From Actinobacteria bacterium IMCC26077 (GTDB lineage: Bacteria > Actinomycetota > Actinomycetes > Nanopelagicales > Nanopelagicaceae): a stretch of DNA of 64,000 nt. Under the pieces are notes generated by a model. That model saw only the letters and a program-made list of their open reading frames with translations. It did no database searches and was not told where the DNA came from. The stretch is from positions 434,001-498,000 of the forward strand of contig CP015606.1 of assembly GCA_002284915.1 (NCBI GenBank), written 5' to 3'. A program made the position numbers and the translations under genes. Shown here piece after piece: positions 1-64,000 of the stretch (position 1 is the stretch's first letter; every line of letters begins with the position of its first letter).

Positions 1-2
1 TC

Positions 3-155
3 GTGCTTCGAGTAAAGAGTGACAGCATCTTGCAGCGATCAGTATGTCGTCTTCCCGATTCACGCAGACAAGTGCCACCGCTTTTCGTCTCAATCGCCGA
101 GCGTTTCCAAGATGATAAGCAACGCGCTGTCGAAGATGTCGTGCCAGTGTGTTAG
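3..155 (+). CDS. possible 3' end of an unidentified gene (partial)
   Basis: An open frame enters from the left edge and runs 50 codons to a TAG at 153-155, only four bases before the tail-to-tail stop of the dioxygenase gene. No start codon is in the window. The peptide is mixed-charge, ends with an amphipathic-looking stretch (AERFQDDKQRAVEDVVPVC) and has no motif I recognise. The neat convergent stop position and ordinary codon mix argue for a real gene end; its short length argues against certainty. Confidence 0.4.
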   Translation: MLRVKSDSILQRSVCRLPDSRRQVPPLFVSIAERFQDDKQRAVEDVVPVC

Positions 156-159
156 CGCT

Positions 160-1047
160 TTAAGCAACTTGAATTGAGCGGCGCGAGAATCCAAAGCGAT
201 AACCATCGATAGCAGTAGTGATCTTCGCATCAGGTGATGATGCTGCGCCGAGTGCAACAAAGAGTGGTGTGAAATGCTCGACAGTCGGATGCGCAAACGG
301 CATACCAGGGGCGCTTACTTTGTAGTTAGCCAATGTATCGACATCGCCCTTCCGGAGCGCTTCATCAGCCCAAGCATCGAACTCATGTGACCAAGCCGGA
401 ATCTGGTTGAAGAAGAGCATCTCGTGGGTGGCATGGCGCAAGCCATGGACCATAAAACCTGAACCAATCACCAAGACTCCTTCATCGCGAAGTGGTTTCA
501 AGCGCCGACCTAATTCCAGTAGTCGTTGTGGATCATGGGTGGGCATGCTCATCTGCATTACCGGCACATCACCTAGTGGATACATAACCTTAAGCGGCAC
601 CCATGCGCCGTGATCCAAACCGCGTGAAGCGCTCTGATGAACAGGCTCAGTCTCGGGCATCAGCGCTGCAATTTTCGCAGCAAGATCGAAAGCATCTGGG
701 GTGTCGTAGCGCATCGTGTAGTAGATGTCAGCAAAACCACCAAAGTCATAAACCAAACCCGCATTTCCGTGTGGCGTTGATAGCGCGAGTGGCGCAGATT
801 CCCAGTGTGCGCTGACGATAAGAATCGCACGAGGTTTCGGAAGTGATAGTGACCAACGGAAGAAATCATCCATCCACTCTCGATCATCAAATACTGGGGG
901 AGCGCCATGGCTCAAATAGAGGGCAGGAATCGGACCATCGCTCGGCTTCCAATTCTTTTGAGATTGAGCCTTCGCAAGATTCTCATCAAGAAATTCTTGA
1001 TAAGCCTTACCTGGGATCTCAGGCGTCCAAATCGATTCCATCACCAT
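160..1047 (-). CDS. class III extradiol dioxygenase, 4,5-DOPA dioxygenase (YgiD/LigB) family
   Basis: A 295-residue protein of the LigB superfamily, which opens catechol rings with a non-haem metal; bacterial YgiD-type members act on DOPA-like catechols in vitro. Visible family marks are SHGAPP (His47), SAHWE (His81), GLDHGAW (His146), GSGFMVHGLR (His201) and HPTVEHFTPLFVALGA (His253, His258); the histidines at 47, 81, 201 and 258 are the likely metal ligands. Length is usual, with a slightly extended N-terminus. Three start codons lie close together (ATG GTG ATG); the first is used here, the ATG at 1041 is an alternative. A TATAGA box lies 6-11 bases upstream, so the mRNA may be leaderless. 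Physiological substrate unknown. Confidence 0.85.
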   Translation of the reverse strand: MVMESIWTPEIPGKAYQEFLDENLAKAQSQKNWKPSDGPIPALYLSHGAPPVFDDREWMDDFFRWSLSLPKPRAILIVSAHWESAPLALSTPHGNAGLVYDFGGFADIYYTMRYDTPDAFDLAAKIAALMPETEPVHQSASRGLDHGAWVPLKVMYPLGDVPVMQMSMPTHDPQRLLELGRRLKPLRDEGVLVIGSGFMVHGLRHATHEMLFFNQIPAWSHEFDAWADEALRKGDVDTLANYKVSAPGMPFAHPTVEHFTPLFVALGAASSPDAKITTAIDGYRFGFSRRSIQVA

Positions 1048-1117
1048 GTCAGTCTATAACGCGTTGGTGCTACAAGTTATTCCGAAGCTATTCCTGCAAA
1101 TGGTGTGCAGCTAGCTC

Positions 1118-2815
1118 TTACTTTCGCTTGAAACCCTTAGGACAAGTACCGGTAGTGACTCGTTTTACTGTCTTGCCCTTTACACAGTTAATGGATTTCA
1201 CTGTTGTCTTCTTTGCTTCGACAAGGGGTTGACTTTGAGTTAGCTTCACGCGCAACACGGGATTCGAAAAGGTAAATCCTTTTGCAGAGAGTGAAAGCCA
1301 CCCATTTTGCTCCTTAACAGAAGTTGTGGTGGCTTTTTCTACACCGTCACTAGTAACAATGCTTACAGTTGCCTGTATCGGTGCATCAGTGAAACCGTAG
1401 ATGCAACGGGCTACTTTCGAATCGATCAATAGGTCATAGGTTCCAAAGAATTCTTTGCCATCTGGGAGGTAATGAGCGGCCGCAACCTTGTAGTCGAGCG
1501 TTTGAGTTGCGCTGTTGAAAGTGGGAGGCATAGCGATATAGCTAGTGGCATTAGTAGTCACAATTCCACTTACCGATGGATTATTTACATAGCACGAAGC
1601 ACCATTACTCATCGCCGTGAAGTTCTTTGGAATCGCGCGCACACTCCACTGAGTTGGCGCCGAAACTGCTTTATCGTCCATCTCTGGAAGCCAGAGTAAG
1701 AATTCGCGCATCGCACCCTCGCCAAAGGTGAGCTGTTGCCTGAGACAATTTGGTTTATCGTCAAAATCACGACAGGTACCGACGCCACCTAGAGGTTTGG
1801 GGGCTGCTGTGTAGAAGTCGATTAGGGCTTTCGACATCTCACTTCTCTTCACGTACTTGCCAATCATCGGGACTATTACTGGTTTTCCGCTAACTTGGAT
1901 TTGGGTGCTGCCATCAGGTAGCGATTTCAAAGTTGCTGCAGCATCACTGAATCTTCCATGTAACCAACCCTGAACTTTGGCATCAATATTTGCAGTTAAC
2001 GTGAAAGTAGCATTGAGTGGCAGCGGATGCGGTATGGCACATTGTGTCTGGCTTTGTTGCACACATTTGGCTATGTGTGGGTGATTCTTCCCCATACGCA
2101 AAACTTCAGGACGTGTCTTCTTACCATTTATTACTTCTAATGTGAGATCTGTGGGAGCAATATTGGGATCGAATTTTCCATTTTCCAAGGAGACAGCAAA
2201 AATTGCGCTCTGAAACATGATGTCTGAAAATCTGCTTTCGGAAATCAGTTTTCTAGATTCTACTTTTGCCACCACGAGATATTTTGTTCCGCCGGCGTGC
2301 GGCAATCCGGGAATGTCATAAAGGAATGAGTTGCCACTCGTAGGTAATCCATACTCACGATTTCCGGTGAATCCTTGAGGGTTGTAGCTTCGGAACGTTT
2401 CATCAACTGTTCCAGTGAATTTCTTCCCATCTTTATTTGTGACCACCAAGGAATCTACGCAACTGTTTTTAACGGTCGTGGAACAGGGTCCGAGAATAGT
2501 TTCGTAATATCCGACGAGCTTCTTTGCGCTCATCTCACTCTCGGGTACGCACCGAGATTCCGGTTTGCCACACTCGTAGATCTCTTCAATTGCCTGCAGC
2601 TCCTCGGCATTAGGAATGTCCTTGTACTTCACTTGGGCGTAGTAAGAGGTCGCCATGCGGACCTCGTGGAAATTGGAAGATGCGTAACCCATGTACTCAG
2701 GTGTTGGGGGTGAAGTTGGAAAGGTGTACTGCTCATCAGGGATGGTCGCAGCGAACCCAGGAAGCGCTAGCGCCAGAAGTAGAAGCGCTGCCAGGGCTGA
2801 GACTCTTACCTTCAT
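1118..2815 (-). CDS. secreted protein of unknown function with C-terminal CVKGK...CPKGFK motif
   Basis: About 565 residues. I start at the ATG at 2815 rather than the upstream in-frame codon because it begins a clean signal peptide (MKVRVSALAALLLLALALPGFA, cleavage after AFA/A-type region) and has GGAAG upstream; the extra 22 residues would also run into the terminator of the preceding gene. The mature protein is rich in Thr, Ser and Cys with beta-strand-like segments. The last 25 residues carry INCVKGKTVKRVTTG-TCPKGFKRK. Its final 200 residues resemble those of the neighbouring gene at 2900-4225 (AAAHYLPDGKEFFGTYDLL against AAPHFDVDGTTVNRGFYRAYV), so the two are probably paralogues. Function unknown; a surface or matrix role is a guess. 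Confidence 0.8.
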   Translation of the reverse strand: MKVRVSALAALLLLALALPGFAATIPDEQYTFPTSPPTPEYMGYASSNFHEVRMATSYYAQVKYKDIPNAEELQAIEEIYECGKPESRCVPESEMSAKKLVGYYETILGPCSTTVKNSCVDSLVVTNKDGKKFTGTVDETFRSYNPQGFTGNREYGLPTSGNSFLYDIPGLPHAGGTKYLVVAKVESRKLISESRFSDIMFQSAIFAVSLENGKFDPNIAPTDLTLEVINGKKTRPEVLRMGKNHPHIAKCVQQSQTQCAIPHPLPLNATFTLTANIDAKVQGWLHGRFSDAAATLKSLPDGSTQIQVSGKPVIVPMIGKYVKRSEMSKALIDFYTAAPKPLGGVGTCRDFDDKPNCLRQQLTFGEGAMREFLLWLPEMDDKAVSAPTQWSVRAIPKNFTAMSNGASCYVNNPSVSGIVTTNATSYIAMPPTFNSATQTLDYKVAAAHYLPDGKEFFGTYDLLIDSKVARCIYGFTDAPIQATVSIVTSDGVEKATTTSVKEQNGWLSLSAKGFTFSNPVLRVKLTQSQPLVEAKKTTVKSINCVKGKTVKRVTTGTCPKGFKRK

Positions 2816-2842
2816 ATTTACTTCCAATTGGCTCTTTGAGCG

Positions 2843-2878
2843 AAAAAACCGGCACCACCGAAGCGGCGCCGGTTTTTT
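2843..2878 (-). terminator. Rho-independent terminator
   Basis: Perfect 11-bp inverted repeat (AAAAAACCGGC / GCCGGTTTTTT) with a 14-base loop and a T-run on either strand. It lies just after the stop of the secreted gene at 2900 and before the start of the next gene at 2815, so it ends the upstream transcript and separates the two paralogues. Confidence 0.85.
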
Positions 2879-2899
2879 CATAACCGATGGGGGTTTTAC

Positions 2900-4225
2900 T
2901 TACTTCTTCTTGAAACCAGCTGGGCAAGCAGCAGTTGTGACCTTCTTAGTGATTTTGCCCTTCACACAGGTGATGGTCTTCTTCACGGGGGTCTTAACTA
3001 CTGCAGCTGCTGCTGGCTTATAGCCCTTCTTCATCTTTACTGAGAGCTTGGGCTGTGAGTACTTGAAGCCTTCATACTCGATGCTGATGACGCCATTTTT
3101 AGCGGCGATATTTGCATTCTCGACGATCTGCTCGCCCGTTGCCTCATCGGTAGTTACCGAGAGCTCGAGAGCCTTGGCAGCATCATTCGGATTCTCAAGG
3201 CCCCAGAGGACCTTTGCATCATTGAATGGAACATAGGCGCGGTAGAAACCACGATTTACTGTGGTGCCATCGACATCGAAGTGTGGAGCAGCTGCGGTGA
3301 AGACGAATGACTTGTCAGCGGCGTTCCATACTGGGCTAGAGAGTTTGCAGAGACCGTCAGAGAGAACGATGATGTCATTGGAGACGCCATCGATTCCGAA
3401 CTCAGTAAATGAGATCGCCTGGAGAGTTGCATACTTCGATGTTGCCTTACCAGTTTCGCCTTGGCATTGCTTCGAATCTGAAGCGAATGCAACGCTCACT
3501 GGCTTACCAACTAACGTGATAACTCGGAAACCAGAACCATCTGTGGTCTTAACCGTCATGCCGGCTCCTGCACCAAGTGTGACATTTGGTGAGTAGGTCG
3601 ATTTCACACGTAGCTTGACGGTGAAGGTGATGTCGGTATCAAGGCTGGCGTTCTTTCCACTTGCTTTGTTGTTCGCAAGGAAGGTCTTGTTATCTGCAGC
3701 GTTGACAAAGATTGGTTCGATTGTCGTCCAGAGATTTGATGAGTTAGAGAATGTTGGGCGTGCGTTGATGAAGATTCCGTCGTAGCCCTTCACACCAAGT
3801 CGCGCAGAGTTCCAGTTAGTAGATGTCCAACGACCAGTCCGAGCAACAGTGCTTGCCACAGTCTCTACCTCAGGCGCAACAACTGCAGGGGCAGGTGCTG
3901 GTGCAGCCGCAGCGGGAGAGGCGGCAGGTGAAGCTGCAGCAGTAGGTGAAGCCGCAGGTGAGGCAGCTGCCGCAGGTGATGCTGCCGGAGCTGGCGCATC
4001 AACGGGATTTGCGGTTCCACTTGCCACCCATTGCAAGTTTGCAACGGTGCCGCGTCCATTATCAACAGAGACGCTGTCGATGCAGAAGAAATCAGTTGGG
4101 GTTGTACATGCTGGCCATGGACCACCAGGTAGTGGATCATTTGCCGCGTTCGCGGTTGTTGCAGCGGTAAGCAATCCACCAACAAGTGAGATGCTCCCCA
4201 GCGCAACGAGAATTCTCTTCTTCAC
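2900..4225 (-). CDS. secreted protein with Ala/Pro-rich linker and C-terminal CVKGK...CPAGFK motif
   Basis: A 441-residue exported protein. It has a GTG start preceded by GGAGG four bases away, a signal peptide (MKKRILVALGSISLVGGLL...TANA), a short Cys-containing N-terminal region, then a low-complexity Ala-Pro-Ser-Thr linker at about residues 78-118, a beta-rich domain, and a Lys-rich tail ending TCVKGKITKKVTTAACPAGFKKK. The C-terminal half aligns by eye with the gene at 1118-2815, and both end in the same tail motif. The linker suggests a protein spanning or standing off the cell wall. It follows glnR by 65 bases and has its own terminator at 2843-2878. No catalytic motif seen; function unknown. 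Confidence 0.8.
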   Translation of the reverse strand: MKKRILVALGSISLVGGLLTAATTANAANDPLPGGPWPACTTPTDFFCIDSVSVDNGRGTVANLQWVASGTANPVDAPAPAASPAAAASPAASPTAAASPAASPAAAAPAPAPAVVAPEVETVASTVARTGRWTSTNWNSARLGVKGYDGIFINARPTFSNSSNLWTTIEPIFVNAADNKTFLANNKASGKNASLDTDITFTVKLRVKSTYSPNVTLGAGAGMTVKTTDGSGFRVITLVGKPVSVAFASDSKQCQGETGKATSKYATLQAISFTEFGIDGVSNDIIVLSDGLCKLSSPVWNAADKSFVFTAAAPHFDVDGTTVNRGFYRAYVPFNDAKVLWGLENPNDAAKALELSVTTDEATGEQIVENANIAAKNGVISIEYEGFKYSQPKLSVKMKKGYKPAAAAVVKTPVKKTITCVKGKITKKVTTAACPAGFKKK

Positions 4226-4290
4226 ATTTCCTCCATCGGTTAAAGCTCGGGCGGGAGGACCCGATATAAAAAGTCTACTCTCGGGGGTTA

Positions 4291-5004
4291 TTAATCGAGA
4301 ATGCCCGTAAGGTTTTCGGTACCTGCCGCGTTAAATCGGTACCCCACATGGCGGACCGTGCTGATCATCGCCTCGAATTCCGGCCCCAATTTCGCCCGAA
4401 GCCGCCTAATATGGACATCCACCGTGCGGGTGCCGCCAAAATAGTCGTAACCCCAGACTTCTTGGAGGAGTTGAGCGCGGGTGAAGACCCGCCCTGGATG
4501 CTGCGCGAGGTATTTCAGTAGCTCGAACTCTTTATACGTTAAGTCGAGCGCCCGACCTTTAACTCGCGCTGTGTAGGAGTGTTCATCGATAGCAATTTCT
4601 CCCGAGCGAATCTCATTTGCGCCACCTGCGCTATTGCGAGCATCAATCGCTTCTTTATATCGGGTGATAGCAAGACGAATTCGCGCCTCAACCTCTGCAG
4701 GACCTGCAGAATCGAGGATGCAGTCATCGGCGCCCCACTCTGAGGTGAGCGCCGGCAATCCACCTTCCGTAACAACAACGACTACCGGCGCACCAACCCC
4801 AGTAGAGGTGAGTAAGCGGGTGAGATTCTTCATCGCCACAAGGTCGCGGCGGGCATCAACAAGGAGTAAGTCAATCGATGGGGCATCGACCAGTACCGAT
4901 ACCTCCGCAGGCATGATCCGCACCTGATGTTGGAGGAGGGCGAGGGAGGGGAGAACCTCCGCGCTGGAATGGCGAGAGTTAGTGAGTAACAAGAGCTTCG
5001 CCAT
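4291..5004 (-). CDS. glnR: OmpR-type nitrogen regulator GlnR
   Basis: A 237-residue winged-helix response regulator. The receiver-like half reads [49 protein letters not shown] and [13 protein letters not shown], which closely matches actinobacterial GlnR, the orphan regulator of ammonium assimilation genes. The DNA-binding half has [19 protein letters not shown] and [21 protein letters not shown]. Start chosen at 5004 because homologues begin M-x-x-LLLLTN; the longer frame overlaps the divergent gene. A TATTCT box at exactly -12 to -7 and no Shine-Dalgarno suggest a leaderless transcript. Target genes are not identifiable in this window. Confidence 0.93.
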
Positions 5005-5010
5005 GGTGGG

Positions 5011-5016
5011 AGAATA
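5011..5016 (-). promoter_or_regulatory. -10 box of a leaderless glnR promoter
   Basis: TATTCT lies at -12 to -7 from the glnR ATG, so transcription would start at the A of the start codon. The whole gap to the divergent thioredoxin gene is only 17 bases. No convincing -35 was seen. Confidence 0.6.
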
Positions 5017-5021
5017 CTCTC

Positions 5022-5435
5022 GTGGAGAATCTCGCGGTACTCGGAGTGGTGATGGTTCTAGCCACCATCTACGGCTATTGGTATCGCCATCGCGATGGTC
5101 GAGTGAAATCACGGAGCGAGGGCGAGAGCAGACTTCGCCTAGATCCGGCGGAAATCGGTCCGCTCGGCGAGCGCGCCACGCTCGTTCAATTCTCTTCTGC
5201 CTTCTGTACCCCCTGCCGAGCAACGCGAGTAATCCTTAGTGAAGTTGCTGCGGCGACTCCCGGGGTAAGACATATAGATATAGATGCCGAACATGAGTTG
5301 GCATTGGTCCGGAAGGTCGGCATCCTCTCCACCCCCACCACACTCATTCTCGATAGCCAGGGGTACGAGATCGCGCGCGCGGTTGGCGCCCCGCGGAAAG
5401 CTCAGGTCGAAGCCTCGCTAGCCGCCCTCGGCTAA
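5022..5435 (+). CDS. membrane-anchored thioredoxin-like protein (ThiX-like)
   Basis: A 137-residue protein with one N-terminal membrane segment (residues 2-20) followed by a thioredoxin fold: active site FCTPC (Cys62, Cys65), a beta-strand VRHIDIDAE, and the cis-proline loop [10 protein letters not shown]. It probably reduces or exchanges disulfides on membrane-near partners. It is divergent from glnR by 17 bases, the arrangement seen for thiX next to glnR in mycobacteria. GTG start; no strong ribosome site, and other in-frame GTG/ATG codons follow within 30 bases, so the start is uncertain. Confidence 0.85.
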
Positions 5436-5502
5436 GAAACTCCAACGGGCGGCGCAGGCGCCTCTCAGGAAATCCTCATCTAGGCCAGTCATCCTCTTTC
5501 GT

Positions 5503-6858
5503 ATGAGTAAAGGGTTAACGAAGAAGCGGGCGATGTTTCGCCTCGATCTTGCTGCCCTCGTCACCGGAGTCGGCCTTGGCCTGACGCTCTCGCTCTTGGC
5601 CTCCACGCTCACCCGCGAGGATGTCACCGGGACTTACCAAATCATCACCACGATCTCTCGAGTCGCCGCACTCACAGGTGCGTACCTTGCGCTCCTTGGT
5701 TTATTGCTCGTCTCGCGAATCACCTGGATTGAACGCGCAGTTGGGCACGATCGATTGGTCTCATGGCATCGCAAATCTGCCCCCTATTCCCTCTTTCTTA
5801 TTCTCATTCATGTCCTACTCGTCTCACTCGGTTACGCCGCGAATGACAAAGTTCGGGTGGGCGTTGAGTTGTGGCGGTTGGTGATTACTTATCCATGGAT
5901 GATGCCAGCATTCGTTGGCTTCCTAGCTTTCATGGCTGCTGGTATCTCGTCGTATAAGCGAGTTCGCTCGAAGATGAAGTACGAGACCTGGTGGACGATT
6001 CATCTCTACACATACATCGCCATCGCGTTCTCCTTTATGCATCAAGTCCTCACTGGCGTGATGTTTATTGGACATCCGCTCAACCGCGCGTACTGGACTG
6101 GGTTATATCTATTTGTCGGTGCCACGATTCTGATTTGGCGAGTATTGATTCCTGCTTATAAGAGCGTTCGATTTAAATTACAAGTGGCACACGTTGATAT
6201 CGAAGCTCCCGGAATCATTTCTATCTATCTTCGTGGTCGAAACCTTTCGAAGTTGAAGGCAGAGGGTGGTCAATTCTTCAACTGGCGCTTCTTAGATCGC
6301 CAGCGGTGGTACGAGTCGCATCCGTTCTCACTCTCTGCTGCACCTACTGATGATCAGCTTCGCTTTACTGTCAAAGATTTAGGAGATCACTCCCGCTCAC
6401 TCGTTTCACTACGTCCGGGAACTCGAGTGTTAATTGAAGGACCGTATGGCACCTTTACCAAACACCAAGCCCATAAGAAGCGCCCGCTAGTTTTGATTGG
6501 TGGCGGTGTAGGTATCACTCCGATACGCGCGCTTCTCGAGGAGTTGCCACGCGATCGTGAACTAACGGTTATCTACCGAACATCAAATGAAGAGGGGTTG
6601 ATCTTCCTTGATGAGATTACCGAATTGGCGCGGCGCAAGAACGCTAAATTGGCAATCCTTCCTGGTTCTCGGAAGTTGTATCCACTTGATGCTGCGCACC
6701 TCACCAGCATCGCGCCTAACATTCGCGAGGCAGAGATTTATATCTGCGGACCAACTTCACTGACAGATGTGATTCGCGCGAGCGCCCACGAGTTGGGAAT
6801 GCCAAAGAACCGAGTACATAGTGAGATTTTCGAGTATCACACCGTGATGGAGGGTTAA
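5503..6858 (+). CDS. ferric reductase-like transmembrane protein with FAD/NAD(P)H reductase domain
   Basis: A 451-residue fusion. Residues 15-215 form about six membrane helices with paired histidines His89/His103 and His167/His180, spaced 13-14 apart as in bis-haem ferric reductases and NADPH oxidases. Residues 222-450 form a ferredoxin-NADP reductase-like module with the FAD loop HPFSLS (His273), the nucleotide loop GGGVGITP and the terminal ICGPTSL. It would pass electrons from cytosolic NAD(P)H via FAD and haems to the outer face. The next gene encodes an FMN-binding exported protein (4-base gap), the probable electron acceptor, and ApbE follows. No good Shine-Dalgarno; the start could also be the ATG at 5533. 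Confidence 0.88.
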   Translation: MSKGLTKKRAMFRLDLAALVTGVGLGLTLSLLASTLTREDVTGTYQIITTISRVAALTGAYLALLGLLLVSRITWIERAVGHDRLVSWHRKSAPYSLFLILIHVLLVSLGYAANDKVRVGVELWRLVITYPWMMPAFVGFLAFMAAGISSYKRVRSKMKYETWWTIHLYTYIAIAFSFMHQVLTGVMFIGHPLNRAYWTGLYLFVGATILIWRVLIPAYKSVRFKLQVAHVDIEAPGIISIYLRGRNLSKLKAEGGQFFNWRFLDRQRWYESHPFSLSAAPTDDQLRFTVKDLGDHSRSLVSLRPGTRVLIEGPYGTFTKHQAHKKRPLVLIGGGVGITPIRALLEELPRDRELTVIYRTSNEEGLIFLDEITELARRKNAKLAILPGSRKLYPLDAAHLTSIAPNIREAEIYICGPTSLTDVIRASAHELGMPKNRVHSEIFEYHTVMEG

Positions 6859-6862
6859 GAGA

Positions 6863-7537
6863 ATGGGAATCAAACGCCCGCTAATGATTTTAGGAAGCAC
6901 CGTTGGTGCCGTTGCCGCGGTGCTTTCCTATCATCCTGCAGCTAGTGGAACTGCTGCACAGTTACCGAGCGCACCAGAAGCCCCTGTCGATGCTCCTGTT
7001 ACACCGTCGGATGTAACGCCAACGCCCACCCCAACAGAAACACCCATCGCTTCGTCAACGCCAACTCCGAGTGAAAGTGCAAGCGCTGCTGCGACTAAAT
7101 CCGCAACGAAATCCGCAACGAAACCGGCAGCGAAGAAATCAGCTACCAAGAAGAGTTCCGGTGCTGGCACATCTGCCAATGCCACCGCTGATACTGCGCC
7201 AAACGCAGCAGCAGCTCCCACACCAACACCTGACGCAACTCCGGCGCCAAAAGTTGCTAAAGATCAGACCGTTACTGGAGCTACTGCACAGACTCGTTGG
7301 GGTCCGGTACAGGTTCAAATTACGGTAAAGGATGGAAAGATTGTCGATGCTGTCGGGCTCCAATACCCCAATGGTGATCGACGTTCGCAGTGGATTTCCG
7401 ATCAGGCAATTCCATGGCTAGTCGAAGAGACGCTCACCGAGCAGAGCGCTAATGTACAAATCATCGGTGGCGCTACCTACACCTCCAATGGTTGGCGACA
7501 ATCTTTAGCATCGGCGATGCAGAAGGCAGGTCTCTAA
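6863..7537 (+). CDS. exported FMN-binding domain protein with Pro/Ala/Thr linker
   Basis: A 224-residue protein. It has an N-terminal signal/anchor helix (residues 5-30), a long low-complexity Pro-Thr-Ala-Lys linker (about 32-130, including tandem SATK), then a small FMN-binding domain (about 137-224). The domain contains IIGGATYTSNGW near the end; the Thr of GGAT (about residue 205) corresponds to the residue that carries covalent FMN in NqrC/RnfG-type domains. The usual upstream Asp and Ser/Thr of that motif are Gln and Gly here. ApbE, which makes the bond, is encoded two genes downstream. GGAGGG ribosome site within the end of the preceding gene. Probable periplasmic-side electron carrier. 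Confidence 0.87.
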   Translation: MGIKRPLMILGSTVGAVAAVLSYHPAASGTAAQLPSAPEAPVDAPVTPSDVTPTPTPTETPIASSTPTPSESASAAATKSATKSATKPAAKKSATKKSSGAGTSANATADTAPNAAAAPTPTPDATPAPKVAKDQTVTGATAQTRWGPVQVQITVKDGKIVDAVGLQYPNGDRRSQWISDQAIPWLVEETLTEQSANVQIIGGATYTSNGWRQSLASAMQKAGL

Positions 7538-7538
7538 C

Positions 7539-7868
7539 GTGAAGCGAATCATTGCCAGTGGGATTGGAGTTCTCGCTCTTGGTGGATTTCTCGCCTTTCA
7601 ACCTGTCGCTGGCGGTGCAGGTGGTGGCGGATTAACGTTCACTCCGGCGCAACCACAGGCATCAGCAAGCTCAAGTGCCACCCCAACTCCAACGACCACA
7701 ATCGAGAGCGCACAGACGCCAGCAGCTCCTGCGGCACCAGTTGCGAAGCCAGAGGCAAAGATTTCAAAGGCGCCACAAATCAGGGGTGGTGGCCATGGTG
7801 ATGACGATGACGAGTATGAGAATGATGACGAGTATGAGAATGATGAACATGAAGGTCGCGACGACTAA
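7539..7868 (+). CDS. small exported protein with acidic DEYEN-repeat tail
   Basis: A 109-residue protein, GTG start one base after the previous stop. It has a signal peptide (residues 1-28, rich in Gly/Ala), a Ser-Thr-Pro-Ala linker (about 38-85), and an acidic tail with GGGHGDDDDEYENDDEYENDEHEGRDD-type composition: two copies of DEYEND. No known domain. The acidic, His-containing tail could bind divalent or ferric metal, which would fit a reductase operon, but this is inference. It lies between the FMN-binding protein and ApbE genes with no gap, so it is almost certainly co-transcribed with them. Confidence 0.75.
   Translation: MKRIIASGIGVLALGGFLAFQPVAGGAGGGGLTFTPAQPQASASSSATPTPTTTIESAQTPAAPAAPVAKPEAKISKAPQIRGGGHGDDDDEYENDDEYENDEHEGRDD
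7809..7844 (+). repeat. two perfect 18-bp tandem repeats inside a coding region
   Basis: The unit GACGAGTATGAGAATGAT occurs twice head to tail and encodes DEYEND twice. It lengthens the acidic tail of the small exported protein and could vary in copy number by slippage. Confidence 0.9.
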
Positions 7869-7871
7869 GCG

Positions 7872-8642
7872 ATGTTCCATAATGAAGAGGTGTGGGGAAC
7901 GGTAGTTTCGTTTCACATTCCAGACCAGGCAGCTGATCAGACCTTCGTTAAGAAATTTTTAGATCAAGCAATCGATTATGTACACGAGATCGATTGTCAA
8001 TTCTCAACATATAAAGAGAGCTCCGAGGTCTCTCAGATTCGTCGTGGTGAGTTATCAATCACTGATGCGCCGACGCGGGTACAAGAGATCTGGCGTTGTT
8101 GTGAGCGCGCACGAGATTTAACTGACGGCGCATTCGATCCTTTTCAGGAGCGCTTAGGTGGCTTTGACCCGTCGGGATATGTCAAAGGATGGGCTGCAGA
8201 TCAGATTGCGTTGATGGCAGCTGATTACGGGATCACTCGCCTACATATCAATGCTGGTGGCGATCTGACGCTTCGTGGGGGAATGAATAACGAACAACCG
8301 TGGATGATTGGCATCCAACATCCGAAGAAAGCTGGCAGCATCGCAGCAGTGATTCCGATTCGAGATGGGGCGCTGGCAAGTAGCGGCACCTACGAACGTG
8401 GGGCGCATATCTTCGATGCACAGAGCAATGCGATCGCAATCGGAGCGTTGGCGACTTCGGTCTATGGACCAGATGGGGGCCTTGCCGATGCCCTGGCAAC
8501 GGCGCTGATGGTGGCCGGGCGAGCGGGCGCCCCGTGGTTTCTCAAGCCCGAGCTCGCCGAATATGGCTGTTGGGTCGTCAATCGCCATGAGGAAAGCACC
8601 TGGTCAATCAGGTGGCCAGAGCGCGAGAACCAGAAGAGCTAA
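7872..8642 (+). CDS. apbE: FAD:protein FMN transferase (ApbE family)
   Basis: A 256-residue ApbE-type flavin transferase: it takes FMN from FAD and links it to a Thr/Ser of an FMN-binding domain. Family marks are FDPSGYVKGWAADQ, INAGGDLTLRGG, the ASSGTYERG-HIFD block and GGLADALATALMV near the end. No signal peptide or lipobox is visible, so it may act inside the cell or use another export path. Its likely substrate is the FMN-binding protein encoded at 6863-7537. The four genes from 5503 to 8642 are separated by 1-4 bases, a single operon. Confidence 0.92.
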   Translation: MFHNEEVWGTVVSFHIPDQAADQTFVKKFLDQAIDYVHEIDCQFSTYKESSEVSQIRRGELSITDAPTRVQEIWRCCERARDLTDGAFDPFQERLGGFDPSGYVKGWAADQIALMAADYGITRLHINAGGDLTLRGGMNNEQPWMIGIQHPKKAGSIAAVIPIRDGALASSGTYERGAHIFDAQSNAIAIGALATSVYGPDGGLADALATALMVAGRAGAPWFLKPELAEYGCWVVNRHEESTWSIRWPERENQKS

Positions 8643-8882
8643 TCGCGAATAACTTGCAATTCGCACTCATAAAGTGGAGCTATTACCCTTTCCCACATGT
8701 TCGCGAAGAAAGAGATCTCGTTAATCAAACGACGGACCATTGATTATGGTCGCGCTACCTCTTCGCGCTGTCTTGCCTAATCACTAACAATCTCTTGATT
8801 GTCGCCTTGCCCGCGTCAGTGGCTCACTAAAAATAATCTTTACCCCTTTTCATGTACGAAGAAATAGTTTTAGGAGAGAGAT

Positions 8883-9338
8883 ATGTTGAAGCAGATTGAT
8901 GTACGTGGCGCACGATTTAGCGCGCTGCTCACTACTTTTGTGTTGGCGCTGACGTTAGCGACCGAATCGTGGATTCTTGCCTTATGGCAAACTGCGGTAT
9001 TCGCGATCGGAGCAACCTTCGGTCCAGCACGAACCCCTTATGCATCAATCTTCCGCGCAGTTGTGAAACCGCGCTTGAAGTCATCGCCCACTTTTGAGGA
9101 TGAGCGTCCCCCACGATTTGCTCAAGCAGTTGGTTTCCTCTTTGGTGCGGCGGCTCTGGTTGGTGTTGCCAGCGGCATCTCTCTCCTATTCACATTGGCA
9201 ATCGCCTTTGCGCTCGCCGCAGCGTTCCTCAACGCAGCATTCAATTTCTGCCTCGGGTGCAAGGTTTATTTGCTCTTCGCTCGCACATTCAAGAACGATA
9301 AGAAAATTGAGAATTCACATCCTGCGGAGGTTAAATAA
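8883..9338 (+). CDS. DUF4395 membrane protein
   Basis: A 151-residue protein with about four membrane helices and the DUF4395 layout: DVRGARFSA near the N-terminus, PPRFAQAVGFLFG in the middle, and FNFCLGCKVYLLF near the end. The FCLGC pair (CxxC) suggests redox or sulfur handling. It starts at an ATG with GGAGAG seven bases upstream, after a 240-base gap, and is followed directly by a sulfurtransferase gene, with which DUF4395 proteins often travel. Biochemical role not established. Confidence 0.82.
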   Translation: MLKQIDVRGARFSALLTTFVLALTLATESWILALWQTAVFAIGATFGPARTPYASIFRAVVKPRLKSSPTFEDERPPRFAQAVGFLFGAAALVGVASGISLLFTLAIAFALAAAFLNAAFNFCLGCKVYLLFARTFKNDKKIENSHPAEVK

Positions 9339-10172
9339 ATGTCACGTGCTCAAGCGTTAGTAAGTGCCGAGTGGTTGTTAGAACATATCGATGCCCCAAA
9401 TGTGGCAATCATCGAGGTAGATGAGGACACCTCACTCTACGAGAAAAGCCATATCAGAAATGCCATTACCTTCCATTGGCGCAATGACCTACAAGACGGT
9501 CTAATTCGCGATCTCATCTCGAAGGAGAAGTTTGAAGCGCTCCTCTCGAAGAGTGGAATCGCTAATGACACTACCGTCGTACTTTATGGTGGCAATAACA
9601 ATTGGTTTGCTACATATGCCTACTGGTATTTCAAGGTATACGGCCATGCAGACGTCCGACTCCTTGATGGTGGCCGAAAGAAGTGGGAGCTCGATAGTCG
9701 CGAATTGACTACCGATATTCCGGAAGTAATCCCTACTCGCTATGTCGCGAAGGAGCGCGATCTCTCGATTCGCGCCTTCCGTGATGAGGTCATCAACTCA
9801 ATTGGTACTAAGAACATCGTCGATGTGCGCTCTCCTGCAGAGTACAAAGGTGAATTACTCGCACCCGCGCACCTACCCCAAGAAGGTGGACAAGTTGCCG
9901 GACATATCCCTACTGCAAAGAACATTCCGTGGTCGCAAGCTGCCAATGAAGATGGCACCTTCAAGAGCGATAGCGAGCTCAATGAGCTCTACGCAAAAGC
10001 AGGGGTCGATTTCTCGAAAGAGACGATTGCTTACTGCCGAATCGGTGAGCGCTCAGCGTTCTCTTGGTTTGTTCTCCATGAGCTGCTCAATCTGAAGAAT
10101 GTAAAGAATTACGATGGATCATGGACTGAGTACGGTTCATTGGTGGGTGCGCCAATCGAAGTTGGCGCATGA
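9339..10172 (+). CDS. sulfurtransferase (thiosulfate/3-mercaptopyruvate type, CysA/SseA-like)
   Basis: A 277-residue tandem rhodanese: an inactive N-terminal domain (about 1-125) and an active C-terminal domain with the loop AYCRIGERS, whose Cys (about residue 233) carries the persulfide. The CRIGERS type of loop is that of actinobacterial CysA-like enzymes. The gene abuts the DUF4395 gene (stop TAA then ATG) and overlaps the DUF1416 gene by four bases; that trio mirrors the cysA/sseC pair of mycobacteria. Exact sulfur donor cannot be read from sequence. Confidence 0.92.
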   Translation: MSRAQALVSAEWLLEHIDAPNVAIIEVDEDTSLYEKSHIRNAITFHWRNDLQDGLIRDLISKEKFEALLSKSGIANDTTVVLYGGNNNWFATYAYWYFKVYGHADVRLLDGGRKKWELDSRELTTDIPEVIPTRYVAKERDLSIRAFRDEVINSIGTKNIVDVRSPAEYKGELLAPAHLPQEGGQVAGHIPTAKNIPWSQAANEDGTFKSDSELNELYAKAGVDFSKETIAYCRIGERSAFSWFVLHELLNLKNVKNYDGSWTEYGSLVGAPIEVGA

Positions 10173-10492
10173 GAACGTGTGGTGCAACTCCCGGCGGACC
10201 AGATCTCGCCGGGGTTGACCTTTCTAAGCAAGCAGTTATTCAAGGCGTCGTCTTACGCGACGGCACATCAGATTCAGTTCCCAATGGCACGCCAGCCACA
10301 ACTGGTTATGTTCGGTTGCTCGATCGCGATGGTGAGTTTGTCGCAGAGGTTCCACTCAATAGCGATGGTCAATTCCGATTCTTTGCCGCCCCAGGAGCGT
10401 GGACAGTCCGAGCGCTCGTACCGGGGGCTATCGGCGAGGCGAAGGCAGATGCCGATTATGGTCGCGCGGTGGATCTCACCATTTCGCTCTAG
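10169..10492 (+). CDS. DUF1416 (SseC-like) protein
   Basis: A 107-residue protein beginning MRTCGATPGGPDLAGVD and containing VIQGVVLRDG, GYVRLLD-DGEFVAEVP and the terminal FFAAPGAWTVRAL block, the standard SseC/DUF1416 pattern with a carboxypeptidase-regulatory-like beta fold. It overlaps the sulfurtransferase stop by four bases (ATGA), so translation is probably coupled. The conserved Cys4 may interact with the transferase, but its function is not known. Confidence 0.9.
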   Translation: MRTCGATPGGPDLAGVDLSKQAVIQGVVLRDGTSDSVPNGTPATTGYVRLLDRDGEFVAEVPLNSDGQFRFFAAPGAWTVRALVPGAIGEAKADADYGRAVDLTISL

Positions 10493-10495
10493 TCT
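10490..10495 (+). promoter_or_regulatory. -10 box of a leaderless fur-family promoter
   Basis: TAGTCT lies at -12 to -7 from the ATG at 10502. It overlaps the stop codon of the upstream DUF1416 gene. No Shine-Dalgarno is present before the ATG. Confidence 0.55.
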
Positions 10496-10501
10496 TATCC
10501 C

Positions 10502-10909
10502 ATGAGAGAAGAACTTCATGAGCGCGGTTTACGCCTCACCCCTCAGCGTGAATTAGTCCTCACCGCGGTTCGCGAATTGGGCCATGCCACGCCAGAAGAG
10601 ATCGCTCAGTACATCCACCGGACCCATCCCAGCATCAATCTCTCCACTGTTTATCGAAATCTCGAAACGCTTGAGAATGTTGGATTGGTTCTCCATACCC
10701 ATCTTGGGCATGGTGGCGCGACCTATCACGCGGCAGAAGAGGTCAATCATCTCCATCTCGTTTGCGGGAAGTGCGGCAGCGTTGGTGAAGCGCCGATTGA
10801 TACCGCTGCAACCTTTGTGAATACCCTCTCTGATGATTATGGATTTAAAACCGATGTCACGCACTTTGCTGTCTATGGCAGATGCGCCAACTGCTCTGAT
10901 GGATTATGA
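10502..10909 (+). CDS. Fur-family metalloregulator
   Basis: A 135-residue Fur-like repressor. The winged helix (about 8-75) reads LRLTPQRELVLTAVRELGHATPEEIAQ and STVYRNLETLENVGLV; the dimer/metal domain has HLHLVCGKCG and a terminal CANC pair, a structural zinc site. Which metal it senses (Zn, Ni, Fe, Mn) cannot be told; the position next to the ygfZ-like gene and near glnR resembles the streptomycete neighbourhood that includes the nickel regulator Nur, which is suggestive only. It overlaps the next gene by four bases. Confidence 0.9.
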   Translation: MREELHERGLRLTPQRELVLTAVRELGHATPEEIAQYIHRTHPSINLSTVYRNLETLENVGLVLHTHLGHGGATYHAAEEVNHLHLVCGKCGSVGEAPIDTAATFVNTLSDDYGFKTDVTHFAVYGRCANCSDGL

Positions 10910-11811
10910 GCGCAGTATTTGTCGATGGCGGCCCAGATCACGGCGCAATCTGGCACTTTGGTGAACCGGTAAAAGAACAGCGCGCTCTCGAAGAGGGTAA
11001 GGCCTTTGCCAACCTAAGTCACCTGCCGGCGCTAGCAATCACTGGCGTTGATCGATTAACGTGGATTCATTCCCTCTGCACTCAAGATGTCGAGCACCTG
11101 CAACCAGGGGAGTGGAAAAGTGCCTACATTCTCGATCCTCAAGGCCATATCGAATTTCCGTTATTGATTATCGATGATGGAGTTTCGCTCTACCTCTTCA
11201 CCGAAATCGAGTCTGCCGCGCCATTGCTGGCCTTCCTTAATTCGATGAAATTCATGTTGCGAGTAGAAGTTCGTGATGCCAGCAACGAAGTCGCGCTCTT
11301 TCGCGCTCCAGGAATTGGTGATGCGATTGGCGGGCCATACGCCCTCGTTCCGCGGAGCGAGATCGAAAGCATGAGCGCGAATTTTGGATTGACCTCGATG
11401 CAGGTTGGTACGTGGGCCCTTGATGCGCAACGGGTGGCAGCGGGGCGGCCACGTTTTGGTTTTGAGAGTGATCCCAAGACGATTCCTAACGAACTAGGCA
11501 CGTTAAATATCGCTGTCCATATGAATAAAGGGTGTTATCGCGGTCAAGAGACCGTCGCAAAGGTCTTCAATCTCGGTAAACCGCCGCGTCGTTTGACCCT
11601 CTTACATCTTGATGGTTCAGGTGTTGACCTGCCGGCACCAGGAGCGCCAATCACCCTCGATGGTAAAGCGGTGGGCTTCTTGGGAACTGTTGCTCGCCAT
11701 CATGAATTAGGTCCGATTGCGTTAGCACTTATTAAGCGATCGGTGCCGCTCGAAGCAACAGTGAGCGCAGGATCTGTGCTAGCTACCCAAGAAGAGATAG
11801 TTGCGCAGTAA
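10906..11811 (+). CDS. ygfZ: folate-binding YgfZ-family protein
   Basis: A 301-residue GcvT-like protein with the YgfZ signature KGCYRGQETVAKVFNLGKPPRRL region at about residues 207-229, including the conserved Cys. YgfZ proteins use tetrahydrofolate and help build or repair certain Fe-S enzymes. The N-terminal half has ALAITGVDRLTWIHSLCTQDV, the usual opening of the family. Overlaps the fur-like gene (ATGA) and abuts the glutaredoxin-like gene, which suits an Fe-S or redox maintenance role and the many Fe-S subunits of complex I encoded in this window. Confidence 0.9.
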   Translation: MSAVFVDGGPDHGAIWHFGEPVKEQRALEEGKAFANLSHLPALAITGVDRLTWIHSLCTQDVEHLQPGEWKSAYILDPQGHIEFPLLIIDDGVSLYLFTEIESAAPLLAFLNSMKFMLRVEVRDASNEVALFRAPGIGDAIGGPYALVPRSEIESMSANFGLTSMQVGTWALDAQRVAAGRPRFGFESDPKTIPNELGTLNIAVHMNKGCYRGQETVAKVFNLGKPPRRLTLLHLDGSGVDLPAPGAPITLDGKAVGFLGTVARHHELGPIALALIKRSVPLEATVSAGSVLATQEEIVAQ

Positions 11812-12048
11812 ATGTCAAAGGTCGTCTCGATCTATTCCCGACGTGGCTGTCATCTCTGCGAGATGGCGATGGATACCGCCAGAGCTCTACAAAGCGAACT
11901 CGGCTATCAAATTGAAGAGATCTTTATCGATGGCGATGATGCACTAACGAGCGCCTACGGCGAACAAGTCCCGGTGATTCATATCGACGGCAAACCACAT
12001 GATTTCTTTCGCATCAATGAGGAGCGCTTTCGCGCGGCGCTTGTTTAG
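11812..12048 (+). CDS. glutaredoxin-like protein (DUF836 type)
   Basis: A 78-residue thioredoxin-fold protein with the active site RGCHLCEMA (Cys14, Cys17), the strand IEEIFIDGDD and the cis-proline loop QVPVIHIDGK. It starts right after the ygfZ stop and ends four bases into the convergent XPB helicase gene. Probably a small thiol oxidoreductase; partner unknown. Confidence 0.88.
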   Translation: MSKVVSIYSRRGCHLCEMAMDTARALQSELGYQIEEIFIDGDDALTSAYGEQVPVIHIDGKPHDFFRINEERFRAALV

Positions 12049-13700
12049 AGTTCGATATCTCCAATGAGGATGTCATCGGCATCGACGATTCGATAGGAAT
12101 AACCCTGTTCGGTGAGGAATCGCTGGCGATTCTGCGCAAAATCCTGATCAACGGTATCTCGAGCGACGAGGGTGTAGAAGCGAGCAGTGCGACCATCAGA
12201 TTTAGGGCGCAAGATTCGGCCTAAGCGCTGCGCCTCTTCTTGACGGGAGCCGAAAGCTCCAGAGACTTGGATGGCAATCGTTGCCTCGGGAAGATCAATC
12301 GAGAAGTTTGCGACTTTCGAAACCACGAGCGCATTGATCTCACCAACGCGGAAACTCTGGAATAACTCTTCCCGTTCTTTGATTGGAGTATCTCCGGTGA
12401 TTACCGGTATTCCCAACTCAGTCGAGAGCGTATCTAGTTGATCGAGGTACTGACCGATGACCAGTACTTGTTCATCTTTATGTTTCTCAGCAAGTAATTT
12501 CGCGATGGCACCTTTCGTGCGCGTGGTTGCACAGGTTCGATATTTATGTTCTGGTTCGGCGGTTGCATAGAGCAGACGCTCGGCATCGGTGAGATTTACG
12601 CGAACCTCAATACATTCGGCTGGAGCGATATATCCCTGCGCCTCGATCTCTTTCCAGGGCACGTCGTATCGCTTCGGTCCGATAAGAGAGAAGACTTCGC
12701 CCTCTAAACCATCCTCACGAACGAGCGTAGCCGTGAGTCCAAGGCGACGTCGCGATTGGATATCTGCGGTAAAACGGAAGATCGGCGCAGGTAATAGATG
12801 GACCTCGTCGTAGATAATCAGACCCCAGTCGTGTTGATCGACCAAATCTAAATGTGCATAGACGCCACCACGTTTGGTGGTGAGGACTTGATATGTTGCG
12901 ATAGTTACCGGACGAATCTCTTTTCGAGAGCCAGAGTACTCACCAATTTGATCTTCAGTGAGCGAGGTTCGCTTCAGTAGCTCGCTTCGCCATTGTCGTG
13001 CTGCAACGGTGTTGGTAACGAGAATTAACGTAGTTGCTTGGGCTAGCGACATTGCTGCAGCGCCAACAAGGGTCTTACCTGCACCGCAAGGGAGGACAAC
13101 TACTCCAGAGCCACCATGCCAGAAACCTTCAGCAGCCAGACGTTGATAAGGCCGCAACTTCCAATCGTTCTCAGCCAATTCGATCGGATGCGCCTGACCA
13201 TCGACATAGCCAGCCATATCTTCGGCGGGCCAACCAAGTTTGAGTAGCGATTGTTTTAATCGCCCACGTTCACTCGGAAAAATTTGGATTGTCTCGTTAT
13301 CAATTCGCTTACCAAGCATGGGTTGTACCTTCTTGGCGCGAATCACCTCTTCAAGAACTGCAGAGTCGGTAGTGGAGAGAATCAAACCGTGAACAGGATG
13401 GGTCTCAAGGCGAAGGCGTCCGTAGCGCGCCATCGTCTCGGCTATATCGATGAGAATCGCATGCGGTACGGCATATCGCGAATAACGAAGTAAGACATCG
13501 ATGACGCTCTCGGCATCGAGCCCTGCGGCGCGAGCGTTCCATAACCCAAGTGAGGTGAGCCGATAGGTATGGATATGTTCCGGAGAACGCTCTAATTCGG
13601 CAAAGGCTGCAATGGCTCGTCGGCAATCATCGGCAGCGCCATGTTCAATCTCGAGTAAGAGCGTCTTATCGCTCTGAACGATTAATGGGCCATCAGCCAT
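12045..13700 (-). CDS. XPB/ERCC3-type DNA helicase
   Basis: A 551-residue superfamily 2 helicase of the XPB type common in actinobacteria. Visible motifs: VLPCGAGKTLV (Walker A), IIYDEVHLLPAP (motif II, DEVH), LGLTATLVREDG (motif III), ALVVSKVANFSIDLPEA (motif V) and QEEAQRLGRILRPK (motif VI). The N-terminal ~150 residues form the XPB damage-recognition-like region. Likely role in DNA repair or remodelling. It is the last gene of a three-gene minus-strand operon and its start overlaps the end of the M20 peptidase gene by eight bases. Confidence 0.95.
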   Translation of the reverse strand: MADGPLIVQSDKTLLLEIEHGAADDCRRAIAAFAELERSPEHIHTYRLTSLGLWNARAAGLDAESVIDVLLRYSRYAVPHAILIDIAETMARYGRLRLETHPVHGLILSTTDSAVLEEVIRAKKVQPMLGKRIDNETIQIFPSERGRLKQSLLKLGWPAEDMAGYVDGQAHPIELAENDWKLRPYQRLAAEGFWHGGSGVVVLPCGAGKTLVGAAAMSLAQATTLILVTNTVAARQWRSELLKRTSLTEDQIGEYSGSRKEIRPVTIATYQVLTTKRGGVYAHLDLVDQHDWGLIIYDEVHLLPAPIFRFTADIQSRRRLGLTATLVREDGLEGEVFSLIGPKRYDVPWKEIEAQGYIAPAECIEVRVNLTDAERLLYATAEPEHKYRTCATTRTKGAIAKLLAEKHKDEQVLVIGQYLDQLDTLSTELGIPVITGDTPIKEREELFQSFRVGEINALVVSKVANFSIDLPEATIAIQVSGAFGSRQEEAQRLGRILRPKSDGRTARFYTLVARDTVDQDFAQNRQRFLTEQGYSYRIVDADDILIGDIEL

Positions 13701-14793
13701 GAGGATTACTCACTAAATCATCGAGCAGAGCGTGGAGGAATTCAATTTGAGAATCGACCCCCTTGGCGCTGATCCACTCACCAACTGCATGTGCATTTCC
13801 GCCGATTGCACCCAAACCATCAAGTGTTGGTGCACCAGTAGCAGCGGCGAAATTTCCATCGCTTGCGCCACCGACAGCGACGCCAAGAAGTTCACCGCGA
13901 CCCAAAGCCGCATAGACCTTCTTCGCTCGAGCAAAGAGCGCTGCGGTGGAATCAGGTTGCAGCGGCGGTCGATTAATTCCGCCGGAGATTACGATCTGCG
14001 CATCGGGATGTTGAGGTTTGAGATTATGGAGCGCCTTTTCGATTCGTTCTAACTCGCTCATTGCAAATGAACGGCAATCCACGACCAATCTTGAAAGCGC
14101 TGGAACAGTATTGGTCGTTGTTCCCGAAGCGAGGACTGTTGGCACCGCAGTTGTTTGGAATTCAGGATTGGCGAGCTTCTCGATTTCGATAATTAGATGC
14201 GCCATTTCAGAAGTCGCATTGATTCCTTTTTCGGGCTCAAGTCCGGCATGTGACGCGCGGCCATGAACTTCGATAATGAAGTCAGCAGTTCCTTTACGCC
14301 CAGTCTTTACCGCACCATTGATGGATGCTTCTAAAACGAGCACTGCTCGAGCATTTCGGGCTGAATCTTCAATGAGCGCGCGCGATGCTTTGGAGCCAAC
14401 CTCTTCATCGGTAGTGCAGAGCATGGCAACTGAGCCGGAGATGCCACGAAGGGCGTATACCGCTTGGACAAATCCTGCTTTCATATCGAATGAACCTGGG
14501 GCGGTGATTCGATCGCCTTCAACCTGCCAGAGCGGAAGGAAGGAGCCCTTAGGCCAGACGGTATCGAGATGAATTAAAAGGAGAATCTCTGGAGCGGGTG
14601 CTCCCCACCAGAGAATTGGCGAACCATTGACTTCGCGGATTTCACCCGAATGACCCAATACTTTTTCACAAATTCGATTTGCTTCACCGAGCACTGCATC
14701 GAGCGCATCTCGATCATCACTGGGAGATTCGATGCGGACTAATCGCTCGATATCCTTAAGATAATCGGGGGATTGCCGCTCGGTTGTCGCCAT
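13693..14793 (-). CDS. M20-family metallopeptidase (glutamate carboxypeptidase/ArgE-DapE type)
   Basis: A 366-residue zinc hydrolase. Metal and catalytic residues are visible in LLIHLDTVW (His, Asp), PGSFDMKAG (bridging Asp), TDEEVGS (Glu-Glu), LEAS (Glu) and GGNAHAVGEW (last His). The dimerisation domain is the RKGTADFIIEVHGRASHAG region. It most resembles the carboxypeptidase G2 branch that removes C-terminal glutamate, but substrate is not certain. It sits between two helicase-related genes, 14 bases after one and overlapping the other, which looks like operon packing rather than shared function. Confidence 0.88.
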   Translation of the reverse strand: MATTERQSPDYLKDIERLVRIESPSDDRDALDAVLGEANRICEKVLGHSGEIREVNGSPILWWGAPAPEILLLIHLDTVWPKGSFLPLWQVEGDRITAPGSFDMKAGFVQAVYALRGISGSVAMLCTTDEEVGSKASRALIEDSARNARAVLVLEASINGAVKTGRKGTADFIIEVHGRASHAGLEPEKGINATSEMAHLIIEIEKLANPEFQTTAVPTVLASGTTTNTVPALSRLVVDCRSFAMSELERIEKALHNLKPQHPDAQIVISGGINRPPLQPDSTAALFARAKKVYAALGRGELLGVAVGGASDGNFAAATGAPTLDGLGAIGGNAHAVGEWISAKGVDSQIEFLHALLDDLVSNPHG

Positions 14794-14807
14794 GGTGTAA
14801 GTCTGCC

Positions 14808-17003
14808 CTATTCGACTATCGCGACGCCTGAGATGCGGCTAACGGAGAAGCGCAGGACTTCATCACTCCCGTGGTCATAGGCCATCAAAATCCCACCAAC
14901 AAGGTGGATGGGTTCGATGACCCGCTCGCTGACCCCGCCATCGCTATCGGCATAACCAACAGTTACCGTCGCCTTTGACTTAATCGCCAGGGTCAAGGTG
15001 CCCATCGTTTCACTGGGCGTTCCAGCAACGATGGGAGCGCTCCTTCGATGATTTGCCGCCTTATCTCCGGCGCGCAAAGCGCGGAGCGCAGCGGTAATCA
15101 AATCCTCAGAAGGTTGCGCAAGCTCGCTAGAGATCCGCGGTGGACGCGGTTTTGACTTCGCCCGAGCTTTGTCGTGTTTTCGAGCAATGAGTGCGCCATC
15201 TCGATCTTCCAGCGCAGGAAAGTAGCCCGCGTCAACGAGAGCATCGAGTGCCTCGTAGATATCTCCTTCGGTCATCAAAACGGTGCTACTGAGTTGCCTC
15301 AATTGTAAATGGGCTAATTTTCTGTCCGCGAGTATCGCAGTAACCTGTCCCTCATCTTCACATCGAATATAGGAACTAAAACTAATTCCTACTCGTAACT
15401 TTCCATACCGCTTTCCAATATCGGTAATCATGTACTCCAGAGGTTGTGGCAACGGAGTTTTCGATATTTTCCCGAGAAACTTTCTAATTTCGTCGCTACT
15501 TCGTCCGCTATCGAGCGCTCGCCGAATCGACTGTTCTGTAAGTCGGTAGACCGTGGCGCCACCTTTACTTTCGATATTCGCAATAAGTGCCATCTCGCGC
15601 GCCAACTCAACTTCTAGGGGGCCGGGTGCAATAGCAGTGTTATCGGCTTGGATCAGAATGTAATCAATCTCCTTTGGCAAAAGAGCAGACATGCCAATAG
15701 TTGGTTCACCTTGGAGCAATGCCTTACCAAACGAGGTGAGCGCATTTCGCCCAGTGAATCCCAGCCACTGCGCCTCTCGTGCAATCCAATGGACGAAATC
15801 GTGATGGCTTCCAAATGCTCGTCGAGGTCGTTCCCATTTGATTCGTTCTGCCAGCGCTCCGACATCAACGGCGGTCGGTGCGATCTCTCCATAGAGGGTG
15901 AGCGCTAACTTTTTGATGTGGGCTATTGAACTTCGATCAATTTCTGGACCAAGTGGAGCGATGTAGCCACGCTCGCTCTTGCCGATTAGCCCGGCAACAC
16001 GTGAAGTACCCAACCAGTAATTTGCGATTTCTATCCAGCGTTCCTCAAGCGATTTATTCCGCCAGATATCAAAGCTCGAAGTGGGGAGGAATTCCTCTTC
16101 ATTGTGGAGCGCTATGAAACCTGAGATGTAGGTAAGCTCAGCGATAAAAATTAGGTACTTCTCCTCCAGACCAAGTTCATCACTGGCACGTTTAATCTCG
16201 CGGACGCCTACACCTCCCGAGCGAAGCGCCGCTGCAGGTTCCCCAGCCCAGAAATGGAGCAGCTCTTCGATGTGATGGAGAATCTCAAGGGCCGCACCTA
16301 TAGCCGCGCTATCGACATCTTCTTGGGAGAGGTTTTTGCTGGAGTAGTCAGGTGGAATATCAAAGTGTTCTTTATGAACACGGTTTCCGCGGAGATAGAT
16401 TCCCACTTCACGCGGGAGCGCAACGGTATGGGTATCAGTAGGAGTAAGTAATTGATTCTCCATCAACCATGAGACGGCTGAGGTTGGACGTTTAATGTCG
16501 GTAACCGTGCCACGAGGTGGCCCCCAGGTTAATTTTTCGAGCATCGCTTTTGCTGCGCTAGGTGCGTCCTCAATCTTTTTCCGCCACCGGCTCTGGTCTC
16601 CCGTTCCTACTGGTCCCAGCCCCGCCGGCTCAGGGCCGAGCGCATCGCGAACGCTATTGAGAATGCGGATCTCAGCCTCGTCCATATATATAAGTGCCAG
16701 AGTGACGAACTTCTCGTACGGGGCGACCGCGCGCTCACCAGCAATTTCTTTTACCGACTTAAGAGTCACTGGTTCTGAGATCACCGCAATAATCTCAAGC
16801 ACTTGGATCTCCCATGCATTTAAGAGATCAAGGGCTCTCGAGATGCTCGGCGCCGAACTCGCACGAGCAGCAAGAGCAGTGATATCTGTTGGTAGGGGAG
16901 AGAGTAAATCTGGGCGGAGGGTAAAGAGTTCCTGGAGATTTTCATCACTACGCGCGCGCAACTCATCCGCTAACGAGCGGGCTGGGCGAAGGTTTCGAGA
17001 CAT
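14808..17003 (-). CDS. helicase-associated domain protein (partner of XPB helicase)
   Basis: A 731-residue protein matching the long actinobacterial helicase-C-associated family whose gene adjoins the XPB helicase gene in mycobacteria. The first 120 residues read LADELRARSDENLQELFTLRPDLLSPLPTDITALAARASS, the usual opening; the C-terminus has LTLAIKSKATVTVGYADSDGG and [15 protein letters not shown], a WYL-like beta module. No Walker motifs, so it is not itself a helicase. Probable role in XPB-linked repair; not experimentally defined as far as I know. Confidence 0.85.
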   Translation of the reverse strand: MSRNLRPARSLADELRARSDENLQELFTLRPDLLSPLPTDITALAARASSAPSISRALDLLNAWEIQVLEIIAVISEPVTLKSVKEIAGERAVAPYEKFVTLALIYMDEAEIRILNSVRDALGPEPAGLGPVGTGDQSRWRKKIEDAPSAAKAMLEKLTWGPPRGTVTDIKRPTSAVSWLMENQLLTPTDTHTVALPREVGIYLRGNRVHKEHFDIPPDYSSKNLSQEDVDSAAIGAALEILHHIEELLHFWAGEPAAALRSGGVGVREIKRASDELGLEEKYLIFIAELTYISGFIALHNEEEFLPTSSFDIWRNKSLEERWIEIANYWLGTSRVAGLIGKSERGYIAPLGPEIDRSSIAHIKKLALTLYGEIAPTAVDVGALAERIKWERPRRAFGSHHDFVHWIAREAQWLGFTGRNALTSFGKALLQGEPTIGMSALLPKEIDYILIQADNTAIAPGPLEVELAREMALIANIESKGGATVYRLTEQSIRRALDSGRSSDEIRKFLGKISKTPLPQPLEYMITDIGKRYGKLRVGISFSSYIRCEDEGQVTAILADRKLAHLQLRQLSSTVLMTEGDIYEALDALVDAGYFPALEDRDGALIARKHDKARAKSKPRPPRISSELAQPSEDLITAALRALRAGDKAANHRRSAPIVAGTPSETMGTLTLAIKSKATVTVGYADSDGGVSERVIEPIHLVGGILMAYDHGSDEVLRFSVSRISGVAIVE

Positions 17004-17035
17004 AACCTGCCTACGCTACCTGAAGGTTCGCAGGT

Positions 17036-17041
17036 TATGCT
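17036..17041 (+). promoter_or_regulatory. -10 box of a leaderless promoter (phosphatase-cytochrome c operon)
   Basis: TATGCT lies at -12 to -7 from the ATG at 17048, with no Shine-Dalgarno. It would drive the operon from the histidine phosphatase through CcsB. Confidence 0.6.
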
Positions 17042-17047
17042 CATCGT

Positions 17048-17677
17048 ATGAAAACGCTCGTCCATGTGGTCAGACATGGCGAGGTAGAGAATCCCGATGG
17101 AATTCTTTACGGTCGCCAATCAGACTGGCACCTTTCAGTTCGTGGCCGTGAGATGGCCGACGAGGTAGCTAAATGGACTCAGGGTCGCGATATTGCCGCC
17201 GTGATTGCATCTCCATTGGAGCGAGCTCAGGAGACTGCGCAGCCAATTGCAGCGCTCCACAAATTAGCAGTGCAGACTGATCCGCGATTGATTGAAGCGG
17301 CAAATATCTTTGAGGGAAAGAAGTTTGGAATTGGTGCGAGCACGAGCGCGCTGATGAAACCAGGGGCATGGCGCCATTTATGGAATCCATGGCGACCTTC
17401 ATGGGGCGAGCCCTATCGAGAGCAGATCGAGAGAATGATGGCAGCCATCAGAAACGCACAATCCTTGGCATCTGGTCGCGAAGCAATTTGCGTTTCGCAT
17501 CAGTTACCAATCTGGATTCTCCGTTCAGCTATCGAAGGGCGACCACTTCTCCACGATCCGCGTAAGCGAATCTGCTCTCTTGCTTCAGTAACAACCGTTG
17601 TTTTCTCAGCTCAAGGGGTGATTACAGGAGTTGAATATGCCGAGCCGGCTGCTCATCTACTCCGCCCTAAGAAGTGA
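17048..17677 (+). CDS. histidine phosphatase (phosphoglycerate mutase-like)
   Basis: A 209-residue branch-1 histidine phosphatase. VVRHGEVENPDGILYGRQSD holds the phospho-accepting His; SPLERAQETAQPIAAL holds the second Arg; the catalytic C-terminal His is in CVSHQLPIWILR. Substrate unknown. It heads the cytochrome c maturation operon and overlaps the next gene by four bases, the same order as in mycobacteria. Confidence 0.88.
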   Translation: MKTLVHVVRHGEVENPDGILYGRQSDWHLSVRGREMADEVAKWTQGRDIAAVIASPLERAQETAQPIAALHKLAVQTDPRLIEAANIFEGKKFGIGASTSALMKPGAWRHLWNPWRPSWGEPYREQIERMMAAIRNAQSLASGREAICVSHQLPIWILRSAIEGRPLLHDPRKRICSLASVTTVVFSAQGVITGVEYAEPAAHLLRPKK

Positions 17678-18225
17678 GAGCTAAAAAACTTTCGTTAGCA
17701 ACATCCATGTTTATTACTGCCTTCCTCGTAACCAGTTGTAGCGGCGGTGGTAGCTCTATCAATGAAAGTTCATACGTTGCTGGCGATGGCGTAGTCACAG
17801 TTGTTGAGAAAGCCGATCGTAAATTAGCTCCGCGGATCACAGGGAGCAGCACACTTGGTTCCCCAGTCGCTTTAACATCTGGAAGAGTAGCTCTTGTAAA
17901 TGTATGGGCTTCGTGGTGCTCACCATGTCGCGCGGAAGCGCCCATACTCGAGGAACTTTCAAAGAAGTATCCGAACGTGCAATTTCTAGGTTTACTCACT
18001 CGTGATTCCGATGACAGCGCAAATGCTTTTATCAAACGATTCGAGATTACCTATCCAACAATTTCAGATGACCAGATCTTGCTTGGATTTCGCAAGAGCC
18101 TCCCTGTGGCAGCGATCCCTACGACATTTTTGATTGATAAGAAAGGACTGGTTGCCGCTCGCATCTCAGGCGAAGTCACTTTTTCTTCAGTCAGTAAGTT
18201 ATTGGATCAATTGGTGAGCGAATGA
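17674..18225 (+). CDS. resA: TlpA/ResA-like thioredoxin lipoprotein
   Basis: A 183-residue protein with a lipoprotein signal (ITAFLVTSC, lipid-bearing Cys22) and a thioredoxin domain with WASWCSPCRAE (Cys82, Cys85) and the cis-proline loop AAIPTTFLID. It should keep the CXXCH cysteines of apocytochrome c reduced outside the membrane, receiving electrons from CcdA encoded next. GTG start overlapping the phosphatase stop; ATGA overlap with ccdA. Confidence 0.9.
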   Translation: MRAKKLSLATSMFITAFLVTSCSGGGSSINESSYVAGDGVVTVVEKADRKLAPRITGSSTLGSPVALTSGRVALVNVWASWCSPCRAEAPILEELSKKYPNVQFLGLLTRDSDDSANAFIKRFEITYPTISDDQILLGFRKSLPVAAIPTTFLIDKKGLVAARISGEVTFSSVSKLLDQLVSE

Positions 18226-18965
18226 ATCTATTCTCGCTCTCAGAACAGGTGTTATCGGGCTCAGTGCTATTAGCCTTCCCTATTGCGATATTTGCCGGCA
18301 TAGTCGCGTTCATCTCACCATGTGTGTTACCACTGGTGCCTGCATATCTTGCATATGTATCAGGACTCTCTGGCGCAGAGCTAGAAAGTCGAGCAAAAAG
18401 AAGTCGAGTAGTTTTCGGAACTTCGCTCTTTATTCTTGGATTCAGTTCGGTATTCATCTCATATGGCGTGCTTTTCGGGGGAGTGGGAAATTCACTACTC
18501 GTACGCGAGCGCGGTATCAGCCAACTACTCGGCATCTTCACCATCATCATGGGCTTACTCTTCATCGGTTTCTTCAAAGGCAATCGTCAAGTGCGACCAC
18601 GATTGAAGACTGATGGCGGATTGTTGTTTGCACCCTTTCTCGGCGTTCTCTTTGCGATTGGATGGACGCCTTGTATCGGACCGACACTTGCCGCGGTGCA
18701 GGCCCTTGCATTGAATGAAGAGAGCGCACTTCGCGGCGCCTTCCTCTCTCTCGGTTACTGCATTGGTTTGGGTCTGCCATTTCTATTGGCGGCATTCGGT
18801 ATTTCCCGGGCCACGAGAATCTTTAAAAAGTTACCTACGCGCACCCTCTCTTATATAGGAGGAATTTCACTGATCCTTCTGGGAATCGCCCAATTGACGG
18901 GCGTATGGAGCGGGATAGAAAGTTGGCTCCAAGGTTGGGCATCGACATTTGTGGTGGCGCTATGA
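18222..18965 (+). CDS. ccdA: cytochrome c biogenesis protein CcdA
   Basis: A 247-residue membrane protein of about six helices. Conserved proline/cysteine motifs ISPCVLPLVPAYLAYVSG (helix 1) and GWTPCIGPTLAAV (helix 4) carry the redox-active cysteines. It moves electrons from cytosolic thioredoxin across the membrane to the ResA-like lipoprotein. Start and stop both overlap neighbours by four bases, consistent with coupled translation. Confidence 0.93.
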   Translation: MNLFSLSEQVLSGSVLLAFPIAIFAGIVAFISPCVLPLVPAYLAYVSGLSGAELESRAKRSRVVFGTSLFILGFSSVFISYGVLFGGVGNSLLVRERGISQLLGIFTIIMGLLFIGFFKGNRQVRPRLKTDGGLLFAPFLGVLFAIGWTPCIGPTLAAVQALALNEESALRGAFLSLGYCIGLGLPFLLAAFGISRATRIFKKLPTRTLSYIGGISLILLGIAQLTGVWSGIESWLQGWASTFVVAL

Positions 18966-20479
18966 GCATTTCATTCGATACACAACCACCTCAATTAAGC
19001 GGCATTGGCTTCCTCCGATGGATTTGGCGCCAATTGACGAGTATGCGCACGGCGCTCGTGCTGTTGTTACTCCTTGCAGTGGCATCGATACCTGGATCGG
19101 TATTCCCGCAGCGCTCGCAAAACCCTCTTAAAGTAAATGAATATTATGGAACCAATCCCGCGTTGGCGCAGTGGCTTGATCGGTTTTCGCTATTCAATGT
19201 CTATTCTTCGCCCTGGTTTAGCGCCATTTACATTTTGCTCTTCATCTCACTGATTGGTTGCGTGGTACCGAGAACGTGGGAGCATTTTAAAAGCGCTCGG
19301 GCGCTCCCACCGCTCACGCCAAAGAATTTAGAACGACTTGAGGAGTTCCAGGAATTCTCTAGCAATCAATCGCCAGAAGAAATTTTGCAAGTGGCTGAGG
19401 GGGCGCTGCGCGCTCGTCGATATCGGATTCGCAATCTCTCAGATTCATTAGGTGCAGAGAAGGGATTTATCCGAGAGACTGGGAATCTACTCTTTCACCT
19501 CTCGTTAATTCTCTTACTCCTTGGCGTCGCCTTTGGTTCGCTTGGCGGAATGCGAGCTGATGTGATTGTGAGTGAAGGCGAGACTTTCACGAATGTCGCA
19601 ACGAGTTACGATTCCTTAAACACTGGTGGATTGTTTGCGATTGACGATATTCCGCCGTTTACCATCACCGTAAAAAAGTTCACTGCTAAATATGATTTAG
19701 TGACCAATGCACCCCAGGATTATCAATTACAAGCGCTAGTAGTGGACGAACCCGGAAAGCCGGCGCGCGAAGTTACGGTTAAAGTGAACAAGCCACTCAC
19801 CTTTGGTGATACTCGGGTGTATCTCCAAGCAAACGGTTATTCACCAATCGTCACCGTTCGCAATCAAGCTGGCTCAGTGGTGCTACGCGGTCCAATTCCA
19901 TTCTTACCTCAAGATGGAAATCTCACATCAACGGGCGCGATCAAAGTTCCCGATATGGAACCTCAACTTGGTTTCGTGGCCAAGTTCCTACCTACTGCAG
20001 AGCGCACTGCTGCTCGCGGCGGTTTTTCAACATATCCCGAAGCGTTGAAACCACTACTTGATCTCGCAGCATGGAGTGGAGATCTCGGTTTAGATTCTGG
20101 AATCCCACAGTCGGTCTATCGAATAGATACTGAGAAATTGCGGCAGATTGGATTGGCATCTTTAGCCCCGGGCCAGACGTGGGACATCCCCGGGGGCGTT
20201 GGCTCCATCACATTCGATGGCTTTACCCCATGGGTCAACCTTCAAGTCGTTCGTGATCCGGGGAAGGGATTTTCGCTGGTTGGTGCTATCGCGATTCTCC
20301 TCGGGTTACTTGTGTCACTCTTTGGTCGACGTCATCGAATCTGGGTTCGCGTCAGCCAGAAGGATGGAGGTACCATCGTGCATATTGCTGGACTTACTCG
20401 TTCGCCTGGACTTGATGAAGAAATTAAATCTTTAGCCTCGGTGCTGCAAATGAGTACGAAGGTAGAAGGGGAGCGCTAG
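18962..20479 (+). CDS. resB: cytochrome c biogenesis protein ResB
   Basis: About 505 residues. I use the ATG at 18962, which overlaps the ccdA stop (ATGA), instead of an in-frame ATG 57 bases upstream inside ccdA. ResB features: LTSMRTALVLLLLLAVASIPGSVFPQ (helix 1 and following loop), two more N-terminal helices, a large external domain, and a C-terminal helix (LVGAIAILLGLLVSLFGRR). With CcsB it forms the system II haem exporter and cytochrome c synthase. Confidence 0.92.
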   Translation: MSISFDTQPPQLSGIGFLRWIWRQLTSMRTALVLLLLLAVASIPGSVFPQRSQNPLKVNEYYGTNPALAQWLDRFSLFNVYSSPWFSAIYILLFISLIGCVVPRTWEHFKSARALPPLTPKNLERLEEFQEFSSNQSPEEILQVAEGALRARRYRIRNLSDSLGAEKGFIRETGNLLFHLSLILLLLGVAFGSLGGMRADVIVSEGETFTNVATSYDSLNTGGLFAIDDIPPFTITVKKFTAKYDLVTNAPQDYQLQALVVDEPGKPAREVTVKVNKPLTFGDTRVYLQANGYSPIVTVRNQAGSVVLRGPIPFLPQDGNLTSTGAIKVPDMEPQLGFVAKFLPTAERTAARGGFSTYPEALKPLLDLAAWSGDLGLDSGIPQSVYRIDTEKLRQIGLASLAPGQTWDIPGGVGSITFDGFTPWVNLQVVRDPGKGFSLVGAIAILLGLLVSLFGRRHRIWVRVSQKDGGTIVHIAGLTRSPGLDEEIKSLASVLQMSTKVEGER

Positions 20480-20485
20480 AAGTAG

Positions 20486-21376
20486 ATGTCAAAGAGCGAC
20501 TGGGCATACCTCTCTAATGATTTGATTTATGCAAGCATGGCGGTCTGTGCGCTGGCATTTCTCGTCTTCGCGTACGAACTCGCCTGGTCGATTCGAGTTG
20601 GTGAAGAGAAGACGACGATTAATCGAAGAGAGAAGGTTCTTCGCGTCGCGCAAGCGCTCACAATTCTTTATTTCCTCATTCTCTTTATCGGGGTACTTGC
20701 ACGGGGGCTATCTGCAGGTCGCGCGCCATGGGGCAACATGTATGAGTTCTCAATTACCGGCGCCTTGGCCTTCACCTTCGCATATTTGGTTGCCTCATTA
20801 AAATTTGAGGTGCAGTGGTTGGGAATCTTGATAACTTTTTCTTCATTACTCACGCTTGGAACTGCAATCACTTTGTTATATGTACCGAGCGCACCGCTAG
20901 TTCCCGCTCTGAAATCACCATGGCTCGTTATTCACGTCGCTGCAGCAATCATCTCTGGTGGCGTCTTCTTACTTTCGAATTGCATCGCTGGCGCATACCT
21001 GGTCTTAGAGCAGATCGAGAAGAAGCGCGATGGACAACGTCCGCTTTGGGCGCAACGGCTGCCTAAACTTGAGACGCTCGACCAGCTTTCCTATCGATTG
21101 GTCGCACTCGTCTTTCCACTCTGGACCTTTGCAATCATCGCCGGAGCAATCTGGGCCGAAGCAGCTTGGGGTCGATACTGGGGTTGGGATCCAAAGGAGA
21201 CCTGGGCGTTTATTACTTGGGTGGGATATGCCGCCTACTTACATGCCCGCGTCACAGCAGGATGGAAGGGTCGTCGCGCAGCGTGGCTCTGCCTTATTGC
21301 CGGTTCAACATTCCTCTTTAATTACATTTACGTCAATATTTGGGGCACCGGAAAACACACTTACTCCGGCTTATAA
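20486..21376 (+). CDS. ccsB: cytochrome c biogenesis protein CcsB/ResC
   Basis: A 296-residue, roughly eight-helix haem-handling protein. The tryptophan-rich haem motif is clear: AAWGRYWGWDPKETWAFITW, followed by the conserved region YAAYLHARVTAGWKGRRAAW and a terminal NYIYVNIWGTGKHTYSGL. It starts six bases after resB and ends the operon. Together these genes give a complete system II, so the cell should make c-type cytochromes. Confidence 0.94.
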   Translation: MSKSDWAYLSNDLIYASMAVCALAFLVFAYELAWSIRVGEEKTTINRREKVLRVAQALTILYFLILFIGVLARGLSAGRAPWGNMYEFSITGALAFTFAYLVASLKFEVQWLGILITFSSLLTLGTAITLLYVPSAPLVPALKSPWLVIHVAAAIISGGVFLLSNCIAGAYLVLEQIEKKRDGQRPLWAQRLPKLETLDQLSYRLVALVFPLWTFAIIAGAIWAEAAWGRYWGWDPKETWAFITWVGYAAYLHARVTAGWKGRRAAWLCLIAGSTFLFNYIYVNIWGTGKHTYSGL

Positions 21377-21397
21377 AAATTATTGAGCAGCGCGCGA

Positions 21398-21661
21398 TTA
21401 GAGCTTACGCAAGAAATCTGGATTGTCATCTGGCGGAATAATCTTCCGTGGTGGTTTGCGGAAGCCACCATTTCCTCGGCCACGTTTTTTGCCAATGACC
21501 AACCATGCAACGCTCACAATCGGTGAGGGAGCGAAGATCACTATTAGTAGCAGCCAGGCCCACTTCGGAAGTCTCTGTACCTCTTCTTGTTCGGTGCGAG
21601 CGCAATCGACGAAGGCATAGACGGTAATTGCGATCGAAATGAGGAGCAGAATGCGAATCAT
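21398..21661 (-). CDS. small membrane protein with PLD nuclease N-terminal (PLDc_N) domain
   Basis: An 87-residue protein with two membrane helices (about 2-20 and 34-56) and the pattern VDCARTEQEEVQRLPKWAW and IVSVAWLVIGKKRG that is typical of stand-alone PLDc_N proteins in actinobacteria. The Arg/Lys-rich tail is cytosolic. TATACT lies at -13 to -8 and there is no Shine-Dalgarno, suggesting a nearly leaderless mRNA. Function unknown; possibly a cell-envelope helper. Confidence 0.78.
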   Translation of the reverse strand: MIRILLLISIAITVYAFVDCARTEQEEVQRLPKWAWLLLIVIFAPSPIVSVAWLVIGKKRGRGNGGFRKPPRKIIPPDDNPDFLRKL

Positions 21662-21687
21662 GTTTATCAGTATATAAGGATTTTAAA

Positions 21688-22554
21688 TCACGCGCTCCAT
21701 ACAAACCCAGCAGCAAAAAGTAGGGCAAAGAGCATTTGAAAGAGGGCCGTTCGTTGCAAGAGTCCAATTAAGTCTCGCCCACCAGCTCCTTTGAGTACTG
21801 CGATGGAAAGGTATCCAGAGAGCGGAAGGAGCACAGCGGTGAGTGCAGTCCATGGTTTATTGATTGCGATAGCGATTCCCATCACATTGCTTCCAAAAAC
21901 CAAGGCAACGAAGAAGAACCTCGTGAAATTCTGACCCATCATCACAGCAAGAGTTCGCTTGCCAACCTGAGCATCCTTTACTCGATCGCGGAGATTGTTA
22001 AGTACCAAAATGGCACACGCTTGTGCGCCGACCGGAATAGCAGCAACGAACGCAAGCGTGGTTACCTCGCCAGTTTGAACGTAGTAGGTACCAACGACTG
22101 CGACGAGTCCGAAGAATAGAAAGACTGAAACTTCGCCGAGAGCGCGATAACCGTAAGGGTTCTTGCCGCCGGTATAACCCCATGCCGCGGCGATTGCCAG
22201 TGCGCCAACTAGTACGAGCCAGATGGAGGTGCGCAGGGCGAGGATCAAACCTAAGAGAGCCGACAGTCCGAAGAAAAAGAAGGCAGCGCTTCGAACCTGC
22301 TGGGGGACCGCCTTGCCGCTTCCAACAAGACGCATTGGGCCAACTCGATCGGTATCTGTTCCCTTGATGCCATCTGAATAATCGTTGGCATAGTTGACGC
22401 CGATCTGGAGAGCGAGTGCTACCAGAAGCGCAAGGCTCGCGTGGAGCCAATAGTAATTTGGAGCTGCTACTGCGGTGCCAACGATTACTGGCGCAATCGC
22501 TGCAGCTAAGGTGCGAAGCCGAGCGCCACCAACCCACTCTTTTATCGTTGCCAT
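21688..22554 (-). CDS. menA: 1,4-dihydroxy-2-naphthoate polyprenyltransferase
   Basis: A 288-residue UbiA-family enzyme with about eight helices. The prenyl-diphosphate-binding motif is NYANDYSDGIKGTDTDR; a second acidic loop is LNNLRDRVKDAQVGKRTLAV. It attaches the polyprenyl tail to dihydroxynaphthoate to make demethylmenaquinone. Located 21 bases after menE on the same strand; the tail is probably made by the synthase at 44859. Confidence 0.93.
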   Translation of the reverse strand: MATIKEWVGGARLRTLAAAIAPVIVGTAVAAPNYYWLHASLALLVALALQIGVNYANDYSDGIKGTDTDRVGPMRLVGSGKAVPQQVRSAAFFFFGLSALLGLILALRTSIWLVLVGALAIAAAWGYTGGKNPYGYRALGEVSVFLFFGLVAVVGTYYVQTGEVTTLAFVAAIPVGAQACAILVLNNLRDRVKDAQVGKRTLAVMMGQNFTRFFFVALVFGSNVMGIAIAINKPWTALTAVLLPLSGYLSIAVLKGAGGRDLIGLLQRTALFQMLFALLFAAGFVWSA

Positions 22555-22575
22555 GGTCTTTGCTGACTCCCTGAT

Positions 22576-23643
22576 CTAGAGCGTTTCGGTGGGGATTGCA
22601 TCGATCAGATGTTGGAGATCGACTTTGCCATTCTCCTTAGTCGGCAGCTCTGAGAGTAGTAGCAGAGAGCGAGGCGCCGCTACTTTTCCAAAGGTTGTGG
22701 CAACGATTTCTCGCGCTACTTTGAGCGTGAGCGCACTGGTCTCATCGCTCTTTGTCGCAATCAGGCGAAGGGATTGCCCCCATTCGTGGTCTGGAATTCC
22801 GAGAAGTAACAACTCGGTCTGTGGAAAGTGCGAGCGTAGGAGCTCTGTAATCGCAGCTGGCGAAATTTTCTCGCCACCAGAGATGATGATGTCATCTGCT
22901 CGTCCATGCACTTCTAATCTTCCGTCGCTACCGATTTTGCCAAAGTCATTTGTAATGAACCAGCTATCAATAAAAACTTGATTCGTTCCGTGCACATAAT
23001 TGAAATAGCCTTCAGCGCGCATCGGACCTTTTAGTGAGATCTTTTCATCGCTACCGATTCGCACCTCGACTCCAGGGAGTGGCACGCCATCGTAAATACA
23101 ACCGCCGCACATCTCTGTCATCCCGTAACTGACAATAAGCGGAATTCCCACCGAGCGTCCGGCGCTAAGCAGTTGCTCTGGAACCGCTGCGCCTCCAATA
23201 AGAACTCGCTTCGCGCTAATAAGTTGATCAAATAGTGCATCACGATTACGAAGTGCACGATAGAGCTGAGTGGGTACTACCGAGATGTACTCACCACCTG
23301 TAGGAACTGGATCGCTACCGAGGTCAATTGCTCGGAGCAATTGATTGATGCCGGCGATGTGATTAAGTGGAAGTGAGAGTGACCAGCGATCGCCTTGGTT
23401 AGCGCCGAGAACTTGATTACTTAAACGAGAGCTAGCGCGCATTGCCGCAGCGCTCAGCGCGACGATTTTGGGAGCGCCAGTCGAGCCACCGGTTTCAATG
23501 AGGAGCGCGTGGTTATCGGGGACGAATTCTTCTGAGATGGGGGCGAGCGCTATTGCCTTCTCGCCCGCGAGTGCGCTGATAAGGCAATCGCGTAGCTGTA
23601 AGGCGTCGACCTGCAATGGGTCGATTCGCTCTACTTTTCTCAC
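22576..23643 (-). CDS. menE: o-succinylbenzoate--CoA ligase
   Basis: A 355-residue AMP-forming ligase, short but normal for actinobacterial MenE. Motifs: [15 protein letters not shown] (P-loop), [11 protein letters not shown] (adenine loop), [20 protein letters not shown] (hinge) and the catalytic Lys in TKENGKVD. It activates o-succinylbenzoate for MenB. GTG start, divergent from menB across only 18 bases, with TAGCCT at -12 to -7. Confidence 0.92.
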
Positions 23644-23648
23644 GCCTC

Positions 23649-23655
23649 TAGGCTA
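23649..23655. promoter_or_regulatory. overlapping divergent -10 boxes of menE and menB
   Basis: On the minus strand TAGCCT (23655-23650) sits exactly at -12 to -7 from the menE GTG. On the plus strand TAGGCT (23649-23654) sits at -13 to -8 from the menB GTG. The two boxes overlap by five bases, so RNA polymerase could occupy only one at a time. Confidence 0.55.
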
Positions 23656-23661
23656 TCGCCT

Positions 23662-24531
23662 GTGAGTAAGCCAATAAAAAGAGAGCCTGGCAGTCGCGAG
23701 ATCCCTAAGTGGGAGCGCCTTGGCGAGTACAGCGACATCCTCTACGAGCGCGCCGAAGGAATAGCGAAGATCACAATCAATCGTCCAGAAGTTCGAAACG
23801 CTTTTCGACCTGAGACGCTTGCGCAACTGCAAGAAGCTTTCAACGCTGCGCGTGATGATGACAGCGTTGGCGTAATCATCTTCACCGGCGCTGGTACTGA
23901 AGCATTCTGCTCAGGTGGCGATGTCATGGTTCGTGGCGACGACGGATATATCGGGAGCGATTCTCTCGGTAAAAAAGGAATCGGTCGTCTAAACGTTTTG
24001 GATTTGCAAGTACAGATTCGCCGTACCCCAAAACCGGTGATTGCCATGGTTGCAGGTTGGGCGATTGGTGGCGGCCATGTACTTCACGTAGTTTGTGACA
24101 TCACCGTCGCCGCTGAGAATGCGAAATTCGGCCAGACTGGACCGATGGTTGGTTCATTCGATGGTGGTTATGGCGCAGGTTTGCTGGCAGCGCACATCGG
24201 ACAGAAGAAGGCGCGCGAGATCTGGTTCATGTGTCGCCAATACGATGCGCAGGAAGCATTAGAGATGGGCTTAGTGAACACAGTCGTTCCAGTATCTGAG
24301 TTGGAAGCTGAGACAGTTTCGTGGGCACGAGAGATGCTTCGACATTCGCCACTTGCACTTCGATTACTCAAGGCCGGGCTCAACGCCGCCGACGACGGCT
24401 TGGCTGGAGTGCAGCAATTAGCTGGTGATGCAACGCTCTTGTTCTATCTCACCGAAGAAGGGCAAGAAGGTCGGAATGCATTTCAAGAGAAACGTCCGCC
24501 AAACTTTGGTCGTTTTCCTAAGCGTCCATAG
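23662..24531 (+). CDS. menB: 1,4-dihydroxy-2-naphthoyl-CoA synthase
   Basis: A 289-residue crotonase. It opens with the MenB-type [20 protein letters not shown] region, then the oxyanion loop [19 protein letters not shown], the [16 protein letters not shown] segment, and [14 protein letters not shown]; the C-terminus ends [20 protein letters not shown] as in known MenB. It closes o-succinylbenzoyl-CoA into the naphthoate ring. Start of a menB-menC-menD run with 2-base gaps. Confidence 0.95.
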
Positions 24532-24533
24532 CA

Positions 24534-25493
24534 ATGCAGACGAGCGAATTACTCTCTAGAGTCGAAGTAGTCGGAATACCCACGCGAACGAATTTCCGCG
24601 GGGTAAAGCTTCGTGAGATTGCGCTGATCAAAGGGGAGAAAAGGTGGGGGGAATTCTCACCGTTTGCCGATTATTCAGTAGAGCGAGATGCGCTCTGGCT
24701 TCGCGCCGCCTTGGAAGCCGCAAATGAGGACTTACCGAAACCGGTGCGCACTCGCATTCCCATCAACGCCACGCTTCCCGAGGTGTCGCTATCTCAAGTA
24801 AGCGAAGTGCTCTCGTGGTTTCCGGGGTCGACAACTGTAAAAGTAAAAGTCGGTACGGCTGATGATGAAGCTCGAATCAGAGAAGTCTTCGCCCATATTC
24901 CAGATGCACGTTTGCGATTAGATGCAAACGGACTTTTTACGATTGCACAAGCCCAAGAGTTCCTGACATCTTTATATAACAAGTACGGCCACAAAATTGA
25001 GTATGTAGAGCAGCCATGCGCCTCGTTAGCTGAGAATCGAGCGCTAAAGCTGCCGATTCCTATTGCAATCGATGAGAATTTACGCCTTGGTGATGATATT
25101 TCCGAGATAAATAGCGTGGCCGATCTGGTGATTGTCAAAGTTGCTCCGCTCGGTGGAGTTAATCGTGCGCTGAAATTGATTGAGCGATTAGATAAACCCG
25201 TGGTGATCTCATCTGCGCTCGAGAGCAGCATCGGAATGGTTGCTGGCATCGCGCTAGCCGCGCACCTCCCACAAGAAATGGTCTGCGGTCTAGGTACTGT
25301 GGCGCTGCTTGATGGCGATCTAGTTACAGACCCCTTGCTACCGAATGCTGGCTCAGTTGAAGTTCGAGAGGTAACGCTCGATCCCAATCGGGTAGCAGAA
25401 TTTCGACTCCCGCAGGAGCAAGTAACGAAATGGCATAATCGAATTGCTCGTGCATTCGAACGAGTCGTAGCCCACACAGAGCGGGAGGTCTAG
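24534..25493 (+). CDS. menC: o-succinylbenzoate synthase
   Basis: A 319-residue enolase-superfamily enzyme. The acid/base and metal residues appear in VKVKVGTADDEARI (Lys), RLRLDANG (Asp), IEYVEQPC (Glu), IAIDENL (Asp/Glu) and VIVKVAPLGGV (Lys). It dehydrates SHCHC to o-succinylbenzoate. Two-base gaps on both sides place it firmly in the men operon. Confidence 0.92.
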   Translation: MQTSELLSRVEVVGIPTRTNFRGVKLREIALIKGEKRWGEFSPFADYSVERDALWLRAALEAANEDLPKPVRTRIPINATLPEVSLSQVSEVLSWFPGSTTVKVKVGTADDEARIREVFAHIPDARLRLDANGLFTIAQAQEFLTSLYNKYGHKIEYVEQPCASLAENRALKLPIPIAIDENLRLGDDISEINSVADLVIVKVAPLGGVNRALKLIERLDKPVVISSALESSIGMVAGIALAAHLPQEMVCGLGTVALLDGDLVTDPLLPNAGSVEVREVTLDPNRVAEFRLPQEQVTKWHNRIARAFERVVAHTEREV

Positions 25494-25495
25494 GT

Positions 25496-27121
25496 ATGAA
25501 CGAAGTTCCGCTCACTCCTTCACCCGTACTGGGTGAAGTCATTGTTGATCAATTGATTCGAATGCGCGTCCGTGACGCAGTAATCGCACCGGGTTCTCGA
25601 AACGCACCTTTGACAATGGCGCTTTGGCGCGCAAGTGAACGAGGCGAGATTCGCTTACACACTCGCATCGACGAGCGCAGCGCGGCTTTTCTAGCGTTAG
25701 GCATCAGTAAAGCAACTGGAATTCCTACGCCCGTCATCTGCACCAGTGGCAGCGCAGCAGCAAATTTCTATCCGGCTCTCCTTGAGGCGCACCACAGCGC
25801 TTTGCCTCTGATTGCCATCACCGCTGATCGTCCCGCGCGTCTGTGGCAGAGCGGTGCGAATCAAACAACTAAGCAGCTCAACATGTTTCCTGCGGCAATC
25901 GATCAAACGCTTAATCTCGCTGTCCAGAGCAATTCACCTGGCGAGGTACAACGCTGGCGGTCAGCGATTGCAACCGCTGTTCGATTAGATAAACCAACGC
26001 ACATCAATGTGGAATTTGATGAACCGTTAGTGGGTTCCTTGGATTGGATTGAAGATATTAGTTTCGATGTTCCATTGCCTGCGCAATTGGAATCATATCA
26101 AGAGCCGTTACAAAAGTATGCGCAACATGGTGTGATTGTTGTGGGTCACGATTGTGCTGGAATCGCGATATCAGATATTAAAAAGTTCTCCGATGGCACT
26201 GGCTGGCCAATTCTGAGCGAAAATCCGTTATTAGGTCGAGAAGTCCTTGCACATACCTCACTCCTCCTTGCAGATTCTGCCCGGCGCCAACAGTTCAAAC
26301 CAGAAATCGTGCTGGTAATAGGTCGATTGACTCTCTCTCGTGCAATAAACGCATATGTTGCAAGCGCCGACTATCAGATAGTCGTTGATCCGCGAACAAG
26401 AGAGATCGACACCAAACGGGTAGCGGATGAAATTCACCACGTGCTCCCACGCGTTGAGCATGGAATCTCCCTTGATAGTTCTTGGCACCAGAACTTTCTT
26501 AGCGCTAGTGAAAAAATTAGCGAAAAGTTACCGTTACTACTTAATGAGTGGTCGGAACCGGCGGCAATTCGTCGTGCAGTTGCCGAGCTCCCTTCTGGGG
26601 CTGCACTTTTTGTCGCATCGTCGCGGCCCATTCGAGATATCGAGGCATTTGCTGAACCAAGAGTGGGTCTCGAGACCTTTGCCAATCGTGGACTTGCTGG
26701 CATTGACGGCAATCTCGCTACGGCTTGCGGTATCGCGCTCAGTAGGGAGCGAGCATTCGCAATAGTCGGTGACCTTGCCTTCCTCCACGACATCAACGGT
26801 CTGCTCATCGGAACAGATGAAATCCGCCCCAATCTCACAATCATCGTCATCGCCAACGATGGTGGTGGCATCTTCTCGACTTTGCCTCAACAAAACGTTT
26901 CAGGTTTTGAGAAGATCTTTGGCACTCCGCATGGGCTTGATTTGGTGAAAGTCGCTGAAAGTTATGGTGTGGATGCGATTGCAGTGCGAACACTTGATGC
27001 GCTTAGCGCACAACTTGCTCGGAGCAGTTATGGGCTTCGAGTCATTATCTGCCAGATGCCAGATCGAGAACGAAATGCCCAACTACTTAAAGAAATTACT
27101 GACTCTCTAACGCTTCTCTGA
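25496..27121 (+). CDS. menD: SEPHCHC synthase (thiamine-dependent)
   Basis: A 541-residue ThDP enzyme. APGSRNAPLTMAL and RIDERSAAFLALG (with the cofactor-activating Glu) mark the N-terminal domain; AIVGDLAFLHDINGLL and VIANDGGGIFSTLPQ mark the diphosphate/metal-binding domain. It joins 2-oxoglutarate to isochorismate, the committed step to menaquinone. Its last 26 bases overlap the convergent menF gene, whose product supplies the isochorismate. Confidence 0.95.
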   Translation: MNEVPLTPSPVLGEVIVDQLIRMRVRDAVIAPGSRNAPLTMALWRASERGEIRLHTRIDERSAAFLALGISKATGIPTPVICTSGSAAANFYPALLEAHHSALPLIAITADRPARLWQSGANQTTKQLNMFPAAIDQTLNLAVQSNSPGEVQRWRSAIATAVRLDKPTHINVEFDEPLVGSLDWIEDISFDVPLPAQLESYQEPLQKYAQHGVIVVGHDCAGIAISDIKKFSDGTGWPILSENPLLGREVLAHTSLLLADSARRQQFKPEIVLVIGRLTLSRAINAYVASADYQIVVDPRTREIDTKRVADEIHHVLPRVEHGISLDSSWHQNFLSASEKISEKLPLLLNEWSEPAAIRRAVAELPSGAALFVASSRPIRDIEAFAEPRVGLETFANRGLAGIDGNLATACGIALSRERAFAIVGDLAFLHDINGLLIGTDEIRPNLTIIVIANDGGGIFSTLPQQNVSGFEKIFGTPHGLDLVKVAESYGVDAIAVRTLDALSAQLARSSYGLRVIICQMPDRERNAQLLKEITDSLTLL

Positions 27122-28337
27122 TTGGTAACAGCTTCGCCTGGCTCTCGGCATACTCTTTTGCCGGATCCGAACCTTGCACAATGCCGCAACCTGCAAATAG
27201 TCGAATCTCGCGTCGATTTGCGCTATTGATCTGGGCACAACGGAGCGCAATCCCAATCTCCCCTTCACCTTTACTATCAACCCAACCCACTGGACCGGCA
27301 TACCGTCCGCGCGACATCAACTCAATCTCCTTAATCGCCTTTTGCGCAGCGTGGCGAGGAGTACCGCAGACTGCCGCCGATGGATGTAGCTCGCGAACCA
27401 TCGTGAAGAGATCAGCTGGCGCTAACGAATCTGTAAGAACTCCGGTGACATCGGTAGCAAGATGCATCACATTTGTTAAGTGGAGAACAAAGGGTGTCTC
27501 TGGGACGTTGGTTGATGAGCAGAACGGGGCCAACATCTGCGCTACCGAATCGACGGCGTATTCATGCTCTTCTAAATCCTTTGATGAGCGGGCAAGGGAA
27601 GCGGCAAGCGCCAAATCTCGTTCATCATCGCCCGTTCGTTGGATGGTTCCAGCGAGTATCCGCGAGGTAACCAAACCCTTGTTTAATCGAACCAAAAGCT
27701 CGGGGGTTGCGCCTACTAGATCATCAACATTGAAAATCCAGGTCGAACCATATTTCTCACTGAGCTTTCTCATGATGTGTCGAGCATCGAAAGGCAAATC
27801 CGAATGTGCGAGCAGATCGCGGGCAAGGACTACTTTAGAAATCTCTCCCTTATAGATTCGCGCGAGCGCATTACCAACCTTGATTTCCCATTGAGCCGGC
27901 GAGATTGCACCGCCAACCCAACTTAAATTCAGAGGGGCTTCAGTGGCTGTTTTCGAATTGAGTTGCGGGGCTGGCTCATCACCAAACCAAGTTATCCAGG
28001 TACGACCGTTACGTTGACCGACAACTACCTTAGGGATGATCGCCACGCTTGGTTCATCTACATCGAATGCGCCAGAGAGAAAAAGTATTGGGCCCGTGCC
28101 AAATTTCTTCACCTGGTCGTGTATGGCAAAGTGCGCGCAACGTTCGCGCCACCATAAATGGATCTCTTCGAATCGATCGCTACCGGTTACTTCAAAACGA
28201 TCGAACTCGCCCCAGCCAATGAGACCATCGCCACCACGAATCCATGCCATTCCGTTGCTATCTGGCAGGAGTGATAGCAGCTCCTTCGATTCGCTGACTT
28301 CATGCGAATGAACTGCGACCGATTTTAGAGAGCTCAC
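27096..28337 (-). CDS. menF: isochorismate synthase
   Basis: A 413-residue chorismate-binding enzyme. The active-site block is LHPSAAVCGTPRHAAQKAI and IELMSRGRYAGPVGWVDSKG, then GEGEIGIALRCAQI, the pattern of MenF/EntC rather than anthranilate synthase. GTG start overlaps the bioY stop by four bases, and the 3' end overlaps menD by 26 bases. With menA-E and menG present only MenH and the DHNA-CoA thioesterase are not found here. Confidence 0.93.
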   Translation of the reverse strand: MSSLKSVAVHSHEVSESKELLSLLPDSNGMAWIRGGDGLIGWGEFDRFEVTGSDRFEEIHLWWRERCAHFAIHDQVKKFGTGPILFLSGAFDVDEPSVAIIPKVVVGQRNGRTWITWFGDEPAPQLNSKTATEAPLNLSWVGGAISPAQWEIKVGNALARIYKGEISKVVLARDLLAHSDLPFDARHIMRKLSEKYGSTWIFNVDDLVGATPELLVRLNKGLVTSRILAGTIQRTGDDERDLALAASLARSSKDLEEHEYAVDSVAQMLAPFCSSTNVPETPFVLHLTNVMHLATDVTGVLTDSLAPADLFTMVRELHPSAAVCGTPRHAAQKAIKEIELMSRGRYAGPVGWVDSKGEGEIGIALRCAQINSANRREIRLFAGCGIVQGSDPAKEYAESQAKLLPIREALESQ

Positions 28338-28927
28338 GAACGACGCTTATCCACCACTCGCCAGAGCACCGGTAGCGCAGTTGCAGCGATTGCAAGCTTG
28401 AGAATCTCACCGAAGATAAATGGCGTTAAGCCGGCATGGATCGTCCACGACCAATCCTTCCCAGTTGCTTGCTGCAACCAGATCAATCCTGGAATGAAGA
28501 TGAGCAGTTGACCGATAGCCATCGAAATGATTGCGGTATGAATCTTCTGATCCCATTTTTTCGATGCAAGAAAACTTAACGCAATCGTTGCCAAGAACAT
28601 ACCGATCAAATAACCACCAGTAGGTCCAACTAATTTGGCAAGACCATGTCCTTGCTGTGAGAAGACTGGCGCGCCAGCAATACCTATCCCTAGATAGAGA
28701 GCAAAGGTTGTTGCGCCAAGGGCGCGACCATAGCTAGCTCCGATCAGGAGCGCGCCGAGAGTTTGGCCAGTCACTGGAACTGGCGAACCCGGAATCGGGA
28801 GCGCAAGTTGTGCCATCAGCGCCAAGAAGGTGACGCCACCGATCGCGAGCGCACCATTGGTTAGGAGGGTGCTCTTTGGAAAGAGCGCGGCGCGCAGGGA
28901 GTGGGGAGCAATGGGGATGGTGGTCAT
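28334..28927 (-). CDS. bioY: biotin transporter substrate-binding subunit BioY
   Basis: A 197-residue, six-helix S component of an ECF vitamin transporter. Motifs: LPIPGSPVPVTGQTLGALL, GAPVFSQQGHGLAKLVGPTGGYLIG and HAGLTPFIFGEILKLAIA, all typical BioY. No ECF ATPase or T subunit is encoded nearby, so it works alone or with shared ECF subunits. GGAGG lies seven bases before the ATG. It overlaps menF, an unexpected partner. Confidence 0.95.
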   Translation of the reverse strand: MTTIPIAPHSLRAALFPKSTLLTNGALAIGGVTFLALMAQLALPIPGSPVPVTGQTLGALLIGASYGRALGATTFALYLGIGIAGAPVFSQQGHGLAKLVGPTGGYLIGMFLATIALSFLASKKWDQKIHTAIISMAIGQLLIFIPGLIWLQQATGKDWSWTIHAGLTPFIFGEILKLAIAATALPVLWRVVDKRRS

Positions 28928-28989
28928 CTATCTGCCTCCAGTTCGTTCTCGATTGGCATCTGAGCGTACACACCATAAAGATGTACTCC

Positions 28990-29727
28990 ATGGTACGAGC
29001 CCGCCTCGATAAGTCGCCCCGTGATGTCGCGGCGATGTTTGATCAGGTGGCCAAGCGCTATGACATCCTCAATGATTTACTAAGTCTTGGTAGAACCAAA
29101 GCATGGCGTCGTTCGGTGGTAGCCACGATCGCTCCTACGACGGGGATGCGAATTCTCGATTGTGCAGCGGGGACCGGTTCATCGACTGCGCCGTTAGTGA
29201 GCGCGGGAGCCGATGCCATCGCATCGGATTTCTCCTTGGGAATGCTCGAAGCTGGGCAAAAGCGCGAACGAGAGCTCACCTTCATCGCTGCAGATAACCT
29301 CGCCCTGCCATTTGCCGACGGGGTCTTCGATGTGGTGACGATCTCCTTCGGTTTGCGAAATGTGGCTAACACCAGCAGAGCCCTGATGGAAGCGCGGCGC
29401 GTCACCAGGGTGGGCGGCCGATTGGTCGTCTGCGAGTTCTCCCATCCGACCAACCGGCTCTTTCGAGTGATCTATCTCCGCTATTTGATGCGAGTTCTCC
29501 CGCCGCTAGCTCGGGCCTTCTCCTCTAATCCGGAGGCCTATACCTATCTCGCGGAATCGATTGAAGAGTGGCCCAACCAGAGCGCCTTGGCCGAGCGCAT
29601 CGCCGAGTCGGGATGGTCGAGCGTCTCCTGGCAGAACCTCACTGGCGGAATCGTCGCTATCCACCAGGGGATTAATGGGGGCGGGGCTAGTCGACTAGGT
29701 GGGTCAGATAACACTCCGGGGCGGTAA
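28990..29727 (+). CDS. menG: demethylmenaquinone methyltransferase
   Basis: About 245 residues of UbiE/MenG type. Start at the ATG at 28990 (MVRARLDKSPRDVAAMFDQVAKRYD) fits homologues that begin with that segment; ATG at 28981 is also possible. SAM-binding residues are in RILDCAAGTGSSTAPLVSAG and DNLALPFADGVFDVVTISFGLRN; the family signature continues with YLAESIEEWPNQSALAERI. It makes the last methylation in menaquinone synthesis. Base composition rises toward the 3' end, with nearly all codons ending in C or G. Confidence 0.93.
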   Translation: MVRARLDKSPRDVAAMFDQVAKRYDILNDLLSLGRTKAWRRSVVATIAPTTGMRILDCAAGTGSSTAPLVSAGADAIASDFSLGMLEAGQKRERELTFIAADNLALPFADGVFDVVTISFGLRNVANTSRALMEARRVTRVGGRLVVCEFSHPTNRLFRVIYLRYLMRVLPPLARAFSSNPEAYTYLAESIEEWPNQSALAERIAESGWSSVSWQNLTGGIVAIHQGINGGGASRLGGSDNTPGR

Positions 29728-29748
29728 TTTGCCTGCCCATTGACCCGT

Positions 29749-29767
29749 AAGATTTGAGCGAAATCTT
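29749..29767. promoter_or_regulatory. inverted repeat upstream of nuo operon
   Basis: AAGATTT-GAGCG-AAATCTT, a perfect 7-bp dyad with a 5-base spacer, lies 25 bases before the nuoA start, between menG and nuoA. It could be an operator or a small leader hairpin. A GTAAGAT box overlapping its left arm could be the -10 region. Confidence 0.4.
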
Positions 29768-29791
29768 CGATCGCGGGCTCAAGGGGGAGCG

Positions 29792-30151
29792 ATGAATCCA
29801 TATGTTCCGATTCTGGTAATCGGGGCTATTGGATTTGGATTCGCCATCATCTCCGTCGTCGCTGGCTATCTCACCGGGCCGCGCCGATACAACCGCGCCA
29901 AGGCTGAGGCCTATGAATGTGGAATCGAACCTACGCCGCCAGCTGCCGGAGGCGGCCGCTTTCCGATCAAGTACTTCCTTACTGCGATGCTTTTCATCAT
30001 CTTCGATATCGAAATTGTCTTTCTCTATCCGTGGGCGGTCTCCTTCGATCAACTTGGACTCTTTGGCATCGTTGAGATGTTTCTATTCATCCTTACTGTT
30101 TTTGTCGCATACACCTACGTATGGCGCCGTGGTGGATTGGAGTGGGACTAA
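29792..30151 (+). CDS. nuoA: NADH-quinone oxidoreductase subunit A
   Basis: A 119-residue, three-helix subunit of complex [11 protein letters not shown] and the following [20 protein letters not shown] segment are diagnostic; the YECG loop lies near the quinone site at the membrane arm base. GGGGGAG precedes the ATG by two bases. First gene of a 14-gene nuo operon whose members are packed with gaps of at most five bases or small overlaps. Confidence 0.96.
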
Positions 30152-30705
30152 TGGGTCTTGAAGAGAAACTCCCGAGCGGTTTTGCATTAACGACGGTTGA
30201 GAAGCTTGTTGGCTACATGCGGAAGAATTCGCTCTGGCCGGCAACTTTTGGTTTGGCATGTTGTGCAATTGAAATGATGGCCGTAACCACTGGGCGTTAT
30301 GACTTAGCTCGATTCGGTATGGAAGTCTTCCGTGGCTCTCCGCGACAAGCAGATCTCATGATCGTAGCTGGCCGAGTCAGCAACAAGATGGCTCCAGTCC
30401 TTCGTCAAGTTTATGATCAAATGTCCGAACCAAAATGGGTCATTGCGATGGGCGCATGCGCCTCATCGGGTGGAATGTTTAACAACTACGCAATTGTCCA
30501 AGGTGTTGACCATGTGGTTCCAGTCGATATCTACTTGCCAGGTTGTCCACCACGTCCTGAGATGTTGATGGATGCAATCATCAAACTTCATGAGGAAATC
30601 AAGAACGCCAAGCTTGGTATCAATCGCGCGAAGATCATCAAAGAGGTCGAAGCTGCCGCGCTCGCCGCTAAGCCGACTATCGAACTTAAAGGGCTTCTCG
30701 CATGA
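30151..30705 (+). CDS. nuoB: NADH-quinone oxidoreductase subunit B
   Basis: 184 residues from the ATG that overlaps the nuoA stop (TAATG); an in-frame ATG 30 bases upstream would add residues not seen in homologues. It binds the last 4Fe-4S cluster N2 through Cys37, Cys38, Cys103 and Cys132 ([25 protein letters not shown]). It passes electrons to menaquinone. Confidence 0.96.
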
Positions 30706-31361
30706 GCGACATCGCGAACAAAAATATGAGCGCTGAGAACACTGGGATGTTCGGCGTCTCTGGCACCGGAGACACATCAGGTTATGGCGGCTTGCAAAAG
30801 CGAAAAGTGCAAGTTGGTTCTACAGAGCGACCATTCGGAAGTTATTTTGATGATGTCGTTGATGCATTGGAGCGGGCCTACCCTGCTTTTCACGACGCCA
30901 TCGAGCGAGTTGTTGTTGATCGCGGAGAGTTAACCCTCCATGTTCGTCGCGAAAAGCTTGTTGATGTCGCTCAGATTCTCCGTGATGATTTGAAGTTCGA
31001 AATGTGCCTCGGCGTTAGTGGTGCGCACTATCCCGATGAAGATGGTCGTGAACTTCGCGCCCTCTATCCATTGCTCTCGCTTACGAGAAATCAACGAATA
31101 CGAATCGAAGTGGCTGCTCCTGATAAGGATCCGCACATTCCATCTGTGGTGTCGATTTGGGCCGGTAATAATTGGCACGAGCGTGAGACCTACGACATGT
31201 TCGGCATCATCTTTGATGGCCACCCAGCGCTCACACGAATCTTCATGCCTGATGATTGGAATGGTCATCCACAACGGAAGGATTATCCGTTAGGTGGAAT
31301 TCCCGTTGAATATAAAGGTGCAACAATCCCGCCTCCGAGTGATCGGCGGGTGTATCGCTAA
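30702..31361 (+). CDS. nuoC: NADH-quinone oxidoreductase subunit C
   Basis: A 219-residue hydrophilic subunit of the connecting module. The 30-kDa signature is [20 protein letters not shown] followed by [15 protein letters not shown]. The first ~45 residues are a variable, Gly/Ser-rich extension. Overlaps nuoB by four bases and nuoD by one. Confidence 0.95.
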
Positions 31362-32683
31362 TGTCGCAAACGTATAATAGCCCGCGCGAGACTACTGAAG
31401 GTCGAATCTATTCGGTAACTGGTGGCGACTGGGATGATCTTGTAACTGAAATTGGTTCGACCCAAGAAGAGCGCGTTGTCGTCAATATGGGGCCACAACA
31501 TCCATCAACACATGGCGTTCTTCGTTTGATTTTGGAACTTGAAGGCGAGACTGTCACAGAAGCCCGTTGCGGTATCGGTTATCTCCATACCGGCATCGAG
31601 AAGAACACCGAGTACCGCTCCTGGACTCAAGGCGTCACTTTCGTCACGCGCATGGATTACCTCTCGCCGATGTTCAACGAAGCTGCATACTGCCTAGCGG
31701 TTGAGAAACTTCTCGGCATTACCGATCAAATCCCAGAGCGTGCAACGCTAATTCGCGTAATGATGATGGAGTTCAATCGCATCTCCTCGCACTTAGTCTG
31801 TCTAGGTACTGGTGGATTAGAGCTGGGCGCTATTACGCCGATGTTCTTCGCTTTCCGTGAGCGCGAGATGATCCTCGATGTCTTCGAGATGGCATCTGGC
31901 CTCCGAATGAATACTGCATATATCCGCCCAGGTGGATTAGCGAATGATCTACCGGCAGATGCGATTCCCAAGATTCGCGAAACAGTCAAGACCATTCGGA
32001 AGAATTTGAAAGATAACGAGAAGATGCTTGTCGGCAATTCAATCTGGATGAAGCGGACGGCAACCGTCGCACATCTTGATCTTGCTGGTTGTATCGCATT
32101 GGGTGTCACTGGACCGGTGCTCCGTGCCACCGGAATGCCATGGGATCTTCGTAAGACCCAGCCTTATTGTGGCTACGAGAACTTCGAATTCGATGTCGTC
32201 ACCGCTGATACTGCCGATGCGTATGGTCGTTTCATGATTCGCGTATACGAGATGGAACAGAGCCTAAGAATCATCGAGCAAGTTCTCGATCGCCTTGAGC
32301 CTGGGCCAGTCATGGTTGGCGATAAGAAGATTGCATGGCCATCTCAACTATCACTTGGTGGCGATGGTTTAGGTAACTCGCTCGAGCACATCCGCGAAAT
32401 CATGGGCACCTCGATGGAAGCGCTTATCCATCATTTCAAGTTGGTCACTGAAGGGTTCCGCGTGCCGGCTGGTCAGGCTTACGCCGCGGTGGAATCTCCT
32501 CGCGGTGAACTCGGCGCACACATCATCTCTGACGGTGGCACCCGCCCTTATCGAGTCCATTTCCGCGAACCGTCATTTAATAATCTTCAAGCTACCGCTG
32601 CAATGTGTGAAGGAAGCTTGGTGGCAGATGTGATTGCCGCGGTTGCATCAATCGACCCAGTTATGGGAGGTGTTGATCGCTAA
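31361..32683 (+). CDS. nuoD: NADH-quinone oxidoreductase subunit D
   Basis: A 440-residue 49-kDa-type subunit related to [NiFe] hydrogenase large subunits but lacking the nickel cysteines. [15 protein letters not shown] forms the quinone-binding loop (with the functional His), and the chain ends PVMGGVDR as expected. Separate from nuoC here, unlike the nuoCD fusion of E. coli. Confidence 0.96.
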
Positions 32684-33327
32684 TGGCCAGCGCCCCAAAG
32701 ACCTTTGATGAGAATTTCCTCTCTCGTCTCGATGCAATCATCGCGCGGTATCCACGTTCTCGTTCGGCAATCATGCCGATGCTCCATTTAGTACAAGCCC
32801 GCGAAGGTTATGTCACCGCAGAAGGCATCGAAGTGATTGCACAAAAGCTTGATCTCACAACAGCCGAAGTAAATGCTGTCGCCTCGTTCTATACCCAGTA
32901 TCGACGGACACCTGCGGGCGAATATCACGTTGGCGTCTGCACAAACACTCTCTGCGCAATCATGGGTGGTGACGCGATTTTCTCAGGGCTCAAGGATCAT
33001 CTGGGAATCGAGAACAACGAACGAACTGCCGATGGCAAAGTCTCGCTTGAACACATCGAATGTAATGCGGCATGTGATTATGCGCCGGTAGTCATGGTCA
33101 ACTGGGAATTCTTCGATAATCAAACGGTCGAAAGCGCTAAAACGCTTGTTGATGATCTTCGAGCTGGCAAGAAGCCTGCTCCAACGCGCGGCCCAAATTC
33201 GGTACCGACTTTCAAAGAGGCATCTGAAGTGCTCGCTGGGTTTAACGACGGGCGAGCAAATGAAGGAATTCAAGCGGGCGATCCCACATTGCTTGGTTTG
33301 AAAATCGCAAAGGGGGAGCGGAAGTAA
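32683..33327 (+). CDS. nuoE: NADH-quinone oxidoreductase subunit E
   Basis: A 214-residue thioredoxin-like subunit with the 2Fe-2S cluster N1a bound by Cys86, Cys91, Cys127 and Cys131 (GVCTNTLCAIMGG, ECNAACDYAPVV). The C-terminal ~50 residues (PTRGPNSVPTFKEASEVLAGF onward) extend past the E. coli protein, as common in actinobacteria. Confidence 0.95.
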   Translation: MASAPKTFDENFLSRLDAIIARYPRSRSAIMPMLHLVQAREGYVTAEGIEVIAQKLDLTTAEVNAVASFYTQYRRTPAGEYHVGVCTNTLCAIMGGDAIFSGLKDHLGIENNERTADGKVSLEHIECNAACDYAPVVMVNWEFFDNQTVESAKTLVDDLRAGKKPAPTRGPNSVPTFKEASEVLAGFNDGRANEGIQAGDPTLLGLKIAKGERK

Positions 33328-34635
33328 ATGAGTAAATTAACGCCAGTTCTCTCTGCGCATTGGGATGAGCCTGATTCATTCACTCTCGCCGGTTATCAAC
33401 GCCACGGTGGTTATAACGCAATGAAGAAAGCGTTAGACATGGATGCTGACGCGGTGATTGCGCTAGTTAAAGATTCGGGACTTCGTGGACGCGGTGGTGC
33501 GGGCTTCCCAACCGGTAACAAGTGGGGGTTCATTCCGCAGGGTGATAACAAAGATCATTACCTCGTCGTCAATGCTGATGAATCAGAGCCAGGCACCTGC
33601 AAGGACACACCATTGCTCATGGCTAATCCGCATGTACTCGTCGAAGGCGTCATCATCGCTTCGTATGCGATTCGCGCCAAACATGCATTCATTTATATTC
33701 GTGGCGAAGTCACTCATGTCACTCGTCGCCTCCTCCAAGCAATCGAAGATGCGTACAAGGCAGGTTTCTTAGGTAAGAACATTCTGGGGAAGGGTTTCGA
33801 TCTTGAGCTCACCCTCCATATTGGCGCTGGTGCATATATCTGCGGTGAAGAGACTGCGCTCCTAGATTCGCTCGAAGGTTTCCGCGGTCAACCGCGGCTA
33901 CGGCCACCCTTCCCAGCAATCGCTGGTTTATACGCTCGCCCAACAGTGGTCAATAACGTCGAATCCATCGCTTCAGTTCCAGCAATCATCGAAAAAGGCG
34001 CTGAATGGTTTACCTCTCTTGGAACTGAAAAGAGCAAGGGCTTCACGCTCTACTCACTCTCAGGACATGTCAATAATCCTGGGCAGTTCGAAGCTCCTTT
34101 GGGAATCACACTTCGCGAATTGCTCGAGCTTTCTGGCGGCGTCCGTTCTGGCCATCGCTTGAAGTTCTGGACTCCTGGTGGATCATCGACGCCGATCTTC
34201 ACCGATGCACATCTTGATACTCCGCTTGATTATGAATCAGTGAGCGCAGCAGGTTCCATGCTTGGCACCAAGGCGCTTCAGATTTTTGACGAGACCACCT
34301 GCGTGCTCCGTGCGGTGCTCCGTTGGACTGAGTTTTACAAACATGAATCTTGTGGCAAGTGCACACCATGTCGTGAGGGCACTTGGTGGCTAGTTCAAAT
34401 CTTGCGCGACCTCGAAAATGGAAAAGGTACCGAAGCGGATCTTGCGAAGCTGCTCGATATTTGTGACAACTTGTTAGGACGCTCGTTCTGCGCATTAGGC
34501 GATGGCGCGGCGAGCCCCATCATGTCTTCCATCAAATACTTCCGTGGTGAGTACATCGCTCACTTAACCAATGGCGGTTGTCCATTCGATCCGGTGGCAG
34601 CCACGCTTTTCGCATCAAGTAAGGCAGGTGCGTAA
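33328..34635 (+). CDS. nuoF: NADH-quinone oxidoreductase subunit F
   Basis: A 435-residue NADH-oxidising subunit. [18 protein letters not shown] and [12 protein letters not shown] bind NADH and [22 protein letters not shown] follows; cluster N3 is bound by [15 protein letters not shown] and a later Cys in [12 protein letters not shown]. This is the entry point for electrons from NADH. Starts immediately after the nuoE stop. Confidence 0.96.
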
Positions 34636-34640
34636 GCGCA

Positions 34641-36983
34641 ATGACTGCAGTACAACCACAGACTGATCTCATCACGCTCACAATCGATGGTTTTGAGGTA
34701 ACAGTTCCTAAGGGAACGTTGGTAATCCGAGCCGCAGAGCAATTGGGTATTCAAATCCCGCGATTCTGTGATCACCCGCTGCTCTCACCTGTTGGCGCGT
34801 GCCGCCAATGTTTGGTCGATATCGAGATCAATGGCCGAGCATTTCCAAAGCCACAAGCTTCATGCACCATCCCAGTAGAGAATGGGATGGTCGTAAAGAC
34901 TCAGCTCACCTCTGAGGTTGCACATAAGGCGCAAGAGGGCGTGATGGAGTTCTTGCTCGTTAATCACCCGCTCGATTGCCCAGTCTGCGATAAAGGTGGC
35001 GAGTGCCCGTTGCAGAATCAAGCGATGACCAGTGGTCGTGGCGAGAGTCGTTTTGAAGGCAAAAAGCGAACTTTTGAAAAGCCAATCAATATCTCCTCAC
35101 AAGTACTTCTCGATCGCGAACGATGCATTCTCTGCGCTCGCTGTACTCGATTCTCGAAAGAAATTGCCGGAGATCCATTCATCGATATGGGAGAGCGCGG
35201 TGCGCTGCAGCAAGTTGCGATTTATGAGAAAGATCCTTTCGACTCGTACTTCTCGGGAAACACGGTTCAGATCTGCCCAGTTGGTGCACTTACTGGCTCG
35301 GCATATCGATTCCGTTCTCGACCATTCGATTTAGTCTCGACGCCATCGGTTTGTGAGCACTGTGCATCCGGGTGCTCATTACGAACCGATGTTCGTCGCA
35401 ACAAGACCCTTCGCCGTCTCGCTGGAAATGATCCTGAGGTCAACGAAGAGTGGAATTGCGATAAGGGTCGTTGGGCTTTCCAATACACAATGGTCAAGGA
35501 TCGAATTGCGACGCCGCTAATCCGTGAGAATGGCGTACTCCGAGAGGCATCATGGCCTGAGGCAATTGCAGTTGCTGCCAATGGATTACAAGGAAAGAAG
35601 GCAGGAGTCCTTGTTGGTGGGCGAGCGACTGTCGAAGATTCATATGCGTACGCGAAATTTGCCCGTGCCACTCTAGGCACGAACGATATTGATTTCCGCT
35701 CTCGCCCACATTCGGATGAAGAGCGCGATTTCTTGGCAGCTCATGTTGTCGGTTCAAAGGTTCGATACAGCGATATTGATACCGCTGATCATGTAGTCCT
35801 AGTTGGTTTCGAGCCGGAAGAAGAGTCACCAATTGTCTTCCTCAGGATTCGCAAACAAGTTCGTAAGCGCGCCCTTTCGGTGACAGCAATCTCACCGTGG
35901 CAGACCCGAGGCTTCAAGAAGTTGCAGGCGAAGTACATCGGCGTCGCACCAGGCGCTGAAGGAAACGCTCTGGCCCAACTTTCCCTAACTAATCAATCGG
36001 TAATTGTCGTTGGTGAGCGACTTTGTGAGAGCGCCGGTGGCTTAAGCGCTGTCGCAGAACTTGCGCGAAAGAGCGGTGCGAAGATCGCGTGGGTACCACG
36101 ACGCGCTGGGGAGCGTGGCGCGCTAGAAGCTGGAGCAATTGGCAATCTCCTGCCAGGTGGTCGCCCCATAAGCGATGCCGCAGCTCGAGTCGATGTGGCA
36201 GCAGCATGGTCGATCGAATCAGATTCGATTCCAACTAGCGCTGGCTCAGATAGCAAAGCAATCTTTGCCGCTGCAGCGCGGGGCGAGATCAAGGCGCTGG
36301 TCATAGGTGGCGTCGACCCCTTTGATATGCATGCACCGGATTTTGCTGGTCTAGAGAGCGCATTCGTACTCTCGCTCGAATTACGACCTAGTGCAATCAC
36401 TGAGCGGGCAGATGTCGTTCTTCCGGTCGCCGCAGTAACCGAGAAGTCCGGCTCATTTATGTCATGGGAAGGTCGTACGCGCTCCTTCGAGCAAGCAGTT
36501 CCAGAGACTCCACACCAGAGCGATCTCTACATCCTTTCACTAATAGCCGAAGCGCTTGGAAAGCCATTGGGCTTTAGCACAGTACGTGGCGCTGCAAAAG
36601 AATTTGGCACTTTAGCCAATTGGGATGGTGCGCGCGCATCTTTTACTTCGCATCCAGTTGCGAATGCTGCGCAGGGTGTCACGCTTGCCTCTTGGCGCCA
36701 ACTACTTGATAACGGTTCACTTCAAGTGAATGAGCCAAACCTCGCAGGCACTGCGCGTAAGGCAGTTGCACGAATCAATGCGCAACTTGCAGCAAAGCTC
36801 GGAGTAGCGAATGGCGATCTGGTCACGATTTCAACCGATCATGGTGCGCTCTCTTTAAATGTTGAGCTCAGCGATCTCGTCGATGACGTAGTTTGGCTCC
36901 CACGCAATGCCGTTGCATCGCAATCACTTCGGATGCTCGGCGTCTTGAATGGTGCCCAAGTGAATATTCGTAAGGGGCTCTGA
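34641..36983 (+). CDS. nuoG: NADH-quinone oxidoreductase subunit G
   Basis: A 780-residue subunit. N-terminal 2Fe-2S motif [16 protein letters not shown]; then [17 protein letters not shown], the paired-cluster region [13 protein letters not shown] and [10 protein letters not shown]; the rest is a molybdopterin-oxidoreductase-like domain without visible molybdenum ligand. [16 protein letters not shown] plus a later NCDKGRW provide another 4Fe-4S site. Relays electrons from NuoF toward NuoI. Confidence 0.95.
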
Positions 36984-36988
36984 TTAAT

Positions 36989-38236
36989 GTGAATAGCGCA
37001 CGCGACCTTATCCTCGACGATCCAGGTTGGCTCATCGCGGTAAAGGGCCTTTTGGTCTTCGTATTCTGTGTTCTTTGTACTCTGATGGCGATCTGGTTCG
37101 AACGACGAATCGTCGCCAGGATGCAGCTTCGACTTGGGCCAAATCGAGTCGGAAAATTTGGCTTATTGCAGAGCCTTGCCGATGGCGTAAAGCTTGCACT
37201 GAAAGAAGACCTGATTCCGGCAGCGGCGGACAAATTAGTTTTCATCATCGCCCCGATAATCTCGGCAACAACATGCTTTATGGCTTTCGCAGTGATTCCA
37301 ATGAGCGGCCCAGTCAAGATGTTCGGCCAAGAGACCGCCTTCCAACTCACTGATATTCCAGTGGGCGTGCTTTACATCCTCTCGGTTGCTTCAGTGGGTG
37401 TGTATGGCATCGTCCTTGCCGGTTGGTCATCTGGATCCACCTATCCATTACTTGGTGGCCTTCGTTCGAGCGCGCAAGTTATCTCGTATGAAATCGCGAT
37501 GGGGCTCTCGCTCGTAGCCGTCTTCTTATATGCCGGATCGATGTCGACTATCGATATCGTCGATGCCCAAGATCAATTCTGGTACGCAATCGTGCTCTTC
37601 CCATCCTTCATCATCTATGCAATTTCAATGGTGGGCGAGACTAACCGTGCCCCATTTGATCTTGCAGAGGCTGAAGGTGAGCTCGTTGGTGGTTTCCACA
37701 CTGAGTATTCCTCGCTTAAATTTGCACTCTTCTTCCTCGCCGAATACGTGAACATCGTCGGCGTTTCAGCGTTGGCGACCACGCTCTTCCTTGGTGGTTA
37801 TCACGCTCCTCCTGGATTGGGTTTCACTGAGAGCTGGCTTGGCGGTTGGTTCACATTTATTTGGTTCTTCATCAAAGTAGTGCTCTTCTTCTTCGTCTTC
37901 GTATGGTTACGTGGAACCTTGCCGCGCCTTCGATACGACCAATTCATGCAATTTGGCTGGAAGGTTCTCATTCCAGCGAATGTCGCGTGGATTATGGTTG
38001 TTGCAGTCCTTCGCTACTTCACTCTCAACGGCGCTTCCCGTACCTCGATTTTGATTTTCGGTGGCGCCATCCTGGTGATCTTCCTCATGGGAAGTTCACT
38101 CTATGAAAGGTCTAAAGCGAAGAAGGGTGAGGTGACGGCATCTGCTGTCGATGCGCCTGCGCCTTATCCCGTTCCAGAACTCCCCATGAAGATTTCTACC
38201 TTTACCGTACCTAGAGCGGAGCGCGAACGTGAGTGA
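36989..38236 (+). CDS. nuoH: NADH-quinone oxidoreductase subunit H
   Basis: A 415-residue, eight-helix subunit that links the quinone chamber to the proton channels. [20 protein letters not shown] and [20 protein letters not shown] are the family signatures; the acidic residues in the latter loop are essential for coupling. The last ~50 residues are a soluble tail rich in Pro/Glu. GTG start; an ATG overlapping it is out of frame. Confidence 0.95.
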
Positions 38237-38831
38237 ACTAGAGCCAAAGCGCGCTATTGATGGCGCTGCTGAAGAATCAATCCATATTCCGATAGCGGGG
38301 CCCGCCTCTCTATTCACGCAACTCAAAGGGTTCTGGGTCACTTTTGCAGCTCAGTTCAAGAAGGTCACCACCGTTCAATATCCAGAGGTCAAAGAGCCAA
38401 CTGCGCCACGCTTCCATGGACGCCACCAACTCAACCGTCACCCCGATGGTCTCGAGAAGTGCATTGGCTGCGAACTCTGCGCTTGGGCGTGCCCTGCCGA
38501 CGCAATCTACGTTGAAGGTGCCGATAATTCGGATGAGCAGCGCTATTCCCCTGGTGAGCGTTACGGCAAGGTCTATCAAATAAATTATCTGCGTTGCATC
38601 TTCTGTGGCCTATGCATTGAAGCCTGCCCAACTCGAGCGCTCACGATGACCAATGAATATGAATTGGCCGATGATTCACGGAAGAAATTGATTTTCGAGA
38701 AGGAAGATCTTTTAGCACCACTTCGCAGTGGCATGCTCCAACCGCCACATCCTTATTATCCGGGAACCGATGATCAGGATTATTACCACGGTCGAGTAAC
38801 AGAGGCGCACCCATCTCAGGAGCAGAAGTGA
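38229..38831 (+). CDS. nuoI: NADH-quinone oxidoreductase subunit I
   Basis: A 200-residue ferredoxin-like subunit with two 4Fe-4S sites (N6a and N6b): [16 protein letters not shown] and [16 protein letters not shown]. It passes electrons from NuoG to NuoB. GTG start lies inside the end of nuoH (8-base overlap). Confidence 0.96.
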
Positions 38832-39610
38832 ATCTTGCATCAATCGTAAATAACCAGACCCAAACTCCAGAAGCGGTGCTCTTCTTTATTCTTGCTCCCG
38901 TTATGGTTTTATCAGCATTGGGAATGCTGGTTGTGAAGAAAGCGGTGCACTCTGCACTTCTACTCGCAGTGGTGATGATTGGTCTGGCGATCTTTTACAT
39001 CGCCAATGAAGCGCCATTCCTCGGAATCGTTCAAATTGTGGTTTACACCGGCGCAGTCATGATGCTCTTCCTCTTTATTCTCATGTTGGTCGGCGTCGAT
39101 TCATCTGATTCGCTTGAAGAGACGATCAAGGGTCAGCGAATTAGCGCAGTCCTAGGCTCCGTTGGCGTCGGTTTTCTATTGATCTCTCTCTTATCGCGAG
39201 CCGAGCTTGGGCGAGCGTATGCGGGATTAGAACTGGTCAATGGCGAGGGGAACGTTCAGGCGATTGCGAAGACCTTGTTCACTCGCTACGTCTGGGCATT
39301 CGAGGTCATCTCCGCGCTTTTGATTACTGCAGCTCTTGGCGCCATGGTGCTCGCCCATCGCGAGCGGCTACTGCCGCGCAAGAGTCAGCGCGAGTTGGCG
39401 GCAGAACGAGTTCGGCAGAGTGCTATTCCTGTTGCAGGTCTTCCAGGGCCTGGAACATATGCCCTGCACAACGCAGTCGATATTCCAGCGCTCTTGCCTG
39501 ATGGTTCGCCAGCAGATTCGTCGGTTTCAAAGACGATTGCTGCGCGTGGTGAACTAGCGAATCCGAATACCTTCCGAATGAATGAGAAGAATGAAGCGGG
39601 GGAGGAGTAA
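38828..39610 (+). CDS. nuoJ: NADH-quinone oxidoreductase subunit J
   Basis: A 260-residue membrane subunit with five helices in the first ~175 residues ([45 protein letters not shown]) and a long soluble C-terminal tail of about 85 residues absent from E. coli NuoJ but usual in actinobacteria. GTG start overlaps nuoI by four bases. Confidence 0.94.
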
Positions 39611-39613
39611 TCG

Positions 39614-39913
39614 ATGTCATTAGATAACTACCTTTACCTCTCTGCCCTTCTATTCACCATCGGTGCTGCAGGTGTTCTCATCCGTAGAAATGCCATCGTA
39701 GTCTTCATGTGCATCGAATTGATGCTCAATGCTTCAAATCTCGCCTTTGTCACTTTTGCTCGAATGAATGGTTCGATTGATGGCCAACTCTTCGCTTTCT
39801 TCACCATGGTTGTTGCAGCTTGCGAGGTAGTTGTTGGCTTAGCAATCATCGTCACTATCTACCGCTCGCGTCGATCTGCATCGGTCGATGATGCGAGATT
39901 GTTGAAACTCTGA
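39614..39913 (+). CDS. nuoK: NADH-quinone oxidoreductase subunit K
   Basis: A 99-residue, three-helix MrpC-like subunit. [18 protein letters not shown] and [19 protein letters not shown] contain the two membrane glutamates needed for proton transfer. Overlaps nuoL by one base. Confidence 0.96.
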
Positions 39914-41826
39914 TGAACGGAACTTCACAGATGCTCGTTTACCTCATCGCAATCCCGCTCTTTAGCGCGACCGTACTTTTGCTAGGCAGTAGGGCGCTCG
40001 ACAAAGTCGGCCACATCATTGGAACCCTTGCCTCGACCGCTGCTTTTGTCGTTGGCTTGCTTGAGTTCTTCGCCATGCTCGGCCGAGCACCTGAGAATCG
40101 GGCAGTCACCCAGCCTCTTTTTACATGGATCGAAGTAGGCAATTTCAATGTAGGTGCCACTTTGCTCCTCGACCAACTCTCAATCTGTTTTGTACTTCTT
40201 ATCACCGGCGTTGGCACCCTTATCCATATTTATTCCATCGCATATATGTCGCACGATAAGGATCGTCGTCGATTCTTCGCCTTCCTCAACCTCTTCATCG
40301 CAGCAATGTTGCTACTCGTGCTTGGCGATTCATACTTAAGTCTTTATGTTGGTTGGGAAGGTGTTGGCCTTGCTTCATACCTTCTCATTGGATTCTGGAA
40401 TCAGAAACCTGCATATGCGACCGCAGCTAAGAAAGCGTTCGTAGCAAACCGAGTTGGTGATGTCGGTCTATCGCTGGCAGTAATGATCGCGTTCGTTCAA
40501 TTCGGATCGGTCTCCTTTAGTGGAGTCGCAGAAGGCGTAGAAGCTGGAAAGGCAAGCTCGCTCGCGCTCAACTGTCTAGGTGCCGCGCTCCTGCTTGCCG
40601 CAGTAGGTAAATCTGCGCAATTCCCATTACAGGCATGGTTGGGCGATGCGATGGCTGGTCCTACCCCAGTCTCCGCGTTGATTCACGCAGCGACAATGGT
40701 TACCGCTGGCGTTTATCTCATCTCGCGCTCACACTTTGTCTTCGATGTCGCATCGGTGGCGCAACTTCTCGTTGTCATAGTCGGTGCAATTACGCTGCTC
40801 TTTGGCGCGATTATCGGTATGGCAAAAGATGACATTAAGAAAGCCTTGGCGGCATCGACGATGTCACAGATTGGTTACATGATCCTGGCAACTGGTCTTG
40901 GCCCAGTTGGTTATGCATTCGCGATGATGCATTTGCTTACCCATGGCTTCTTCAAAGCGGGAATGTTCCTTGGAGCTGGCTCTGTGATGCATGGCATGAA
41001 TGATGAAGTAGATATGCGTAAGTACGGCGCTCTTCGAAAGTATATGCCAGTCACATTTATCACCTTCGGTCTTGGCTACCTTGCGATTATTGGTGTGCCA
41101 CCCTTTGCTGGTTTCTACTCAAAAGACAAGATCATCGAAATCGCACTCGATGCTGGTGGTGCGAAAGGAATCATTCTCGGTTCCATCACATTGCTTGGTG
41201 CTGCAATAACCGCCTTCTATATGTCACGCGTGATGTTGATGACCTTCTTCGGAAGTAAGCGCTGGGAAGCTGATGCGCATCCGCACGAATCGCCAGCCTT
41301 AATGACCATTCCAATGGTGATTCTGGCGATTGGCTCGATTAGCGCCGGATTCATCTTCAATCTTGGCGATAGATTCATTAACTTCCTCAACCCGGTATTC
41401 CACTCCGATCATTCTGGGCACGGCGAGAAGGAGCACCTCTTGCCACCAATCGTCGTCTCTGCTCTGGCACTCACCGCTGTTGCAATTGGCGTATCTATCG
41501 CAATCGCCAAATATGGTCGCGGGAAATCGATCCCTGCAGTTGCGCCAGCTGATGTCTCCGTTTGGACCAAAGTCGCCCGCCGTGATCTTCTCCAGGATGA
41601 TCTCAACGAGGCCCTCTTTATGCGTCCAGGTCAAGAGCTAACCAAGGCGCTGGCAATAGTTGATGAGAAAGTCATCGATGGCGCCGTGCGCGGAGTTGGT
41701 TCACTCACACTCGATGTCGCTTCAGGAGTTCGTAGAACGCAGACTGGATTTGTCCGCTCGTATGCCTTGTGGGTAATTGTTGGCGCCGTCGGAATCTTGG
41801 CCACGATTGCGGTGATGTCGCTATGA
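39913..41826 (+). CDS. nuoL: NADH-quinone oxidoreductase subunit L
   Basis: A 637-residue antiporter-like proton-pumping subunit. [18 protein letters not shown] carries the key Glu, [32 protein letters not shown] the key Lys region, and the long C-terminal lateral helix is encoded beyond residue ~530. The start at 39913 overlaps the nuoK stop. Confidence 0.96.
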
Positions 41827-43334
41827 ATTCACTAACGATTCTCGGCGCGCTTCCACTTCTTGGTAGCGCAGCGCTCTTCTTGCTCCCACGCGCGAACGAG
41901 TTGCTTGCAAAGCGCGTAGCTCTGGGAGTCTCAACTGTTGTAGCGGTAGCTGGTCTTGCAATTGCTATGAATTTCGATCGCTCTGTAACTGGTTTCCAAC
42001 TCGTTGAGAAGTATTCGTGGATTCCTGCCTTTGGAATCAACTTCGGTTTAGGTGTCGATGGCATGGCGCTGCTCTTGATTCTGCTTGCGCTCATCCTCAC
42101 CCCAATTGTGATTTTGGCCTGTTGGAATGAGGCAGAGGGTAGTCGCTGGAGCGTTAAGACATTCTTTGCGCTTTTACTTATTCTTGAGACGATGATGATT
42201 GGTGTCTTCGCCGCCACAGATATCTTCCTGTTCTATCTCTTCTTCGAAGCGATGCTGATTCCGGTCTACTTCCTAATCGGTGGTTATGGCAGCGGTGAAC
42301 GTGCCGCAGCAGCGGTGAAGTTCCTGCTCTACTCGCTCTTTGGTGGGCTATTGATGCTCGCTTCGATTATCGGCCTATATGTAGTCAGTCGCGATCAACT
42401 CGGTGCGCCAACATTTGATGTGACTGAACTTCAAAAGCTCAGTTTGAATAACCAGACCGAAGCCTTCCTCTTCTTGGGCTTCTTCATTGCCTTCGCGATT
42501 AAAGCTCCACTTTGGCCATTCCATACCTGGCTGCCAGATGCGGCAAAAGCTGCGACTCCAGGGACATCTGTGCTGCTACTTGGTGTGCTCGACAAGGTCG
42601 GCACCTACGGAATGATCCGCTTCTGCCTCACCCTTTTCCCTGATGCATCGAAGCAATTTGGGCCAACGATCATCGTGCTCTCGTTAATCTCAATCTTCTA
42701 CGGCGCTTTCTTAGCTATCTGGCAGAGCAATGGCGATATCAAGCGTTTGATTTCTTACACTTCAATCTCGCACTTTGGTTTTATCACCCTTGGCATTTTC
42801 GCATTCACTGCGCAGGGTCAATCAGGTTCTATTCTCTATATGGTCAATCACGGCTTCTCGACCGCAGCGCTCTTCCTCATTGCAGGTTGGATGATTGCTC
42901 GTCGCAACTCCTCGAAAGTCCAAGATTTCGGTGGTTTGCAACGAGTGACACCGGTGCTTGCGTGGACCTTCTTCATCGCAGGATTATCAAGTTTGGCGTT
43001 GCCAGGTCTCTCATCATTTGTCAGCGAATTCCTCGTGCTCGTTGGCACTTTCGTCCGTTACCCCCTTGCTGCAGTAATTGGCACCCTGGGTATCATCTTG
43101 GCTGCGCTCTACATCTTGATTCCAGTACAGCGTTCGCTCCATGGGCCAGTCGCGCCAGGAAATGAGAACCTCAAAGATCTCAACCTCCGCGAAAAGATTG
43201 CGATTGCACCAGTGATTGCGCTCATCATTTTCTTCGGATTCTTTCCGCAGATCCTTCTCAATGTCATTAACCCAGGAGCTCAAGCTTCAATCAGCGCTCT
43301 CAACATTGGGCCTAGCACCGGAGGGGATAAGTAA
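41823..43334 (+). CDS. nuoM: NADH-quinone oxidoreductase subunit M
   Basis: 503 residues from the ATG at 41823 (ATGA overlap with nuoL); an upstream in-frame ATG inside nuoL gives a hydrophilic extension not expected. Proton-pumping antiporter-like subunit: [17 protein letters not shown] has the functional Glu, [17 protein letters not shown] the Lys and the quinone-oxidoreductase signature. Confidence 0.95.
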
Positions 43335-44851
43335 TGCCAACTCCAAAGATTGAATACGGCATCCTCGCACCTGTCTTGGTGGTACTTGCTGCGGCAGTGC
43401 TCGCCGTCTTGGTTGAAGCCTTTGTCTCACGTCGCTATCGATATGTTGTGCAGACAACGTTAAGTTTCGCAGCAATCGCGCTCGGACTCTTTACAGTAAT
43501 TCTCAATAAAGATGTCTCTGGAAGATTTGCTGAAGGCTCTGTTGCGGTAGATGGCGTGACTATCGTCCTCCAAGGCACGATTTTGATCTTCGCACTTCTT
43601 GGATTACTACTTATTGCCGAACGTGGCTTCCAATCCTTTACTGCCCAGGCATCAACGCTGCCAGGTTCAGCCGATGAACAACGCGCGTTGGCATCCGGGC
43701 TACAGCAGACTGAAGTATTTCCACTCACGCTATTTGCTGTTGGTGGCGCACTACTCTTCCCTGCTGCGAATGATCTGATCACGCTCTTCGTAGCTCTCGA
43801 AGTGCTCTCGCTTCCGCTCTATCTGATGGCTGGCCTCTCGCAGCGCCGGCGCCTGCTCTCCCAAGAGGCCGGGCTCAAGTACTTCCTCCTAGGCGCCTTC
43901 TCGTCAGCCTTTTTCCTCTTTGGCTCCGCCTTCCTCTATGGCTATGCCGGAACGACCACCTTCGATGGCATCAAGCTCCAGATCACGACCTCACCCGGAA
44001 ATGATCTTTTTCTCTTGGTGGGGCTGGCGATGCTCACCGTAGGGCTCCTCTTTAAGGTCTCGGCAGCGCCCTTCCACTCATGGACTCCAGATGTCTATCA
44101 AGGCGCTCCGACGCCAATTACCGCCTTTATGGCAGCAGTCACCAAGGTGGCGGCCTTCGGCGCATTCCTGCGGATCTTCTACACCACTATCGGCGGAATG
44201 GTCTGGACCTGGCGACCAATCATCATCGCGATCTCCATTCTCACCATGGCTATCGGCACCATCATCGCTATCGCGCAAAAGGATGTGAAGCGCGTTCTCG
44301 CTTATTCGGCGATTGCGCACTCAGGTTTCTTGCTCACCGGTATTGTCGCGTTCAATAAATCTGGCGTTGGTGCCACGTTGCTCTATCTCCTTACCTATGG
44401 CTTCACCACGCTTGGTACTTTCGCAATCGTCACCTTGGTGCGCGATGCTGGCGGAGAAGTGACCGATCTCAATCGTTGGAGTGGACTTGGCAAGCGCTCG
44501 CCGCTGATTGCTGGCATTTTCACGCTCTTCCTTTTGGCGCTCGCTGGAATTCCATTGACCTCAGGCTTCGTCGGAAAGTTCGCGATTTTCTCTGCTGCGT
44601 ATGAGAGCGGCAATATCTCTGTAGTCATCGCCGGTGTGCTCGCATCTGCTGTCGCAGCATTCTTCTATATCCGCATTGTGGTGTTGATGTACTTCAATGA
44701 TCCACAGGAAGATGGCACTTCGGTGGTCATTCCATCGCCAGTAACTGCAATAACAATCGGTGTCTGCGCAGTTGCCACCTTGGTATTAGGCGTCTTCCCA
44801 CAACCAGTGATTAACGCGGTTAATTCACTGGCAATGTTCGTCGCCGGTTAA
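43334..44851 (+). CDS. nuoN: NADH-quinone oxidoreductase subunit N
   Basis: A 505-residue antiporter-like subunit closing the nuo operon. LFVALEVLSLPLYLMAGL (Glu) and KVSAAPFHSWTPDVYQGAPTP (Lys) are clear. A central stretch (about 43790-44280) uses almost only codons ending in G or C, in contrast with both ends of the gene and with nuoM. Confidence 0.95.
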   Translation: MPTPKIEYGILAPVLVVLAAAVLAVLVEAFVSRRYRYVVQTTLSFAAIALGLFTVILNKDVSGRFAEGSVAVDGVTIVLQGTILIFALLGLLLIAERGFQSFTAQASTLPGSADEQRALASGLQQTEVFPLTLFAVGGALLFPAANDLITLFVALEVLSLPLYLMAGLSQRRRLLSQEAGLKYFLLGAFSSAFFLFGSAFLYGYAGTTTFDGIKLQITTSPGNDLFLLVGLAMLTVGLLFKVSAAPFHSWTPDVYQGAPTPITAFMAAVTKVAAFGAFLRIFYTTIGGMVWTWRPIIIAISILTMAIGTIIAIAQKDVKRVLAYSAIAHSGFLLTGIVAFNKSGVGATLLYLLTYGFTTLGTFAIVTLVRDAGGEVTDLNRWSGLGKRSPLIAGIFTLFLLALAGIPLTSGFVGKFAIFSAAYESGNISVVIAGVLASAVAAFFYIRIVVLMYFNDPQEDGTSVVIPSPVTAITIGVCAVATLVLGVFPQPVINAVNSLAMFVAG

Positions 44852-44858
44852 GAACTCT

Positions 44859-45842
44859 ATGGTTACCCTGCCATCGCTCTCGGCAGAAGTGGAGCGCGAC
44901 CTCACAATTCGAATGAAAGCGGTCGAAGACTTCCTTTTCAACCATGCTGCCGGCGAATTCCCATTCGCGACCGAAACTTCGCGCCACCTGATTTCCGCTG
45001 GCGGCAAAAGATTTCGACCAGTCTTAACGCTTTTAGCTTCAAATTATGGAGATCCCACCCGCGAGGAGATCATCAAGGCTGCAGTTGTTGTTGAATTAAC
45101 GCATTTAGCAACGCTTTATCACGATGATGTGATGGATGAAGCTCCGTTGCGTCGCGGGGTGGTGAGCGCCAATAAGCGCTGGGGCAATTCAGTGGCAATC
45201 CTCACCGGCGACTACCTCTTCGCAAAATCTTCCCTCCTACTGGCTGACCTTGGTCCTGATGCTGTCCGCCACCAGGCGATGACTTTTGAACGGTTAGTTG
45301 TTGGCCAAATCATGGAGACCGAAGGTCCGCAGGATGGCGCCGATCCATTAACCCACTATCTGAAGGTTGTTGCTGAGAAGACCGGTTCCCTCTTTGGACT
45401 CTGCGCCCGATACGGCGGATATCTTTCAGGTGCTAAGCCTGAGATCGTCGAGACTTTAGTGAAGTTCAGCGAGGAATTGGGGATCGCATTCCAACTCGCT
45501 GATGATGTCATCGATATCGAAAGTTCCTCGAATCAATCGGGCAAGACGCCGGGGACTGATCTACGCGAAGGTGTGCCGACGCTAGTCACTTTGTTAGTGC
45601 AAAAAATGGCGCGCCCCGAAGATGCACGATTACTTCAACTACTTTCTGGGCCAATCACTGACGAAAGCGATGTTACTTTCGCGCTAGAAGCGCTTAGTAA
45701 CCATTCAGCGCTTGGTGAGGCTAAGCAGATCACCATGCAATATGCCGAAAGCGCGCGAAAGATGTTGTCGAGCTTGCCATTAAATGGAACTACTGAGGGG
45801 CTGCTAAACCTGTGCGATGCCCTTGTCTCCCGCTCTTCCTGA
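44859..45842 (+). CDS. polyprenyl diphosphate synthase (probable menaquinone side chain)
   Basis: A 327-residue trans-prenyltransferase. First Asp-rich motif YHDDVMDEAPLRRG, second QLADDVIDIESSSNQSGKTPGTD. It condenses isopentenyl units onto an allylic diphosphate. The position seven bases after nuoN and the men genes upstream indicate that it makes the menaquinone tail; chain length cannot be fixed by eye. Its last 39 bases overlap the convergent rarD-like gene. Confidence 0.92.
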   Translation: MVTLPSLSAEVERDLTIRMKAVEDFLFNHAAGEFPFATETSRHLISAGGKRFRPVLTLLASNYGDPTREEIIKAAVVVELTHLATLYHDDVMDEAPLRRGVVSANKRWGNSVAILTGDYLFAKSSLLLADLGPDAVRHQAMTFERLVVGQIMETEGPQDGADPLTHYLKVVAEKTGSLFGLCARYGGYLSGAKPEIVETLVKFSEELGIAFQLADDVIDIESSSNQSGKTPGTDLREGVPTLVTLLVQKMARPEDARLLQLLSGPITDESDVTFALEALSNHSALGEAKQITMQYAESARKMLSSLPLNGTTEGLLNLCDALVSRSS

Positions 45843-46700
45843 ACGGACCATATCCGTCGCAAGGAAGCTGAGCGCGAGCCAAATAGTAAGGAATCCCACC
45901 CAGCGCGAACCTGACATCTCTTCGTGATTGATAAAGACGCCAACGAGGAACATGACTGTGGGCGTGATGTATTGCATCAAGCCAAGTGTGGTGAGCGGAA
46001 GGCGTACCGCAGCGTTGTTGAATGCGAGCAATGGCAGGACGGTTGCAAGGCCTGCGGTTGCTAATCCGATCGAGATCCAGAGCCCATGGCCAAATTGCGC
46101 TTTACCATCGAACTCAAGTTTGGTGAGAAAGATTAATGTGGGAATTGCGGCAAAAATCGTCTCGATTGCTAGCCCAATCAAGGGATCAACGGCGAGCTTC
46201 TTCTTGATAACGCTGTACATCCCCCAGGTGCAAGCCAAACCAAGAGCAATCAAAGGTAGTTGGCCGTAATCGTAGGTGAGTGCGCCAACGCCAATGGCTG
46301 CAATCGCAACGGCCGTCCATTGGAGCGGTCGCATTTTCTCGCGGAGAATGAACACTCCGAAGGCAACGTTCATGAGTGGAGTGATGTAGTAACCGAGTGA
46401 GGATTCAACGATTCGATCGACAGTGACTGACCAGATATAGATAGCCCAATTGCCTGAGACTAATCCTGCAGTCAATGCGAGCAGGAGGAACATCCGTGGC
46501 GTTCGTAAGATAGTAAGGGCATCTTTGAGTTGATGACGAAAAGCGAGCGCGAGCCAACAGACTAGCAACGACCAGATTGCACGGTGCGAGATGATCTCCC
46601 ACGCGCTAGCAGCTCGCATCCACCCCCAATAAATGGGCAGGGCGCCCCAAATGATGTACGCAAACAAGCCATAGAACAGACCGCTCTGATACTTGTTCAC
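45804..46700 (-). CDS. rarD: EamA/RarD-family transporter
   Basis: A 298-residue, ten-helix drug/metabolite transporter of the RarD branch: GLFAYIIWGALPIYW at the N-terminus, SHRAIWSLLVCW, NWAIYIWSV, SLGYYITPLMNV and LMQYITPTVMFLVGV are all RarD-like. Substrate unknown. GTG start, 13 bases after yajQ, so the two are co-transcribed. The 3' end overlaps the polyprenyl synthase gene tail to tail. Confidence 0.9.
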   Translation of the reverse strand: MNKYQSGLFYGLFAYIIWGALPIYWGWMRAASAWEIISHRAIWSLLVCWLALAFRHQLKDALTILRTPRMFLLLALTAGLVSGNWAIYIWSVTVDRIVESSLGYYITPLMNVAFGVFILREKMRPLQWTAVAIAAIGVGALTYDYGQLPLIALGLACTWGMYSVIKKKLAVDPLIGLAIETIFAAIPTLIFLTKLEFDGKAQFGHGLWISIGLATAGLATVLPLLAFNNAAVRLPLTTLGLMQYITPTVMFLVGVFINHEEMSGSRWVGFLTIWLALSFLATDMVRSGRAGDKGIAQV

Positions 46701-46713
46701 TTAGCGTCCTTAA

Positions 46714-47205
46714 TTAACGGTAGTTAGTGAATTGTGGCGCGAAATCCCAGGTCTCGGCCTTGACGAGCGCGATTGCCTCTTGTAGATCATCGCGTGATTT
46801 GGAGGAGACGCGGAGTTCTTCACCTTGGATTTGGGTTTTTAGAGATTTGGGTCCGCTATCCCGAAGGAATTTGGCGAGCTTCTTCGCGTTCTCAGTGCTG
46901 ATGCCCTCTTTGATCTTCACATTGATTTTGAAGAGCTTGCCTGAAGGTTGCGGCTCGCTGGCATCAAGATGCTTGAGGGATACCCCACGTTTGACGCACT
47001 TCTCTTTAAAGACATCGAGCGCCGCCTTAGCCCGCTCTTCGCTCCCTGATTCGATAGCGACGATCTCGGTGCCGCTCATCGCAATCTTCGTCTCAGTACC
47101 GCGGAAATCGAACCGGGTGCCTAATTCACGATCAGCTTGATTGAGCGCGTTGTCTAGCTCCATCCGATCTACCTTAGAAACTATGTCGAAACTGGAATCT
47201 GCCAT
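46714..47205 (-). CDS. yajQ: YajQ-family nucleotide-binding protein
   Basis: 163 residues. Start at 47205 ([13 protein letters not shown]) because all YajQ proteins begin so and GGAGGAAGAG stands right before it; the longer frame would run into kynU. Motifs [11 protein letters not shown] and the C-terminal [23 protein letters not shown] pattern are typical. The family binds nucleotides (c-di-GMP in some species) and RNA; role here unknown. Confidence 0.95.
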
Positions 47206-47244
47206 CTCTTCCTCCAATTCACCAAAGTCTATAGGCTCTTTTAC

Positions 47245-48516
47245 ATGGCCATGACCCGTGAAGATGCCGCACAACTCGATGCTGGGGATGTTCTTGCTCA
47301 CTATAAGAACGAATTCGTGATTGCTGACCCAGATGTCTCATATCTCGATGGGAATTCCTTAGGACGATTACCTAAGCGCACGGTAGAAGTGGTCAATAAA
47401 TTCCTCATTGAGGAGTGGGGCACAAAGGTCGTTGATGGCTGGGGGGATTGGATTGACGAAGCGAGCAAGAGCGGGGATTTGATCGGGCGAAGCGCGCTTG
47501 GAGCAGCCTCTGGTCAGGTTCTGGCGTGCGATACGACATCGGTAAATTTCTACCAACTCTGTAGCGCGGCGATTAAAGCGCGCCCTGGTCGAAAGAAGAT
47601 CATCACTGACTCGGCGAACTTCCCAACCGACAGATATATCTTGCAGGGGCTTGCCAAGGAGCATGGCCTCGAACTTCTGATGATTGATAATGAATCAACC
47701 GGTGTAACAAAACACGAACGGATCACCCCGGAAGTTTTGGCGCCATATCTCGATGAGAGCGTTGCCCTGGTATCGCTACAAGTAATTCAATATCGCTCGG
47801 GCGCTCGTTCAGATATCAGAGCGCTCACCGACTTGGTTCGCGCACATGGCGCGCTGTTGGTGTGGGACGCATCCCATGCTGTTGGTGCGATTGCGATGGA
47901 CTTCGATAAGAGCGGTGTCGACCTTGCCGTGGGTTGCACCTATAAATATGGGAACTCAGGTCCAGGCTCACCTGCGTGGCTATATGTGAGCAAAGCGCGA
48001 CAGCGTGAGTTTCAGGTCCCGATTCAAGGATGGTTCGCCCAGCGAGATCAATTCGCAATGGGGGCGAACTTCGAACGAAGCGAAGAGATGCGCGGTTTCC
48101 AGATTGCAAGCCCATCAATCTTTGGGATGCGAACAATCAATAGCGCCTTTGAAATGATTGAAGAAGCTGGCATCTCAGCAATCGAAGCCAAGGCCCGTGC
48201 GGGAACGTCGATGATGATTGATCTTTTCGACGAGTGGTTAGCGCCCCTTGGTTTTGCACTTAATACTCCGCGAGAAGCGGGGGAACGTGGTGGACATATC
48301 TCGCTCTGGCATGAGCAGGCACAACGGATCAGCGTTGCCCTTCGTCGATTCCAGAGAGTAATTCCTGATTATCGAGTTCCCAATCAGATTCGAGTCGCTA
48401 TCTCACCTCTAGCGACATCATTTGTCGAGGTGTTCGATGGTTTTGCCCGAATTCGCAAGAGCGTGATGGATAAGGAGTACCTACAAATCAGCAATGAAGG
48501 AAATAGGGTGACCTAA
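47245..48516 (+). CDS. kynU: kynureninase
   Basis: A 423-residue PLP enzyme that cuts kynurenine to anthranilate and alanine. [13 protein letters not shown] is the family hallmark; [21 protein letters not shown] and the PLP-lysine loop [19 protein letters not shown] follow; ASPSIFG is near the C-terminus. No tryptophan dioxygenase or formamidase lies nearby, so the rest of the pathway is elsewhere or the enzyme salvages imported kynurenine. Start may be 47245 or the ATG two codons on; no Shine-Dalgarno, a TATAGG box lies 10-15 bases upstream. Confidence 0.92.
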
Positions 48517-49568
48517 TGTCCCTTCGCTTTCGTCGCTCGATCAAATTGATCCCGGGAGTCCGCCTCAATTTCAGCACGAGTTCGGTTGGTCTCTCAGTTG
48601 GCGTCCCAGGTGCCCGAGTAAGTATCAACTCGAAGGGCGATATCTACACATCGGCAGGGATACCTGGTACCGGTTTATATAACGTCGAGCGCTCTTCGCT
48701 CCGTGGCAGACGTTCGCGTAGGGGCGCTGAGGCAGAGGTCTCTGAGTATTACGCTCCGCCTAAACCACCGAAACCTAGCTTCTTCGCTAATCGACGAGAA
48801 CGAGACTTCTACGACTTCATGAACAAAAGATTTAGCGGGGAAGAGCTGCAGCTTGATAAAGAGATTATCGACGAATCGTTAGCACTTGCCCAGAAGCATA
48901 AGAAATTGAAGTACACCTTTCTCTCAATCGCTTTCTTAGTCGGGGCTCGTGATGACAGTAAATTGCCAAACTTGCTTGAAGTAGCCGCGGATGTGTGGCA
49001 GAACGCCAAGTTGGCTTTCGGGAGCTACGAAGCGCGGAAATATTTCCCACTGCTACAGATGAAGGTTGATATCACTCCGGGAATCTCCTTTGATGATTCA
49101 TATGGTCGGAGCGCATTTGGTTTTCTCTACGTTGAAGTCTTACAAGAATCGAAGAAATTCGATTTAGCTTTACAAGTTCTTGAGGAGATCGGTACTAATC
49201 AACTCACCGCGGTCTCAGCCGCGGATATCGAGCTTTCCGAAAAGAAATTTGAGGATGTTCTCGACTCCACTGAAGATCTCGAGCTAGAGGATGAGGCGAC
49301 GGGAATGCTTTTCATCATGCGCGCTGCTGCACTCTCTGAGCTGGGTTTCCATGATGGTGCGCTCGAGGCGATCAAACGCGTGGTCGCCAAACGCTCCCTT
49401 GATGAAGAGGTCCGTAATCGAGCGCTTTGGGAGCGAGCAAATATTTACGAGCGGCAAGGGAAGAAATCACACGCTCTGAAAGAGCTCGAAAAGATCGTGC
49501 TTGCTGATAGTAAGTACCCAGAAGTCATGAACCGGATCAAAGGGCTACGCACGACGGAAGCTGGGTAA
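48516..49568 (+). CDS. DUF4236 protein with TPR-like C-terminus
   Basis: A 350-residue protein. Residues 1-57 form a DUF4236 domain (LRFRRSIKLIPGVRLNFSTS, VSINSKGDIYTSAGIPGTGL); after a basic Arg-rich linker and FFANRRERDFYDFMNKRF, the remainder is helical with repeats resembling tetratricopeptides (ALEAIKRVV, RALWERANIYERQGKKSHALKELEKIV). Its start overlaps the kynU stop by one base. Function unknown; probably a protein-interaction scaffold. Confidence 0.82.
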   Translation: MSLRFRRSIKLIPGVRLNFSTSSVGLSVGVPGARVSINSKGDIYTSAGIPGTGLYNVERSSLRGRRSRRGAEAEVSEYYAPPKPPKPSFFANRRERDFYDFMNKRFSGEELQLDKEIIDESLALAQKHKKLKYTFLSIAFLVGARDDSKLPNLLEVAADVWQNAKLAFGSYEARKYFPLLQMKVDITPGISFDDSYGRSAFGFLYVEVLQESKKFDLALQVLEEIGTNQLTAVSAADIELSEKKFEDVLDSTEDLELEDEATGMLFIMRAAALSELGFHDGALEAIKRVVAKRSLDEEVRNRALWERANIYERQGKKSHALKELEKIVLADSKYPEVMNRIKGLRTTEAG

Positions 49569-49620
49569 ATCTGGCGTGTCAATCGCAGGGGTTGAAGGGA
49601 AAAGAGCCGAGAATATGAGT

Positions 49621-49649
49621 GGCCCCTGGAAGTATCAGTTCCAGGGGCC
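49621..49649. terminator. hairpin terminator after the DUF4236 gene
   Basis: GGCCCCTGGAA / TTCCAGGGGCC, an 11-bp perfect stem with a 7-base loop, about 55 bases past the stop at 49568. It is followed by TTAACTCTT, only mildly T-rich, so termination may be partial or the hairpin may protect the mRNA end. Confidence 0.6.
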
Positions 49650-49725
49650 TTAACTCTTCGCCGGCGCGCATCTCCTTCGGCATTCACCAAGCAATGTGAG
49701 CTGATCCATACATCACATCCCTGGT

Positions 49726-49745
49726 GTAACTAGTCACCTAGTTAC
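49726..49745. repeat. 8-bp inverted repeat GTAACTAG-N4-CTAGTTAC
   Basis: Perfect dyad with 4-base spacer TCAC in the intergenic region. Suitable for a dimeric regulator or a short hairpin; no association with a start codon within 400 bases. Confidence 0.5.
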
Positions 49746-49812
49746 GCGCAATGGGCGCCTTCTACGGCTCGAACCTTACGTTTGCCAACTCCGCGATGAT
49801 CAGTTGCGTTTT

Positions 49813-49846
49813 ACATAAATAACGCTACTTAAGTAGCTATTTATGT
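49813..49846. repeat. 34-base imperfect palindrome
   Basis: Outer arms ACATAAATA / TATTTATGT (9 bp) enclose a perfect 14-base palindrome GCTACTT-AAGTAGC, with a 2-base AC bulge on the left only. It can form a cruciform or a long RNA hairpin. Confidence 0.65.
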
Positions 49847-50033
49847 AGTTGGTATCCGATCCGACCCCTCATTGATTTCCTTTTGTCTACTCTCAATGAA
49901 GTTGGGTAATTTCTACTCCTGCCGATTTCGGCGCACAAGGGGGGTTCCCACACTTTTTTCTCAAGGAATACTTGAGAGTTTTGGGGGCGAGCCCGCTCAT
50001 TTGCTCGATTTTTTACAAAAACCTTGACAACTG

Positions 50034-50061
50034 CCAAATGGTGTGAGAAAGGGGCGATAAT
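50034..50061 (+). promoter_or_regulatory. promoter of the ABC transporter operon
   Basis: TTGACA (50034-50039), 16-base spacer, GATAAT (50056-50061); a shifted reading gives TAATAG with an 18-base spacer. This is the best sigma-70-type promoter in the window and would start transcription near 50068, inside the operator-like site, leaving a leader of about 130 bases. Confidence 0.7.
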
Positions 50062-50079
50062 AGATTTTCTACAATCTAG
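50061..50079. promoter_or_regulatory. candidate operator 1 (transporter promoter)
   Basis: Contains the dyad TAGATT-N6-AATCTA (50061-50078) and the 12-mer TCTACAATCTAG (50068-50079). The same 12-mer occurs in reverse orientation just upstream of gntR (55271-55282), and with one mismatch at 51539-51550. Overlap with the predicted transcription start fits repression. Confidence 0.55.
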
Positions 50080-50200
50080 TGTCACAGTTACATAAACTTA
50101 TGCCAATTGGTAGTTAATTCATTGTTATTTAAAAGTCACTCAATTACCCTCATTAAAAATCTCGAAAGAGATTGCACACCAATCTGGGGGAAAATTGAAA

Positions 50201-51526
50201 ATGAACCTAACTAGTCGCAAAGTAGTTTCCATTGCGGCTGTTGCAGCTCTTGGTCTCAGTCTTATGACTGTGACTACAAGCTCTGCAGCAGACAAGACAT
50301 GGAGCTGTAAGCCGACTAAGGCAAAGCCAGTAAAGATTCGCGTAATCGAATACTTCGCAGGTCCAGCTCGTACTCCACTCCTCAACGCATTTGCTCGTCA
50401 ATTCGAGTCAACCCGTCCAGGAGTAAAAGTAGAAATCATCTCGCCATCACAGGCAGATTCACCAGCAAAGATCACACAACTTCTACAAGCAAAGGCTGTA
50501 GATATCGTTGAGCCAGCTGGTGCCATCATGGGACAAGCTCTTTCAGCGAATCAACTTGCTGACATCTATCCATACTTCACCAAGACCAAAGCATGGTCTG
50601 GTCTCACCGAGTACTCACAGCTCCAAGCTCAGATCAACAAGGGCAAGGGCAAGATGTACATGGTGCCAAACGGCTACTACGTCAAGGCATCTTTCGTTCG
50701 TACTGAGCCTTTCAAGAACGCAGGTGTCGCAATTCCTGTGACATGGACCGATATCCTCAATGCCAAGAAGATCCAAACCGATAAGTCATACGTCTATTCG
50801 ATGCGTGGCGCTCGTGCTTCGTTCACTCAGGCAATCTTCGTCGTCCGTGCCTATAACGCTCCAGATCTAAATGCTGGTGGTTATTACAACAAGGATGGCA
50901 AGTCCATGTTCAACAATCCAAAGTCGAAGGAAGCGCTCGATCTTCTCATGAAGATCTGGAAAGACGTTTCACCACCAGCATCCGTTTCATGGGGCTACCC
51001 AGAGATGGTGCAGGGCTTCGTCGATGGAACTGCTAACTACTTGATTCAAGATAACGAAGTTATCCAGATCGTCGAAGACAAGTACGCACCATTCGACAGC
51101 GGCAAGTGGATCATGGCGCAGATGCCAAAGGGTCCTGGCGGATATTCAGCTCAAGATGTGAGCGGTGGCGGATGGTCAGTTGCACAAGCATCAAACTGCA
51201 AGAACATTGCCTCTGATTTCCTTGCGTTCATCTCTTCGGATCCACAAGCATCAATCTTTGCTCGCGCCTATGGCGTTGGCCCAATCACTAAGACAGCTGC
51301 GAAGGATCCATTCTTCAAGACTGGCGCATGGGCTATCTACGACAAGATTGGTAAGGATCCTAAGGAAATCAAGCTTGATGGAAGCGATGTAGCAAAGCCT
51401 TGCTATGGCGAATTCTTCACTCAGGCTGATAAAGATATGGCGGCGATGTTCGCTGGCAATCTCAAGACCGAGGATGCGCTCAAGCAATGGGCTGCATACT
51501 GGGATGGACCTAAGTGCAAGTCCTAA
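50201..51526 (+). CDS. ABC transporter extracellular solute-binding protein
   Basis: About 441 residues, family 1 type (carbohydrate-like). Signal peptide VVSIAAVAALGLSLMTVTTSSAA with no clear lipobox, then KIRVIEYFAGPARTPLLNAF, FESTRPGVKVEI, VDIVEPAG and the C-terminal pattern ASDFLAFISSDPQASIF. I take the ATG at 50201; TTG at 50195 is also in frame, and GGGGGA lies 10 or 4 bases away respectively. Codon choice is strongly biased to a few codons (AAG, CTC, ATC), as for a highly expressed protein. It is followed by two permease genes but no ATPase gene. Ligand not recognisable. Confidence 0.9.
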   Translation: MNLTSRKVVSIAAVAALGLSLMTVTTSSAADKTWSCKPTKAKPVKIRVIEYFAGPARTPLLNAFARQFESTRPGVKVEIISPSQADSPAKITQLLQAKAVDIVEPAGAIMGQALSANQLADIYPYFTKTKAWSGLTEYSQLQAQINKGKGKMYMVPNGYYVKASFVRTEPFKNAGVAIPVTWTDILNAKKIQTDKSYVYSMRGARASFTQAIFVVRAYNAPDLNAGGYYNKDGKSMFNNPKSKEALDLLMKIWKDVSPPASVSWGYPEMVQGFVDGTANYLIQDNEVIQIVEDKYAPFDSGKWIMAQMPKGPGGYSAQDVSGGGWSVAQASNCKNIASDFLAFISSDPQASIFARAYGVGPITKTAAKDPFFKTGAWAIYDKIGKDPKEIKLDGSDVAKPCYGEFFTQADKDMAAMFAGNLKTEDALKQWAAYWDGPKCKS

Positions 51527-51538
51527 GGGGCTAGCGCT

Positions 51539-51550
51539 TTTACAATCTAG
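51539..51550. promoter_or_regulatory. candidate operator 2 (within transporter operon)
   Basis: TTTACAATCTAG, 11 of 12 matches to the sites at 50068 and 55271, lies 12 bases after the solute-binding protein stop. It may be an auxiliary operator or mark an internal promoter for the permease genes. Confidence 0.4.
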
Positions 51551-51573
51551 TTAAAGTAATACAGATACAGAGT

Positions 51574-51600
51574 CAGTGGCCGGCGAAATGTCGGCCACTG
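51574..51600 (+). terminator. intercistronic hairpin between binding-protein and permease genes
   Basis: CAGTGGCCG / CGGCCACTG, 9-bp perfect stem with a 9-base loop, followed by CTCTCTGTTA with no long T-run. Such hairpins usually stabilise the upstream message or stop most transcripts, so that more binding protein than permease is made. Confidence 0.6.
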
Positions 51601-51657
51601 CTCTCTGTTACAGGACAATAAGTCAGTCAGTGGACATAAAGCGATAGGGGGTTGACC

Positions 51658-52575
51658 ATGAGTAGCACCTTCCGAATACAAGAGAAGCACAGCGGCAAGA
51701 CGCGGAACATCCTCGCTCCACTCTGGTTCCTCTTACCTGCGCTCATTCTGATCTGCATTTTCATCTATTACCCGGTTGTCCGAACTGCCGGACTCTCATT
51801 TCAGAATTTCAAGTTGTATGCACAAGATGAGATTTATTACGCGGGTTTCCAGAATTTCTCGACGATTTTCAACGATCTCCATTTTAAGCGGATTATTGTC
51901 AACTCAATTATTTGGGTAGTGGTCTCACTATTCTTCCAATTCACTATCGGCTTCGTTCTGGCACTTTATCTCAATACGAAATTTAGATTCTCTGGGCTCT
52001 ACCAAGCAATCATCTTTATCCCATGGGCGCTCTCTGGTTTCTTGATGGGGCTAATCTGGAAATGGATATTTGACGACAACCTCGGAATCATGAATACGAT
52101 TCTTGAAGGAATCGGCCTCATAGATAAACCAATTCCATGGCTATCCAATGACAAATGGGCGATGGCAGCGGTCATCATTGCCAATATCTGGTACGGCGTC
52201 ACATTCTTCGTCATTATGATTTTGGCAGCTCTTCAGGGCGTGCCAAAAGAGATTCTCGAAGCAGCTGAACTCGATGGCGCCTCCTCCCGACAACGCCTCT
52301 TTCTGGTGATAGTTCCCTTTATCAAGAGCACCCTTGTGCTGATCATTTTGTTACGCGTTATTTGGATAACTAACTTCCCAGACCTAATTTTCGGTATGAC
52401 TAGCGGCGGACCCAATGAACAGACGCACATTCTCTCTTCATGGTTGGTACAGAAGATCACATACGATCAAGATTGGGGAGCAGGTTCGGCTCTTGGTATG
52501 TTCATTCTGATCATTCTTTTCATCTTCTCCGTCTTTTACCTGCTCGCCGTCAAAATAGAGGACGGTGACAAATAA
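51658..52575 (+). CDS. ABC transporter permease (MalF/UgpA-like)
   Basis: About 305 residues with six helices. LAPLWFLLPALILICIFIYYP is the first; the EAA loop that contacts the ATPase reads EAAELDGASSRQRLFLVIVPF. ATG at 51658 chosen, six bases after AGGGGG; a TTG two codons earlier is in frame. It pairs with the next permease and the binding protein upstream. Confidence 0.92.
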   Translation: MSSTFRIQEKHSGKTRNILAPLWFLLPALILICIFIYYPVVRTAGLSFQNFKLYAQDEIYYAGFQNFSTIFNDLHFKRIIVNSIIWVVVSLFFQFTIGFVLALYLNTKFRFSGLYQAIIFIPWALSGFLMGLIWKWIFDDNLGIMNTILEGIGLIDKPIPWLSNDKWAMAAVIIANIWYGVTFFVIMILAALQGVPKEILEAAELDGASSRQRLFLVIVPFIKSTLVLIILLRVIWITNFPDLIFGMTSGGPNEQTHILSSWLVQKITYDQDWGAGSALGMFILIILFIFSVFYLLAVKIEDGDK

Positions 52576-52576
52576 G

Positions 52577-53401
52577 ATGCTCAAAGGCTTCAGTAAAGGG
52601 ACCAAAATCTCGGTTTTAACGATTTGGTTTCTCTTCACAATCTTCCCGCTCTACTGGATGTTTCTTACCTCGATTCGCCCAGTGCGCGAGGTGACAAAAC
52701 ATTTCTTCTGGCCAAGAAGTAATTCGACGTTAGAGAGTTACCGAGCGCTATTTCGTGACTATGCTTTTGGTACCTACTTGAGAAATAGCTTCATTGTCGC
52801 GGTGGCTGCATCTGCCCTAGTAATTTTCATTGGAATGCTCGGTGCCTATTCCTTGGCTCGCTATCGCTTTCAAGGCAAATCCCAGGTCATGTTGGTCTTT
52901 CTTGTTACTCAGATGATTCCGGGGCTAATCGCGTTAGCGCCACTCTACTTATTACTTTCTCGCCTAAATCTGCTCAACACATTGATTGCACTCGTACTCT
53001 GCTATCTCGGCGGCATGATCCCTTTTGCTACCTTGATGCTTCGAGGGTTCCTGCAACAGATCCCGCCAGAACTAGATGAGGCAGCGCTGATTGATGGCTG
53101 TAATCGGGTATCTGCGCTATTCCGTGTCATCTTCCCCGTCGCGCTTCCGGGGGTAGCAGCAACTTTCATCTTCTCATTCGTCCAGTGCTGGAACGAACTT
53201 TTCCTCGCCATGGTTCTCATAGACTCGGATGCAAATAAAACCTTCCCAGTGGCCGAACGCTCGTTTATTGGGGCCTACTTCATCGAATGGGGCGGACTTG
53301 CCGCATCAGTAATGATTGGCATCATCCCGACAATGATCATGTTTGGTTTGATGTCGAAATTCATGATCAGTGGCCTCTCGGCAGGAATCGTAAAGGGTTA
53401 A
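52577..53401 (+). CDS. ABC transporter permease (MalG/UgpE-like)
   Basis: About 274 residues with six helices and the EAA loop DEAALIDGCNRVSALFRVIFP. I start at the ATG at 52577, just after the stop of the first permease; a GTG at 52565 in the same frame overlaps it and is possible. No ATPase gene follows, so a shared MsmX/UgpC-like ATPase from elsewhere must energise transport. Confidence 0.92.
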   Translation: MLKGFSKGTKISVLTIWFLFTIFPLYWMFLTSIRPVREVTKHFFWPRSNSTLESYRALFRDYAFGTYLRNSFIVAVAASALVIFIGMLGAYSLARYRFQGKSQVMLVFLVTQMIPGLIALAPLYLLLSRLNLLNTLIALVLCYLGGMIPFATLMLRGFLQQIPPELDEAALIDGCNRVSALFRVIFPVALPGVAATFIFSFVQCWNELFLAMVLIDSDANKTFPVAERSFIGAYFIEWGGLAASVMIGIIPTMIMFGLMSKFMISGLSAGIVKG

Positions 53402-53403
53402 TA

Positions 53404-54549
53404 ATGGAATTTGACCTACAAGAATTGAAATCTGAGTGGAACCTTGACCCCGCGTACCACCAGGTTAACCATGGCTCGTTTGGTGCAGTGCCAATTGTAG
53501 TTCAGCAGGTGCACTCTCAGTGGCGCGAGCGAATTCAGCGTAATCCGGTGAAGTTCTTCGCTCGAGAATTAAAGGATGAGGTAGCAAACGCACGCGCTCA
53601 TGTCGCCCGGTTCCTGGGACAAGAAGGTGATCAAATTGCTCTCATTCGGAATACCACCGAGGGCGCGAGCACGGTTATGCGCGGATTTCCGCTTGAATCT
53701 GGAGATGAAGTAATCGTGCTTAATCAAGAGTACGGCGCGGTCACCAAGGCGGTGGCCCGAGCTTGCGACGCTGCTGGAGCCAAGCTTGTTGAGATCAACG
53801 TTGATTACCTTGACACTGATGAACAAGTTATTTTGAAGATTATCGCGGGCATCACGAAGAAAACTCGGATGCTGGTGATTGACCACATTACGTCAGCAAC
53901 AGCGAGAACTTTTCCAATCTATGAATTGAGCAAGGTTTGCAAGGAGAACTCGATTGTTTATGTAGTGGATGCTTCGCATTCTCCGGGAACTATTGACACT
54001 GATTTGGATCGACTCGATGCAGACTTCTGGTTCGGTAATCTCCACAAATGGGTTTCAGCGCCACTAGGCGTTGGTGTATTGCGGGTAGCGCCCCGTTGGC
54101 AAGAGGTGCTTCGGCCACTTATCGTTTCGTGGCGAGATGATGAACCATATCCATTCCCGTGGGACATGTTAGGCACCGTAGATCCAACATCGTGGTTGAG
54201 TGCACCGAGTGCAATCGAATTCTTCTCAAAGATCGGCTGGGAGCGCGTTCGTAAAGCTAATCATCAAAGAATGATGTATGGCAGAGAATTGGTGATGAAG
54301 GAACTTGGCGTCTCTTTCGAGCAAATTCGAGTTGATTTTCTTCCTCTTGGTGTAGTTCCAATACTCAACATGGCTGGTGGGCGGGATGGCTCGGCTGCGG
54401 TACAGGCAAAGATTGCGGAGGAATATAAAGTAGAAGTTCCAATTTCGTTTATTGCGGATAAGTATTATTTGCGAATCTCTGGGATGCTCTACAACACGCC
54501 ACAGGATTACGAAGCGCTCGCTTTAGCTGTGCGAAAGACTTTCAATTAG
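53404..54549 (+). CDS. class V aminotransferase (isopenicillin N epimerase-like)
   Basis: About 381 residues; ATG at 53404 follows the permease stop by two bases. Fold-type I PLP enzyme of the CefD/NifS branch: HQVNHGSFGAVP near the N-terminus, IRNTTEGASTVM, VVDASHSPGTI (Asp and His at the cofactor) and the PLP-lysine in NLHKWVSAPLGVGVL. True reaction unknown; the family includes epimerases, transaminases and desulfurases. It lies in the transporter operon, so it probably acts on the imported compound, suggesting an amino-bearing substrate. The end overlaps gntR by eight bases. Confidence 0.88.
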   Translation: MEFDLQELKSEWNLDPAYHQVNHGSFGAVPIVVQQVHSQWRERIQRNPVKFFARELKDEVANARAHVARFLGQEGDQIALIRNTTEGASTVMRGFPLESGDEVIVLNQEYGAVTKAVARACDAAGAKLVEINVDYLDTDEQVILKIIAGITKKTRMLVIDHITSATARTFPIYELSKVCKENSIVYVVDASHSPGTIDTDLDRLDADFWFGNLHKWVSAPLGVGVLRVAPRWQEVLRPLIVSWRDDEPYPFPWDMLGTVDPTSWLSAPSAIEFFSKIGWERVRKANHQRMMYGRELVMKELGVSFEQIRVDFLPLGVVPILNMAGGRDGSAAVQAKIAEEYKVEVPISFIADKYYLRISGMLYNTPQDYEALALAVRKTFN

Positions 54550-55258
54550 AGGTTGTTCTTACCTTTTCAATGACGCTAGCCACAATATGCTCTTCGAGCA
54601 GTTGCGAGATTTCGTCGGGATCATTTGATAGCAGGGCATCAAGCAGCTTTTGATGTTCGGCAGCTTTATGTGATGTGTCATCCATCGGGCCCATGCGAGC
54701 GAACTTCATCCGAATGCGCGAGAGGATGCTGTTCCAGAGTTGAAGGGTGTGTTCACTGCCACCCACCTGCATGGTTATCAAATGGAATTTGGCATCTGCC
54801 TCTTCGGCCATCTTTGAATTTCCGGTTTCAGCACCAATCCGCATCGCAGTTATCTGATCATTGAGCGATGCTACTGCGCTAGATGAGAATTTTAAGTTTG
54901 TGTTACAGAGAGCGAATTTCTCTAACAGTAGCCGCATTGGAATGAGTACTTCGGCTATCTCATGATTGGAAACTTCGGCAACGAAGACGCCACGATTGGG
55001 GTAATGGAAGAGCAGACCTTCACTCTCGAGCTCCCGGAGCGCTTCGCGAACCGGCCCTGGGCTGCAGGAGAACTGTTTGCAAATCTCCTCTTGTTTTATT
55101 TGGGTTCCAGGAGGAAGCGTTCCAAAAATAATAGATTCTCGGAGAATGTCTACCAACTGATTACGAGTAGGCGATAGCGATCCAAGGTTCAGGCTAGGCG
55201 CGCTTTTTTTAACGTTTATAGCCCGCTCCTTTCGCTCCTCATGAAGTCTAACTAGCAA
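54542..55258 (-). CDS. GntR-family transcriptional regulator (FCD domain)
   Basis: About 238 residues from a TTG start, the only plausible start codon upstream of the helix-turn-helix. The winged helix (about 28-95) has NQLVDILRESIIFGTLPPGTQ and the SPGPVREALRELESEGLL recognition region; residues 100-235 form a helical FCD ligand domain with MRLLLEKFAL, DAKFHLITMQVG and EHQKLLDALLS. It is convergent with the transporter operon and divergent from the AceE-like gene, hence a candidate local regulator of both. An operator-like 12-mer is 13 bases before its start. Confidence 0.9.
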   Translation of the reverse strand: MLVRLHEERKERAINVKKSAPSLNLGSLSPTRNQLVDILRESIIFGTLPPGTQIKQEEICKQFSCSPGPVREALRELESEGLLFHYPNRGVFVAEVSNHEIAEVLIPMRLLLEKFALCNTNLKFSSSAVASLNDQITAMRIGAETGNSKMAEEADAKFHLITMQVGGSEHTLQLWNSILSRIRMKFARMGPMDDTSHKAAEHQKLLDALLSNDPDEISQLLEEHIVASVIEKVRTTSN

Positions 55259-55270
55259 GGTACCGCTTCG

Positions 55271-55282
55271 CTAGATTGTAGA
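55271..55282. promoter_or_regulatory. candidate operator 3 (upstream of gntR)
   Basis: CTAGATTGTAGA is the exact reverse complement of the 12-mer at 50068-50079. The sequence continues so that TAGATTG occurs twice in tandem (55272-55285). Its position 13-24 bases before the gntR start fits autoregulation. Confidence 0.55.
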
Positions 55283-55313
55283 TTGTTGCAAAAAGATAAA
55301 GCGTGAAAATATG

Positions 55314-55343
55314 TTGGATTGCGGCCTTTATGGGGGCTACGCT
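55314..55343 (+). promoter_or_regulatory. promoter of the AceE-like gene
   Basis: TTGGAT (55314-55319), 18-base spacer, TACGCT (55338-55343). Just downstream is a small dyad CGGCTAAAGCCG (55344-55355) that could be a regulator site. Moderate match only. Confidence 0.4.
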
Positions 55344-55407
55344 CGGCTAAAGCCGGTCATTTCTTTGAGGTGGCGGCGATGGTATTTCATTAATGACAGG
55401 GGAGTAG

Positions 55408-57831
55408 ATGGCTCACATTCAGGGAGAGCAGCGCCAAGAAGTCGAGAAGCGCTCGACCGCGGGATTACCCCATGATGAAATCAAAACTTTGGAGCGAATC
55501 CAAGAGCGCGCGCTCTGGTTGTCGACGCGAATGATTGATCATGCAAATCGAGAGCGCGAGAATCTCGATGGCTTGAAAGTCGGTGGCCATCAAGCATCGA
55601 GCGCTTCCATGGTCTCTCTAATGACTGCCTTGTATTTCAATTACCTTGATGCTGAAGATCGAGTCAGCGTCAAGCCACACGCGGCGCCTGTTTTTCACTC
55701 AATCCAATACTTACTTGGGAATCTCGATAAGAAATATCTCACTCAACTTCGTACCGCTGGAGGGTTGCAGAGCTACCCATCGCGAACCAAGGATCCCGAT
55801 ATCGTTGATTTCTCTACCGGCTCAGTTGGGTTAGGTGCCGTAGCGCCACTCTTTGCAGCTGCTACCCGCCGTTATGTTGATGCCCACTTTGGACCGCGCC
55901 CACATTCGCGCTTTATCGCAATTATTGGCGATGCCGAGTTGGATGAGGGAAATATCTGGGAAGCATTGGCCGATCCAGCTACTGATGGACTAGGAAATGT
56001 CATGTGGATTGTCGATTTCAATCGCCAATCACTTGACCGCGTGATACCAGGTATCCGAATCTCACAATGGCGCGCGCAATTCGAAGCAGCTGGATGGCAC
56101 GTCCGAGAGATCAAATATGGTTCTCGTCTTGAAGAGATTTTCGCACTCAACGGAAGTGCACCATTTAAAAGCTGGTTCGATGATATTCCTAATGAGCAAT
56201 ACCAATCACTCTTTGGGCTAACACCTGCAGAGGCGAGGGTTCGCTTCCTTGAAGGAGCGCCAGTTGGAACTGATCAGTTCCTCAGCGCGTTCAATGATGA
56301 AGAACTGTTTGAGATATTGACAGACTTAGGTGGACATAATGTGGACTCACTCTTGCAAGCATTTGCCGAATGCGATGCGGTAACAGATCGACCAAGTGTG
56401 GTTTTCGCATACACGATTAAGGGATGGCATTTACCGATAGCAGGAGATCCTCGAAATCATTCTGCTCAGATTTCAAAGGTCCAGATCGATGAGCTGCGAG
56501 CCAGAGTGGGGCTCACTGTTGAGAACGAATGGGAACGGTTTGAGCCTGGCAGCGCTGAAGATGCACTGGTTCGGGCTCGTGGAGTTGCGCTCGCGCGCCC
56601 AGAGCCATCAGTGGATAGCAAGATCACGATTCCTATTACGACTGGAATGAAAGGGACGGGCAGTTCATCGACGCAAGAGATTTTTGGACGGGTATTGAGT
56701 GAGATCAGCCGCGACGAACAGATCCGGCCATATTTAGTTACCACTGCACCCGATGTTGCCACCTCAACAAACCTAGGAGGCTTTATCAATAGGACGGGAG
56801 TCTTCCATCCTGAGCAGCGCCGTCGTTGGAATGAAGATCCAATTCTCAAATGGGCAGAAGGACCTTCTGGCCAACATATCGAGCTTGGCATTAGCGAGAT
56901 GAATCTCTTCAGTCTCTTGGGACAACTTGGGCTTGCCAAGGATCTTCATGATCAGGGATTGATTCCGATCGGAACTGTTTACGATCCATTCGTACTTCGA
57001 GGCCTTGATGCATTTATCTATAGCGTTTATTCGGGGGCTAAGTTCATCGTCACTGGCACTCCATCGGGAATCACGCTTGCGCCCGAAGGTGGTGCACATC
57101 AATCGACGATAACTCCATCAGTTGGCATCGAATTGCCAGGTGTGGTGTTAATCGAACCTGCTTATGGTCAAGCTCTTGATTGGCTCTTCTGCGATGCAGT
57201 TGCGCACGTGGCCGGTAGCAAGGTTGACACCACTCCAGACTTACGCCCCAATGAGTTAGCTTTCTACTTCCGGCTAACCACGAGGTCAATTGATCAGATG
57301 CCATTTGCAAATGCACGAGAGCGACTTGGTGAAGCAACCCTGCGAGCTCAAGTGTTAGCGGGGGCATACCGATTAGTTGATGGAAGAGCAGCGCTTGCAA
57401 AGAGCGATGATTTCGCAGCACCAACAGTCCACCTTGTCGGATGTGGTGCGGTGATGCCTGAAGTACTCGAAGCTGCAGCAGAGTTAGCTAATGAAGGTGT
57501 CATTGCCCATGTGGTGGATGTGACTTCGCCAGGACGGTTGTACGGCAGTTGGCAGCGCACACTTAAACAAGGTATTCGTACTGCGAATACACCGTCGTTC
57601 CCTGGCGCCATGCGTCCGATCTTCTCTGAACGTGCTCCGATAGTTTCCATTCACGATAGCTCCTCCCATGCGCTGGCATGGTTGGGTTCAGCTCTTGGTG
57701 CGCCTCAGGTTGCCATGGGAGTCGATAGTTTTGGTCAGTCCGGAAATATCCCTGACCTTTACAAAATTCATGATCTCGATTCGGGCTCCATCGTCAATGG
57801 CGCGCTCGCTGCTCTGAGCCTTAATAGCTAG
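55408..57831 (+). CDS. transketolase-like / homodimeric pyruvate dehydrogenase E1 (AceE-like) enzyme
   Basis: An 807-residue ThDP enzyme. The cofactor motif is IIGDAELDEGNIWEALADP...VDFNRQSLD, matching the AceE pattern GDGEMDE...NCNLQRLD; a transketolase pyrimidine domain follows (about 410-640, TTAPDVATSTNLGGFINR, HIELGISEMNLFSLLGQLG) and a C-terminal transketolase domain. It is roughly 80-100 residues shorter than usual AceE, has a short N-terminus where AceE binds its E2 partner, and stands alone without E2/E3 genes. It might be a decarboxylase/dehydrogenase for a 2-oxo acid made by the nearby aminotransferase. GGGGAG precedes the ATG. Substrate uncertain. Confidence 0.8.
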   Translation: MAHIQGEQRQEVEKRSTAGLPHDEIKTLERIQERALWLSTRMIDHANRERENLDGLKVGGHQASSASMVSLMTALYFNYLDAEDRVSVKPHAAPVFHSIQYLLGNLDKKYLTQLRTAGGLQSYPSRTKDPDIVDFSTGSVGLGAVAPLFAAATRRYVDAHFGPRPHSRFIAIIGDAELDEGNIWEALADPATDGLGNVMWIVDFNRQSLDRVIPGIRISQWRAQFEAAGWHVREIKYGSRLEEIFALNGSAPFKSWFDDIPNEQYQSLFGLTPAEARVRFLEGAPVGTDQFLSAFNDEELFEILTDLGGHNVDSLLQAFAECDAVTDRPSVVFAYTIKGWHLPIAGDPRNHSAQISKVQIDELRARVGLTVENEWERFEPGSAEDALVRARGVALARPEPSVDSKITIPITTGMKGTGSSSTQEIFGRVLSEISRDEQIRPYLVTTAPDVATSTNLGGFINRTGVFHPEQRRRWNEDPILKWAEGPSGQHIELGISEMNLFSLLGQLGLAKDLHDQGLIPIGTVYDPFVLRGLDAFIYSVYSGAKFIVTGTPSGITLAPEGGAHQSTITPSVGIELPGVVLIEPAYGQALDWLFCDAVAHVAGSKVDTTPDLRPNELAFYFRLTTRSIDQMPFANARERLGEATLRAQVLAGAYRLVDGRAALAKSDDFAAPTVHLVGCGAVMPEVLEAAAELANEGVIAHVVDVTSPGRLYGSWQRTLKQGIRTANTPSFPGAMRPIFSERAPIVSIHDSSSHALAWLGSALGAPQVAMGVDSFGQSGNIPDLYKIHDLDSGSIVNGALAALSLNS

Positions 57832-57879
57832 CGCTTTTCGGGGAAATACCGCCCCGGCGAAGGAGCCGAGCAAAGTCGG

Positions 57880-57885
57880 TATAGT
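57880..57885 (+). promoter_or_regulatory. -10 box of the tRNA-Tyr promoter
   Basis: TATAGT lies 20 bases before the mature tRNA 5' end. No good -35 match was found at the expected spacing. Confidence 0.4.
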
Positions 57886-57905
57886 TGCGCTGCTCAATAG
57901 CCCAT

Positions 57906-57990
57906 GGCGGGTTGCCCGAGCGGCCAATGGGAGCGGACTGTAAATCCGCCGGCTCTGCCTTCAGAGGTTCAAATCCTCTACCCGCCACCA
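57906..57990 (+). tRNA. tRNA-Tyr (GTA)
   Basis: An 85-base class II tRNA. The 7-bp acceptor stem is GGCGGGT/ACCCGCC with discriminator A and an encoded CCA end. The anticodon stem GCGGA/TCCGC encloses loop CTGTAAA with anticodon GTA at 57940-57942. A long variable arm (CGGCTCTGCCTTC region) and T-arm with GGTTCAAATCC follow. The long arm with GTA is diagnostic of bacterial tRNA-Tyr. Confidence 0.97.
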
Positions 57991-58115
57991 TTAAAAGTTC
58001 ACCTGCCCCTGACGCTCTTTCGTACCTTCAGCGAGCAATTATAGAATATCGTCGTTATACAGCCAATCCTTTTTGTCGTATTCGCGAGAGAGGCCGAGGA
58101 ATTTTTGGAGAGTTC

Positions 58116-59267
58116 GTGCCAAGGAATCTTTCTTTTATATCCAAAAATAAATCCAGCGTAATACTTCTCGTCCTTGTGCTCATTGTGGTTGGCGTGGGAG
58201 CGCAAGCCGCAGGCCTTCTCAATACTAAATCAGGTGGCTATCTCGTCTGCGTTAACTCAAAAACCAAAGTTGTGACCCACCCGGGAACCTCGAAATGTCC
58301 AAAGGGAAGCAAGAAACTCGTTTTGGGCGCACGAGGTGACGCGGGTCCAACAGGATTAACCGGTGCAACAGGCTTATCTGGCAAAGATGGAATCGATGGC
58401 AAAGATGGAAAAACACTGTGGAGTGGAACTACGGATCCGGCTAGCACATTGGGCGCACCCGGGGATATGTATGTTAACTCTGTTACGAAAACTTTCTTTG
58501 GTCCAAAAGACGTAACAACTGGTTGGCCACAAGGTGTCTCAATGGTTGGCCCCAAAGGTGATCAAGGCCTCGCAGGATTACCAGGCGCGCAAGGACCTGC
58601 CGGCGCACCAGGCGCGCAAGGACCTGCTGGCGCACCAGGCGCTAACGGAACTAACGCGACCATTGCGATTACTGAATTACTACTCTGCGACGGACCTGAT
58701 GCAGGCACAGTTGCAGATGAAAAGTGCAAAATTGGAATGACAGGTCCCGCAGGAGGAGTAATCTTCTTCGTAGATTACAACGACCAGTATGTAGGGTTCA
58801 ATTATCTCGAGGCAGCGCCACAAGGGTGGGGTAACGGGATTGCAGTAAATCAAGGCGGTCTTGTTGCTGAGACAACAGGTACTAACACAACCGACCCGGA
58901 GATGAAGTGGTGTTCGGATTCGACGACTTTGTTAAACCTCAATAGTTGGTCCCATTCTGGTTTAGGTAAAGGGTCAACAAATACCGCTACAGCTGATACC
59001 ACATGCGCGGGGGGAGCAATTCAGGCAGCTGCGGATTATGCGGCTGGCGGGTTCACAGATTGGTTCCTACCTTCGATAGGTGAAGGCTTGCTGATGTCTA
59101 CAAATTTACGCCAGGCTGGCGTAGGAGGATTGCTTGAAGAACGCTACTGGTCTTCTACCGAAGCCTCTTTCAATTCCGCACTTTTATTTGGGGTCGTCAC
59201 TGGGGGGGTCATAAGCAACGTCGGAAAGACGCAATTGTTTTTTGTCCGCCCAGTGCGGGCGTTTTAG
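58116..59267 (+). CDS. membrane-anchored collagen-like surface protein with C-terminal DUF1566-like domain
   Basis: About 383 residues. The frame is open back through the tRNA, but the GTG at 58116 is the sensible start: TGGAG lies five bases before it, and a membrane helix (SSVILLVLVLIVVGVGAQAAG) follows. Next is a small two-Cys module (YLVCVNSKTKVVTHPG-TSKCPKGSKK), then Gly-X-Y repeats in two blocks (GDAGPTGLTGATGLSGKDGIDGKDG; GPKGDQGLAGLPGAQGPAGAPG...), and a C-terminal domain with AGGVIFFVDYNDQYVGFNYLE, WFLPSIGEGLLMS, RYWSSTEA and FFVRPVRAF, typical of DUF1566-type sugar- or surface-binding domains. Probably exposed outside; may mediate attachment or act as a phage receptor. Confidence 0.85.
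   Translation: MPRNLSFISKNKSSVILLVLVLIVVGVGAQAAGLLNTKSGGYLVCVNSKTKVVTHPGTSKCPKGSKKLVLGARGDAGPTGLTGATGLSGKDGIDGKDGKTLWSGTTDPASTLGAPGDMYVNSVTKTFFGPKDVTTGWPQGVSMVGPKGDQGLAGLPGAQGPAGAPGAQGPAGAPGANGTNATIAITELLLCDGPDAGTVADEKCKIGMTGPAGGVIFFVDYNDQYVGFNYLEAAPQGWGNGIAVNQGGLVAETTGTNTTDPEMKWCSDSTTLLNLNSWSHSGLGKGSTNTATADTTCAGGAIQAAADYAAGGFTDWFLPSIGEGLLMSTNLRQAGVGGLLEERYWSSTEASFNSALLFGVVTGGVISNVGKTQLFFVRPVRAF
58581..58634 (+). repeat. two tandem 27-bp repeats in the collagen-like gene
   Basis: The unit encodes PGAQGPAGA and occurs twice with a single base difference, with a partial third copy after it. Slippage here would change the length of the triple-helix rod by three Gly-X-Y turns. Confidence 0.85.
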
Positions 59268-59297
59268 CCCTCAAGAGTCTGCGCTATTTACCTTTGC

Positions 59298-59303
59298 TAT
59301 GAT
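59298..59303 (+). promoter_or_regulatory. extended -10 promoter of the lipoprotein gene
   Basis: TGC-TATGAT, an extended -10 element, lies 46 bases before the lipoprotein ATG. No clear -35, as usual for extended -10 promoters. Confidence 0.5.
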
Positions 59304-59348
59304 TTCACCCGCAGCATCACATTTTCTTTTAATAGAAACAGGGAGTTC

Positions 59349-59903
59349 ATGAAAAAGTTAGCAGCAATAGTCGCCCCGTTACTCACCCTCTCATTAATCC
59401 TTACCGGATGCGGTGGCAAGAAGAATGCAGCAGATGAGTCCGCTTCCGATGCAGTTGCGGGTACTCAGGCGAACAAGTTGACTGAGGATCAAACTGACGG
59501 AGCGCTCGTCTCAATTAAGGGTGTATTTGGTGAGACCACCAATATCGAAGGTGGTATCGACGTTACCGTTTCGAATCCGATGAACTTCATGCCGAGCGCC
59601 GATGCGCAGAACTACACCGAGAACTTGACGGTCAACACGATGGAAATCACTATCAAGAACGGTTCCACCGAAGATCTTGATACTTCGGCAATTGTTTTCT
59701 CTGCAGATTCTGGTGTGAATACCTGCCTTGAAATCGTCGATCCAGCAAATGGATATGAAGGCGTGCCAGTCGTGATTCTTCCTATTGGTGAATCATTGAC
59801 CTTCAAGTATGCAACTGGTTGCGTGGGTAAGCCCGGTGACAACCTTGTTGTCAAGACTTGGTTCTCCGCAGCAAAGGTGAACTTTGAGGGAACAATCGCC
59901 TAA
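59349..59903 (+). CDS. lipoprotein of unknown function
   Basis: A 184-residue protein with a lipoprotein signal (APLLTLSLILTGC, lipid-bearing Cys21), a short polar linker, then a beta-sandwich-like domain with TVSNPMNFMP, LTVNTMEITIKNGSTEDLDTS and a Cys pair (NTCLEIVDP ... YATGCVGKPGDN). The layout resembles DUF4352-like domains found on actinobacterial lipoproteins, but I am not certain. GGGAG lies four bases before the ATG. It is followed by a strong terminator. Confidence 0.8.
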   Translation: MKKLAAIVAPLLTLSLILTGCGGKKNAADESASDAVAGTQANKLTEDQTDGALVSIKGVFGETTNIEGGIDVTVSNPMNFMPSADAQNYTENLTVNTMEITIKNGSTEDLDTSAIVFSADSGVNTCLEIVDPANGYEGVPVVILPIGESLTFKYATGCVGKPGDNLVVKTWFSAAKVNFEGTIA

Positions 59904-59921
59904 GAAAGTAGATTGCAGAAG

Positions 59922-59951
59922 AAAGGCGAGTAACGAGAGTTACTCGCCTTT
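59922..59951. terminator. bidirectional Rho-independent terminator
   Basis: AAAGGCGAGTAAC / GTTACTCGCCTTT, a 13-bp perfect stem with loop GAGA, followed by further Ts on the plus strand. It ends the lipoprotein transcript. The stop codon and last codons of the convergent K+ channel gene lie inside the stem. Confidence 0.9.
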
Positions 59952-60329
59952 TTCCTTTAATTGTCGCTCTTCGATGTCGACGATCTTTCGAAGGAGAATT
60001 TTCATCTCTTCCTGCTCTTCATGGGTGAAGGCATCACGATTGACGATGAGCTTCGATGCAAACGAAGCTGTGATCATCGGAATTAAGAAGAGGATCATGA
60101 TTAGTAAAAGCACGATAGCGGTGACGCGTCCGCCCAGACTCGCAGGGTAGAAATCCCCATAGCCGACTGTGGTTGAGGTGATCAAGGCCCACCACAGGGA
60201 GTCGAGGAGATTCTTCTCTTCAAAGAGTGAGTATGAGATCGAAGCGACGAATAACAAGACCAGAGAGGTAAGCACGAGCAGTCTGGGGGAGTTCGCTACC
60301 TTTACGAAGAGGTTCGAGAGTGATTTCAT
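59940..60329 (-). CDS. two-helix potassium channel protein
   Basis: A 129-residue protein with a first helix (about 17-34), a pore loop with the K+ selectivity filter TSTTVGYGDFYP (residues 54-59 TVGYGD) and a second helix (about 69-90), then a charged, probably coiled cytosolic tail with HEEQEEMKILLRKIVDIEERQ. No RCK/TrkA regulatory domain, so it is a minimal KcsA-like channel. TAGATT at -12 to -7 and no Shine-Dalgarno suggest a leaderless mRNA. Confidence 0.9.
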   Translation of the reverse strand: MKSLSNLFVKVANSPRLLVLTSLVLLFVASISYSLFEEKNLLDSLWWALITSTTVGYGDFYPASLGGRVTAIVLLLIMILFLIPMITASFASKLIVNRDAFTHEEQEEMKILLRKIVDIEERQLKEKGE

Positions 60330-60335
60330 ATCGAA

Positions 60336-60341
60336 AATCTA
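60336..60341 (-). promoter_or_regulatory. -10 box of a leaderless K+ channel promoter
   Basis: TAGATT at exactly -12 to -7 from the ATG at 60329, with no ribosome-binding sequence between. Confidence 0.55.
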
Positions 60342-60383
60342 GCCCGAGTCTTGGTGCGATGTCTATCCACTCGGTGCCGACGG

Positions 60384-60389
60384 TATGCT
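60384..60389 (+). promoter_or_regulatory. -10 box of a leaderless lactate dehydrogenase promoter
   Basis: TATGCT at exactly -12 to -7 from the ATG at 60396. The same hexamer is used at the same distance before the phosphatase gene at 17048. Confidence 0.6.
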
Positions 60390-60395
60390 TCGGGC

Positions 60396-61640
60396 ATGGT
60401 GAATAAGTTGGCAAAGACGAAGGTCAAACGACGATTTCCTGGTTTCAAAGAGCTCGCTGGTTTGATGCGCTTTCGCAAGCCAATCATTAGCCCAAAGCGT
60501 CGCCGCTTATCTCGCGCCCTGACAATTTGGGACCTTCGCACAATCGCAAAGCGCCGCACCCCGCAGGCTCCATTTGATTACACCGATGGTTCAGCCGAGA
60601 CCGAAAGTTCACTCGTGCGCGCTCGCGAGACCTTCGAGAATATTCAATTTCATCCCAAGGTCCTTATCGATGTATCGAAAGTTGATCTCTCAGTAGAGAT
60701 GCTCGGCCAACGCCACTCAATGCCGCTTGGTATCGCACCAACGGGCTTTGCACGAATGATGCAACATGAAGGTGAACGTGCCGGCGCTGCGGCAGCTCAA
60801 GCAGCGGGAATTCCATTCTGTCTTTCCACCTTGGGCACCACTTCAATTGAAGAGGTCGTCAAAGCAGCTCCCGAGGGTCGGAACGCATTCCAGTTATATA
60901 TGTGGAAGGACCGCGATCGTTCGATGGAATTGGTACATCGAGCTGCGGCAGTGGGCGTAGACACATTGGTGCTCACCGTCGATGTGCCCGTTGCCGGCGC
61001 ACGTTTACGTGATACCCGAAACGGCATGACTATTCCGCCTTCGATCTCGACCAAAACCATTCTCAATGCAATTCCCCGTCCAGCATGGTGGATGAACTTC
61101 CTCACTACAGAGCCATTGAAATTCGCTTCCCTTGATTCATGGAAGGGCACCGTTGCCGAATTAATGGACTTCGTCTTTGACCCCACGATTAGCTACGAGG
61201 ATCTTCGCTGGATTAGAACGCAGTGGAGCGGCAATCTAGTCGTCAAAGGAATCCAACGAGTTGATGATGCCATCGCTGCCGTAGAAGCAGGTGCTGATGC
61301 AATCATCCTCTCAAATCATGGTGGTCGCCAGATGGACCGCTCGGTAGTTCCTTACACGTTAATTCCAGAAGTTGTGGCTGCGGTTGGTGCTCGCGCTGAG
61401 GTACATATGGATACGGGAATCATGCATGGCGGCGATGTCATTGCTGCAATAGCCTCTGGTGCCACGTTCACCTGGGTGGGGCGGGCATACCTTTATGGCT
61501 TGATGGCCGGAGGGCGTGCCGGTGTTGATCGCGCCCTAGATATTTTGCGTTCACAAATGCTACGGACGATGAAACTCCTTGGCGCACGTGATCTTTCAGA
61601 GCTCAATCCAGATCACGTTTCGTACCTACGAAATATGTGA
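60396..61640 (+). CDS. lldD: FMN-dependent alpha-hydroxy acid dehydrogenase (L-lactate dehydrogenase LldD-like)
   Basis: A 414-residue TIM-barrel flavoprotein. Start at 60396 agrees with family length; the frame open upstream lacks homology. FDYTDGSAETESSLVRAR and MPLGIAPTGFARM (FMN site), FQLYMWKDRD, LTVDVPVAGARLRD, LVVKGIQ (Lys), and the catalytic SNHGGRQMDRS (His/Arg) are all present. It oxidises L-lactate or a related 2-hydroxy acid and probably gives the electrons to menaquinone. Its end overlaps the convergent GNAT gene by 15 bases. Confidence 0.92.
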   Translation: MVNKLAKTKVKRRFPGFKELAGLMRFRKPIISPKRRRLSRALTIWDLRTIAKRRTPQAPFDYTDGSAETESSLVRARETFENIQFHPKVLIDVSKVDLSVEMLGQRHSMPLGIAPTGFARMMQHEGERAGAAAAQAAGIPFCLSTLGTTSIEEVVKAAPEGRNAFQLYMWKDRDRSMELVHRAAAVGVDTLVLTVDVPVAGARLRDTRNGMTIPPSISTKTILNAIPRPAWWMNFLTTEPLKFASLDSWKGTVAELMDFVFDPTISYEDLRWIRTQWSGNLVVKGIQRVDDAIAAVEAGADAIILSNHGGRQMDRSVVPYTLIPEVVAAVGARAEVHMDTGIMHGGDVIAAIASGATFTWVGRAYLYGLMAGGRAGVDRALDILRSQMLRTMKLLGARDLSELNPDHVSYLRNM

Positions 61641-62090
61641 CCACACCTGCAGGTCATGTAATCCATCTGCTCGCCCTTGGGCTTTACGGAGCGTTCCTTC
61701 GCAGATAAAACCGGCTTTGTGGAGCGCTCGTTGCTCAGCGAAATTAGTGATATCGGTCGAAGCTTCGACGCGAACATAACCATTTCGATGGAGTTCTTCA
61801 GCGAGTAATCGTTGTGCGATACCGCCAATCCCTTGGCCGCGAAACTCTTCAAGAATCCCGATCCCGATATTCATCGCTTTGGAAGATTCAGTAGGCCCAT
61901 ACCAAACCGGATGTGCCGAGAGATTGCCCACTTCAAGCCACGCTCCCGAGATCTGCGCTTCGATCAACCAACGGAGAATCTCCATCGCCTTTGCTTCAGG
62001 CGATATCTCGCCCCATTCATCAAATTCACTCGGCGCTCGCCGCACCGGATGGTCACTGGCGACCGCACGAATCCTCACCTCTAGAACCAT
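61626..62090 (-). CDS. GNAT-family acetyltransferase
   Basis: About 154 residues from the ATG at 62090; upstream in-frame codons are antisense to the FUSC-like gene and not expected. The acetyl-CoA loop is GIGILEEFRGQGIGGIAQRLL; RVEASTDITNFAEQRALHKAGFICEGTLR is the RimJ/RimL-like C-terminal block. Acceptor unknown; could be a small molecule or ribosomal/antibiotic target. No Shine-Dalgarno; TAAGACT lies 7-13 bases upstream. Confidence 0.85.
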   Translation of the reverse strand: MVLEVRIRAVASDHPVRRAPSEFDEWGEISPEAKAMEILRWLIEAQISGAWLEVGNLSAHPVWYGPTESSKAMNIGIGILEEFRGQGIGGIAQRLLAEELHRNGYVRVEASTDITNFAEQRALHKAGFICEGTLRKAQGRADGLHDLQVWSHIS

Positions 62091-62127
62091 TTGGTAAGTC
62101 TTACATAGTTCGCGAGATACTTGGCCT

Positions 62128-63297
62128 ATGGCCAATCTTGGAAGGCGCTTCATCAAGCTCTTCACCGATCGCGCCGTCTGGGTGCGACAGATAACTGTCA
62201 CCGCAGCCGCAGCTGCGCTCGCCTGGGTACTTGGCGACCTTCTGATTGTTAACGGTGGGTTGGTAGCGGCGATTGTCGCGAGCCTTTCCACCCGAATCTC
62301 CGTACATAAATCAATCCGGGAAGGCTTTGGTCAGATTGTTGGCACCACTATTGGTGCCGGTATCGCTCTGACTGCCGTCTGGTTATTTGATTTCGGATTT
62401 GTAACTGTCGCAATCACCGTTTTTCTCTGCGCGGTGGTGGCACGCGCGCTTCACTTAGGGGAAGTCGCATCCATCAACGTTCCAGTAACAGCGCTAATTG
62501 TGATTGGCCCTGGTTTGAGTGAGAACACTGCGATTCACAGAACACAGTCGACTCTATTGGGAGCCGCGATTGCAATTCTTTTCTCGTACTTCTCGCATCC
62601 CAAGACTCCCGCTGGTCGAACTATCGACCAGATCTCGCGTTTGGGAAATAAGTGTGCGCTGCTGCTCGAGAAGATGTCCATTGGTGTAGCCCAAGGTTTT
62701 ACCGAGAAAGATGCTGGTAATTGGTTGGCGCAGGCACGACTACTTGTTGAAGAGATTCCAAAAGTTCGCGCCCAAGCGCTAGAAGCCAAGAGTTTTGCTC
62801 GCTGGTTTCCAACAGCCGAGTACGACCAAGCCGAGGAGTTATACGCACGTGGTGTTGCTGTAGAGCACACCGTCGTTCAAGTTCGCACTATCGCTCGCAC
62901 TCTCTTTGATACCGCGGTGGAAGGGGGCATCACTGATGGAACGCGTGCGCAGATTTCACAGGCGCTTGCCACGGCAAGTAATGCGATTTCGGAGAAGGTG
63001 AAAGACTTCGCAACAATCGATGGACACGATGTCGATAATTCAGTAACTGTAGGGGTTCGCCAAGCCGGTGCCGACCTAACTGAGCGGCTCATTGAAGAGG
63101 CGAGTAAAGCCGATCCAGAACAGCTAGCCCGGAATATCTCGATTGCCACTAACCTCGAGCGGATTGCCGATTCGCTCGATCAGAGCTCTCCGGCGCTAGA
63201 TAAAGTCGCGACCCCAGATGAGCCTGCTGAACATAAGGTCATCAAAGATTTCCCGATCACCCGACGCATTGTTCGGATCTTTCGAAAGTATTTTTAG
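62128..63297 (+). CDS. FUSC/aromatic acid exporter-like membrane protein
   Basis: A 389-residue protein. Residues 18-155 hold about five membrane helices (VRQITVTAAAAALAWVLGDLL, FGQIVGTTIGAGIALTAVW, VASINVPVTALIVIGPG), the N-terminal half-unit of FUSC/DUF939-type exporters, with HKSIREGFGQIVGTTIGAG as the family hallmark. The rest is a long helical cytosolic domain with acidic and Ala-rich repeats. Possibly an exporter of aromatic or other organic acids; substrate unknown. Divergent from the GNAT gene by 37 bases. Confidence 0.85.
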   Translation: MANLGRRFIKLFTDRAVWVRQITVTAAAAALAWVLGDLLIVNGGLVAAIVASLSTRISVHKSIREGFGQIVGTTIGAGIALTAVWLFDFGFVTVAITVFLCAVVARALHLGEVASINVPVTALIVIGPGLSENTAIHRTQSTLLGAAIAILFSYFSHPKTPAGRTIDQISRLGNKCALLLEKMSIGVAQGFTEKDAGNWLAQARLLVEEIPKVRAQALEAKSFARWFPTAEYDQAEELYARGVAVEHTVVQVRTIARTLFDTAVEGGITDGTRAQISQALATASNAISEKVKDFATIDGHDVDNSVTVGVRQAGADLTERLIEEASKADPEQLARNISIATNLERIADSLDQSSPALDKVATPDEPAEHKVIKDFPITRRIVRIFRKYF

Positions 63298-63374
63298 AAG
63301 CCGCTTACCAAAATCATCGCCACGATTCCAAAAAGTACTACCAAGGTGACGATTCTTCGGGTGCGATTACTCAT
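63294..63374 (-). CDS. possible 26-residue membrane peptide downstream of serC
   Basis: MSNRTRRIVTLVVLFGIVA followed by MILVSGF: a short basic head and one hydrophobic helix, starting 13 bases after the serC stop on the same strand and overlapping the FUSC-like stop by four bases. No Shine-Dalgarno. Its layout is that of small single-pass proteins often found after longer genes, but the length is too short for certainty. Confidence 0.4.
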   Translation of the reverse strand: MSNRTRRIVTLVVLFGIVAMILVSGF

Positions 63375-63387
63375 GATTCTGCGGAGA

Positions 63388-64000
<613 letters not shown>

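Follow-up and report, generated by a model that had tools for sequence, protein, structure and literature searches.

A predicted operator and one-locus regulon of an FCD-type GntR regulator at an actinobacterial ABC transporter locus

The FCD-type GntR regulator encoded at 54542-55258 (minus strand) of the window, the 64,000-nucleotide stretch of DNA that was analysed, very probably binds an operator at the promoter of the neighbouring transporter operon and represses this operon and its own gene, and perhaps also the gene for an E1-like enzyme. An earlier note on this DNA had proposed that the regulator acts on the operon and on itself through copies of a 12-base motif. This is still the best reading as far as the regulator is concerned, but the copy at 51539 does not hold as an operator. 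Judged from the sequence, the locus is a real local FCD-GntR regulon, a switch of conventional type whose site and history are slightly unusual.

The operon begins with sbp (50195-51526, plus strand), which encodes an extracellular solute-binding protein (SBP_bac_8, Pfam 2.6e-21), and continues on the same strand with the genes for permease 1 (51652-52575; BPD_transp_1, carbohydrate-uptake type), permease 2 (52565-53401; BPD_transp_1) and a class V aminotransferase-fold PLP enzyme (53404-54549), the nearest solved relatives of which are the Egt2 C-S lyase and PvdN. An ATPase gene is not found among these operon genes (50195-54549), and the transporter probably shares an ATPase whose gene lies elsewhere, a frequent arrangement in carbohydrate-type transporters. 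The gene for the E1/transketolase-like ThDP enzyme (55408-57831, plus strand), a possible third target, is divergent from gntR. Along its entire length, the E1-like protein is similar to E. coli PDH E1 (5e-42), with 210 bits against the aceE cut-off of 860; it is a paralogous ThDP enzyme that is linked to the same transporter in several genera. Two genes upstream of sbp, a kynureninase-like gene is present (47245-48516; 223 bits against a cut-off of 246), which is in place in the congener G024 with 73% identity. Three genomes of the genus share a strongly conserved non-coding stretch from the TPR gene to sbp (49640-49960). Its conservation is above the level of the promoter-adjacent DNA, and it contains a terminator-like hairpin at its beginning as well as the inverted repeat TACATAAATA..TATTTATGTA. 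When this conserved leader (49.6-49.9 kb) is searched for a structured RNA, neither an Rfam family nor a tRNA match is found.

The 12-mer TCTACAATCTAG is located exactly at 50068-50079 (plus strand) and at 55271-55282 (minus strand), and its one-mismatch variant TTTACAATCTAG at 51539-51550 (plus strand), in the spacer that separates sbp from the first permease gene. A re-scan of the window reproduces the coordinates, strands and mismatch count of these three copies as first reported. The TAGATT-N6-AATCTA dyad at the sbp site and the tandem TAGATTG at the gntR site, which had been described together with them, are each present. The complete genome (1,551,612 bases), a single contig of 1.55 Mb, was scanned by pattern search and not by matrix. 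It contains two exact copies of the 12-mer, one before the transporter operon and the other before gntR, and these three places alone match with one mismatch or none. A scan with one mismatch allowed, which the earlier note had suggested, thus finds the 12-mer confined to the locus and not scattered. Places with two mismatches amount to 57 genome-wide and represent background, the total of 60 matches standing against 85 for a reversed control pattern. The numbers of copies expected genome-wide are roughly 0.08-0.16 for exact matches and roughly 4-6 for matches with one mismatch. With only about 0.1 exact copies expected in the genome, a pair of them at a distance of 5.2 kb far exceeds what chance would give, and the claim that this pair is unlikely to have arisen by chance is borne out. 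The one-mismatch copy, taken alone, is unsurprising.

The predicted sbp operator is the imperfect palindrome AGATTTTCTACAATCT at 50062-50077 (plus strand), which has the form AGATT-N6-AATCT and lies over a -10-like TACAAT at 50070-50075. The sequence AGATTATCTATAATCT of related loci aligns with this palindrome without a gap, and therefore the dyad is taken as the operator and the 12-mer at 50068-50079 as its centre and right half. The 12-mer as reported is thus the operator centre plus a single half, and the predicted functional unit is larger. When a matrix constructed only from sites outside the genus is applied to the window, position 50062 ranks first among all positions with 16.6 bits. 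A weaker second operator copy, CGATAATAGATTTTCT at 50055-50070, overlaps it with a 7-base offset and is the second-best match in the window with 13.6 bits; the next unrelated match, below this overlapping copy, scores 9.5 bits. The same matrix ranks the sbp sites first in the congeners G009 and G024 too, and the 7-base overlap of the operator is also detected in G009 (20.8 bits). The sbp operator of G009 (L061:1679-1705) is a nearly perfect 27-base palindrome, CTAGATTATAGA-TTT-TCTATTATCTAG, in which two operator copies overlap with a 7-base offset. In the genome of the window, a search with the full operator pattern AGATTWTCTAYWATCT gives a single exact site and none with one mismatch, and no other site with zero or one mismatch to either the 12-mer or the operator pattern is found that would point to a wider regulon.

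gntR and sbp are both present in three of the five genomes sampled from the genus, and neither is present in the remaining two. In G009 and G024, the gene order is the same as in the window, and protein identities are 91-98% for gntR, sbp and the permeases and 84% for the PLP enzyme. A search of the genome collection for the GntR protein gives, beyond these two known congeners, one poor match. The motif is kept before the orthologous gntR and sbp genes in both congeners, as the earlier note had expected of a functional site, and the two sites are conserved while their flanks are not. The site before sbp is TCTATTATCTAG with an inverted TCTATAATCTAG copy in G009 and TCTACTATCTAG in G024; both sit inside a conserved island, TAGATTTTCTAnnATCTAGTGTCACAGTT, and the DNA immediately upstream of it is unalignable. 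Conservation is strict in the DNA that immediately follows the sbp site, TGTCACAGTTnnATAAACTT. Chance similarity of two short AT-rich stretches might be considered, as the sites are identical only over the 12-mer and a few bases, and the copy at 51539 does look like chance. For the sites before sbp and gntR this explanation is refuted by their conservation in the congeners and by the first rank of the sbp site with the outside matrix, and, with about 0.1 exact copies expected, its probability is negligible. The copy at 51539-51550 is rejected as a third operator, and is probably not an operator at all: it has no counterpart in G009 or G024, and scores -4.4 bits, at rank 109 in the window.

The predicted gntR operator (55271-55288, minus strand) consists of the 12-mer (55271-55282) and the tandem repeat, and contains TACAAT towards gntR. 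It keeps AGATTgTAGAT without a second half-site and scores 3.9 bits with the outside matrix, at rank 13 in the window. The 12-mer is exact in all three genus genomes that bear the locus, two of which also have the complete tandem TAGATTG. We read this site as a putative, weaker autoregulatory site. Its distance from gntR, given earlier as 13 bases, is correct if the gene starts at TTG 55258, but the ATG start of the relatives aligns near 55219, and the start is uncertain between these two positions. The ATG of the congeners is replaced by ATA in the window (55217-55232, minus strand), with AAAGGAG 6 bases before it. An in-frame ATG is not present nearby, and the sole upstream start, TTG 55258, is not preceded by a clear ribosome-binding site. 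The gntR start in the window therefore seems to be either unusual or shifted.

The operator is inherited together with the regulator clade outside the genus. In a tree, the window GntR is placed beside GntRs from other genera of the family with a support of 99/96. The related GntR loci L063-L069 adjoin galactonate-dehydratase-like genes and an amino-acid-type ABC transporter, and their GntRs show 42-50% identity over the alignment with the window GntR. AGATTATCTATAATCT or a near variant is present in the upstream region of all six of these loci for which this region is available (L063, L064, L065, L067, L068 and L069). A perfect AGATTATCTATAATCT is also located just before gntR in L135 (another family, 42% identity), and about 1.2 kb upstream of gntR, past the preceding gene, in L153 and L154 (family f49, 46%). 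Altogether, the related GntRs carrying AGATTATCTATAATCT-type sites come from other genera and families, and show 42-53% identity to the window GntR. When 296 genomes of the family are scanned with AGATWATCTATWATCTGTCA, exact sites are detected in seven genomes and two places with two mismatches are left (G081 and G019). When 201 genomes are searched for the protein, these same seven are the holders of the GntR clade outside the genus, and exact consensus sites are confined to clade holders among the 201 family genomes searched for both. A site of convincing score is not found adjoining gntR in L070-L072 (SRGP helix, 39-40% identity), nor in L042-L060 (about 30% identity), where the best match (L051) reaches 12.2 bits with four mismatches from the clade consensus. 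A further orthologue is not found in the family of G641 at the search threshold. The GntRs of L063-L069, L135, L153 and L154 are the closest relatives outside the genus and have the operator in the same register as the window GntR, but they are associated with another transporter class and enzyme, and their operator is a nearly perfect palindrome, whereas that of the window is degenerate.

The window GntR has the domain composition of the FadR subfamily, an N-terminal GntR winged helix (PF00392, 56.5 bits against a cut-off of 27, 2.1e-15) and a C-terminal FCD domain (PF07729, 58 bits against a cut-off of 24.3, 1.7e-15). Its best NCBIfam match, PhnR of Burkholderia (TIGR03338), stays below the curated cut-off, with 97.8 bits against 271.5. 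D155, H159, H202 and H224 of the FCD domain, which we take to be metal ligands from general knowledge of the family, are invariant in 12 of 12 sequences. That these residues are kept, one Asp and three His as usual for FCD pockets with a metal, suggests a small carboxylate as effector.

The earlier note had suggested that the motif may define a new specificity. This is mostly not the case, and the sites point to a FadR-type site that has drifted to a BioR-like core in the clade, with further drift in the genus. Distant relatives have, just upstream of gntR, CGACTATCGATAATCG (L136), CGATTGTCGACAGTCG or its reverse complement (L137-L139) or CGATTGTCAACAAT (L155), and CGATTGTCGACAGTCG, whose register is the same, represents the classical GT-N2-AC type of FadR site. 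Those that carry G belong with the FadR-subfamily sites; their GT-AC spacing is two bases, as known for GntR, HypR, UxuR and others (PMC4494728). With respect to the TKGT/ACMA boxes of the subfamily, with a GT-AC spacing of 2-3 bases, one half of each window site keeps TTGT/ACAA in the register of 2-base spacing, the clade consensus is TTAT/ATAA, and the full TTGT-N2-ACAG is present in distant relatives. The clade and the FadR-subfamily GntRs (PMC4494728) share the GntR winged helix, the FCD domain and a palindromic operator. They differ in that the G of the GT/AC box is A or variable in the clade, in parallel with a change of Arg to Pro or Ala, and in that the outer AGATT/AATCT extends the site. 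Where Arg occupies the second position of the recognition helix (SRxP), the operator has G; where Pro or Ala stands there (SPGP, SAAP), it has A or a variable base. All 16 tabulated sites fit this rule. The independent changes between these two helix/operator classes are few, perhaps two or three, because many of the 16 sites share ancestry. The second helix residue presumably corresponds to the DNA-contacting Arg of E. coli FadR. An Arg-G contact is the commonest one predicted (PMC4494728). BioR, the alphaproteobacterial biotin repressor, is likewise a FadR-subfamily GntR regulator, with the consensus TTATMKATAA (cited in PMC4494728; PMC4554459). The clade core TTATCTATAA fits this published consensus exactly, and autoregulation is likely in both systems. 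In contrast, compared at the family level, the window locus contains no biotin gene, its sole predicted target operon encoding a carbohydrate-type transporter and a PLP enzyme instead of biotin synthesis or uptake functions, and the core of the window sbp site, TTTTCTACAA, departs from the clade core and the BioR consensus at two positions. A published description of the 16-mer is not found in the literature library searched, and no paper pairing TTATCTATAA with a GntR regulator is present among the matches listed.

At the sbp site, at the gntR site and in the related loci, a TAnnAT oriented towards the regulated gene lies within the operator, and a TTG-type -35 is located 17 bases upstream of this hexamer in four related loci. 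This geometry is that of repression by promoter occlusion. A shared promoter element, either the -10 TACAAT with its surroundings or an element of an alternative sigma factor, would explain, without any operator, that sbp and gntR each have a TACAAT oriented along their transcription. It is highly improbable, however, because two exact copies alone are present in the genome, for which reason a general promoter motif is rejected, and because the palindrome spans both sides of the hexamer, is conserved with the GntR clade across families, and changes along with the recognition helix of the regulator. Some GntR-family regulators activate transcription. Activation by GntR bound at the same site, or action in either sense depending on the effector, would fit the strict conservation of TGTCACAGTTnnATAAACTT, with the operator upstream of the real promoter; this is unlikely, though somewhat less so than a promoter element, because TAnnAT is covered in every locus and the -35 of the four related loci gives the geometry of occlusion. 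A good -35 is not found 17 bases upstream of TACAAT at the promoters of the window itself, so that the promoter position, and hence the mode of action, is provisional, and the true -10 of sbp could instead be the conserved ATAAACTT, which lies downstream. According to the repression model, a GntR dimer would bind AGATTTTCTACAATCT at 50062-50077, cover the TACAAT of the sbp-permease-permease-PLP enzyme operon and block RNA polymerase. The weaker half-palindromic site before gntR would be bound too, resulting in autorepression. This site lies in the divergent region common to the E1-like gene, control of which is plausible because single sites in divergons usually serve both sides (PMC4494728). 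An effector, which is probably one of the small carboxylates of the pathway and would be recognised by the Asp/His3 pocket in the FCD domain, would release the repressor.

At the sbp loci of other genera (sbp 60-75% identity), the genes are arranged in the order sbp, permease, permease, PLP enzyme and E1-like enzyme, and at 11 of 11 readable junctions the E1-like frame either starts where the PLP enzyme gene ends or overlaps its end, without gntR between them. In the genus of the window, gntR separates these two genes and is encoded on the opposite strand. None of the other genera shows a convincing operator ahead of sbp, the best candidate (L123, 9.5 bits) being absent from sister genomes. 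The E1-like gene of G247 (L117:12908-15167) matches with residues 6-586 in one frame and residues 630-806 in another, owing to a frameshift or an assembly error. The simplest history would be that the regulator was inserted, the operon was split, and operators arose at both halves; the alternative is that gntR was lost in the other genera. The fuller account is tentative, and we place it slightly short of an even chance: a regulator of the dehydratase/transporter clade would have been inserted into an established transporter-PLP-E1 operon, have split it, and control both halves by way of operators that arose anew, and the entire clade would have undergone a natural switch of specificity in its FadR-type recognition helix (Arg to Pro or Ala, operator G to A), giving a BioR-like core outside the BioR group.

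For a clade of actinobacterial FCD regulators that is so far uncharacterised, these results predict a one-locus regulon and give an operator consensus of 16 bases, in bacteria that are streamlined. That one helix residue and one operator base change in parallel is testable by simple swaps, and the genera without gntR offer a comparison for how an operon may gain a local regulator.
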